IMG/VR virus record: IMGVR_UViG_3300046028_005384
Coordinates: 1 to 32,781 of that record
Source of the DNA: a virus
Length of the DNA: 32,781 nucleotides
Direction: 5' to 3' (one strand)
This document shows positions 1 through 32,781 of this stretch, piece by piece. The notes under the pieces were generated by a model, which saw nothing but the letters and a program-made list of their open reading frames with translations, made no database searches and had not been told where the DNA came from. A program made the position numbers and the translations under genes. Numbering within the stretch: the first letter of the stretch is position 1; each line of letters opens with the position of its first letter.

Positions 1-232
1 GTTGGAACGTTGTAGCAGATTGCTTGCTATAAAGCTCGAATTTTATAGCAGACTGAAAACGATCTACAGGGTCTCGCCAAAACGCATACACATTATCGAA
101 CTCTCCTACTATATCTTTATATAATAGATGCATATCCTCTTCACTTACTAACTCTCCATCTAGAAATACTCTGGCAGATGTAGAGCCGCACTTAGGCACT
201 CCAAGAAGTAAGTTTCTTTGATTTTTTAACAT
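1..232 (-). CDS. Sulfotransferase-like protein (N-terminal part, cut by window edge)
   Basis: The gene starts at the ATG complementary to 230-232 and runs off the left edge, so only 77 residues are visible. Residues 8-17 read LLLGVPKCGST, which matches the 5'-phosphosulfate (PAPS) binding loop of sulfotransferases (PKxGST, here with Cys). Residues near 50-60 read FWRDPVDRFQSA, which matches the 3'-phosphate binding motif (RDPxxRxxS). The two motifs occur in the usual order and are closer together than in many cellular enzymes. Family knowledge: such enzymes move a sulfuryl group from PAPS to sugars, proteins or small molecules. The acceptor cannot be told here. In phages, plausible acceptors are surface glycans or a virion or host component; that is inference. 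The rest of the gene is needed to rule out another P-loop enzyme. Confidence 0.72.
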   Translation of the reverse strand, partial: MLKNQRNLLLGVPKCGSTSARVFLDGELVSEEDMHLLYKDIVGEFDNVYAFWRDPVDRFQSAIKFELYSKQSATTFQ

Positions 233-238
233 TAATTT

Positions 239-640
239 TTATCCACTACCAATTACTTTTTTATAACGATTAACAGTACCATCGGCTTCTTCGACCATGA
301 TCTCATTGAGATTCTTATTCTCAGCAAAGATACGCTGTTCTCCATCAGCAACAATACGACCACCTTCGCGAAGCTTACGCAACACAGCATTTGCAACACC
401 GATATTGTTTCTTCCCGTATCGAGAGCTTCAGTAACGGCTTGTGCGCAATCAAAATACAAGTCGCTGTCTAAAGACCACGACTGGTCGGTGGCATTTGTA
501 AAGTCACCTACACGTCGAAGATAATCTTGGCCGCCATCGACTGCGATCGCACCACATGTGCATTCTACAAAATCATGGCGATGCTTTGAGACAATAAAGT
601 CTCCGCAACTCAAGCATGTCGCTGCGTTTTGAACAATCAT
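239..640 (-). CDS. Conserved phage hypothetical protein with N-terminal zinc-ribbon-like segment
   Basis: This 133-residue protein is not recognised by function. Its N terminus has a CxxC pair (residues 9 and 12) followed by His-rich residues and a CxC pair near 28-30 (ECTCGAIAVDGG), a pattern that suggests a small zinc-binding or treble-clef-like segment. Short proteins with this kind of Cys-rich head ending in a GGxxYxRRVG-like sequence are common in phages, with unknown role. The second half is charged and has no membrane segment. It overlaps the SWIM protein gene upstream by 4 bases (ATGA), so the two are probably translated together, and it lies 6 bases before the sulfotransferase gene. 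Confidence 0.75.
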   Translation of the reverse strand: MIVQNAATCLSCGDFIVSKHRHDFVECTCGAIAVDGGQDYLRRVGDFTNATDQSWSLDSDLYFDCAQAVTEALDTGRNNIGVANAVLRKLREGGRIVADGEQRIFAENKNLNEIMVEEADGTVNRYKKVIGSG

Positions 641-870
641 TCTGCTATCACCTTTTCGTGCACTTGTGTAATGTGCTTACACTTATTATAGAAATTAAAA
701 CCAGGACAGTCACACACCCAACCTTGGTCGAGCATCGTGACGTGATACTGTTTGCCTTTACAGTTTATATATGGCCATGTCAAACCGACCAGATGATGGT
801 CGTAGAACTCCAAACCCGGCAATGCCAAAGGTGTACGGAAGGCGGAATAAGTTGGTGTATGGTCAATCAT
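637..870 (-). CDS. Small SWIM-type zinc-finger protein
   Basis: This 77-residue protein carries the SWIM signature CxCxnCxH at residues about 53-65 (CDCPGFNFYNKCKH). SWIM fingers bind zinc and usually act in DNA or protein contacts, often in proteins linked to recombination or helicases. Here the finger makes up most of the protein. The only in-frame ATG that keeps the fold is at 868-870. A promoter of the family found across this window (877-905) would start RNA at or beside that ATG, so the message may be nearly leaderless. No Shine-Dalgarno sequence is visible. Confidence 0.72.
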   Translation of the reverse strand: MIDHTPTYSAFRTPLALPGLEFYDHHLVGLTWPYINCKGKQYHVTMLDQGWVCDCPGFNFYNKCKHITQVHEKVIAE

Positions 871-876
871 AGGTTC

Positions 877-905
877 ACCTTACTACAAAAATTCAATTTT
901 GTACA
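877..905 (-). promoter_or_regulatory. Early-type promoter, TGTACA-N17-TAAGGT
   Basis: The -35 box TGTACA is at 900-905, followed by exactly 17 bases and the -10 box TAAGGT at 877-882. It matches the promoter family seen throughout the window. The predicted RNA start falls at about 870, the first base of the SWIM gene. It overlaps the 3' end of the membrane microprotein gene. Confidence 0.6.
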
Positions 906-1054
906 CCCCCTAAAGCGAGGAGGATTAAAATAATAAAAAGAAATCCATAAAGAGCGAATTTAAAAAAATGCTTGGCGACCTTAAACCCGACCCAAAGGAA
1001 GAAGCCTAAGATCGCCAAGAACGGCAACGATGAGAGAAGGAACACGATGCTCAA
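893..1054 (-). CDS. Two-helix membrane microprotein (TTG or GTG start)
   Basis: An open frame of 53 codons starts at a TTG that overlaps the stop of the upstream gene (TTGA); a GTG at 1043-1045 is an alternative start giving 50 codons. The product is almost wholly hydrophobic in two blocks, FLLSSLPFLAILGFFLWVGF and FALYGFLFIILILLALGG, separated by KVAKHFFK, so it looks like a helical hairpin in the inner membrane. It fills what would otherwise be a 180-base gap between tightly packed genes. There is no ATG and no strong Shine-Dalgarno sequence, so translation would rely on coupling. Function unknown; a lysis or superinfection-related membrane peptide is possible but not supported by more than topology. 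Confidence 0.45.
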   Translation of the reverse strand: MSIVFLLSSLPFLAILGFFLWVGFKVAKHFFKFALYGFLFIILILLALGGVQN

Positions 1055-1470
1055 CCGCGTCTCTTACCAGTTGCCGGATCGGCCGCTTCAGACTTGGAAA
1101 GGACAACAAGTCCGCCTTTATTATAGGCTTGGCCGATGATATAATTACTGCTTACTGCGAGCTTTTCTTTCTCGTAAGACGAATCTTTTGTGTAGTGTAC
1201 ACCGATCTCGTTCTGAGAAGGGTACTTCTTACGATGATCTGATATGTTGTAATCAGGCATCGCCGTGCCACGAAGCTTTGGCTTATAGTTACCAGCGCGA
1301 TACTCTTGATATTCTTCGAATGTCTTTGGCTTTAAGCCATTGCTTTTGCAAAATCTACAATCTTCGAGCCAAGCCAGACCAATTTTAGTGTACTTCGAAG
1401 TTGTCATTTTGGACTTACGCTTGCCATGATGAGTGGTCGTGTAAGCAGGGCCGAGAAGATGCATTGTCAT
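1051..1470 (-). CDS. Conserved T4-like phage hypothetical protein
   Basis: This 139-residue basic, soluble protein has the N-terminal pattern MHLLGPAYTTT, followed by a Lys/Arg-rich stretch and a C-terminal SSNYIIGQAYNKGGLVVLS segment. I associate this head with a family of small proteins found in many marine T4-like phages, with no known function. The start is supported by AAGGA 9 bases upstream of the ATG at 1468-1470. A family promoter lies just upstream at 1493-1521. Residues 38-41 include a CxxC pair (CRFC). Confidence 0.75.
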   Translation of the reverse strand: MTMHLLGPAYTTTHHGKRKSKMTTSKYTKIGLAWLEDCRFCKSNGLKPKTFEEYQEYRAGNYKPKLRGTAMPDYNISDHRKKYPSQNEIGVHYTKDSSYEKEKLAVSSNYIIGQAYNKGGLVVLSKSEAADPATGKRRG

Positions 1471-1492
1471 AATATAATTTCCTTCAGATTCT

Positions 1493-1521
1493 GGTATACA
1501 GCGATATCGATTAATTGTACA
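1493..1521 (-). promoter_or_regulatory. Early-type promoter, TGTACA-N17-TATACC
   Basis: The -35 box TGTACA (1516-1521) and -10 box TATACC (1493-1498) are separated by 17 bases. It lies 23 bases upstream of the hypothetical protein gene ending at 1470 and directly follows the stop of the upstream gene, sharing the flank AAATAAACATGTACAAT with other copies. Confidence 0.65.
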
Positions 1522-1530
1522 TGTTTATTT

Positions 1531-1770
1531 TTAGTTATCAAAAATAGTCGATATGCGAGACATGAGTCTAACGAATTTTAAACGAGGTTTTTTGTTAAGG
1601 ATAATATCGTCGACGGTTGGGGCGACGAAGTGGTTTTTGTAAAGGACGATCGAATATTCGAGTGTCGGATTTTGATTAATAAAATCGACGAGAAGTTGAA
1701 TGGTAGGGAATTTTGGCGAAGAGGTGTCGAGGTTGTTGTTAAGGCGATCGAAATATTGAATATTGTACAT
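1531..1770 (-). CDS. Small hypothetical protein
   Basis: This 79-residue protein has no recognised domain. It begins MYNIQYFDRL and has a hydrophobic middle (SIVLYKNHFVAP) and a basic tail. The start is supported by AAGAAGGA about 7 bases upstream of the ATG. It is transcribed from the promoter at 1799-1827. The start codon region itself contains a TGTACA, but no matching -10 follows it, so I do not count that as a promoter. Confidence 0.6.
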   Translation of the reverse strand: MYNIQYFDRLNNNLDTSSPKFPTIQLLVDFINQNPTLEYSIVLYKNHFVAPTVDDIILNKKPRLKFVRLMSRISTIFDN

Positions 1771-1798
1771 GTTTATTTTCCTTCTTGATTATAGGACC

Positions 1799-1827
1799 AC
1801 CTTACCAAAGTTTTGATAAAATGTACA
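1799..1827 (-). promoter_or_regulatory. Early-type promoter, TGTACA-N17-TAAGGT
   Basis: TGTACA is at 1822-1827 and TAAGGT at 1799-1804, with a 17-base spacer TTTTATCAAAACTTTGG that is identical in the copy at 23993-24021. A second TATAAT lies about 10 bases further downstream. It drives the gene at 1531-1770. Confidence 0.65.
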
Positions 1828-1830
1828 TGT

Positions 1831-2145
1831 TTATTTTGATATTCCTACCATCTTCATTATTTTCTCGTCTTTGTCACTAATTTGGCCCCATCGCCGTGCA
1901 GAGTCCAATCGGTTTTCATACCAAATTCTTCCATCTTCTTCTATGACAGTTACGTCATATTCAGTGCATCGTTGAAGCCAGCTAATCCGATCAGTTAACT
2001 TTTTATATCGAGCATGCAGTTTATCAAAATTTCCAAGGGCATCTATTTTTTCTCTAACTAGTGCTGCTTGGCATGGTGTGCTAAACCAGCATTCGCGATC
2101 ATATTTATTGAATATATTGTAAAGAATTTCATCTGTGACGCGCAT
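1831..2145 (-). CDS. Small hypothetical protein
   Basis: The product is 104 residues, beginning MRVTDEILYNIFNKYD. An upstream in-frame extension exists but crosses a transcription terminator and lacks a ribosome site, so I chose the ATG at 2143-2145, which has AAGGAG 8 bases before it and a consensus promoter just upstream. The protein is soluble, with a single WFSTPCQAALVREKID helix and an aromatic C-terminal half. No domain recognised. Confidence 0.7.
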   Translation of the reverse strand: MRVTDEILYNIFNKYDRECWFSTPCQAALVREKIDALGNFDKLHARYKKLTDRISWLQRCTEYDVTVIEEDGRIWYENRLDSARRWGQISDKDEKIMKMVGISK

Positions 2146-2169
2146 TGTAGTTCTCCTTGTTAAAGAACC

Positions 2170-2198
2170 ATTATACCCTATTTTGAATATATTGTAAA
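2170..2198 (-). promoter_or_regulatory. Sigma70-like promoter, TTTACA-N17-TATAAT
   Basis: TTTACA (2193-2198), a 17-base spacer and a perfect TATAAT (2170-2175). The -35 begins in the sequence immediately after the T-run of the terminator at 2199-2229, so terminator and promoter are fused. It drives the 104-residue protein gene. Confidence 0.75.
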
Positions 2199-2229
2199 CA
2201 AAAAAATGGGCGACCCGAAAGCCGCCCAT
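2199..2229 (-). terminator. Intrinsic terminator
   Basis: On the minus strand ATGGGCG and CGCCCAT form a 7-base-pair stem around a short loop, followed by seven T residues. It ends transcription arriving from the promoters near 2316-2353. Confidence 0.8.
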
Positions 2230-2310
2230 CATGCGTGTAGCAGGAGGAACCCCACCTGTGACCCTGCCTATTCCATTCGTCAATTAAGACTCTTGCCTAA
2301 CTTACACAGT
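2199..2310 (-). ncRNA. Candidate small RNA between promoter and terminator
   Basis: A family promoter (TGTACA at 2338-2343, TATACA at 2316-2321) and a T4 late octamer (2346-2353) both point into about 110 bases that end at a strong intrinsic terminator. The stretch has no gene with a start and a ribosome site. It contains a possible internal stem GCAGG...CCTGC around 2240-2268 and a C/T-rich TTCCTCCTGC that could pair with Shine-Dalgarno-like sequences. This architecture fits an independent small RNA, but it could also simply be a leftover terminator of the helicase operon. Confidence 0.35.
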
Positions 2311-2315
2311 TTAAC

Positions 2316-2343
2316 TGTATATCCACGCACCACATAGTGTACA
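2316..2343 (-). promoter_or_regulatory. Early-type promoter, TGTACA-N16-TATACA
   Basis: TGTACA at 2338-2343 and TATACA at 2316-2321. The spacer is 16 rather than the 17 bases of the other copies. It points into the candidate small RNA. Confidence 0.5.
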
Positions 2344-2345
2344 TC

Positions 2346-2353
2346 TATTTATA
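2346..2353 (-). promoter_or_regulatory. T4-type late promoter octamer TATAAATA
   Basis: An exact TATAAATA on the minus strand, overlapping the stop codon of the gene at 2349-2588. In T4 this octamer alone is recognised by the gp55-type late sigma factor. It could be chance because part of it is the stop codon TAA. Confidence 0.4.
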
Positions 2354-2588
2354 CACTTTGTTGACTAGAATCCAACATTTTTGCGCTTTCGGCTAAAAAA
2401 AATGCTGGAGTCGACCCGTCAAAGCCACCACCAAAGTTCAGATGGCGAACCAACTCTTTCGCCTTATTAAATCCAAGATTGCGTTTAATGATCTGATCTG
2501 TCTTGATCTCGAGGATATCACCACCACGTTCTACATAATTGTTCGTCACCGAAATGGTGTGCTCATTTACAATCTTATAGTTAACCAT
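2349..2588 (-). CDS. Small hypothetical protein
   Basis: The product is 79 residues, beginning MVNYKIVNEHTISVTNNYV. I chose the ATG at 2586-2588 because GGGAGA sits 6 bases upstream; the longer open frame overlaps the neighbouring gene throughout. The protein is probably an alpha/beta fold with a charged middle (KTDQIIKRNLGFNKAKELVRHLNFGG). Function unknown. Its start overlaps the stop of the 60-residue gene by 8 bases. Confidence 0.65.
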   Translation of the reverse strand: MVNYKIVNEHTISVTNNYVERGGDILEIKTDQIIKRNLGFNKAKELVRHLNFGGGFDGSTPAFFLAESAKMLDSSQQSV

Positions 2589-2763
2589 CAATTTTCTCCC
2601 ATTTAAAACCAAAACAAAGTTCTTGCATCTTGCGATGAAACCAATTGGGTTCATTGCCTTCTTCAACCATCCACGTCACATTTTTCAATACCTTACATTT
2701 CCAAGTGTATTTCGGATTTTTGACGGTATTGATTATCCAATCTTGTCTGAGATTGTTTATCAT
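2581..2763 (-). CDS. Conserved phage small protein (NWFHRKMQELCFGFKWEK type)
   Basis: This 60-residue protein has the tail EPNWFHRKMQELCFGFKWEKI, a motif I associate with small proteins widely spread in T4-like phages. Function unknown. The start overlaps the helicase stop (ATGA), so translation is coupled to gp41. Confidence 0.7.
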   Translation of the reverse strand: MINNLRQDWIINTVKNPKYTWKCKVLKNVTWMVEEGNEPNWFHRKMQELCFGFKWEKIDG

Positions 2764-4175
2764 TTGAATCCTGCAAACTTAATTTTCTCGAACTTACTGA
2801 CTGGTTTCGATTCATTTTCGAGTCGATAACCAGAGGCTGAGTTGTCAAAGACTGGTCGGTCATCATCTTGTACAACATCAACTTGAGCAGAAGCCTCTAC
2901 ATTATATAGACGCATCTTCGAATAGTCAACACCAATCACGAATCGCTTATGCACTGATGGATCACCATAACGATTCTTCAATTGCTTCACCATGATCTGA
3001 TTGAGCTGGCGTAGCTCTTCGCTCGTAATCAAGGCAAACATAAAGTCGGCTGTTGCTGGTAGACCAAACGATTCAGAAGTATCTTCGAGACCGACATCAG
3101 AGTTACTAAAACCAGAACGATTAGTCTGAGTAGCAGAAACTATCGGAACGTTGAACTCGACGGCGAGACCTCGAAGTTCTTCGGCGATCGCTTTGATGTA
3201 AGTGTACGAGTTCACGTTCGATCCCGGCTTGATCCTCGACGACGCACAGATGTTCAGATAATCGATGTAGATGATGTCCGGGATAAAGTTCTTCTTGATC
3301 TTCAATTCGTTCAAGAGATGTCGAAAGTTTGCGGATCCTGCGCATGCTGTTGGATACTCCTTCACAATGAGCTTGCCTTTTGCTCGTTCCTTGACTTTCC
3401 CTACCAACTTGTAGTAGATAGCTTGAGGTAGATCTTTGAGATCATCGAGTGTGACACCGAGAAGATTGGCATCGATACGCTCGGCGATTCTTTCTTCTGC
3501 CATTTCCAAAGTGATATACAAAACATTCTGACCTGACATCAGGTTTTGGGCCGCATTGTGACACATGAACAAAGACTTACCAACACCAGTACCAGCAAGA
3601 GCAATGTTCAGAGTTTTACGAGGCATACCACCTTGAGTAATCTTGTTAAAGAAGTCAAGATCGAAACCAATACGAACTTCTTTCCGATGATAGAACTCAT
3701 AGCGTTCTGCTGCATCATTTAGAAAGTCATGACCGATATGGCTATCAAAAGAAACACCGAGTGCATCAGTCAAGATCTGAGGAATGGATCCAACAGATAT
3801 GCTATCTTTCTTACTATCATCGACGATCTGAATCGATTGCATCAAAGCATTATACAATGCCTTGTCTTTACAAAACTTCTCGGTATTATCTACGAGCCAT
3901 GCCACATCGCGATCTTCAGACTTATCAAGGCCAGAGACAACTTCTTTTGCAGTCTTGAACTGATCATCAGACAGACCACCAACATCGTTCAGATCGATCT
4001 CGACAGCAGATTTTGTAGGAAAGTTGTTATACTTTCCCACATAGTCATGAATGATAGAGAAGATCTTACGATCTACGGTGTCAGTAAAGTATTCTTCCTT
4101 GAGGAATGGAATAACTTTCCGACCATACTCCTCGTTTTCAATGAGGTTTCCAAATATGATGTGTTCAATTCTCAT
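2760..4175 (-). CDS. 41: Replicative DNA helicase, T4 gp41 / DnaB family
   Basis: This 471-residue protein has a DnaB-type N-terminal domain and a RecA-fold ATPase domain. The Walker A motif is LAGTGVGKS at residues 193-201, preceded by the family signature FFNKITQGGMPRKTLNIALAG, and the Walker B region is DIIYIDYLN near residue 300. A conserved ATQTNRSGF segment follows, typical of DnaB/gp41 (sensor and polarity glutamine). It unwinds DNA 5' to 3' on the lagging strand and works with the primase and gp43 holoenzyme. It overlaps the uvsX stop by 4 bases, and the order uvsX then helicase fits the recombination-replication block of T4-like phages. The family usually has about 450-475 residues, so it is full length. 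Confidence 0.93.
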   Translation of the reverse strand: MRIEHIIFGNLIENEEYGRKVIPFLKEEYFTDTVDRKIFSIIHDYVGKYNNFPTKSAVEIDLNDVGGLSDDQFKTAKEVVSGLDKSEDRDVAWLVDNTEKFCKDKALYNALMQSIQIVDDSKKDSISVGSIPQILTDALGVSFDSHIGHDFLNDAAERYEFYHRKEVRIGFDLDFFNKITQGGMPRKTLNIALAGTGVGKSLFMCHNAAQNLMSGQNVLYITLEMAEERIAERIDANLLGVTLDDLKDLPQAIYYKLVGKVKERAKGKLIVKEYPTACAGSANFRHLLNELKIKKNFIPDIIYIDYLNICASSRIKPGSNVNSYTYIKAIAEELRGLAVEFNVPIVSATQTNRSGFSNSDVGLEDTSESFGLPATADFMFALITSEELRQLNQIMVKQLKNRYGDPSVHKRFVIGVDYSKMRLYNVEASAQVDVVQDDDRPVFDNSASGYRLENESKPVSKFEKIKFAGFK

Positions 4176-5242
4176 TCATCCTCCATCTCATAGACATCTG
4201 CCACTTCGTCTTCACCTTGCATAATGGCACCATTGGCTGCAGCATACTTCTTTTCAATAAACTCATTGAACTTCGGACACTGAAGAATTGGATGCCAAAA
4301 GCTAAAATCATACGTATCAGCCATACGATAATTCTTGTCAAAGATTTCACCTGTCTCCATGTCGACACACTGAAACCAACCAACCTTTGGCTTGATGACA
4401 TGGCCAGACTCAAGAGCCATATCCATCAGACCAGACCATTTGCTAATGCCTTTATCCCATGATACTTCGATAGGAATCTTGCTCTTTTCTTTGACAAACC
4501 GAGACTTTTCGACGTTGATGATAAAGTTATAACCAGTCACGTCCTTACCGTCTTTTTCTTGCTGACGACCGAGAATGAAGATGTTATCGGCCGAGTAGTA
4601 GATACCTGTACCACCAGAAACGACTGCCTTCGAGTACATCTCTTGAGTCTGATATGTGTGATTGACCACAATCAAAGGAATATCCTTTAGATTGAGGTGA
4701 GGTGTGACCATACGGAAGAGAGACTTGAGTTGTTTTGCTCGAGTCATATCTGCCGCAGAGTTTTGCTTGAGTGCATCTTCGACTTCTTTCTTCGAAGCGA
4801 GGTTGCCGACTGAATCGATCACGATGATGACATGATCACCGCGCTTGATCTCTTCGAACTGATGCATAATATCAAACTTCAACTGTTCGACATCGGTGAT
4901 GGGAGTATGGAGAACTCGAGATGTGTCGATACCGAACGAGTCGAAGTAAGATTGAGGAGTACCAAACTCTGAGTCATAGAAAAGCATGACTGCGTCTGAG
5001 TACTTGTCCATGTATGCCTTCGCCATCAGAAGGCTGAACGAGGTTTTAAAGTGCTTCGATGGACCTGCCCAAATGGTCAGACCGGGAACGAATCCACCGT
5101 TGATCTTACCACTCAAGGCAATATTGATTGCAGGAATAGTCGTTGCAATCATATCCTTGGCATTAAAGAACTTGGAATCTGACAAGATATCCGAATCTTT
5201 GATTGTGGTATTCTTACGCAATTTATTTAATAGGTCTGACAT
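4172..5242 (-). CDS. uvsX: UvsX RecA-like recombinase
   Basis: This 356-residue protein has the RecA-core ATPase with Walker A GPSKHFKTS at residues 60-68, the form typical of T4 UvsX (GxSKxFKT), and Walker B HVIIVIDSVGNL near 137-148. The NHTYQTQEMYSKAVVSGGTGIYYSADNI segment matches the DNA-binding loop region of UvsX. It coats single-stranded DNA and drives strand invasion in recombination-dependent replication and repair. Length agrees with T4 UvsX. The acidic tail (EDEVADVYEMEDE) is like other single-strand-DNA recombination proteins. The start has AAGGAGA 5 bases upstream, and the promoter at 5267-5295 is dedicated to it. Confidence 0.93.
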   Translation of the reverse strand: MSDLLNKLRKNTTIKDSDILSDSKFFNAKDMIATTIPAINIALSGKINGGFVPGLTIWAGPSKHFKTSFSLLMAKAYMDKYSDAVMLFYDSEFGTPQSYFDSFGIDTSRVLHTPITDVEQLKFDIMHQFEEIKRGDHVIIVIDSVGNLASKKEVEDALKQNSAADMTRAKQLKSLFRMVTPHLNLKDIPLIVVNHTYQTQEMYSKAVVSGGTGIYYSADNIFILGRQQEKDGKDVTGYNFIINVEKSRFVKEKSKIPIEVSWDKGISKWSGLMDMALESGHVIKPKVGWFQCVDMETGEIFDKNYRMADTYDFSFWHPILQCPKFNEFIEKKYAAANGAIMQGEDEVADVYEMEDE

Positions 5243-5266
5243 AACTTCTCCTTGTCTGATTGTCCC

Positions 5267-5295
5267 AGTATATACGATATATCTTTATTTGTACA
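5267..5295 (-). promoter_or_regulatory. uvsX promoter, TGTACA-N17-TATACT
   Basis: TGTACA at 5290-5295, 17-base spacer, TATACT at 5267-5272, 25 bases upstream of the uvsX start codon. Confidence 0.72.
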
Positions 5296-5307
5296 CAAGT
5301 ATTTTTA

Positions 5308-5538
5308 TTAACTCGCAAGTATCTTATTCAGTTTAGAAATAAATAAATCGATCTTCTCGCCACGATTAGGCCAGTTAATGATCGGGTTTTTATCCGCATC
5401 TTTCTTTAAGTTTGTAAGTAAAGGCATGATGGCATCGTACATGTGCCTTGCCTTATCAGTACCTTCTTGTTTGATTTCTTCTTCAGAAGAAGTTGTGAAA
5501 CCAAAATCAAAGTCTAAATCGATATCTAAGTTTGCCAT
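5308..5538 (-). CDS. Conserved small acidic protein next to polymerase
   Basis: The product is 76 residues, MANLDIDLDFDFGFTT at the N terminus and NWPNRGEKIDLFISKLNKIL at the C terminus. Proteins with this acidic aromatic head and the WPNRxxKI tail are found near the polymerase in many marine T4-like phages; the role is not known to me. I chose the ATG at 5536-5538 because it forms TAATG with the polymerase stop, giving direct coupling to gp43. Confidence 0.75.
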   Translation of the reverse strand: MANLDIDLDFDFGFTTSSEEEIKQEGTDKARHMYDAIMPLLTNLKKDADKNPIINWPNRGEKIDLFISKLNKILAS

Positions 5539-8045
5539 TAGTTGAACCAATCCTCGAGTGTTGCTCTTTTTTCTGCTTGCCAGCCCATTGTATTTGTGAT
5601 CGACTCGATAGGGCTAAGATAGCCTTTCTCGAACTGCACCGCATAGTCGATATAAGTTTCCATCTTTAATTCTTTTGGTAGACCATTTGGGCATGCGATC
5701 ACATAGTCTTGTGTCGGGTTCGGGTTCCGAAGATACGCGAACTTAATCTTTTCACCGCTGGTAATCAACTGATATTTATTTGTCAGTTTCTTCTTCTTCA
5801 ACATTTCGTTGAAGACAACTGAACCGCGAACATGAATAGGTGTCTGACTCTGGAATCTTCCACCTACCCAATATTTCTCGATGTCTTTGACACCACGAGT
5901 GAAGGCTACATCATCAAATCCAAGCGAGGAAAACTCTGACTTGAAATTGGCCACATATTTCTGAAGATCTGTTTCAGATCCGCCCATGATAATCTCGAGA
6001 GACTTCTTAATGGCATCACGACATGCAGTCGGAGTCGAGGATCGAACTGCTTCGATGCCTGTCATCTTCAACTTCGGCTTCTCATACTCAACGCCTTCAG
6101 AGTTCCACACATTCAAGATGTACATCTTCTTGGCTTTCCAGATACCCTTATCGGCGATGTTCTCTCGCTTCATTTGCATCTTCTGATCGTATGCACGCAT
6201 ATATTCGGCAAGCTCTTGATAAGAACGATCGATGAATGGTTCGATACGTTCCTTACAGATCTTGTCGATATACTGAATCACCTTCTTGGTTTCAGGGATA
6301 TCATCACCGAATACATTCTTGACGAGATATTCGAGAGTCACATACACTGAATCGGTATCGGAAGCCAATACATAGTCAAAGTTTTCCGTCTTCAACAGTT
6401 TGTTGAGATAGTCATTCAACTTGTTCTCTATCCAACGAATGCTTAGCTGACCAGAGGTGGTAATGGCTTCGGCATTGTTGACGTCAAACCAACGGAACCA
6501 CTTGTTGCCGAGAGCACCATAAGCCGAGTTTAACTGAATCTTCTTGGCCATCTGCATGTTATCGAGACGTGCAATTTCTTTGATAAGATGAGGTTCTTTC
6601 GTCTTCTCGTATTCTTTCTTGCACTTGATCATCTGCTTCTTATATCGAGTACGATCATCATACATGCGATCCATAATCGATGGCAAGAAGCCACGCTTGG
6701 ACTTATCATAAATACAAAGGTTGGCAGCGATAGTACAGTTCGTTTTATCAAGATAGTCACCGAACTGACTAGCGCCACCAACAAGTAGGTCGTCGATCGA
6801 CACCTTATCTTTCAAGCGTGTAACAAGAGTCTCGGGCGAGATGTTGTACTGCATGATAAGGTGAGGATAAAGGGAGTTTAGATCGAACGACACAACCCAT
6901 TTACTCATGCCGACCTTCGGATCTTTGACATATCCGCCTACGAAGGCTCGGTCGGGTTTATTCTTATCGTTAAGAGGAACCACGATGTTTCGATCGAGAA
7001 GATAGTTGTGAGTGATCACGTCCCATTGCTTCACGGTTGCCATGGTATCTTCATAGTTTACTTTGGCGTCATAAGCCAAAGCATAGACCAATTCGATCAA
7101 CTTTAGCTTATCTTCAAGCCTCTCAACGATTTCAACATCTCGAACGTTGTATTCGATATAGAGTTGAAAGTTTCTGAGACGAAGGTCATCAAGATCGGTG
7201 TATCCTTCGTCTCGATAGTCAATCTTACCTTCGCCTAACTCGACTTGAGCGATGTAGTCAAGTCGGTAAGATTCCTGCTCTGTGTACGTAAACTTCCTGT
7301 AGAGTTTGATGTAATCAAGGACGGCGATGCCGATAGGGGCATAGCAAACACAGTCTCGTCCACGGCTGTTAACTTTGTATTCACGAAGTATTTTCCAGGG
7401 AGAGAGGCGTTCAGCGTGATCAGATCCAAGAACTTTTCGAATCCTGTTGACAAGATATGGGATATCGAAGAACTCGATGTTCCAGCCTGTGACAACGTCA
7501 GGCGAATAGAGTGATCCGTTCCAGACCTCGAGAAAGGCGAGTAAGAGTGCAGATTCGTCTGCGCATTTGTAATATTGTACATTGTCTTGATGCTCCTGAT
7601 ATTCACCGCAACCAAACGTAGTCTTTCTACCATTGCGGCCGATGGTAATCGCTGTGATTTCATTGTCTGCTTTCTCGATATCAGGAAAACCGCCTTCGAT
7701 GCTGGTCTCGATATCGATCGAACAAACTGAAACGAGGGCGGGATCATACTTGATCTCACCCTTATACTTGTCATAAATATACATGTAAGGCCAATCAGAG
7801 AGGCCATAGATGTTCATGCCCGCTACGTTCTCGTAACTTTGCAGAAACTCTCGCGTCTCAGACATGGAATCGAATTGCATCTTACCTACATATTCACCTT
7901 TCAGGTTCTTATGCTCGGTTTGTGCACTTGCTTGAACGAATAAATAAGGTTTGTATTTCACAGAAAACTTGACAGGTTTGCCGTCAGATATTCCGCGAAC
8001 TAGAATTTGATTTCGATGACGAGTAACATTGGTATAAAAATTCAT
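5538..8045 (-). CDS. 43: DNA polymerase, T4 gp43 / family B
   Basis: This 835-residue family B polymerase is complete. The 3'-5' exonuclease motifs are Exo I SIDIETSIEGG with D111 and E113, Exo II VTGWNIEFFDIPYLVNRI and Exo III YNVRDVEIVE. The polymerase motifs are A (SFDLNSLYPHLIMQYNI), B (KIQLNSAYGALGNKWFRW) and C (LASDTDSVYV). It makes both leading and lagging strands with clamp gp45 and loader gp44/62. I chose the ATG at 8043-8045, which has TGGAG 4-5 bases upstream and starts with MNFYTNV as in related phages; the frame could extend 8 codons upstream but lacks a ribosome site. Near 899 residues in T4, so slightly compact. Confidence 0.96.
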   Translation of the reverse strand: MNFYTNVTRHRNQILVRGISDGKPVKFSVKYKPYLFVQASAQTEHKNLKGEYVGKMQFDSMSETREFLQSYENVAGMNIYGLSDWPYMYIYDKYKGEIKYDPALVSVCSIDIETSIEGGFPDIEKADNEITAITIGRNGRKTTFGCGEYQEHQDNVQYYKCADESALLLAFLEVWNGSLYSPDVVTGWNIEFFDIPYLVNRIRKVLGSDHAERLSPWKILREYKVNSRGRDCVCYAPIGIAVLDYIKLYRKFTYTEQESYRLDYIAQVELGEGKIDYRDEGYTDLDDLRLRNFQLYIEYNVRDVEIVERLEDKLKLIELVYALAYDAKVNYEDTMATVKQWDVITHNYLLDRNIVVPLNDKNKPDRAFVGGYVKDPKVGMSKWVVSFDLNSLYPHLIMQYNISPETLVTRLKDKVSIDDLLVGGASQFGDYLDKTNCTIAANLCIYDKSKRGFLPSIMDRMYDDRTRYKKQMIKCKKEYEKTKEPHLIKEIARLDNMQMAKKIQLNSAYGALGNKWFRWFDVNNAEAITTSGQLSIRWIENKLNDYLNKLLKTENFDYVLASDTDSVYVTLEYLVKNVFGDDIPETKKVIQYIDKICKERIEPFIDRSYQELAEYMRAYDQKMQMKRENIADKGIWKAKKMYILNVWNSEGVEYEKPKLKMTGIEAVRSSTPTACRDAIKKSLEIIMGGSETDLQKYVANFKSEFSSLGFDDVAFTRGVKDIEKYWVGGRFQSQTPIHVRGSVVFNEMLKKKKLTNKYQLITSGEKIKFAYLRNPNPTQDYVIACPNGLPKELKMETYIDYAVQFEKGYLSPIESITNTMGWQAEKRATLEDWFN

Positions 8046-8074
8046 TGGATCTCCAGTATCTGGCCGCATTATTA

Positions 8075-8103
8075 GTTATACTCTAAAACCCAAATAAAGT
8101 ACA
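8075..8103 (-). promoter_or_regulatory. gp43 promoter, TGTACT-N17-TATAAC
   Basis: TGTACT at 8098-8103 (one base off the family -35), 17-base spacer, TATAAC at 8075-8080, about 30 bases upstream of the polymerase start. Confidence 0.65.
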
Positions 8104-8122
8104 TAGCAAAAGGCGATAATAA

Positions 8123-9307
8123 ATGAAATTAACTGAACATTTTTCTTTGGCAGAGATGATTGTTTCTCCTACTGCAAAAAGACTCGGACTTAGTAACACT
8201 CCAACTCCAGAACATATCGAGAATATGCGTTACTGCTGCGAAAAGATTCTCGAACCAGTTCGTAACCACTTTGGCAAACCAGTTCAAATCAACTCGTCTT
8301 ATCGTGCACCGTTGGTAAACAAGGCAGTTGGCGGATCGAAGACATCACAGCACGTCAATGGCCAAGCGATCGACTTCGAAATTCCTGGTATTGACAACAA
8401 AACTGTTGCCGATTGGATCGGTGACAATCTCGAGTTTGACCAAATCATTCTCGAGTTTTACACCAAGGGTGATAAGAATTCTGGTTGGGTTCATGCTTCG
8501 ATTAAGAAGACTGGCGGTAATCGTAAGATGCGTATGATTGCTTCGAAGTCGAAGGCAGGCGGTACCGTCTATACACAGGTAGCTGACTTTGATCCATCGA
8601 CGACAAAGGCAGCTGGGGCTCCTTCAATCGCCACAGCGCCAAAGCAAGCGCCTCCTCAGTCGTCTCCGGCGGCTCCTTCAAAAGTATCTGGTCTTGGTCC
8701 ATTAGCTGCTCTTCAAACTAAATGCGGCATTACTGCCGACGGTAAATGGGGACCAGGAACTTATGTGACCGCCAGAGATTATTTCAAACTATCGAATTCT
8801 CAGGCAGCTCACTTCTTCGGTCAGTGTGCTCACGAGTCAGGTGGGTTTAAGGTATTCTCTGAGAACCTGAACTACTCAGATAAGGGACTCAACGGAACCT
8901 TCCGAAAGTATTTTCCGACGGTCGCTTCGGCTGCAGGTTATGCTCGGAAGCCAGAGAAGATTGCAAACAAAGTGTATGCTAATCGGATGGGGAACGGTTC
9001 AGAAGCCTCTGGAGATGGTTGGAAGTGGCGCGGTCGTGGTCCAATCCAACTGACCGGGAAAGACAACTATACAGCTTTTGCCGCTGACGTAAAACGACCT
9101 GACGTCTTAACGAATCCAGATCTTGTGGTTGGTGAGTTGGCTTTTGAGTCTGCATTATGGTTCTTCCGTAAAAATGGATTGCTTGCAATTGCAGAAAAAG
9201 GCGTAACCGATGCCATCATCACTCAAATCTCGAAGCGAGTGAATGGCGGTACACACGGTCTTGATGATCGTTTAAAGAAAACAAAACAATACGCCAATTG
9301 GGGATAA
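8123..9307 (+). CDS. Modular endolysin: M15 peptidase fused to GH19 muramidase/chitinase-like domain
   Basis: This 394-residue protein is the only plus-strand gene. Residues 1-130 are a Peptidase_M15_3 domain with zinc ligands H77 and D84 (QHVNGQAIDF) and H124 (WVHASI); such domains cut peptide cross-links. A Pro/Ala/Ser-rich linker (about 158-186) leads to LQTKCGITADGKWGPGT, which looks like a short peptidoglycan-binding or GH19 entry motif, then a GH19 lysozyme-like domain with the catalytic Glu in QCAHESGGF (E238) and the GRGPIQLTGKDNY signature (about 304-316). The two activities would cut both glycan and peptide bonds of the host wall at lysis. No signal peptide is visible, so a holin is expected. 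AAAGGCG precedes the ATG. An intrinsic terminator follows at 9311. Confidence 0.9.
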   Translation: MKLTEHFSLAEMIVSPTAKRLGLSNTPTPEHIENMRYCCEKILEPVRNHFGKPVQINSSYRAPLVNKAVGGSKTSQHVNGQAIDFEIPGIDNKTVADWIGDNLEFDQIILEFYTKGDKNSGWVHASIKKTGGNRKMRMIASKSKAGGTVYTQVADFDPSTTKAAGAPSIATAPKQAPPQSSPAAPSKVSGLGPLAALQTKCGITADGKWGPGTYVTARDYFKLSNSQAAHFFGQCAHESGGFKVFSENLNYSDKGLNGTFRKYFPTVASAAGYARKPEKIANKVYANRMGNGSEASGDGWKWRGRGPIQLTGKDNYTAFAADVKRPDVLTNPDLVVGELAFESALWFFRKNGLLAIAEKGVTDAIITQISKRVNGGTHGLDDRLKKTKQYANWG

Positions 9308-9310
9308 GTT

Positions 9311-9339
9311 GAAGGGGAGCTTTCGCTCCCCTTCTTTTT
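9311..9339 (+). terminator. Intrinsic terminator after endolysin
   Basis: A perfect 10-base-pair stem (GAAGGGGAGC / GCTCCCCTTC) with a TTTC loop, followed by five T residues on the plus strand. It separates the plus-strand lysis gene from the converging Hsp20 gene. Confidence 0.9.
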
Positions 9340-9847
9340 ACTTAGTCTTACCTTCTGCCAAGAATTCGGCAGCTTGTGACGGATACTCTTCGTCAGGATC
9401 CTGAATGTGGATCTTCTTTGGCTTCTTATGCTCAGGAATAATAGCTTCCAAAGCAATCTTCAGAATACCATTCAGAAGAGAAGCTCCGCGAATCTCTACA
9501 TTATCTGCAAGATTGAACGTGCGAGTAAATGGGCGATTCGCAAGTCCTTGATATAAGAATGCCGGCCAAGTCCACTCGCCTTTCGAATCCTGCTCTGCAG
9601 GTTCGCCAGACTGAACATTGCCTTTGATGATTAGCTTATCTTCAGCAAGTTCTATCTCAAGATCTTGTTTACCGAAACCAGCAACAGCCATCTCGATAAG
9701 ATACTTGTTCTCATCAATCTTCTTGATATTGTATGGGGGATAGTTTTGAGCTGCCTTTACAGTCTGCTCTGCAGCTTCTGACATTCTCTTTACGATTGGA
9801 TCGAACCCTACAAAAAAGCGATCGAAATCCTTAATATTATTAAACAT
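9338..9847 (-). CDS. Hsp20/IbpA-type small heat-shock chaperone
   Basis: This 169-residue protein has an alpha-crystallin domain from about residue 37 to 140, with YLIEMAVAGFGKQDLEIELAEDKLIIKG as the typical core strands and GILKIALEAIIPEHKKPKKIHI as the C-terminal strand and I-x-I-like tail. It binds unfolding proteins without ATP; in T4-like marine phages it is often present and may support virion assembly or the stressed host. I chose the second ATG (9845-9847) because AGGAG stands 7 bases before it but only 1 base before the first. A late-promoter-like GATAAATA lies about 57 bases upstream. Confidence 0.88.
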   Translation of the reverse strand: MFNNIKDFDRFFVGFDPIVKRMSEAAEQTVKAAQNYPPYNIKKIDENKYLIEMAVAGFGKQDLEIELAEDKLIIKGNVQSGEPAEQDSKGEWTWPAFLYQGLANRPFTRTFNLADNVEIRGASLLNGILKIALEAIIPEHKKPKKIHIQDPDEEYPSQAAEFLAEGKTK

Positions 9848-9880
9848 ACTCATTCTCCTATTAAGCGAGTTTAGTTGTTG

Positions 9881-10324
9881 TCACCCAGTAGGCGTGACGG
9901 TTTTATTTATCAGATAAAGTTGAATACCTGCTTCTTGAAGCATCATTTTTGTGATATCCCAGTGAAAATGTTCAACATCTTCTGCTGGTTCATACGATAC
10001 TACCTTCGTAATTCCTTTCTGAATGATGCTCTTCGCGCATTCGCTACAAGGCAAAAGAGGACTATAAAGCGTACAACCTTCGACAGACAGCGGAGCATTG
10101 TCGAGTGCATTCCGTTCGGCATGAGCTACGAACAAATGCTTCGTCGGTCTATCGTTGTATCTCTCTGCGAGATCTTTCACACCACGAGGAAAGCCATTAA
10201 AACCAAGAGAGACGATACGATTGTGCTTATCTACAATGACGCAGCCTACTTGTGTTCGAGGATCCTTTGACCATGTCGCGACATGATCAGCGAGATCGAG
10301 GAATCGTGCTGCCCATTTGCTCAC
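9881..10324 (-). CDS. Deoxycytidylate (dCMP) deaminase-like protein
   Basis: This 147-residue protein has the zinc-dependent deaminase motifs HAE (H68, E70, in FVAHAERNALDNA) and PCSEC (C93, C96). The N-terminal KDPRTQVGCVIVDKHNRIVSLGFNGFPRG is typical of dCMP deaminases. The reaction makes dUMP from dCMP and feeds dTMP or modified thymidine synthesis, which may matter because a base-modification cluster lies at 28342-32781. It overlaps the cytidylyltransferase upstream by 4 bases. Confidence 0.88.
   Translation of the reverse strand: MSKWAARFLDLADHVATWSKDPRTQVGCVIVDKHNRIVSLGFNGFPRGVKDLAERYNDRPTKHLFVAHAERNALDNAPLSVEGCTLYSPLLPCSECAKSIIQKGITKVVSYEPAEDVEHFHWDITKMMLQEAGIQLYLINKTVTPTG
9904..9911 (-). 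promoter_or_regulatory. Possible late promoter octamer GATAAATA
   Basis: One base off the T4 late consensus TATAAATA, placed inside the end of the deaminase gene and about 57 bases before the Hsp20 start. Weak on its own. Confidence 0.3.
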
Positions 10325-10737
10325 TTCTTTTTCTCCGATTTAACAATACGTTCACGCAAACCAGATGAACTGTAGTTGTGCTTGCGACTGCAGTAGTGAA
10401 TCGGAATGTATAAATCGGATCCTGTAAAATCTGTTCGACCAGAGTAATCAGATCCAAGAAATCGAACATCCCAATCATAACCTGACAATAGGTTGAGTAG
10501 ATCTTCTTCTGTATCATATGGAATGATCTGATCCACATATTTGCAGGCATTAACCTGAATAAACCGCTCGGACAACGCCTGAACTGGCTTGTTTTTCTCA
10601 GGTCGATCGATTGTAGGATCTGATTGTAGAGCCACGACCAAACGATCACAGTTTTCCTTTGCTTCAGTCAACATCAAGATATGACCTGCATGAAACAAAT
10701 CAAAACAACTTGCTACGATGCCTACGCGTTCAGTCAT
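10321..10737 (-). CDS. Glycerol-3-phosphate-type cytidylyltransferase
   Basis: This 138-residue nucleotidyltransferase has the HxGH motif as FHAGH (H16, H19), the GIVASCFDLFHAGH opening of the TagD group and a C-terminal NYSSSGLRERI that resembles the family RTxGISTTxLKxRI site. It would join CMP to a phosphorylated alcohol or sugar alcohol, giving a CDP-activated precursor for surface polymers. Such genes are common in marine T4-like phages; the in vivo substrate is not known. It overlaps its upstream membrane microprotein and its downstream deaminase by a few bases. Confidence 0.85.
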   Translation of the reverse strand: MTERVGIVASCFDLFHAGHILMLTEAKENCDRLVVALQSDPTIDRPEKNKPVQALSERFIQVNACKYVDQIIPYDTEEDLLNLLSGYDWDVRFLGSDYSGRTDFTGSDLYIPIHYCSRKHNYSSSGLRERIVKSEKKK

Positions 10738-10847
10738 TCAAACAAAACTCCAATTACAGTTATCATAGCAAGCAAAAGAATAATACCAAGACAACCTGAT
10801 CCAGTTAGTCCATCCCACATTGCGCGTTGACGAGGATGATTAGTCAT
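10734..10847 (-). CDS. Single-helix membrane microprotein
   Basis: A 37-residue product, MTNHPRQRAMWDGLTGSG followed by a single hydrophobic segment CLGIILLLAMITVIGVLF. Start and stop overlap both neighbours (ATGA with the cytidylyltransferase). GAAGGCG lies 5 bases upstream. Function unknown. Confidence 0.6.
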   Translation of the reverse strand: MTNHPRQRAMWDGLTGSGCLGIILLLAMITVIGVLFE

Positions 10848-11052
10848 AATCGACGCCTTCATCTTGTTTGCGACCCATGTAGTGATCATCACTTACGCAA
10901 TGAAACTGTGCCTGAAGTCCACTATTAATAATCGTGCGAGTCACTTCACCTGCAAACTGAGCACACTGTTCCTGGCCATCAGTCTCATAGACATCCTTGG
11001 CAATGAACTCACCTTCTGCAGTAAACAGATAAACAATTAACCAAAAACTCAT
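10840..11052 (-). CDS. Small hypothetical protein
   Basis: This 70-residue protein begins MSFWLIVYLFTAEGEF, with a short hydrophobic N terminus that could be a strand or signal-like segment, and contains three cysteines. The length and opening resemble small phage proteins of unknown role. It overlaps the upstream membrane protein by ATGA. Confidence 0.6.
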   Translation of the reverse strand: MSFWLIVYLFTAEGEFIAKDVYETDGQEQCAQFAGEVTRTIINSGLQAQFHCVSDDHYMGRKQDEGVDYD

Positions 11053-11288
11053 TTCACTTCAACCTTGACAAGATTAGAAGGAGCAACGCAATAAGAGCCT
11101 GCATCGGTATCGACCTTAATTAGGCCTCCATCGTAGCAAGCCTTAATAGTTGCTTTATTCAGTGCGCGTTCTTCGTTTTCATTAATGATAGCCGATCCAA
11201 GAAACCAGCCAGTCAATAAAACCAGTAAACCCACCATTGTAGTAAAACTAAATACACGATCAAAAATTGTTTCCATAATATTCTTCAT
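11049..11288 (-). CDS. Small inner-membrane protein
   Basis: This 79-residue protein has a single transmembrane helix (FTTMVGLLVLLTGWFLGSAI, about residues 15-34) and a polar tail with two cysteines that would face the periplasm or cytoplasm. AAAAAGGA precedes the ATG by 6 bases. Function unknown. It sits in an overlapping chain from the metallopeptidase to the cytidylyltransferase. Confidence 0.65.
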   Translation of the reverse strand: MKNIMETIFDRVFSFTTMVGLLVLLTGWFLGSAIINENEERALNKATIKACYDGGLIKVDTDAGSYCVAPSNLVKVEVK

Positions 11289-11761
11289 ATCAATTCCTTT
11301 TTATATTGAACCCATTTTGCAAACAGCCCGACTTCGCGGCCATATGCTTCGATCTCCCAAGGAGAGTCAAAGTAATCATCTTCTTTACGTTTTGCTTTCC
11401 AAACTTCTCCCATCCACTTGCTGTAGATTTTGAGGCCTCCACGCGCAGCTACTGCATGACCAGTCTGAAGTTCGTTCTTGGCATGCTGCTTGACATGGAC
11501 CATTTCGTGGCCGAGAGTTTTGATCATTGTACCAATGTCTTGGTCACCCTTCAAGCCAATGGTGAACCACCGAGGATTGCGAAAACCGTCTTCATCGACA
11601 CATTCGCCTTCAACATCAAGGTTGTTATAAACTTCGATGTCGAGGGTAAGGTTGCGGACCATGCGAGGATCCATCAACTGATCGGCAAAAAACTCTGCGG
11701 CTTCCTTCAGGAGGGCTTTTTCTTTACGCTTGCCAATCATGCCGGTAATCGTGATATTCAT
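11285..11761 (-). CDS. SprT-like zinc metallopeptidase
   Basis: The product is 158 residues. The HExxH motif is HEMVH at residues 85-89 in TLGHEMVHVKQHAKNEL, and a downstream EIEAYGRE supplies a likely third ligand, as in SprT-like and related phage metallopeptidases. I chose the ATG at 11759-11761 because AAGGA lies 8 bases upstream and because the family promoter at 11789-11817 would start RNA near 11782, leaving a short leader; the earlier ATG codons sit in the leader. The substrate is unknown. Confidence 0.75.
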   Translation of the reverse strand: MNITITGMIGKRKEKALLKEAAEFFADQLMDPRMVRNLTLDIEVYNNLDVEGECVDEDGFRNPRWFTIGLKGDQDIGTMIKTLGHEMVHVKQHAKNELQTGHAVAARGGLKIYSKWMGEVWKAKRKEDDYFDSPWEIEAYGREVGLFAKWVQYKKELI

Positions 11762-11788
11762 GTTTTCGTCCTTCATCATTATAGGTTC

Positions 11789-11817
11789 ATCCTATCATGA
11801 AAATGGATTAATGTACA
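11789..11817 (-). promoter_or_regulatory. Early-type promoter, TGTACA-N17-TAGGAT
   Basis: TGTACA at 11812-11817, 17 bases, TAGGAT at 11789-11794. It follows directly after the cyclase stop and drives the metallopeptidase block. Confidence 0.68.
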
Positions 11818-11820
11818 TGT

Positions 11821-13884
11821 TTATTTTGATGTCGCGCGATAAATTCCGTCCCAATCAAGGAGTTTTTTGGACTGAAGATTTTGGATGCGCTGTTCCATCA
11901 TCTCGTAGTATGCATTCAGCTCTTCGTTCCAGCAACGCTTCAGATCTTTTATCAGATTAAGAGCTGCATCCCAATTACCTTGACGATAGAAGTCGAGGAA
12001 CTTTTTATGTAGAAGTTCTCCTGCGCCATCAGCAACATCAAAAATAGTATAGATGCGAGCAGGTTCTGTCTTACCTTTTACGGCAATGAGATCAAGTTCA
12101 ACTACTTGGTATACATCCCTAACCAATTCGGCAGTTTGTGGCCCGACGACAAGTTTGACCCCATAAGGCTTGGATTGACCTTCCAAACGAGCAGCCAAAT
12201 TAACGCCATCACCCAGGCAAGTATAGTCAAAACGCTGAGTACTGCCCATATTGCCAACAACCACAGTGGCAGTGTTAATACCAAGACCCATCCCAAAAGC
12301 GGGTATGCCTTCTCTTTCAACTTCTTCATTAAATATCTCCAGGTCTTTTAGCATCTGAAAGGATGTTCTCACTGCATCTAATGCATGCTGTTTGTTATCG
12401 AGTGGCGCATTCCAGAATGCCATCTGTGCATCACCAATATACTTATCTAACGTCCCATTGTTTTCAAGAATTGCTCTTGTCATGACTGTCATATAACGAT
12501 TCATGATTGATGTGAGGCCTTGGACATCTTCTCCGTAGTGTTCAGAAATTGTAGTAAAGCCTCGAACGTCAGTGAACATAATCGAAAGCTCTCTTGATTC
12601 TCCGCCGAGTTTCAAGAGGTCTGGTTGTCTTTGCAATCTCGCAACCAGATCTGGACTCAGATATGTGCCAAACTGTTTCTTAATCTGCTGCTTCTGAAGG
12701 AATTCAGAGATAAACTTTACGGTATAAATATGCATGTAGATGATAGCGATGGCCATTACGTTAAACGTCACATCTAACAAGATTCCTTTACTCGCGAATA
12801 AATACATCGGTAAATAAAGGTATCCACCTAGAATCAAACCTATCCAAACGATAGAGTATTTTAATCGAGAGATAATGATCAATGACAGAGCTAAAACAAG
12901 TAGAGCAGCCAAATCTACAAGCTGAGTCCAATTCGGAATCGAAACAGAATCACCATTTATCAGAGTCTCAAGAATACTCGCCTGGAGCTGATGGGGATGC
13001 TGCGCACCTGACGGAGTCGCTACGGGATTACTTACTCCAGCTGCAGTCACGCCGAGAATCACGATTTTACCTGTCAGATCAGGCAAAGGACTCGCATCAA
13101 TTTCGTATGACTGGAATCGATAGTTCGGATTGATGAACACTCTTCCATATTCGTCTGTTTTAATTGTTTCAAAAGAAGGAATTCGTAATGCTTCAACCCC
13201 AGTCTGATTTATCTTGGCTTGATACGAAGAGTCTCCTGCAGCTACACGCAGCATCTCTAGAGCAAATGCGGGATAGTATTCGCCTGATGACTCAGATAGA
13301 AGAGGAACTCGCCTTACAACCCCATCAGTCTCGGGTAGGGTTGACGTTATCCCAACACCGGCTGCGGCTTCTTGAAGAACTGAGACATTACTTAGAACGC
13401 ATGGGTATTGAGGAAGAAATTCAGTTGCTTCTCCATCGCCGATTACGGCAACGCCTGTTTTCCGAATTGTCGCACTTGCCCGAGAGCAAGAATCACTCAC
13501 AGTCTGACTGAGAACGACTGGATATTTGTTTAAGCTACTCGCAAGAACTCTATCAGTACCCATCCGATCAGGCTCAGGCATAAGTATAGTGCTGCCAACA
13601 AGAGCAGCCCCTCTGCTATAGACATCATCCAAAATTTTAGCGTGGACTTCGCGCGGGAAAGGCCACTGGCCATATTTTTCAATTGATTTCTCCCCTAAAT
13701 TAATGACTACAATCTGCTCAGATTGTTTTGCTTTATCAAGCATGATATAGTCATAGAATTTAAGACGAGTCGCTTCAACTAAATACGGATCTTGTAATTT
13801 AAAAGTAAGTAATAGTGCAAATGTAAAAAGAGCAAGCCATGGGCTCAATAGAATCTTTTTAATTTTTTGTGTAAGTATATCCAT
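11821..13884 (-). CDS. CHASE2 sensor fused to class III adenylate/guanylate cyclase
   Basis: This 687-residue membrane protein has transmembrane helix 1 (about 13-30), a periplasmic CHASE2 sensor (about 31-310), helices near 322-340, 344-363 and 369-387, and a class III cyclase domain (about 430-615). The catalytic residues look intact: metal aspartates D439 (FTDVRGF) and D485 (KYIGDAQMAFW), base-contact lysine K481, and the transition-state pair N562 and R566 (GDGVNLAARLEG). The sequence is of the bacterial CHASE2-cyclase type that most often makes cAMP. Cellular relatives are often encoded beside FecR-domain proteins, and here the FecR gene is two genes upstream. It starts inside the last 26 bases of the curlin-repeat gene, so it is the distal gene of the curli-type operon. 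A phage copy could raise cAMP in response to a periplasmic signal; that is inference. Confidence 0.92.
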   Translation of the reverse strand: MDILTQKIKKILLSPWLALFTFALLLTFKLQDPYLVEATRLKFYDYIMLDKAKQSEQIVVINLGEKSIEKYGQWPFPREVHAKILDDVYSRGAALVGSTILMPEPDRMGTDRVLASSLNKYPVVLSQTVSDSCSRASATIRKTGVAVIGDGEATEFLPQYPCVLSNVSVLQEAAAGVGITSTLPETDGVVRRVPLLSESSGEYYPAFALEMLRVAAGDSSYQAKINQTGVEALRIPSFETIKTDEYGRVFINPNYRFQSYEIDASPLPDLTGKIVILGVTAAGVSNPVATPSGAQHPHQLQASILETLINGDSVSIPNWTQLVDLAALLVLALSLIIISRLKYSIVWIGLILGGYLYLPMYLFASKGILLDVTFNVMAIAIIYMHIYTVKFISEFLQKQQIKKQFGTYLSPDLVARLQRQPDLLKLGGESRELSIMFTDVRGFTTISEHYGEDVQGLTSIMNRYMTVMTRAILENNGTLDKYIGDAQMAFWNAPLDNKQHALDAVRTSFQMLKDLEIFNEEVEREGIPAFGMGLGINTATVVVGNMGSTQRFDYTCLGDGVNLAARLEGQSKPYGVKLVVGPQTAELVRDVYQVVELDLIAVKGKTEPARIYTIFDVADGAGELLHKKFLDFYRQGNWDAALNLIKDLKRCWNEELNAYYEMMEQRIQNLQSKKLLDWDGIYRATSK

Positions 13885-15319
13885 TACAAGGTCCGGTCGT
13901 ACATGTGATTGACATTAAGACTGAGTCAGTAGCACTCGCAACAGTTTGCGATACAGTGACTCCAATTCCAGGATTATTTATTATTAGTTTAAACAGCTTC
14001 TGCGCTGCACCAGATTGGGTGATGTTTGCATTCAATCCTCCATACGGCGCGCTGATATCAAGGAAATGATTACCAGTTCCTTGTTGAAGAGTCGTGACAA
14101 CATTTGAGTTACCCAAGATGTTGAAGAACGCAGACTTTCCACCAGCATCTTTTTGCTGAGCAGTCAGTTGATTTCCTGTTCCATTTATTACCAACTCTGC
14201 ATACTTGCCATTATATTGCTGAGTCAGAGATACAGTGTTGTTGTTTCCTGTCACAGATACTTCAGCAAGATTGTTTCCAAGAACTGCAGCTGCAGTGCCT
14301 TGATTGATAGTAATAGCGTTGTTGCTACCGTTGATCAACATCGATTGAGAACCATTCACACCTCTGATAGCGTTAAACCTTGAGAACTGTTCAATGTTGA
14401 CGGTGTTATTATCACCAATGTTTTGAATGTAAATCGAGTTGCTTGCAATAGCATTTGTCTGACCAAGCTTAATAGTTTGATTAGTGGCAATTGATGTAGT
14501 TGGATATGTTGGTTCTGCAGGAGGCGGAGGTGGAGCAGTCGGCGCCGAAGATCCTTCGTTAGGTGCAACAGGAGCAAACGTAGTACCATTCAGTGCTGTA
14601 GCGCCTTGCAACTGATCGATGAACAAGATAGGAGATAGCGCGGTATCGCCAAGATTGAAAGACGAGAAGCCAAGCATATAGTTGCCATCTGCTGGAACTG
14701 TGAACACAGCAACCTGCCATCCAGTAGCACCATATGAATTGGTCGAGTAGTTGCCCGTTCCAGGATTCGTAAATCCTAATAGCGCAAAGTTCTGTGTTTG
14801 ACCGTTAAGCGTTGGCGTTCCTGGTCCACCTGTCAAGGTGATGAGAGAACCGTCGTTATACGGAACATAGTCTGTCGACAGGTACTGCCAACCAAATGAG
14901 TATGTAATCCCTGCTTGTAGGAATACTGTTCGACTGACGGAAGAAGCGTTCGTAGGATTCATCGATCCGTTCGAATAGATCGTATTACGAATAGATGTGA
15001 TGTCTGAAGAGGCAAGGCCGAGAGTCGTCATCGCAGTGTTGAATTGCGGAGAATTTCCTCCTGCTTGAACCGATAGCATGTACGATCCATACGGAGTAAT
15101 CGTCCAACATTTGCCACCGCCCGGGCAATAGTTCTGCATACCAGTCGTCACTTGTACGCCGCTACCGTTATCACTCCATGACGTACGAAGTGTAGTAGAT
15201 CCATTAGAAGCTGTCCAGCCGCCATAGTTTCCATCTTCAAAACCATAGTTCGAAGGAGTCTGGGCGTTAGCTAATGATCCCCACATTAACATCATCAATG
15301 CTAAGATTAACTTCTTCAT
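13859..15319 (-). CDS. Secreted curlin-repeat protein with N-terminal jelly-roll-like domain
   Basis: This 486-residue protein has a signal peptide (MKKLILALMMLMWGSLANA, cut near 19-20). Residues 20-245 are beta-rich and Gly/Asn/Thr-rich with one Cys pair (C65, C71), resembling a carbohydrate-binding or PEP-CTERM-type sandwich (YGFEDGNYGGW start, FTVPADGNYMLGF and ILFIDQL late). A proline-rich linker (APTAPPPPPAEPTYP, about 258-274) leads to 200 residues of curlin-like repeats with N-x-x-x-I-x-Q or G-N-N-N-x-V-x-x-x-Q steps. The protein is probably exported by CsgG and forms or caps a surface fibre, with the head displayed. It overlaps the FecR stop by 4 bases. It could instead be a single-chain adhesin. 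Confidence 0.78.
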   Translation of the reverse strand: MKKLILALMMLMWGSLANAQTPSNYGFEDGNYGGWTASNGSTTLRTSWSDNGSGVQVTTGMQNYCPGGGKCWTITPYGSYMLSVQAGGNSPQFNTAMTTLGLASSDITSIRNTIYSNGSMNPTNASSVSRTVFLQAGITYSFGWQYLSTDYVPYNDGSLITLTGGPGTPTLNGQTQNFALLGFTNPGTGNYSTNSYGATGWQVAVFTVPADGNYMLGFSSFNLGDTALSPILFIDQLQGATALNGTTFAPVAPNEGSSAPTAPPPPPAEPTYPTTSIATNQTIKLGQTNAIASNSIYIQNIGDNNTVNIEQFSRFNAIRGVNGSQSMLINGSNNAITINQGTAAAVLGNNLAEVSVTGNNNTVSLTQQYNGKYAELVINGTGNQLTAQQKDAGGKSAFFNILGNSNVVTTLQQGTGNHFLDISAPYGGLNANITQSGAAQKLFKLIINNPGIGVTVSQTVASATDSVLMSITCTTGPCNGYTYTKN

Positions 15320-16452
15320 CTTGCACCTGATTCTTGTATTACGGTAATGTTGCCTTGAGGTCTACCAGTTCCAGATGAAGTCCACTTATCGTCCATAAAA
15401 TTATACACATCTACAATGTTATTCTGAGAAGAAACAACTTGCACTTCTGTATCTTTCGGTAACCATATCACAACAGCTTGATTTTTATCTTCAGATAATC
15501 TAGCATAAAACCAACCAATTTGTTGCATCTTCTTGAAAATAGGAGACACGTTTGTATAGACAGTTTCTGTTGGTATGTTTCCAGAATTATATTCGGCATA
15601 GATTTCTTGGAGTTCTTGCTGATTGGGCAATCGAACAGTAGCTACAGTAACTTCCTCATTACTATCTGACCCAGTATTAGGATCTTGGTTGTCGTCAGAT
15701 GCCGCTTTTGCAGGATTGACAAACTTCTTAAGCGCTTCGCGAGCAGCAGTGATCAGTGATTGACCGTCATCAGTTTCGAGAGGAGAGATTTGAATATTGT
15801 TATCCATACCCTTCATCGAAGGATTAATGACAACAGGCGGCGCAGGAGGAGCATAAGAATTCTCGACCATCGTTGCTTGGAACGGCTGAGTCAGAGTTAC
15901 GATGCCCGCAGCAGTGATCACGTCGATAGCTCCTGAAGGGCATTCGAAGTTAATCTTTGTAATATCTTTATCGTTGTAGCATTCAGGAACAAGAACGACA
16001 GTCGATCTGCCTGCTTCGTCAACAGACATGACAAAATCTGTACCTCTTACAGCAATCGTCGCAGTCGGTGTACGTATACCAACACCCTTTGAATTTCCCT
16101 TTGCGATCGCGCCAGAAGTATATCTTGCCGTTCCTAAGGCAAGCTTCAGGCCAATCTTGCCTTTACTCTTGTTGTTTCCATCATATACGAAGTCGTCGAT
16201 GACTAGCCGTGAATTCTGTGTAATGTTCACAGTGGTGGCATCGACGAATCGAATCTTAAATTTACCTTGAGAATTGGTCGACACAGTATCGTTCTTCTCG
16301 ATACTCGAGCCTTTAACAGCAGGTGCAACCTTTGCACCACGCTTTACAGAACCTCCACCCTGAAATTCTGATATCGATCCCACACCTGCAAAGGCGGGAA
16401 CCGATATCAGAAAGAGTGCATTAATGGCCAGTTTTAATATTAAACGTACCAT
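15316..16452 (-). CDS. FecR-domain periplasmic protein
   Basis: This 378-residue protein has a signal peptide (MVRLILKLAINALFLISVPAFA) and a FecR domain (about 25-170), with GSVKRG, NDTVSTNSQGKFKIRFVDATTVNI and IRTPTATIAVRGTDFVMSVDEAG as the typical strands. A disordered acidic stretch and a C-terminal region (about 270-378) of unknown fold follow. Cellular FecR-domain proteins either relay periplasmic signals or, in the free-standing form seen here, sit beside CHASE2 cyclases and surface-protein exporters. The start overlaps the curlin-repeat gene by 32 bases. It is a reasonable partner of the cyclase sensor; this is inference. Confidence 0.85.
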   Translation of the reverse strand: MVRLILKLAINALFLISVPAFAGVGSISEFQGGGSVKRGAKVAPAVKGSSIEKNDTVSTNSQGKFKIRFVDATTVNITQNSRLVIDDFVYDGNNKSKGKIGLKLALGTARYTSGAIAKGNSKGVGIRTPTATIAVRGTDFVMSVDEAGRSTVVLVPECYNDKDITKINFECPSGAIDVITAAGIVTLTQPFQATMVENSYAPPAPPVVINPSMKGMDNNIQISPLETDDGQSLITAAREALKKFVNPAKAASDDNQDPNTGSDSNEEVTVATVRLPNQQELQEIYAEYNSGNIPTETVYTNVSPIFKKMQQIGWFYARLSEDKNQAVVIWLPKDTEVQVVSSQNNIVDVYNFMDDKWTSSGTGRPQGNITVIQESGAR

Positions 16453-17194
16453 TTGAACCCGCCGAGTTAATATTGATTACGGTTTCAGAAGCTCCGTACT
16501 GTTGGGTTGTAATGGTGTTCAGTGTACCTGTGAGGTTCACATACAGAGAATGGCCGAATGTTCCGCCGAGACCTGTTTGTGTCACGTCGAAGTCATTGTA
16601 ATCACCAGTCACGAGAATGGTTTGAGTTGCGTTAGGTGAGAGTGCATCGATATTGAATGCATTGTTATCACCAGTGACATCCATCGAGTTACGAATGTTT
16701 TCGCCAGAACCGCGAAATGTAAGAGCATTTGAATTGCCAGTAAATTTCGCATTCAGATCAAACTTATTACATATGGCATCGCCTTGTAGTACACCGCAAC
16801 GAATGTCTGCAGTATTCAGATTGCCGATTTGACGAACTGTTACTGTTGCGATTCCTGTTGCTCCTGTAGCGGAGACCACGCCCATGTAGAGTTGGTTTCC
16901 GTTACCGGTTTGAACAGCGATGACACTTTGATTATCACCTCGTAAATAGATAGGATCATCATTGTCGCCAATGATATTAGCAGTACCAGTTTGAACAACG
17001 TTAACATCTACATTGCCACCTTCTTGATCGATATATACTTTGTTTGTTGTAGCTACTGCACCTGCAGTCACCTCATTCGGTGACGTAGTTACAATTGCTG
17101 GTGGAGTTGGGGCTGTCGGTAGCACGGTTTGTGCAGTCACAGATGTTCCATAAAGAAGAGCAGCTCCAACTAATAAAAACTTACTTAGTTTCAT
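16421..17194 (-). CDS. Curlin-repeat (CsgA/CsgB-like) secreted protein
   Basis: The product is 257 residues. A signal peptide (MKLSKFLLVGAALLYGTSVTAQ) is followed by a short Pro/Thr linker and repeats rich in Asn, Gly and Gln with the alternating I-x-Q-x-G-x-x-N-x-x-x-V pattern of curli subunits (for example VDVNVVQTGTANIIGDN, VIAVQTGNGNQLY, VTVRQIGNLNTADI). I chose the ATG at 17192-17194 with AAAAGGAAA about 7 bases upstream; the longer frame lies inside csgG. It would be the main fibre subunit or nucleator exported through the CsgG pore. It has two cysteines, unusual for curlins (residues in IRCGVLQGDAICNKF). Confidence 0.82.
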   Translation of the reverse strand: MKLSKFLLVGAALLYGTSVTAQTVLPTAPTPPAIVTTSPNEVTAGAVATTNKVYIDQEGGNVDVNVVQTGTANIIGDNDDPIYLRGDNQSVIAVQTGNGNQLYMGVVSATGATGIATVTVRQIGNLNTADIRCGVLQGDAICNKFDLNAKFTGNSNALTFRGSGENIRNSMDVTGDNNAFNIDALSPNATQTILVTGDYNDFDVTQTGLGGTFGHSLYVNLTGTLNTITTQQYGASETVININSAGSNGTFNIKTGH

Positions 17195-18005
17195 TTGTCG
17201 TTTCCTTTTGCTTGAATCTCCATAGTCCTTTACGTTCACCGTCCTTGATTAATTCCACGACTGCCGTTTCTATGGCTGAACGGATCGCATAACTACCGGC
17301 TTCATTTGATGTTTGTTGTCCATCAAATTCAAAAGCTTTTGTTCCCATATCGAAAAACTTAAATGCTGTGATTCCCTCGGACGTAGAGAGTAAATTCTTC
17401 TCAACGGTGACAGAAGTTAAAACTTCACCTGTCTGAACCGAAACGAGTCGCATACTAATAGTAACTTGATCTTCTGAATACTGTTGATAAGGACCGATTC
17501 CGAGGAATCTTGCGCCGTTACCACCAGTTTTGGTATTTGAACTATAGTCAATAATACCACCTTCAAGGATGATACCTGCAACCATCAAAGGAGGAAGCGG
17601 TTCTGCGCTTTCGCCGAGTTGTTGCTCTCTCATCTGTCTTACGAGCTGACGTTCTTTGATCAAAGAATCAATGCCTACACGCTCGACTGGTTTAAACCAT
17701 TTGCCATCGCCAGCATCTGCCAATGTTTTGATAACATAAGCGTCTGCGCCTTGAGTGACGGCTGTCGAGAAACTGGCTTGAGTAGCAGAAGGTTTGCGTT
17801 GTCCTGTTCTATCAGTGAACGAGTAGATGGCAATCGGAATTACCTGACCATCAAGTTCTGGTAGAGTTCTGAACAACTTAGGATTTGCAAATCTTTCTAC
17901 TTCAGCATCTTCTCTTGCGAGATATGACTGATTGAGATGAGGATGCACTCCTCCTGCGCAAGCGGTTGTAATAAGAAGTAATGGAAGTAATAAAAGCTTT
18001 TTCAT
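17181..18005 (-). CDS. csgG: CsgG-type curli secretion lipoprotein
   Basis: This 274-residue protein has a lipoprotein signal (MKKLLLLPLLLITTAC with the lipid cysteine at 16) and the CsgG domain: PIAIYSFTDRTGQRKPS, LIKERQLVRQMREQ, LMVAGIILEGGIIDYSSNTKTGG and QYSEDQVTISMRLVSVQTGEVL. Family knowledge: CsgG forms a nonameric outer-membrane channel that secretes curli subunits (type VIII secretion). Length matches E. coli CsgG (277). It is 9 bases downstream of csgF and overlaps the curlin-repeat gene by 14 bases. No csgE is seen in the window. Confidence 0.92.
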   Translation of the reverse strand: MKKLLLLPLLLITTACAGGVHPHLNQSYLAREDAEVERFANPKLFRTLPELDGQVIPIAIYSFTDRTGQRKPSATQASFSTAVTQGADAYVIKTLADAGDGKWFKPVERVGIDSLIKERQLVRQMREQQLGESAEPLPPLMVAGIILEGGIIDYSSNTKTGGNGARFLGIGPYQQYSEDQVTISMRLVSVQTGEVLTSVTVEKNLLSTSEGITAFKFFDMGTKAFEFDGQQTSNEAGSYAIRSAIETAVVELIKDGERKGLWRFKQKETTNETK

Positions 18006-18014
18006 GACTTCTCC

Positions 18015-18455
18015 TTAAAATGCAAATGTTGCGATAGGAACAGTCACGACTGTCGTATTACCAAATTTATCGACAACTGTCAACGTCACAGATGTACCAG
18101 TCTTTACATAGCTAATCGTATTACCATCAAGATTAAACATACCTTGTTGAGCAGAACCTTCGGCAAACAGATTGTTCGACAATTGAGTGGCTAGCTGAGC
18201 ATATACCTGCGAGGTAAACAGCGCCATAAACTTTGCAAGCGGAGTGTTTGAAGCTTCAGCTCTTGCAAGAGCAATCTTTGCGGCTTCGGCATCTCTAATT
18301 GCCTGCTCACGAGAACGTTCTTGTGCATCGATTGACTGCACATGTGACGACCATCCATATCCATTGAAGGATGGACTTTTAAACTGTTGTACGAGAGGAT
18401 CAGCTTTTACTGGGCTGCTTAGTATCAGAGCTAGCAGGAGCAGACTCTTTTTCAT
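18015..18455 (-). CDS. csgF: CsgF-like curli assembly protein
   Basis: This 146-residue protein has a signal peptide (MKKSLLLLALILSSPVKA) and a mature N terminus LVQQFKSPSFNGYGWSSH, which matches the N-terminal CsgF segment that plugs into the CsgG channel mouth (F-x-NPxFGG type). The rest is helical (QERSREQAIRDAEAAKIALARAEA), then strands. In cells CsgF sits at the surface and couples CsgG to fibre nucleation. Length agrees with E. coli CsgF (138). AAGAAGGA lies 7 bases upstream. Its first 56 bases overlap a small gene in another frame. Confidence 0.88.
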   Translation of the reverse strand: MKKSLLLLALILSSPVKADPLVQQFKSPSFNGYGWSSHVQSIDAQERSREQAIRDAEAAKIALARAEASNTPLAKFMALFTSQVYAQLATQLSNNLFAEGSAQQGMFNLDGNTISYVKTGTSVTLTVVDKFGNTTVVTVPIATFAF

Positions 18456-18552
18456 CTTTCTTTTCCTTCTTTAAAGGCATATCTTTGTTTGAAGAAAGAC
18501 TAAATTCAAGCGAGAAGATCTTAATGATTTCAATCTTTAGATTTATGTTCAC
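18400..18552 (-). CDS. 50-residue overlapping microprotein (GTG start)
   Basis: A GTG at 18550-18552 has a strong AAAGGAAG 6-7 bases upstream and opens 50 codons: MNINLKIEIIKIFSLEF at the start and a Lys/Glu-rich then Ser/Pro tail (KKEKKDEKESAPASS). It overlaps the end of the upstream membrane protein by 23 bases and the start of csgF by 56 bases, both in different frames. The spacing of the ribosome site is the main argument. Function unknown. Confidence 0.55.
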   Translation of the reverse strand: MNINLKIEIIKIFSLEFSLSSNKDMPLKKEKKDEKESAPASSDTKQPSKS

Positions 18553-18793
18553 TGTGATCTTCCTTTATCTGCAATACAACACTCACCTTCTGGTTCAATC
18601 GAATAAGATCATTATCCAACATACGGACACGATCAATCAAAGCAATTAAAATCCCATTGGTTTCGCCAATCAATGGCATTAGTTTATCTGTGACAAACTT
18701 ATAAATGAACCACACAAAATAACCCATGCCGACCGCTGCGACAATTGGAAATCCGTATTGTTTTACAAGTTCTGCAATGAGTTGTGGATCCAT
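18530..18793 (-). CDS. Single-helix membrane protein, paralogue 2
   Basis: This 87-residue protein has a transmembrane segment YGFPIVAAVGMGYFVWFIYKFV (about 14-35) and a helical tail ILIALIDRVRMLDNDLIRLNQKVSVVLQIK that could form a coiled coil. It shares the pattern GFPIxAA...GxFVxF...GI...LxxRVxxMxxDxIR...VS with the gene just upstream, so the two are paralogues. They may be holin-like or oligomeric membrane scaffolds; the position at the head of the curli-type operon is notable. The start overlaps the upstream stop by one base (TAATG). Confidence 0.72.
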   Translation of the reverse strand: MDPQLIAELVKQYGFPIVAAVGMGYFVWFIYKFVTDKLMPLIGETNGILIALIDRVRMLDNDLIRLNQKVSVVLQIKEDHSEHKSKD

Positions 18794-19080
18794 TAATCTT
18801 TCCGAGCATCGTTCTTCCCGTCTGCTCGTGCGATTCTGTCGAGATCTGGTTTCAGACCAAGAGCGGAACTTACAACTGCATCAACGCGAATAATATCATG
18901 GTTCATTGTCTTGACTCTGTTGTCAAGCCCCATAATAATACCCTGCATTCCCCTGATTGCCTTGACGACGCTCTCGAGAATGTAGTTGATAACAAAGTAA
19001 ACAAAAACCCCACCGAGCAAAGCTGCTGCGATGGGGAATCCGACATCTCCAATAAGTTTAAATATAGTATCGTAACCCAT
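18793..19080 (-). CDS. Single-helix membrane protein, paralogue 1
   Basis: This 95-residue protein has the hydrophobic segment VGFPIAAALLGGVFVYFVINYIL (about 13-35), then the coiled-coil-like RVKTMNHDIIRVDAVVSSALGLKPDLDRIARADGKNDARKD. The tail LKPDLDRIARADGKxDARxD is one I recall from marine phage proteins of unknown role. It heads the curli-type operon, directly below a late octamer. There is no clear Shine-Dalgarno sequence before the ATG, so its start or leader is unusual. Confidence 0.72.
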   Translation of the reverse strand: MGYDTIFKLIGDVGFPIAAALLGGVFVYFVINYILESVVKAIRGMQGIIMGLDNRVKTMNHDIIRVDAVVSSALGLKPDLDRIARADGKNDARKD

Positions 19081-19085
19081 AGGAT

Positions 19086-19093
19086 TATTTATA
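19086..19093 (-). promoter_or_regulatory. T4-type late promoter octamer TATAAATA
   Basis: An exact TATAAATA on the minus strand, 6 bases upstream of the first gene of the curli-type operon. The predicted RNA start would be at or just after the annotated ATG, giving little or no leader. A small hairpin (AAGCTG-AATAAA-CAGCTT, 19111-19128) precedes it and may close the upstream unit. It suggests that the cluster at 11821-19080 is expressed late. Confidence 0.6.
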
Positions 19094-19117
19094 CTATCTT
19101 CAAAATGCTTAAGCTGT

Positions 19118-19246
19118 TTATTCAGCTTTCAGGAATAGCTCGTCAAACTTTTTTACCCACATTTGTTTAAATGCTGGATTCTCTGCCCGCTGAGATGCAA
19201 CGAGAACGTTCTTCAGGCGCCGAGCGAGGACAGGATCAAACTTCAT
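19118..19246 (-). CDS. 42-residue microprotein
   Basis: MKFDPVLARRLKNVLVASQR at the start, WVKKFDELFLKAE at the end; amphipathic helical and basic. The ATG overlaps the stop of the membrane protein gene (ATGA) and has GTAGGAG 7 bases upstream. No domain recognised. Confidence 0.6.
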   Translation of the reverse strand: MKFDPVLARRLKNVLVASQRAENPAFKQMWVKKFDELFLKAE

Positions 19247-19524
19247 ACAATAACTCCTACAATTAAAATACCAACAACAAGTGCGTTTACAGCAATCAGT
19301 GCTTTATCTCTCATTGCAATTGCAGCATAACCCCAAAGACCAGCGCCGGCGATCGAGATCAAAAGATCTGCCGCATGGAAATCAAATGCTCGACAAGTTG
19401 CAGCCACAATGACGCAGGATGTGCCTGTCCATTTGATGATTTCGAGAAAAAGTTCGGATTTCCGACGGGCCAAAGCCGCCCGCTGAGTTGGAAACCGACT
19501 TAAGTCATTTGAAAGTTTAAGCAT
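19243..19524 (-). CDS. Conserved phage membrane protein
   Basis: This 93-residue protein has a basic N terminus and two to three hydrophobic segments: WTGTSCVIVAATCRAF, DLLISIAGAGLWGYAAIAM and ALIAVNALVVGILIVGVIV. The pattern CRAFDxHxxDLxxSxxGxGLWGY...RDKAL is one I associate with membrane proteins of marine bacteria and phages. Function unknown. It follows the YodL-like gene by 2 bases. Confidence 0.72.
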   Translation of the reverse strand: MLKLSNDLSRFPTQRAALARRKSELFLEIIKWTGTSCVIVAATCRAFDFHAADLLISIAGAGLWGYAAIAMRDKALIAVNALVVGILIVGVIV

Positions 19525-19526
19525 AA

Positions 19527-19871
19527 TTAATCCTTTTGATAATTTTCAAGAAGTGTGAAACCTGCCGAAGCGCAGCGATAAAGTTTACCGTCAACGTCAA
19601 GAATATCACCAACTGACATCGAAGAGCAAGGACCGAGCTTAAAAATATCCTCGAAGTATATGCTTTCTTCCCAGAGATTCATCGCTTCGAAGGCATTTTC
19701 CATATCGTTGGTATCAACGTTAGCAACGTGAGTGTAATATTGGAAATTCTCAGCTTTAAATTTACCTTCGAAACCACGATCAAAGTAAGCCTTGATGCGT
19801 ACGCTGGTTTCACCGCTATTGACCATATCGATCTCTGCATCGGTAAGCTGAATCTGATAAACCTTAATCAT
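19527..19871 (-). CDS. Phage protein with YodL-like C-terminal segment
   Basis: This 114-residue soluble protein ends with MSVGDILDVDGKLYRCASAGFTLL, which resembles the YodL-type pattern S-x-GD-x...G-x-x-Y-x...GF seen in many phage and plasmid proteins of unknown role. The first half is MIKVYQIQLTDAEIDMVNSG and acidic. The start has AAGAAGGAAG 8 bases upstream and a family promoter at 19900-19928. Confidence 0.68.
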   Translation of the reverse strand: MIKVYQIQLTDAEIDMVNSGETSVRIKAYFDRGFEGKFKAENFQYYTHVANVDTNDMENAFEAMNLWEESIYFEDIFKLGPCSSMSVGDILDVDGKLYRCASAGFTLLENYQKD

Positions 19872-19899
19872 TTTTTTCTTCCTTCTTTATTATAGTTCC

Positions 19900-19928
19900 A
19901 CCTTACACTGTTTTGATAATAATGTACA
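19900..19928 (-). promoter_or_regulatory. Early-type promoter, TGTACA-N17-TAAGGT
   Basis: TGTACA at 19923-19928, 17 bases, TAAGGT at 19900-19905, with a further TATAAT about 10 bases downstream. It directly follows a bidirectional terminator and drives the genes at 19118-19871. Confidence 0.7.
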
Positions 19929-19930
19929 CC

Positions 19931-19969
19931 AAAAAACGCACTCAGAACAAGTCCGAATGCGTTTTTTTT
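19931..19969. terminator. Bidirectional intrinsic terminator
   Basis: A 10-base-pair stem AAAAAACGCA / TGCGTTTTTT around a 17-base loop, with T-runs on both strands. On the minus strand it closes the peroxiredoxin unit and abuts the next promoter. The same design recurs at 25623-25658. Confidence 0.82.
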
Positions 19970-19984
19970 CGAAAAGATTAGCGA

Positions 19985-20158
19985 TTATGTATCGTTATTT
20001 TTCTTTGGATATTTCTGATAGTATGATTCTTCGATATTCTCTCCGAAGAAATCGAGCTCGAGCTCGTTGAGTTCTTTCACAACACGATAGCCAAGATAGG
20101 AAAGGATTCCTACGACTGCTATTCCTGCAACTCCAGCTACGACTTTCTTATTATCCAT
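19985..20158 (-). CDS. Single-helix membrane microprotein
   Basis: The product is 57 residues: MDNKKVVAGVAGIAVVGILSYLGYRVV as an N-terminal transmembrane helix, then an acidic soluble tail (ELNELELDFFGENIEESYYQKYP). It overlaps the peroxiredoxin stop by 8 bases (ATGGATAA), which supports coupling. GAAAGAAA before the ATG is a weak ribosome site. Function unknown. Confidence 0.6.
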   Translation of the reverse strand: MDNKKVVAGVAGIAVVGILSYLGYRVVKELNELELDFFGENIEESYYQKYPKKNNDT

Positions 20159-20738
20159 TTTCTTTCAACCAGTTTAAGATGTTTTCTGGAGAGGTTTCAC
20201 CATAAGGATCTACTGGACAGTTATCTTCTGCACCTGGTTCGATAAACCATTTCTCGATCTTACCGTTATTGACGACACACGCATAACGCCATGAGCGTTC
20301 ACCAAAACCAAGGTTATCTTTATGAACTAGCATACCCATCTTACGAGTGAACATACCTGATCCATCAGGAATTACTTTGACCTTCTTCACCTTCTGTGCT
20401 TTGGCCCATGCATTCATGACGAAGGCATCATTGACCGATACACAGTAGATGTCCTTGATTCCGAGCGCCTTGAATTCAGCAAACTTCTCTTCGAAACCAG
20501 GAAGCTGATAAGTTGAACACGTCGGAGTGAATGCGCCTGGAAGAGAGAAGAGAACTACACGCTTACCTGCGAATAAGTCCCACGTCGTCACATCTTCCCA
20601 GCGATAAGGATTATCTCCTTCAATTGAGTCATCTCTAACACGAGTTTTAAAAGTTACACTTGGAACAAGAGTTTTCAGTTCATCGCCTACATTCTCATCA
20701 ATATCCCAAAACCTTTTGATCTTAATACGTTCTACCAT
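20151..20738 (-). CDS. Peroxiredoxin, Prx5 type
   Basis: This 195-residue thioredoxin-fold protein has the Prx5 active site PGAFTPTCS with the peroxidatic cysteine at C74, a catalytic arginine near 148-151 (GERSWRY) and a candidate resolving cysteine C174 in AEDNCPVDPYG. It reduces hydrogen peroxide or alkyl peroxides with glutathione, glutaredoxin or thioredoxin. A phage copy would protect DNA and enzymes in infected cells, or help deoxyribonucleotide synthesis in oxidised hosts; this is inference. GTAGGAG precedes the ATG. Confidence 0.9.
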   Translation of the reverse strand: MVERIKIKRFWDIDENVGDELKTLVPSVTFKTRVRDDSIEGDNPYRWEDVTTWDLFAGKRVVLFSLPGAFTPTCSTYQLPGFEEKFAEFKALGIKDIYCVSVNDAFVMNAWAKAQKVKKVKVIPDGSGMFTRKMGMLVHKDNLGFGERSWRYACVVNNGKIEKWFIEPGAEDNCPVDPYGETSPENILNWLKENG

Positions 20739-20747
20739 AATTTACTC

Positions 20748-20897
20748 CTACCAATGATGAATTGCATTTGCAATTAGAAAAATGTTTGCTATGACAGCTT
20801 GTACGATAAAAAGAGTCCGGATCAAAGCGACTCTATCAGACTCGCGATCACAAGGAGTTGCTTTCTCACCTAAAGCTTTTGCCCAAATACGCCACAT
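20748..20897 (-). CDS. Conserved single-helix membrane microprotein
   Basis: The product is 49 residues: MWRIWAKALGEKATPCDRESDRVALIR followed by the helix TLFIVQAVIANIFLIANAI and HHW. The pattern (ALGxKxCPTDxExDxVAxxR...LQAVIxNxFIIxNxxHHW) is one I have seen in marine T4-like phages. GGAAA is 5-6 bases before the ATG. It lies 9 bases upstream of the peroxiredoxin gene, so they are likely co-transcribed. Confidence 0.7.
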   Translation of the reverse strand: MWRIWAKALGEKATPCDRESDRVALIRTLFIVQAVIANIFLIANAIHHW

Positions 20898-21080
20898 AAT
20901 AATTTCCATGAATAAAGCGAAGCGACAGACCTATTGCTGGTTGGGCAAGAGTACCACTCCTTAGATCTGTCGCTTCATCAATGGTTCAGCAGTTCGGGTT
21001 CTAGTTATAGCGACCCTCATAGTGTGCCTTGAATCCAGAGATGCACCTCCATCATCTTCCACTGATTTCTATGTGTTAAA
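20898..21080 (-). other. Structured noncoding segment between OMP and microprotein genes
   Basis: There is no gene of convincing length in these 183 bases. The minus strand carries a 14-base-pair hairpin (arms 20919-20932 and 20963-20976, one G-T pair, 30-base loop) without a following T-run, and an outer pairing GGTTCTA/TAGAACC that uses the last codons of the outer-membrane protein gene. Two tiny open frames, MMEVHLWIQGTL and MRVAITRTRTAEPLMKRQI, overlap by ATGA between them. It may be a structured leader or small RNA. Confidence 0.4.
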
Positions 21081-21557
21081 TTAGAACCTTACACCGAGTC
21101 CTACAAGACCGCCGTGCTGGCCAATGCCACCATTAAAATCGGTGTAACGATATTCTGCTTTGCCATAAACTGGGCCAAATAGATTGGCTTCAACGCCGCC
21201 TCCTACACGGAGACCTTCGAGTTCAGCAGCAGTAGTCTGCTTCCAGTTGGAATAACCAACTTTCGCGTATACGAGTGCCTTATCAGCAACTACATAACCA
21301 AGACGAGCTGATGCACCGATATTACGACGATCAAAGACATTGTCAAGTGTGGCTTCTACACCAACTACAACGTTCTTATATAGCTCAGCATCGAGACCAA
21401 TGCCTGCACCGTACGCTACTTTTGTGGTATCTACACCACCAGTAACGTCGTCTAGACCTGCAGTCACTTCTGCACGAACACCCGCAAAATCATTTGCCAT
21501 TGCAGGTGTAGTTACAAACGCCGCTGCGGCGGCAAGAGGAAACATATACTTTTTCAT
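21081..21557 (-). CDS. Outer-membrane beta-barrel protein
   Basis: This 158-residue protein has a signal peptide (MKKYMFPLAAAAAFVTTPAMA, cleaved before NDF), then alternating amphipathic strands of an 8-stranded OmpA/OmpW-like barrel, and ends in the aromatic residue F (GVRF) recognised by the BAM machinery. AAAAGGTAAA precedes the ATG. Phage copies may block adsorption of other phages by masking receptors or adapt the outer membrane; that is inference. No enzyme domain is present. Confidence 0.82.
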   Translation of the reverse strand: MKKYMFPLAAAAAFVTTPAMANDFAGVRAEVTAGLDDVTGGVDTTKVAYGAGIGLDAELYKNVVVGVEATLDNVFDRRNIGASARLGYVVADKALVYAKVGYSNWKQTTAAELEGLRVGGGVEANLFGPVYGKAEYRYTDFNGGIGQHGGLVGLGVRF

Positions 21558-21636
21558 ATTTTTACCTTTTGTTATTAACGTGATCGGTAGTTTCAGACTT
21601 GCCGAGGTCTCATGAATGTAATCATTACACTCAAAC

Positions 21637-21711
21637 TGGCTCCCCGAGATGGGTTCGAACCACCGGCCAGGTGATTAACAGTCACCTGCTCTACCACTGA
21701 GCTATCGGGGA
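21637..21711 (-). tRNA. tRNA-Asn (anticodon GTT)
   Basis: Acceptor TCCCCGA/TCGGGGA, discriminator G and encoded CCA. The anticodon stem-loop GGTGA-CTGTTAA-TCACC gives GTT. The T arm GGTGG-TTCGAAC-CCATC is canonical apart from one mismatch. Confidence 0.95.
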
Positions 21712-21718
21712 ATAAACT

Positions 21719-21910
21719 TTATTTTAAATTCTTTAATTCTGTATTGATATACAACTGAGCCGAATTCATAATAGTGCGAATCGCTACTTTCTCGGCCGGC
21801 GTTGCACCGAGTGCTTGAACATAAAGATTGATATCAATCGACTGTGCACCAGGACCACCATCTTCGTCGAGAGTGTGTTCACTGACATGCATTTCAACTT
21901 TCTTAATCAT
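21719..21910 (-). CDS. Small hypothetical protein
   Basis: The product is 63 residues, MIKKVEMHVSEHTLDEDGG to NTELKNLK; acidic, soluble and probably alpha/beta. AGGA is 7 bases before the ATG. A TATAAATA lies just upstream (21921-21928). Function unknown. Confidence 0.6.
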   Translation of the reverse strand: MIKKVEMHVSEHTLDEDGGPGAQSIDINLYVQALGATPAEKVAIRTIMNSAQLYINTELKNLK

Positions 21911-21920
21911 AATATAATCC

Positions 21921-21928
21921 TATTTATA
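21921..21928 (-). promoter_or_regulatory. T4-type late promoter octamer TATAAATA
   Basis: An exact TATAAATA overlapping the stop codon of the upstream 83-residue gene, 11 bases before the next ATG. If used, RNA would start within a few bases of the start codon. Confidence 0.4.
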
Positions 21929-22175
21929 TGCTGTTACTATCTTTGTTCATTTCCATTTGCTTCATGATACGCTGCTCTTCTTTCAAGCGAGCAGCTTTCG
22001 TAGCAGGAGTTTCCATTGTCTTTTCTTTATGTGCTTGGCGTTCTTCGGGTGTCATCTTGTTTGTCATATCAAGGATGATGTTAAACAAGCGGCTGAACTC
22101 AGAAGAGTTCGGAAAGTAGCGTTGAACCGATGCGAAGCGAGTTTCAGCCATCGTCAAGTAATCAGAATTAGTCAT
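21924..22175 (-). CDS. Small hypothetical charged protein
   Basis: The product is 83 residues, MTNSDYLTMAETRFASVQRYFPNSSEFSRLFNIILD, then a charged helical tail. I chose the ATG at 22173-22175 because TGGAG is 6 bases upstream; the longer frame starts at an ATG within the ribosome site. The gene is driven by the promoter at 22200-22228. Function unknown. Confidence 0.62.
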   Translation of the reverse strand: MTNSDYLTMAETRFASVQRYFPNSSEFSRLFNIILDMTNKMTPEERQAHKEKTMETPATKAARLKEEQRIMKQMEMNKDSNSI

Positions 22176-22199
22176 TATAATCTCCATTTCTTATTATTC

Positions 22200-22228
22200 A
22201 ATCTACTACAGTTTACATAATTTGTACA
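22200..22228 (-). promoter_or_regulatory. Early-type promoter, TGTACA-N17-TAGATT
   Basis: TGTACA at 22223-22228, 17 bases, TAGATT at 22200-22205. Half of the terminator-type sequence seen elsewhere (TGCGTT) lies just upstream of it, next to the tRNA-Thr 3' end. Confidence 0.65.
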
Positions 22229-22256
22229 CTAAATAACGCATACAATGAAAAATAAA

Positions 22257-22332
<76 letters not shown>

Positions 22333-22349
22333 ATTGTCTATTATATATC

Positions 22350-22425
22350 TGGCGGCGGGTGGTAGGAATTGAACCTACTTCTCAAGGTTTTGGAGACCTG
22401 CGGATTGCCGTTTTCCTTCACCCCC
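22350..22425 (-). tRNA. tRNA-Trp-like (anticodon CCA), degenerate
   Basis: 76 bases with a good T arm (GTAGG-TTCAATT-CCTAC), an anticodon loop CTCCAAA giving CCA (Trp) on a 4-pair stem, and an encoded CCA end. Irregular features: the acceptor GGGGGTG/CACCCGC has a G-G mismatch, the bases after it include an extra nucleotide before the CCA end, position 8 is A rather than T, and the D stem is only GGA/TCC. It may be a decayed tRNA-Trp or an unusual but working one. It sits directly against the tRNA half-fragment at 22431-22467. Confidence 0.55.
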
Positions 22426-22430
22426 GTAAA

Positions 22431-22467
22431 CAGAGTCTGTTGTCCTCTACCGCTAGACGATCGAGGA
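22431..22467 (-). pseudogene. Fragment resembling the 5' half of tRNA-Gln (anticodon CTG)
   Basis: The segment reads like an acceptor TCCTCGA, a D arm with TAGCGGTAGA, and an anticodon stem entry ACAGACTCTG typical of tRNA-Gln(CTG). The matching anticodon 3' side, T arm and acceptor 3' strand (expected TCGAGGA) are absent. The stop codon TAG of the methyltransferase gene lies in its D loop. This looks like a broken or rearranged tRNA junction. Confidence 0.5.
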
Positions 22468-23013
22468 ATTTGAAGAATATTCTCCGTGTATACCTTTAAT
22501 ATGTGCATAATGATACATCATATTACCAAAATTTTCTAACGGAACCTTTTGATAAAATGTAATGTCAAATCTAATGAGATCAGATAACTTCATATTAGAC
22601 TTATGTTTCTCATATGGGTTATTTTCCCAGTGACCCTGACTAACATTTGTTGGCCATGCAATAATAATATTGCGAGCACAATACGTCAAAGTCTCAAGTG
22701 TATCAATCGCTTCACTTAGATAAAGATGTTCAAGGATATCAAAACAAATAACAAGATCGTACATCTTAGCATCTGTTTTAGTAAAATCCTGCACAGTCAT
22801 CTTATGAAGAACATCATACTTGTTCTCTAGATCAAACTTGGTCCAGTATCTTTCAGTCGGCTCGATAGCTTCAATTGTTGCACCAAGAGGAGCAACAGCT
22901 TTCATATGCCTATAGTTACCAGAACCACAGCCGACATCTAAAATAGTATGCGGCTTGATTTGAGTAATATGCTCAACAAGTAACTTATCAAATAGCCCTA
23001 CAGATCCTGGCAT
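22453..23013 (-). CDS. Class I SAM-dependent methyltransferase
   Basis: This 186-residue Rossmann methyltransferase has motif I ILDVGCGSGNYR (about residues 24-35), a motif-II acid E in IEAIEP, and a YDLVICFDILEHLYLS motif typical of Methyltransf_11/23 proteins. The substrate is unknown; related phage and cell enzymes methylate sugars, lipids or small molecules. It lacks DNA-methylase signatures (no DPPY/NPPY). AAAGGA is 5-6 bases before the ATG. The last six or so residues (NSSIV) are encoded by a tRNA-like fragment, so the C terminus may be new or truncated. Confidence 0.82.
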   Translation of the reverse strand: MPGSVGLFDKLLVEHITQIKPHTILDVGCGSGNYRHMKAVAPLGATIEAIEPTERYWTKFDLENKYDVLHKMTVQDFTKTDAKMYDLVICFDILEHLYLSEAIDTLETLTYCARNIIIAWPTNVSQGHWENNPYEKHKSNMKLSDLIRFDITFYQKVPLENFGNMMYHYAHIKGIHGEYSSNSSIV

Positions 23014-23028
23014 AATTTATCCTTTGTT

Positions 23029-23113
23029 TGGTGGGCCAGTGAGGTATCGATCCTCCCCCGCAAACGGATGAGATTTACAGTCTCACTGCCAGAGCCACTA
23101 GCTTTACCGACCC
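23029..23113 (-). tRNA. tRNA-Tyr (anticodon GTA)
   Basis: Acceptor GGGTCGG/CTGGCCC, discriminator A, CCA encoded; anticodon arm GAGA-CTGTAAA-TCTC gives GTA. The long variable arm (about CATCCGTTTGCGGGGG) is as expected of a class II tRNA. Confidence 0.93.
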
Positions 23114-23119
23114 AAAAAA

Positions 23120-23195
23120 TGGTAGACCATGTAGGATTCGAACCTACGACCTAAGGATTAAGAGTCCCGCGCTCTACCAACTGAGCTAATGGTCC
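23120..23195 (-). tRNA. tRNA-Lys (anticodon CTT)
   Basis: Acceptor GGACCAT/ATGGTCT, discriminator A, CCA encoded; anticodon arm GGGA-CTCTTAA-TCCT gives CTT, which reads AAG. T arm GTAGG-TTCGAAT-CCTAC. A second Lys tRNA (TTT) lies at 23351. Confidence 0.93.
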
Positions 23196-23201
23196 ATAAA
23201 A

Positions 23202-23333
23202 TTAAAATTGGTACATTACCCAATAGTATGCTACTGCACCACTGGACCAAGTCACTTTACTACCTCTGTACTTTTTGTTCGGTACGAGAGGGGACTCTGG
23301 CAATGGAAGTAAAATCCAATCTTCGTATTTCAT
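23202..23333 (-). CDS. 43-residue microprotein
   Basis: MKYEDWILLPLPESPLVPNKKYRG at the start and VTWSSGAVAYYWVMYQF at the end; aromatic-rich and possibly membrane-associated at the C terminus. AAAGAG is 8 bases before the ATG. It lies between two tRNA-Lys genes. Function unknown. Confidence 0.5.
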   Translation of the reverse strand: MKYEDWILLPLPESPLVPNKKYRGSKVTWSSGAVAYYWVMYQF

Positions 23334-23350
23334 AATATACTCTTTCAAAT

Positions 23351-23426
23351 TGGTGGACACTCCGGGGCTCGAACCCGGGACCTACAGGTTAAAAGCCCGT
23401 TGCTCTACCTACTGAGCTAAGTGTCC
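23351..23426 (-). tRNA. tRNA-Lys (anticodon TTT)
   Basis: Acceptor GGACACT/AGTGTCC, discriminator A, CCA encoded; anticodon arm CGGG-CTTTTAA-CCTG gives TTT. T arm CCGGG-TTCGAGC-CCCGG. Confidence 0.94.
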
Positions 23427-23434
23427 GTTAAACT

Positions 23435-23611
23435 TTAATACATTGGTTCTTCTGGATCGACGTCCTCAGCTGAGTAGGTAGGATACCAACCAGGAGTCTC
23501 GCGTTCCAAGAAGTTGATCATCTCGCTCGCTTTCTCTTCAGACGAGTAGATTCCGACCATAATCGAGTGATCTCCTTCAGGAGATTCATTATTCACGACA
23601 TAAACTTGCAT
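23435..23611 (-). CDS. Small hypothetical protein, paralogue of its upstream neighbour
   Basis: The product is 58 residues from the ATG at 23609-23611: MQVYVVNNESPEGDHSIMVGIYSSEEKASEMI... It shares the pattern V-x-x...EG...GxYxSEEE...with the gene at 23628-23825, so the pair arose by duplication. Longer frames upstream overlap that gene. The ribosome site AAAGAAAG is weak. Small phage proteins of this look act in unknown ways. Confidence 0.62.
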   Translation of the reverse strand: MQVYVVNNESPEGDHSIMVGIYSSEEKASEMINFLERETPGWYPTYSAEDVDPEEPMY

Positions 23612-23627
23612 AATAATATTCTTTCTT

Positions 23628-23825
23628 TTAGATGTAGATCCGATCTGGTTCATGATCGATAGGAGCGCCAAGTACTCGACGCTCGATGAAGTAAAAATCG
23701 ATGAAACGATCACCGTCACGAGTATACTCATCATGAGCAGAGCGAAGTTCTTCTTCAGAAGCGTACACACCCAACAAAGTAGAACCTTCGTATTCCCAAC
23801 CACCTAATAATGCAAAAACTTCCAT
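23628..23825 (-). CDS. Small hypothetical protein (paralogous pair)
   Basis: The product is 65 residues from the ATG at 23823-23825, which has TGGAG 8 bases upstream: MEVFALLGGWEYEGSTLLGVYASEEELRSAHDEYTRDGDRF... The G-x-Y-A-S-E-E-E-L core matches the downstream paralogue. Function unknown. Confidence 0.65.
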   Translation of the reverse strand: MEVFALLGGWEYEGSTLLGVYASEEELRSAHDEYTRDGDRFIDFYFIERRVLGAPIDHEPDRIYI

Positions 23826-23826
23826 A

Positions 23827-23967
23827 TCACATCTCCACAATTTCAAACCGAGCATCAAATACATCGTTTAATTTCATTACAAATTCATCATAATCAGCAG
23901 CTGCTTCTTCGCAGGCTTTGCGCATTAGTTTTTCAACGTCAGCAACAATTTCGTCATATGTCATCAT
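23827..23967 (-). CDS. 46-residue acidic helical microprotein
   Basis: MMTYDEIVADVEKLMRKACEEAAADYDEFVM... ending IVEM; a single long amphipathic helix is likely. AAAGGA is 7 bases before the ATG and the stop is one base before the next gene. It heads the operon driven by 23993-24021. Function unknown. Confidence 0.6.
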   Translation of the reverse strand: MMTYDEIVADVEKLMRKACEEAAADYDEFVMKLNDVFDARFEIVEM

Positions 23968-23992
23968 AACCATTTCCTTTAGCTTATTATTC

Positions 23993-24021
23993 ATACTACC
24001 AAAGTTTTGATAAAATGTACA
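23993..24021 (-). promoter_or_regulatory. Early-type promoter, TGTACA-N17-TAGTAT
   Basis: TGTACA at 24016-24021, 17 bases, TAGTAT at 23993-23998. The spacer TTTTATCAAAACTTTGG is identical to that at 1799-1827. Likely start of a mixed microprotein/tRNA transcript running to about 22257. Confidence 0.68.
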
Positions 24022-24049
24022 CTAAAAAACGCATCGAAATAAAAATAAA

Positions 24050-24125
24050 TGGTAGGGGCAGTGAGACTCGAACTCACACTGGAAGGATTTTAAGTCCTTT
24101 GTCTCTGCCGTTGGACTATGCCCCC
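24050..24125 (-). tRNA. tRNA-Leu (anticodon TAA), short variable arm
   Basis: Acceptor GGGGGCA/TGCCCCT, discriminator A, CCA encoded; anticodon arm AGGA-CTTAAAA-TCCT gives TAA. The variable loop is only about 5 bases, while leucine tRNAs usually have a long one. T arm GTGAG-TTCGAGT-CTCAC. Confidence 0.85.
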
Positions 24126-24126
24126 C

Positions 24127-24285
24127 TTACCATTCGGTGATCGCCTCAATTCCTTTCTTCCGATAATGCTGCCTCCAGTAGAAGCATTCATCCATCATAG
24201 CATGACCGCTGTGGTTCTTATACTCAATCTTACGAAGAACCTTGTTGGTTTTAGCGTTGCGAATGGTGAGAGTGTAATTGAGCAT
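24127..24285 (-). CDS. 52-residue basic microprotein
   Basis: MLNYTLTIRNAKTNKVLRKI... ending KKGIEAITEW. Basic, alpha/beta, no domain recognised. AAAGGA is 8 bases before the ATG; the promoter at 24313-24341 drives it. The stop is 2 bases before tRNA-Leu. Confidence 0.6.
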   Translation of the reverse strand: MLNYTLTIRNAKTNKVLRKIEYKNHSGHAMMDECFYWRQHYRKKGIEAITEW

Positions 24286-24312
24286 CTTCGTTTCCTTTCT
24301 GATTATAGATTC

Positions 24313-24341
24313 ATCTTACATCAGAAATGAAATAATGTACA
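24313..24341 (-). promoter_or_regulatory. Early-type promoter, TGTACA-N17-TAAGAT
   Basis: TGTACA at 24336-24341, 17 bases, TAAGAT at 24313-24318, with TATAAT 10 bases downstream. It sits between tRNA-Arg and the 52-residue gene. Confidence 0.67.
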
Positions 24342-24349
24342 CAACAAAA

Positions 24350-24426
24350 TGGTGATCCCGGCAGGATTCGAACCTGCGGCCCCAAGCTTAGAAGGCTCGT
24401 GCTCTATCCAGCTGAGCTACGGGACC
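24350..24426 (-). tRNA. tRNA-Arg (anticodon TCT)
   Basis: Acceptor GGTCCCG/CGGGATC, discriminator A, CCA encoded; anticodon arm GAGC-CTTCTAA-GCTT gives TCT, which reads AGA. T arm GCAGG-TTCGAAT-CCTGC. Confidence 0.95.
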
Positions 24427-24434
24427 TTTAACTT

Positions 24435-24608
24435 TTATGCAATACGACCTATTCGATGAAGAAGGTTAGCCACCTTCATGAGTTCGATTGAAGCATTTCG
24501 TTCGCTCTCTTCGGTACTCACAAGCATATCTTTATAATAACGAAGAGCACGCTTCAACAAATCCATATCTGCAGGAGCAAACGTTCCACCTTTATTTTCA
24601 TTCGGCAT
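24435..24608 (-). CDS. 57-residue hypothetical protein
   Basis: MPNENKGGTFAPADMDLLKRALRYYKDMLVSTEESERNASI... Helical, charged, no domain. Start overlaps the stop of the next gene upstream (TAATG). Function unknown. Confidence 0.6.
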   Translation of the reverse strand: MPNENKGGTFAPADMDLLKRALRYYKDMLVSTEESERNASIELMKVANLLHRIGRIA

Positions 24609-24769
24609 TACTTCGACTCCAATAACCAGTTATTCGCGGTGTCCATCCAATCGAGCGCTTCGACAGGAATCGATTCTCCACGACGCTTCGCGTTCAGAAG
24701 ATCGCAAAATGTATCTTCGACCGCCTTCGGATTTTCCATTGTAGGAAATGCAAAAAGTTCGACGTTCAT
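24608..24769 (-). CDS. 53-residue conserved phage-type protein
   Basis: MNVELFAFPTMENPKAVEDTF ... VEALDWMDTANNWLLESK. The ending DWMDTANNWL is a pattern I associate with small T4-like phage proteins. AGGAG is 8 bases before the ATG. Function unknown. Confidence 0.62.
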   Translation of the reverse strand: MNVELFAFPTMENPKAVEDTFCDLLNAKRRGESIPVEALDWMDTANNWLLESK

Positions 24770-24799
24770 AAAATAATCTCCTAATAATATATATTCAAC

Positions 24800-25105
24800 T
24801 TATCGCGATGTATAGTCGTAAACAGTAAAATGAGTTGCGTCGGCAATCAAACAATCTTGCATCGCACGATGGCGCGAACGAAGATAAGTAGTCTTATCGT
24901 TACGAGTCATTTCGCGGCCGATTGCAATAGAACGTGGGCCGCGATAGCGAAGACGGACACGAGTATTGGTTTCGCGATAGGCGGCCAAAACTTGTTCGCG
25001 AAGTTCAATCGGTACCCAATAGGCACGTACGGGATAATAGTTTTGACGCGTCGCGTCGGCAGGTACGGCGTAAGTGGATTCGATTTGTTCAATGGTAAGA
25101 GTCAT
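24800..25105 (-). CDS. Conserved phage hypothetical protein, basic
   Basis: The product is 101 residues from the ATG at 25103-25105 with AAAAGGA upstream: MTLTIEQIESTYAVPADATRQNYYPVRAYWVP. The segment RVRLRYRGPRSIAIGREMTRND and the end CLIADATHFTVYDYTSR suggest a small alpha/beta protein, similar to other phage proteins of unknown role. Base composition is richer in G and C than the neighbours. Confidence 0.68.
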   Translation of the reverse strand: MTLTIEQIESTYAVPADATRQNYYPVRAYWVPIELREQVLAAYRETNTRVRLRYRGPRSIAIGREMTRNDKTTYLRSRHRAMQDCLIADATHFTVYDYTSR

Positions 25106-25133
25106 AATATATTCCTTTTCAACTGATAATATC

Positions 25134-25162
25134 ATTCTACCACAGTTTGGCATTATTGTACA
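25134..25162 (-). promoter_or_regulatory. Early-type promoter, TGTACA-N17-TAGAAT
   Basis: TGTACA at 25157-25162, 17 bases, TAGAAT at 25134-25139, about 29 bases upstream of the next ATG. Drives the genes down to tRNA-Arg. Confidence 0.68.
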
Positions 25163-25170
25163 CCGGTATT

Positions 25171-25563
25171 TTACTCTGATAACCACTTGGAGATTGAACC
25201 AAACTTAAGATTAAGTTCATGCTCAAGAATCTCGAGGCCATAGAAATCGAACTCGCGCTGACGAATGCCTTCGGCTTCGGCGATGATCTCGATCGCGCGC
25301 TCGCGAGTTGTACCTTGAACGATTTGCATCGTCTCTTCAACGCGAGCAACAAACTTGTCGAAGTAGATCTGTTGATACTCAGCTTCACTCTCGATTTCCT
25401 TATCAAGCAAACGCGAGAGCGCTTCGAAGTCAGCATCAAATGCTTCGACCGACTCAAAGGTAGGATTATAAGGGCGGCATCCGTATACTTCTTTATAGAG
25501 GTCGGAATAAATCGAACCGTCTTTTGAGTTGGTTGCAACATCAATATCACGAAGAGTAAGCAT
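25171..25563 (-). CDS. Conserved phage hypothetical protein
   Basis: The product is 130 residues from the ATG at 25561-25563 (AAAAGGA 7-8 bases upstream); longer frames lie within the leader. It is acidic and largely helical (DIDVATNSKDGSIYSDLYKEVYGCRPYNPTFESVEAFDADFEALSRLLDKEIE). The YSDLYKEVYGCRP opening resembles other phage proteins of unknown function. Confidence 0.65.
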   Translation of the reverse strand: MLTLRDIDVATNSKDGSIYSDLYKEVYGCRPYNPTFESVEAFDADFEALSRLLDKEIESEAEYQQIYFDKFVARVEETMQIVQGTTRERAIEIIAEAEGIRQREFDFYGLEILEHELNLKFGSISKWLSE

Positions 25564-25593
25564 ATCATTTTTCCTTTTCATCATCATATACCT

Positions 25594-25622
25594 AGGATAC
25601 AATGTTTTGACAATAATGTACA
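25594..25622 (-). promoter_or_regulatory. Early-type promoter, TGTACA-N17-TATCCT
   Basis: TGTACA at 25617-25622, 17 bases, TATCCT at 25594-25599, with a second TATATGAT downstream. It abuts the terminator at 25623-25658. Confidence 0.68.
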
Positions 25623-25658
25623 CAAAAAAACGCACTCAGAATCATCCAAGTGCGTTTT
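25623..25658 (-). terminator. Intrinsic terminator after regA
   Basis: A 10-base-pair stem AAAACGCACT/AGTGCGTTTT with a 12-base loop and a run of T residues on the minus strand. It closes the clamp-loader/regA operon and is joined to the next promoter. Confidence 0.8.
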
Positions 25659-25680
25659 AGTTTCGATTTAAATCAATAAC

Positions 25681-26076
25681 TTATTTTTTGCGACCAATAT
25701 TATATTTCGTCACAAGACTCCATTCATTTTTTTCTTTGAATGGAAGGATCTTAATCTGATTGAGTGGTGTCAGAGGATCAACGATATTATCCGGATCAAC
25801 AATCGCAATCAATCCCCAGTCGGAGAGAAGTTTGGTAATTGTATTTCGACGACCTTTATCTTCTTCAGAAAAATCTGATGGCTTACCGTCAAGAGCAAAG
25901 AGCTCTTTAAAGTGGACGATATAATATTTGCCTTGTTTGTGTAAGATATGGCAAGACTGATAAAGAGTCTTGTCCTTACGAGAAGCTACGCCGATACGAG
26001 TCAAAGTCTCGCGAACTTTTAAGAAATCGTCTTCTTCTCCAAGCCTCACTTCAACTAAAGTTTCTAAAATATTCAT
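25681..26076 (-). CDS. regA: Translational repressor RegA
   Basis: This 131-residue protein is the T4 RegA type: MNILETLVEVRLGEEDDFLKVRETLTRIGVASRKDKTLYQSCHILHKQGKYYIVHFKELFALDGK... Family knowledge: it binds mRNA near start codons of early genes and limits their translation. It overlaps the gp62 stop by 4 bases, as in T4-like clusters 44-62-regA. Length agrees with T4 RegA (122). Confidence 0.9.
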   Translation of the reverse strand: MNILETLVEVRLGEEDDFLKVRETLTRIGVASRKDKTLYQSCHILHKQGKYYIVHFKELFALDGKPSDFSEEDKGRRNTITKLLSDWGLIAIVDPDNIVDPLTPLNQIKILPFKEKNEWSLVTKYNIGRKK

Positions 26077-26459
26077 GTTTCACCCTTCTGAATCTTTTTC
26101 TTTATTATTTTTATATGTTCAGAGGAGAGGATATCAAGAGCTGCCTTGGCAGCACGGCGGTTATAACCGTAATACTCTGCAACCGCTTCGAGATCTCCAT
26201 CCTTTTCTTTTTTCACCCACTTCGCAAAGCGTTTGCTAGGTCGTATGATATTTATCAAAAAAGAATATTGGAGTTTGTTGTCGAGGTGGTGGTTGCAGTT
26301 CATCATGTTGGCGGCATGAATGGAATCGGCGAAGTAAGATAAGGATCTATTTGTTAGCCAAGGACTGTACGTCTTCTCGGCAAGGGTATCATTCTCCGTA
26401 CCTTTCATCAGGTTCTTCTTGGTCGAGTTGATCGATGTCACGAAGTCGAACGGTTTCAT
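26073..26459 (-). CDS. 62: Clamp-loader small subunit gp62
   Basis: This 128-residue protein starts MKPFDFVTSINSTKKNLM and has the family segment TNRSLSYFADSIHAANMMN and KLQYSFLINIIRPSKRFAKWVKKE. It forms the 4:1 clamp loader with gp44, loading gp45 onto primed DNA. T4 gp62 is longer (187), but the short form is usual in marine T4-like phages. The first 71 bases overlap the zinc-ribbon gene upstream; I keep this start because the opening matches the family. Confidence 0.82.
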   Translation of the reverse strand: MKPFDFVTSINSTKKNLMKGTENDTLAEKTYSPWLTNRSLSYFADSIHAANMMNCNHHLDNKLQYSFLINIIRPSKRFAKWVKKEKDGDLEAVAEYYGYNRRAAKAALDILSSEHIKIIKKKIQKGET

Positions 26460-26637
26460 CTTTACGGCCTTTCATAATCACATCTGCAGACTTATCAAAG
26501 AAGTCTGCGCATTTATCACAAATCTCAAGAGAAATCATGCCATCATCAGTATTTACTTGTACTTCATGAAATGGCACGCTCTTCAGATACTTATCTTCAC
26601 AGACGGCACATGTTTTATTTCGATTGAACCAGATCAC
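26389..26637 (-). CDS. Small CxxC zinc-binding protein
   Basis: This 82-residue protein has two CxxC pairs, C10-x2-C13 (CAVC) and C40-x2-C43 (CDKC), typical of a zinc ribbon, then a charged tail (RKDETVRLRDIDQLDQEEPDERYGE). It overlaps gp44 upstream by 4 bases and gp62 downstream by 71 bases in another frame. The place in the clamp-loader operon suggests a replication or RNA-binding link, but no function is known. Confidence 0.68.
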   Translation of the reverse strand: MIWFNRNKTCAVCEDKYLKSVPFHEVQVNTDDGMISLEICDKCADFFDKSADVIMKGRKDETVRLRDIDQLDQEEPDERYGE

Positions 26638-27569
26638 AAGAACTCACAGTCGGCCATAATTTCTGTGAGACATGCCATTAGATTAATCTCAGGATCAGCG
26701 GCGAATGCATTCTGATACTGATACTTTGCAAGATGGAGTACGAGTTGAGGCATGCTACCTTTACCGATATAATCTTCGGCCTTATCGAAGAAGGCACGAA
26801 AGAATTCTGTTGGTTCGATGTCAGACTCTCCAAGCCACTTACGTACGGCTGTGAAGTTCTTGTCCTTCATATAACCAATCAGCTTGGCAAGAGCAGAATC
26901 CGAGAAATTCCTAAGAATCCCAGTGTCAATCCCGCCAGTAGCACTATAACGTTGGAGCTCATTAATAACACGTCGCCAATCTGGAAAGTGTGTCTTGATG
27001 ACTTCAGCAACGACCGCTTTTTCATAAGAAACCGATTCAGTCTCGAGGATTCCACATACTCTTTGCATAAATTGTTTGGCAAGAGATGGGAGTTCCGACT
27101 TAGGAATCTTAAATTTGATAACCGAGCATCGAGAATGGAGCGGCTCAATAATCCGATCGACAAAATTACAAGTAAGAATGAATCCACAGTTTGCACTGAA
27201 TTCCTCCATAAAGTTACGTAGAGCTGGCTGAGTGGACTGAGGGTTGAGATAGTCGGCCTCATCGAGGATTACCATCTTTCTGCCACCCATCAGAGAGACA
27301 GAACTGGCAAACTGTGAGATGTCGTTACGCAGCATATCGATGTTGCCATTCATCGAACCGTTAATAACGATGTAGTCACATTGTAGTTCTTCACACATGG
27401 CTTTTGCCACAGTTGTCTTACCAACACCTGCGGTACCAGAGAGAATGAGGTTAGGAATGTTTTTCTGATCTACGAACTGTTGAAATGTCTTCTTCAGTTC
27501 GTCAGTCAGGATAGTGTCGGACACGGTCTTTGGGCGATACTTCTCTACCCACAAAAAATCTTCAAGCAT
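26634..27569 (-). CDS. 44: Clamp-loader large subunit gp44 (AAA+)
   Basis: This 311-residue AAA+ ATPase starts LWVEKYRPKTVSDTILTDELK, has Walker A LSGTAGVGKTT (about residues 43-53), Walker B MVILDEADYL, and the arginine-finger SRC motif in LHSRCSVIKFKIP. It uses ATP to open the gp45 ring with gp62. Length matches T4 gp44 (319). A gp45 terminator lies upstream, so its transcription depends on read-through or on a promoter I cannot see. Confidence 0.94.
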   Translation of the reverse strand: MLEDFLWVEKYRPKTVSDTILTDELKKTFQQFVDQKNIPNLILSGTAGVGKTTVAKAMCEELQCDYIVINGSMNGNIDMLRNDISQFASSVSLMGGRKMVILDEADYLNPQSTQPALRNFMEEFSANCGFILTCNFVDRIIEPLHSRCSVIKFKIPKSELPSLAKQFMQRVCGILETESVSYEKAVVAEVIKTHFPDWRRVINELQRYSATGGIDTGILRNFSDSALAKLIGYMKDKNFTAVRKWLGESDIEPTEFFRAFFDKAEDYIGKGSMPQLVLHLAKYQYQNAFAADPEINLMACLTEIMADCEFL

Positions 27570-27584
27570 AATATATCTCCGTCA

Positions 27585-27615
27585 CAAAAAGTGGGCGATG
27601 CCGAAACACCGCCCA
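27585..27615 (-). terminator. Intrinsic terminator after gp45
   Basis: A 9-base-pair stem (TGGGCGGTG / CATCGCCCA, one G-T pair) with a 6-base loop and CTTTTTG on the minus strand. It sits between gp45 and gp44 and may set a higher level of the clamp than of the loader by partial read-through. Confidence 0.78.
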
Positions 27616-27621
27616 TTATAA

Positions 27622-28281
27622 TCAAGCCTCGAAAGCCGAGTTGGATTCAACAGCAATCCAGTATTCTACTGTTGCACCTTTCCAGTGGCTAAGGCCCTTG
27701 GAAGAGATTGATACGTCGTAAGAACCTGGAATCAACTTCATGCAATCCGAACGGAATACCATGCGGAAGCGAGCTTCAGTTTCACCAACTTCGATACTAA
27801 ACGAATCGTTGCTAGTTCCACGTGTATCGACTGCTTGAAGCAAGATCTTACCGTTCTTACCGACGATGGCAATCTCAGGCAACTGAGAAACTGCCAACGC
27901 CTTCATCACTCTATTGAGTGCTTCTTCAGAAATCAAACAGTTGACTTCAGGATTTGGCAATTCAATCTCGCGATCTGGTGGAACGATGATCAGCGAAGGA
28001 TCAGTGACAGCGTACTGAAATCGATTGTTGCCTTCGATGAGTTCGACGTACGAATCCTTGATTTCAATCTCAGGATCATTAAACAAGGAGAGAGTGCCGA
28101 TAAACCGTGAGAGGTCATATACGGCAAAACCTTTCTCGAAGTCTTGTTTAATTGTTGCTTTTGCAAGAACAGATTTTGTACTCGAAATAGTACGAATCAC
28201 ATTTCCAGGCTTGAACATAATGTTCTTGTTAATAGCCGAGAAGTTCTTGAGTACTTGCAACGTATCATTATCTAATTTCAT
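27622..28281 (-). CDS. 45: Sliding clamp gp45
   Basis: The product is 219 residues from the ATG at 28279-28281, which has TGGAG 7 bases upstream; a longer frame begins in the promoter region. It begins MKLDNDTLQVLKNFSAINKNIMFKPGN and ends TVEYWIAVESNSAFEA, as in T4-like clamps. The ring tethers gp43 to DNA and in T4 also activates late transcription with gp33 and gp55. Length matches T4 gp45 (228). Confidence 0.92.
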   Translation of the reverse strand: MKLDNDTLQVLKNFSAINKNIMFKPGNVIRTISSTKSVLAKATIKQDFEKGFAVYDLSRFIGTLSLFNDPEIEIKDSYVELIEGNNRFQYAVTDPSLIIVPPDREIELPNPEVNCLISEEALNRVMKALAVSQLPEIAIVGKNGKILLQAVDTRGTSNDSFSIEVGETEARFRMVFRSDCMKLIPGSYDVSISSKGLSHWKGATVEYWIAVESNSAFEA

Positions 28282-28309
28282 AATAAATCTCCATATGTTC
28301 GGAATATTC

Positions 28310-28338
28310 AATATACCAACGATTGTATTAATTGTACA
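28310..28338 (-). promoter_or_regulatory. gp45 promoter, TGTACA-N17-TATATT
   Basis: TGTACA at 28333-28338, 17 bases, TATATT at 28310-28315, about 29 bases upstream of the clamp start. Confidence 0.72.
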
Positions 28339-28341
28339 CCA

Positions 28342-29316
28342 TTATTTGTTTTTACCGAGTGCAGAAGGATCTGCAGTTGCAGCTGCACCGATACGTGCAA
28401 TATCTGGTAGAGAACCACCAAAGACATACGAACCAACGTGCTTCAGTTCCATCCATGGGCAAAGCCATACATGCATACCAGCATTGCGAACCCACTGACA
28501 GAACATGTAATCTTCAGAGAGGTAGCGCTTCGAGTAATCTTTGATCAAACCATTGTTCGGATCTTTCACAAAGTCTACAATCTCTTTTGCTTTTGCTTTT
28601 GGATTCTTTTTCAAGTATTCTTCAAGCTCGGCATTGATGTTCGTACGCTTATGATCGATCGGCGTATCAAAGTAAGCCATGATTTCACGACTACCATCGA
28701 AGTGTTCTGTACGAACGTGATCAGGTTTGTAGAACTGCTGAGGATAAGCTTCTTGAAATTTCTCAAAAGTTTGGCGGCGAATCATCATGAATCCAGTTCC
28801 GGATTCAAGTACTTCGACTGGTTGACCAAGAGCAATCTCTCGGGTTTCACCTGTTGGATTGAAGACGTAATCACCAACAAACTTTTCAAGATCGTTTGGA
28901 TTTTCGTCAGCCATGCCCTTATCGACAGCAAGCTTAATCTTTTCCCAACTGATGCACTTCTTAGGATATGGACCAGCGATGATGTCGTAGTTATCTACTG
29001 ATGGATCAGGATTTTGTAGAGCAAGTAGCGCGATCACGTCATTCGGATTGAATCCAATATCAGAGTCGATGAACATCAAGTGTGTATCGCCTGAACGCAT
29101 GAACTCATCGGCGCAGTAGTTGCGTGCTCGAGTAATCAGAGACTCGTTAAACAAGAAGTAGAATCTGACTTGGATTCCGTAGTGTGTGCAGAGTGCAGAG
29201 AGATCTGCAATCGAACGTGTAAACATACCTGCGCATTGACCGCCATACATTGGTGCGGCGATGAAGAGCTTGCGCTTTCTGAGCTCTTCCATTGGAACAT
29301 TAATTTCAATACCCAT
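28342..29316 (-). CDS. GT-A-fold glycosyltransferase
   Basis: This 324-residue soluble protein has RKLFIAAPMYGGQCAGMF at the start, and FIDSDIGFNPNDV with a DSD (D84, D86) metal/nucleotide-sugar binding motif typical of GT-A glycosyltransferases. A later EDYMFCQWVRNAGMHVWLCPWMELKHVG resembles the acceptor-side end of this family. No membrane segments. Such free-standing enzymes are found in phages with modified DNA and in those that modify surfaces. Its position 3 bases before a DUF3310 gene and next to a PLP enzyme and a probable amino-acid transferase gene makes glucosylation or other sugar decoration of DNA bases a good guess. Confidence 0.82.
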   Translation of the reverse strand: MGIEINVPMEELRKRKLFIAAPMYGGQCAGMFTRSIADLSALCTHYGIQVRFYFLFNESLITRARNYCADEFMRSGDTHLMFIDSDIGFNPNDVIALLALQNPDPSVDNYDIIAGPYPKKCISWEKIKLAVDKGMADENPNDLEKFVGDYVFNPTGETREIALGQPVEVLESGTGFMMIRRQTFEKFQEAYPQQFYKPDHVRTEHFDGSREIMAYFDTPIDHKRTNINAELEEYLKKNPKAKAKEIVDFVKDPNNGLIKDYSKRYLSEDYMFCQWVRNAGMHVWLCPWMELKHVGSYVFGGSLPDIARIGAAATADPSALGKNK

Positions 29317-29318
29317 AA

Positions 29319-29780
29319 TTAATCCTTATTTTCAGTATCATGAACGTGGAGTTGCATAATTGCGTAGTGGATAACCTTCATCAGGTCCTTTCGCCATTCG
29401 GCGGGATCACCCTTACGACCGTATCGTTGAGTGTACTTCATCATATTCCCGATATTGAAACCAGTCCCATGACCAGCATCAATGATGAATTCCGTTGCTT
29501 GAAATTTATTTCGGGAATAATGCTGTTCGTAAGTAGCATCGATGTAAGACTGAATTTCTTTGATTGATTCGCCTTCATTGTATTTATACACACTGAGATG
29601 CTTCGCTGTAATTCCTGGAATAAAATTCGCGTGCGTGCCCGAAGGATTCTCAACGTACATACCTGGAGGACCATTTAATCCTGCCATACTTTCGAGCTGT
29701 GGTCCACCAGTTGGACCTTTCTTAGCGATAGATACTGTATTATCATCATTTTCATTCATTATATACTTACTAGTTTTCAT
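29319..29780 (-). CDS. DUF3310-family protein
   Basis: This 153-residue protein has the DUF3310 signature in its second half: HYSRNKFQATEFIIDAGHGTGFNIGNMMKYTQRYGRKGDPAEWRKDLMKVIHYAI (about residues 90-145). The family is common in phages and is sometimes called a nucleotide kinase, without proof. The first part is glycine/proline-rich (GPTGGPQLESMAGLNGPPGMY). The ATG at 29778-29780 overlaps the upstream stop by ATGA. A nucleotide-pool role would suit the modification genes beside it. Confidence 0.8.
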   Translation of the reverse strand: MKTSKYIMNENDDNTVSIAKKGPTGGPQLESMAGLNGPPGMYVENPSGTHANFIPGITAKHLSVYKYNEGESIKEIQSYIDATYEQHYSRNKFQATEFIIDAGHGTGFNIGNMMKYTQRYGRKGDPAEWRKDLMKVIHYAIMQLHVHDTENKD

Positions 29781-30808
29781 GCAAAGAAATCCTCTAGAGT
29801 TGCGGGTTTGTTTTCAGATAGACCAGACCACTTGCGGCCTTGCCAATGTGGGTAAGAGTTGCGAGAAAGATGTACTGACTTCGGTTTCTCCATGCATTCA
29901 AAGTCGAGCTCACCCCTCTCATTCAGAAGCGGATCAACCCATTCAATGAGGTTGACACTGCCTTGAGCACATAGCTTTCTCATCTCATCTTTAAAGACGA
30001 GACGGGCTGTGTTGCGTTGATCCCATGATCCGTAGAATGGTGTGCCTTTGTAGTAACCCGTTTTTGGAAGGACTCGCGATTCATGCTCGATAGGAAGCAA
30101 CTCGTATGCATAGACCTTTGCAAGATCGAGCTGAGAGAGTTGTTCATAGTATCTATTCGCCAAATCTCGTGTTGCTTGTTCAGGATTTGGTTGACGGCAA
30201 AGATGATGACGTACGTCGATGTTACCGAAGTAGAACTCTGCGATCTCATGTTCAGGATTAATGAAAGAACTCAATCCTTCTTTGAGTGCTCCGTGGAGAG
30301 TTTTAAAAGGAACAGAATTGACAAACCAACCGGGGCGATACATGCAAATAGCATGGCTATCACCTGCAACAACTCTATTGACAACTTCTATCTCCTTTAC
30401 TGTAATGGCAGTATCTTCAAGCTTCTTTAGATTTTCCCAATCAACGAGATGCCAATCAGGATGAATATCACCATCGAGCCGAGGCTTTAACATCTCGCTG
30501 TATTTCGGATGATCGATCCACAACGAGTAGATAGGAGCTTTCAGCTTCGAGTATCGAATCAGCTTATCGATGTTTCCATAATTCTTCATCCCTCCGAAGA
30601 GATTCAAAGAACCAAACCAATCATTGCCATGATAGGCATAGACTCGATTAAACGATTCTGGATCTGGATGAATATCACCAGTACGATCGAGGTGAACGTT
30701 ACCGAACTCAACGCTTAACTGCTCAGCATAGATGGCAGCTTGTGCTGCTCTATGTGAGTGAATATTCGAAGAGACGGGAGTGAATGGGGATGTAACTAAG
30801 ATGTTCAT
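29777..30808 (-). CDS. SGNH-hydrolase-like protein of phage modification clusters
   Basis: This 343-residue protein contains GDSH at residues 149-152, followed by YRPGW and TLHGALKEGL, then YFGNIDVRHHLCR (about 194-204) and YELLPIEHESRVLPKTGYYKGTPFYGSWDQRNTAR. The spacing of GDSx, GNID-type and late H is like SGNH/GDSL hydrolases, though I cannot fix the catalytic triad. Similar proteins occur in phages beside PLP enzymes and amino acid transferases; the role is unknown. A promoter-like TGTACA-N17-TATAAG (30816-30844) ends about 8 bases before the ATG. Confidence 0.55.
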   Translation of the reverse strand: MNILVTSPFTPVSSNIHSHRAAQAAIYAEQLSVEFGNVHLDRTGDIHPDPESFNRVYAYHGNDWFGSLNLFGGMKNYGNIDKLIRYSKLKAPIYSLWIDHPKYSEMLKPRLDGDIHPDWHLVDWENLKKLEDTAITVKEIEVVNRVVAGDSHAICMYRPGWFVNSVPFKTLHGALKEGLSSFINPEHEIAEFYFGNIDVRHHLCRQPNPEQATRDLANRYYEQLSQLDLAKVYAYELLPIEHESRVLPKTGYYKGTPFYGSWDQRNTARLVFKDEMRKLCAQGSVNLIEWVDPLLNERGELDFECMEKPKSVHLSRNSYPHWQGRKWSGLSENKPATLEDFFA

Positions 30809-30815
30809 ATTATCC

Positions 30816-30844
30816 CTTATATATCAAGTTGCCTATATTGTACA
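30816..30844 (-). promoter_or_regulatory. Early-type promoter, TGTACA-N17-TATAAG
   Basis: TGTACA at 30839-30844, 17 bases, TATAAG at 30816-30821. It lies in the last codons of the PLP-enzyme gene and would start RNA at or beside the ATG of the next gene. Confidence 0.5.
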
Positions 30845-31719
30845 TCATTTTTTAGCCAGTCGCGGTAACTATTTACGCGATCATATATCGTAGGATCATT
30901 AAGTACTGGCTCTTTGCCGACATTCCAGAACAAGATGTTCTTACCAGTATTTTTTGGAATGTATTTCCAAACCTTGCCGTCGTAAGTATCTATGCAAGGG
31001 AAAGGTGGAAGGTTCTCTGCCTTCTCGCTCTGTTGAAATGGCATCGGCTCAGAGATGACTTCGGCTCGACCGAGTTCGCCAGCTTTCAGGTTACGAGACA
31101 CTGCAACCGAATGGAACTTGGCATTTGGCCATGCGATCTGCATTGCTCGTGACAAAACACCTGTCGAGATGGCTACGTACACTTCGTCAGGTGCTTCGAT
31201 CTTTGATGCAGCCTTCACGATACCAGCAGTGACGAGTTCATGCTTCAGCCCAAGAGGAACGAAGAAGGCATCTTCTTGAGAATCTGCCCAATCTTTGGCG
31301 ATCTTGTTCAGATTTGGCATCGCAGCGATACGATGGAACGAAGCTTCTGCTCCTTGCTCGATGCAACATGCCTGATGATGAGAGATGGTTTGTGATGAAG
31401 GCATGAACAACTTTACCTTCTTATTGTGGCGTTTTGCTACATCGAGAAGCGAGACACCAGCGAGACCAGTACGAGGTTGGACATACACGATAGTCGACTG
31501 ATTGATTCTTGAGAGTAGACAATCGCCGCCGCGAACCTTCGTTCCTGTAATCAAATCGTCTCGTACGCATCGAATGCCATCGTGTATTGTTACGACTGGA
31601 TCAGGATAGGGATCAGTCCATGTCTCTGCAAGGTTGAGGTAATATTCTCTGGCTTGTTCCCATCCGTACAAGCCTACGTCTTTGTTGACTCCGTCGATAA
31701 CATGTTTGTTATGCGCCAT
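30817..31719 (-). CDS. Fold-type II PLP-dependent enzyme (threonine synthase/TrpB-like)
   Basis: This 300-residue protein has CVRDDLITGTKVRG near residues 51-64; the K61 here matches the PLP-binding lysine in the family pattern R-x-D-x...K. Later QPRTGLAGVSLLDVAKRHNKKVKLFMPSSQ resembles the substrate-loop and Rossmann part, and YVAISTGVLSRAMQIAWP the PLP phosphate site. In phages such enzymes are found beside amino acid:DNA transferases and are thought to process the amino acid attached to modified thymine. Its gene overlaps the next upstream gene by 11 bases. Confidence 0.72.
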   Translation of the reverse strand: MAHNKHVIDGVNKDVGLYGWEQAREYYLNLAETWTDPYPDPVVTIHDGIRCVRDDLITGTKVRGGDCLLSRINQSTIVYVQPRTGLAGVSLLDVAKRHNKKVKLFMPSSQTISHHQACCIEQGAEASFHRIAAMPNLNKIAKDWADSQEDAFFVPLGLKHELVTAGIVKAASKIEAPDEVYVAISTGVLSRAMQIAWPNAKFHSVAVSRNLKAGELGRAEVISEPMPFQQSEKAENLPPFPCIDTYDGKVWKYIPKNTGKNILFWNVGKEPVLNDPTIYDRVNSYRDWLKNDVQYRQLDI

Positions 31720-32716
31720 TCGTTAGCCTATCATAATTATTAGTCCGAAGAGACCATTCAATGGGATATACCCAATCATATGGGATTTGCATCGTCTGTG
31801 ACTTCACGCCAAACTTGACTGCCATATACTTATAATGCATGCACAACTTGTCTTCAAGATTGAGATAGTTGTGCGTATGAATTGGATTGGAAGGATGTGC
31901 CTTCAGATAATCCATATGCTCGACTTGCATTTTCGCTGCATCGTTCAGAGGAACATAGTCACCGAACTCGTTGATCTCGTACTTACTCTTGCTCATGAGG
32001 TTCGGACAGTCGAACACCTGACTCAGACCATCGAAGTAACCTGTACCGCCATGAAGAAACGAGTCAGGATCCACCCATTCAGGATGGCTCATGGCAACAT
32101 GTCGAGCCGCATTCTTGCAAGGATACATGGCATTACGAAATCCATACTCCTTCACAAAGATCTCGTTCAACTTCTTGGCAAACTCCATCATCGTATAAGG
32201 ACGATTACGAGAAGCAAAGATTTGATCAGCATGTATGTGAGCAAAATCATTCGGCACATCGCACAACCAATCTTTTACACTCGTATCCTTTGGATAATAG
32301 ATTTGAAAAAGATCTGATCGAGCATGCCGTTCAGTCATAAATCGAGTACGCATGGCTTCGGGACCTCCAGATCTCCATGCTCTGAAAGTCTTCCAGTGTT
32401 CATTACTAAACGAGAAGATGAGACAAGCTTCAAGCACAGTTCGAGGATCGTCGACTTCTTTCATCTCATCGACGAACGGACACTCGTGCCAATGCAAGCG
32501 ATGGCTAAACTGCTGATAGTTGTCACGAAGAAGCGAGTCGCGACGTAAGTCATACTCTCGACAGAACTCAAAGAACTTTTCAGTCCTCTCCTCTTGAGTC
32601 CAATCTTTCATCCATGATTGTTTAGGTTTACCTTTGTCGTCATACTCGACTTCGGCAATATTAGGATACTGAATATCAAACTCATGTTCACCCAGCAATT
32701 CAGTTAACAAGTTCAT
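31709..32716 (-). CDS. Probable amino acid:DNA transferase family protein (aGPT-Pplase-like)
   Basis: This 335-residue protein has no membrane segment. The pattern FRDxxLLRDNYQQFSH ... EACLIFSFSNEHWKTFRAWRSGG ... GFRNAMYPCKNAARHVAMSHPEWVDPDSFLHGGTGYFDGLSQVFDCPNLM ... LEDKLCMHYKYMAVKFG resembles the clade of phage proteins called alpha-glutamyl/putrescinyl thymine pyrophosphorylase (now amino acid:DNA transferase) that act after hydroxymethyluracil phosphorylation to add an amino acid to the base. I recognise it from sequence memory only. The neighbours (PLP enzyme, glycosyltransferase, dCMP deaminase elsewhere) agree. A different nucleic-acid enzyme is still possible. Confidence 0.55.
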   Translation of the reverse strand: MNLLTELLGEHEFDIQYPNIAEVEYDDKGKPKQSWMKDWTQEERTEKFFEFCREYDLRRDSLLRDNYQQFSHRLHWHECPFVDEMKEVDDPRTVLEACLIFSFSNEHWKTFRAWRSGGPEAMRTRFMTERHARSDLFQIYYPKDTSVKDWLCDVPNDFAHIHADQIFASRNRPYTMMEFAKKLNEIFVKEYGFRNAMYPCKNAARHVAMSHPEWVDPDSFLHGGTGYFDGLSQVFDCPNLMSKSKYEINEFGDYVPLNDAAKMQVEHMDYLKAHPSNPIHTHNYLNLEDKLCMHYKYMAVKFGVKSQTMQIPYDWVYPIEWSLRTNNYDRLTNGA

Positions 32717-32781
32717 GGACTTTAGCCTTATATTCTGCTACACTCATGCCTGCTTGCTTGAGGATAGTATCGTCTGATGCT
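32700..32781 (-). CDS. C-terminal end of a gene cut by the window edge
   Basis: The last 26 codons read ASDDTILKQAGMSVAEYKAKVHELVN and then TGA. The 3' end overlaps the start of the transferase-like gene by 17 bases, so it belongs to the same operon. Nothing more can be said. Confidence 0.55.
   Translation of the reverse strand, partial: ASDDTILKQAGMSVAEYKAKVHELVN

Follow-up and report, generated by a model that had tools for sequence, protein, structure and literature searches.

Accessory sulfotransferases are carried by the OM43 phages and by Synechococcus phage S-SRM01, and their role is called unclear in those sections of the source that deal with them (PMC10580990). Three reports mention further sulfotransferases on viral contigs from estuaries and glaciers (PMC12285232, PMC8290583, PMC13079714), and a fourth mentions one in a coral-associated prophage (PMC11309003). 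The gene described here resembles those of the OM43 phages and S-SRM01 in being an accessory sulfotransferase of a tailed phage, one of these phages being a T4-like cyanophage; however, the same sections assign their enzymes to Sulfotransfer_3 (PF13469), a different Pfam family (PMC10580990). The window, by which we mean the whole stretch of 32,781 bases analysed, is an entire virus record and its sequence stops where that record stops. It encodes a gp43-type polymerase that is about 49% identical to the polymerases of T4-like cyanophages, with that of S-SRM01 among its best matches, in agreement with an earlier note on this DNA that had placed the gene in a T4-like phage.

The earlier note had also regarded sulfotransferases as seldom noted in such phages. 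Phage sulfotransferases are already in print, as S-SRM01 illustrates, whereas the present branch is absent from 50,697 annotated phage records: tblastn against these records gave no match under E 0.01 for any of five queries (the window fragment, L013, L014, the first gene of L012 and the full protein from contig L002). The best match of the window fragment (E 4) was at chance level, as was that of the full protein (E 2), for which there was none under E 1. A text search for the literal wording 'phage sulfotransferase' and five variants found no paper in the collection searched. The gene thus adds a new branch to a class of enzymes already known, and it behaves as ordinary cargo.

The completed gene, its family and its fold

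The gene begins with an ATG at window position 232 on the minus strand, and its frame is still open after 77 codons at the contig edge (base 2). A scan of viral contigs recovered L002 (4,916 bases), which is 100% identical to the window across 939 bases, only the first base of L002 differing, and on which the full-length gene (L002:709-1260) encodes 183 aa; residues 52-183 were found identically on L004 and L016. Only 6 bases separate the stop codon of the upstream 133-aa gene from the ATG (L002 702 and 709), and on L002 an 88-aa gene begins before the frame ends, so that the sulfotransferase gene is packed as in a transcription unit. It is AT-rich, with a GC content of 0.339 vs 0.426 for the window. 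Solved sulfotransferases mostly have 247-298 residues in single-domain chains, whereas the phage protein is shorter. The coordinates of all features are collected in Table 1.

Table 1. Features of the window, with predicted roles of the motifs and domain matches of the encoded proteins
Feature	Position in window	Strand	Remarks
Sulfotransferase gene start, first 77 codons	2..232	-	Truncated by contig end; full product 183 aa, L002:709-1260
PKCGST, residues 13-18, predicted 5'-phosphosulfate-binding loop	179..196	-	K14, G16, S17 invariant in 9/9
RDPVDRFQS, residues 53-61, predicted 3'-phosphate-binding motif	50..76	-	Strand end and helix start
His35, candidate catalytic base	128..130	-	Sole histidine of the 183-aa protein
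133-aa neighbour, upstream, no assigned function	239..640	-	Open reading frame
Cytidylyltransferase	10321-10737		PF01467 at 1.2e-12
Glycosyltransferase-like gene	28342-29316		No Pfam match at E 0.01
CHASE2-guanylate/adenylate cyclase	within 11821-18455	-	PF05226 1.2e-38, PF00211 3e-17
486-aa protein, curlin-like look	within 11821-18455	-	No Pfam match
FecR	within 11821-18455	-	Pfam 2.4e-12
Curlin-repeat protein	within 11821-18455	-	PF07012 0.0019, under cut-off
CsgG	within 11821-18455	-	Pfam 1.6e-51
CsgF	within 11821-18455	-	Pfam 4.6e-17

The nearest relative (L003), a 166-aa form encoded on a related record of 73 kb (G001), shares 116 of 166 aligned residues with the 183-aa protein, and the comparison of the two genes gave a dN/dS of 0.40. 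Distant relatives with 28-34% identity occur on other viral contigs (L005-L015) and in bacterial genomes, mostly of Sphingomonadales (Novosphingobium, Sandarakinorhabdus, one Erythrobacteraceae and one Sphingomonadaceae assembly), and one more is found on a small contig titled Betaproteobacteria. A test profile built from seven distant relatives only, with the window protein and L003 left out, scored the 183-aa protein at 83.7 bits, the L003 protein at 77.9 bits and the 77-aa window fragment at 39.9 bits (E 2e-10 among 10,003 sequences), while the best of 10,000 shuffles reached 8.1 bits. Single-sequence scans with L013, the first gene of L012 and L014 recovered only themselves or a duplicate contig.

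Neither the fragment nor the full protein matched any Pfam family at E 10, and the L003 protein scored 13.4 bits against Sulfotransfer_2 (PF03567), below the curated cut-off of 22 bits; L014 (31.2 bits) and the first tandem gene of L012 (30.2 bits) lie above it and match nearly the whole profile. The phage protein has both PAPS motifs; however, it scores under the family threshold, is shorter and cytosolic, and shows no membrane anchor in its sequence. Since it falls below the cut-off, we name it Sulfotransfer_2-like and do not file it as a member. The only PHROG matched by the 77-aa fragment was phrog_3347, of the moron / auxiliary class, and this weakly (E 0.0036, 33 residues). The full protein covered 32 of its 219 profile positions (E 0.011), short of a full-length match. 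This likeness over residues 33-65 (E 0.004-0.02) spans about one sixth of the phage protein, and the 'Galactose-3-O-sulfotransferase' attached to the PHROG is an annotation name. A tandem gene of L012 matched the same PHROG at 5.8e-7. Among the sequences of solved structures, phmmer and profile searches found no sulfotransferase, the matches being at chance level.

Both PAPS-binding motifs that the earlier note had reported in the N-terminal part are present, and the pair never arose when the completed 183-aa sequence was shuffled 200,000 times. The nine-member alignment used here excluded L006, whose frame parts from the others some 110 residues in; L008 and L009, which are near-copies or truncated; L015, which duplicates L014; and the loci on bacterial genomes. 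It contains 24 invariant columns, including K14, G16, S17, Y49-V56, R58, F59, S61, Q111, the FG pair 140-141, I147, P148 and Y171. Within the second motif, R53, D54, P55, V56, R58, F59 and S61 are invariant in 9/9 members, and a histidine lies at position 35, or at most two columns from it, in all nine.

An AlphaFold model computed from this alignment had a mean pLDDT of 79 and a pTM of 0.78, with a pLDDT below 50 in the acceptor-side segment 71-86. In the model, PKCGST follows strand E7-9 and is itself followed by helix H17-23. The 3'-PAP-binding helix, whose absence the earlier note had named as evidence against a sulfotransferase, is predicted in the strand-loop-helix formed by E47-52, RDPVDRFQS and H55-71. 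All 50 listed VIA-align matches were sulfotransferases (residues ~4-181 covered, 155-166 residues aligned) with Z up to 9.4, where, by the tool's own guidance, values of 8-9.4 exceed only moderately what unrelated models can attain and chance arrangements may give values below 8. Among the matches listed, the heparan sulfate N-, 2-O-, 3-O- and 6-O-sulfotransferases came first (Z 8.8-9.4), along with one bacterial sulfotransferase at Z 8.6 and the cytosolic type at Z of at most 8.0; since gaps smaller than 1 are ties, the lean to glycan enzymes is slight. In Foldseek against the PDB the best 13 rows were all sulfotransferases, with a top E of 1.6e-3 (probability 0.98) and no match under E 0.001. 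Support for the sulfotransferase fold is hence moderate rather than strong. Judged by sequence and predicted fold, the product is a small PAPS-dependent sulfotransferase, and the identification first made from the N-terminal part stands for the whole protein.

Genomic settings and mobility

The setting of the gene differs between lineages. It adjoins replication-type genes in the window lineage, where L002 carries no tRNA genes. The L003 copy sits within a tRNA array of 21 genes; the L014/L015 copies, which represent one viral contig, lie inside one of 35 genes (L014 2981-9434). On the 73-kb related record, homologues of the 133-aa and 88-aa genes are located about 11 kb from the sulfotransferase gene and are separated from each other by ~280 bases; other small ORFs there occupy the site that the sulfotransferase gene has in the window lineage. 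The sulfotransferase gene behaves as mobile accessory cargo and is no part of the adjacent replication operon. Between the window phage and the related phage its pS was 0.354, vs 0.508-0.844 for seven other shared genes, the set of eight having been hand-picked from 21 window and six L002/L004 matches. This lowest value suggests that exchange of the gene is more recent than that of the backbone; such a recent transfer appears likely from the sequence comparison but is unproved, because AT-richness can depress synonymous divergence.

In Sphingomonadales-type loci the gene lies directly behind three tail-fibre-type genes in a row. This was the case in 10/10 loci with a readable upstream gene (L005, L006, L007, L010, L011, L029, L030, L031, L034 and L035), the count leaving aside L008 and L009, whose upstream genes were unread, and L032, L033 and L036, in which the sequence is truncated or disrupted close to the gene. 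A 286-aa gene of the tail-fibre set matched long tail fibre PHROGs (best 1.5e-40) and a 463-aa gene a beta-propeller PHROG (6.5e-16). On L012 and L013 the sulfotransferase gene is followed by genes for head-tail adaptor and tail sheath stabiliser proteins, and on L013 a collagen-like ORF and a 454-aa ORF, the latter without a PHROG match, are found immediately upstream.

Two observations were made at these loci. L012, a T4-like contig, carries two different sulfotransferase-type genes in tandem (607-1179 and 1176-1874) beside the head-tail genes. In L006 (5986-6624) the C-terminal half of the sulfotransferase frame is replaced by a sequence that, by eye, resembles the last part of a tail-fibre chaperone domain, and the frame might have arisen by recombination between cargo and fibre gene.

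Proposed role and competing explanations

Our preferred reading, to which we give a probability of roughly 0.7, is that the protein is a small cytosolic Sulfotransfer_2-like sulfotransferase of the carbohydrate type, carried as mobile cargo by a T4-like phage, with a host surface glycan as its most likely acceptor. Taken by itself, the choice of this glycan as the leading candidate target is tentative, at somewhat less than even odds. PAPS would be supplied by the host, since neither APS kinase nor PAPS reductase was found in the 8 fragmentary records (0/8 each); its 5'-phosphosulfate would be held by PKCGST and its 3'-phosphate by RDPVDRFQS. Glycan 2-O- and 6-O-sulfotransferases use a histidine as catalytic base, and by analogy His35 is the likely base for activating the acceptor hydroxyl. 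The latter would belong to a sugar of a host surface-glycan precursor that is linked to a lipid or a nucleotide, and the newly made surface, once sulfated, may serve other phages or the phage's own progeny less well as a receptor. The tail-fibre linkage of the Sphingomonadales copies and the head-tail linkage of the L012/L013 copies were counted in favour of a surface role.

The earlier note had proposed a connection with the cytidylyltransferase and glycosyltransferase genes. In the window these are ~10 and ~28 kb distant, and no glycan genes adjoin the sulfotransferase gene. On the 73-kb related record, which is a fragment, the sulfotransferase gene (at 7.4 kb) and the cytidylyltransferase homologue (at 48.3 kb) are ~40 kb apart, and tblastn found no counterpart of the glycosyltransferase-like gene at E 1e-5. 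We reject the link because neither phage shows genomic linkage. The further suggestion in the earlier note that DNA might be the modified component found no support.

The gene order in the Sphingomonadales-type loci, together with the collagen-like and 454-aa ORFs upstream of the L013 gene, would also fit an enzyme that sulfates the phage's own adhesion device, on a tail-fibre glycan or a tyrosine, and thereby tunes host binding. We consider this doubtful: the linkage to tail fibres is not general, because other lineages have the gene by replication-type genes or in tRNA arrays, the 454-aa ORF lacks a PHROG match, and tail-fibre regions are also common sites of surface-modifying cargo. A broader version, in which the whole family would be a phage tool that sulfates the phage's own fibres or fibre glycans in the infected cell and so shifts host range while the fibre gene stays unchanged, would be compatible with the gene's repeated placement immediately after tail-fibre genes in one lineage and beside structural genes in a second; we judge it distinctly unlikely. 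A small molecule or intracellular component (a metabolite, nucleoside, lipid or defence signal) might likewise be the acceptor, as the small size, the short acceptor-side segment, the location in tRNA arrays or by replication genes and the fold matches to small-molecule enzymes (Z 7-8) would allow. Glycan sulfotransferases match slightly better, though within tied values, and such an acceptor seems unlikely to us.

With 183 aa against 204-239 aa in relatives and a dN/dS that is not very low, the frame could also be a decaying or non-catalytic remnant. This is improbable, given that every cofactor residue is retained, that dN is well below dS and that the C-terminal half is near-identical to L003 across 22 residues. 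A P-loop protein of another type, such as a kinase or small GTPase, was suggested by Rho/Rnd-type GTPases in the Foldseek list (probability at most 0.16). However, the protein has no GKS/T loop and possesses the RDP..R..S motif, its structural matches are sulfotransferases and relatives exceed the Sulfotransfer_2 cut-off, so that another P-loop family, which the earlier note had raised as the alternative, is largely refuted and appears highly improbable.

If the carbohydrate-type sulfotransferase favoured here is active, it would offer a small and easily expressed member of a class of phage enzymes whose role is described as unclear in the sections of the source concerned with them (PMC10580990). 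The branch connects lytic T4-like phages with prophage-like loci of Sphingomonadales and would permit an easy test of host-surface sulfation by phages; otherwise it would be an ordinary accessory gene.

A curli-type gene set in the same phage

The window phage, a T4-like phage, also carries a curli-type gene set on the minus strand (Table 1), part of which has been published: CsgF and CsgG are described for pelagimyophages, without CsgA/CsgB in the portion of the paper that treats them (PMC7029224). The related record has the same set in conserved order (L037, G001:C1:1-20000, positions 13254-18610), with identities to the window of 40% for CsgF, 48% for CsgG, 43% for the FecR-like protein and 77% for the cyclase. 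The curlin-repeat candidates and the adjoining cyclase may be a new part of the phage curli set.
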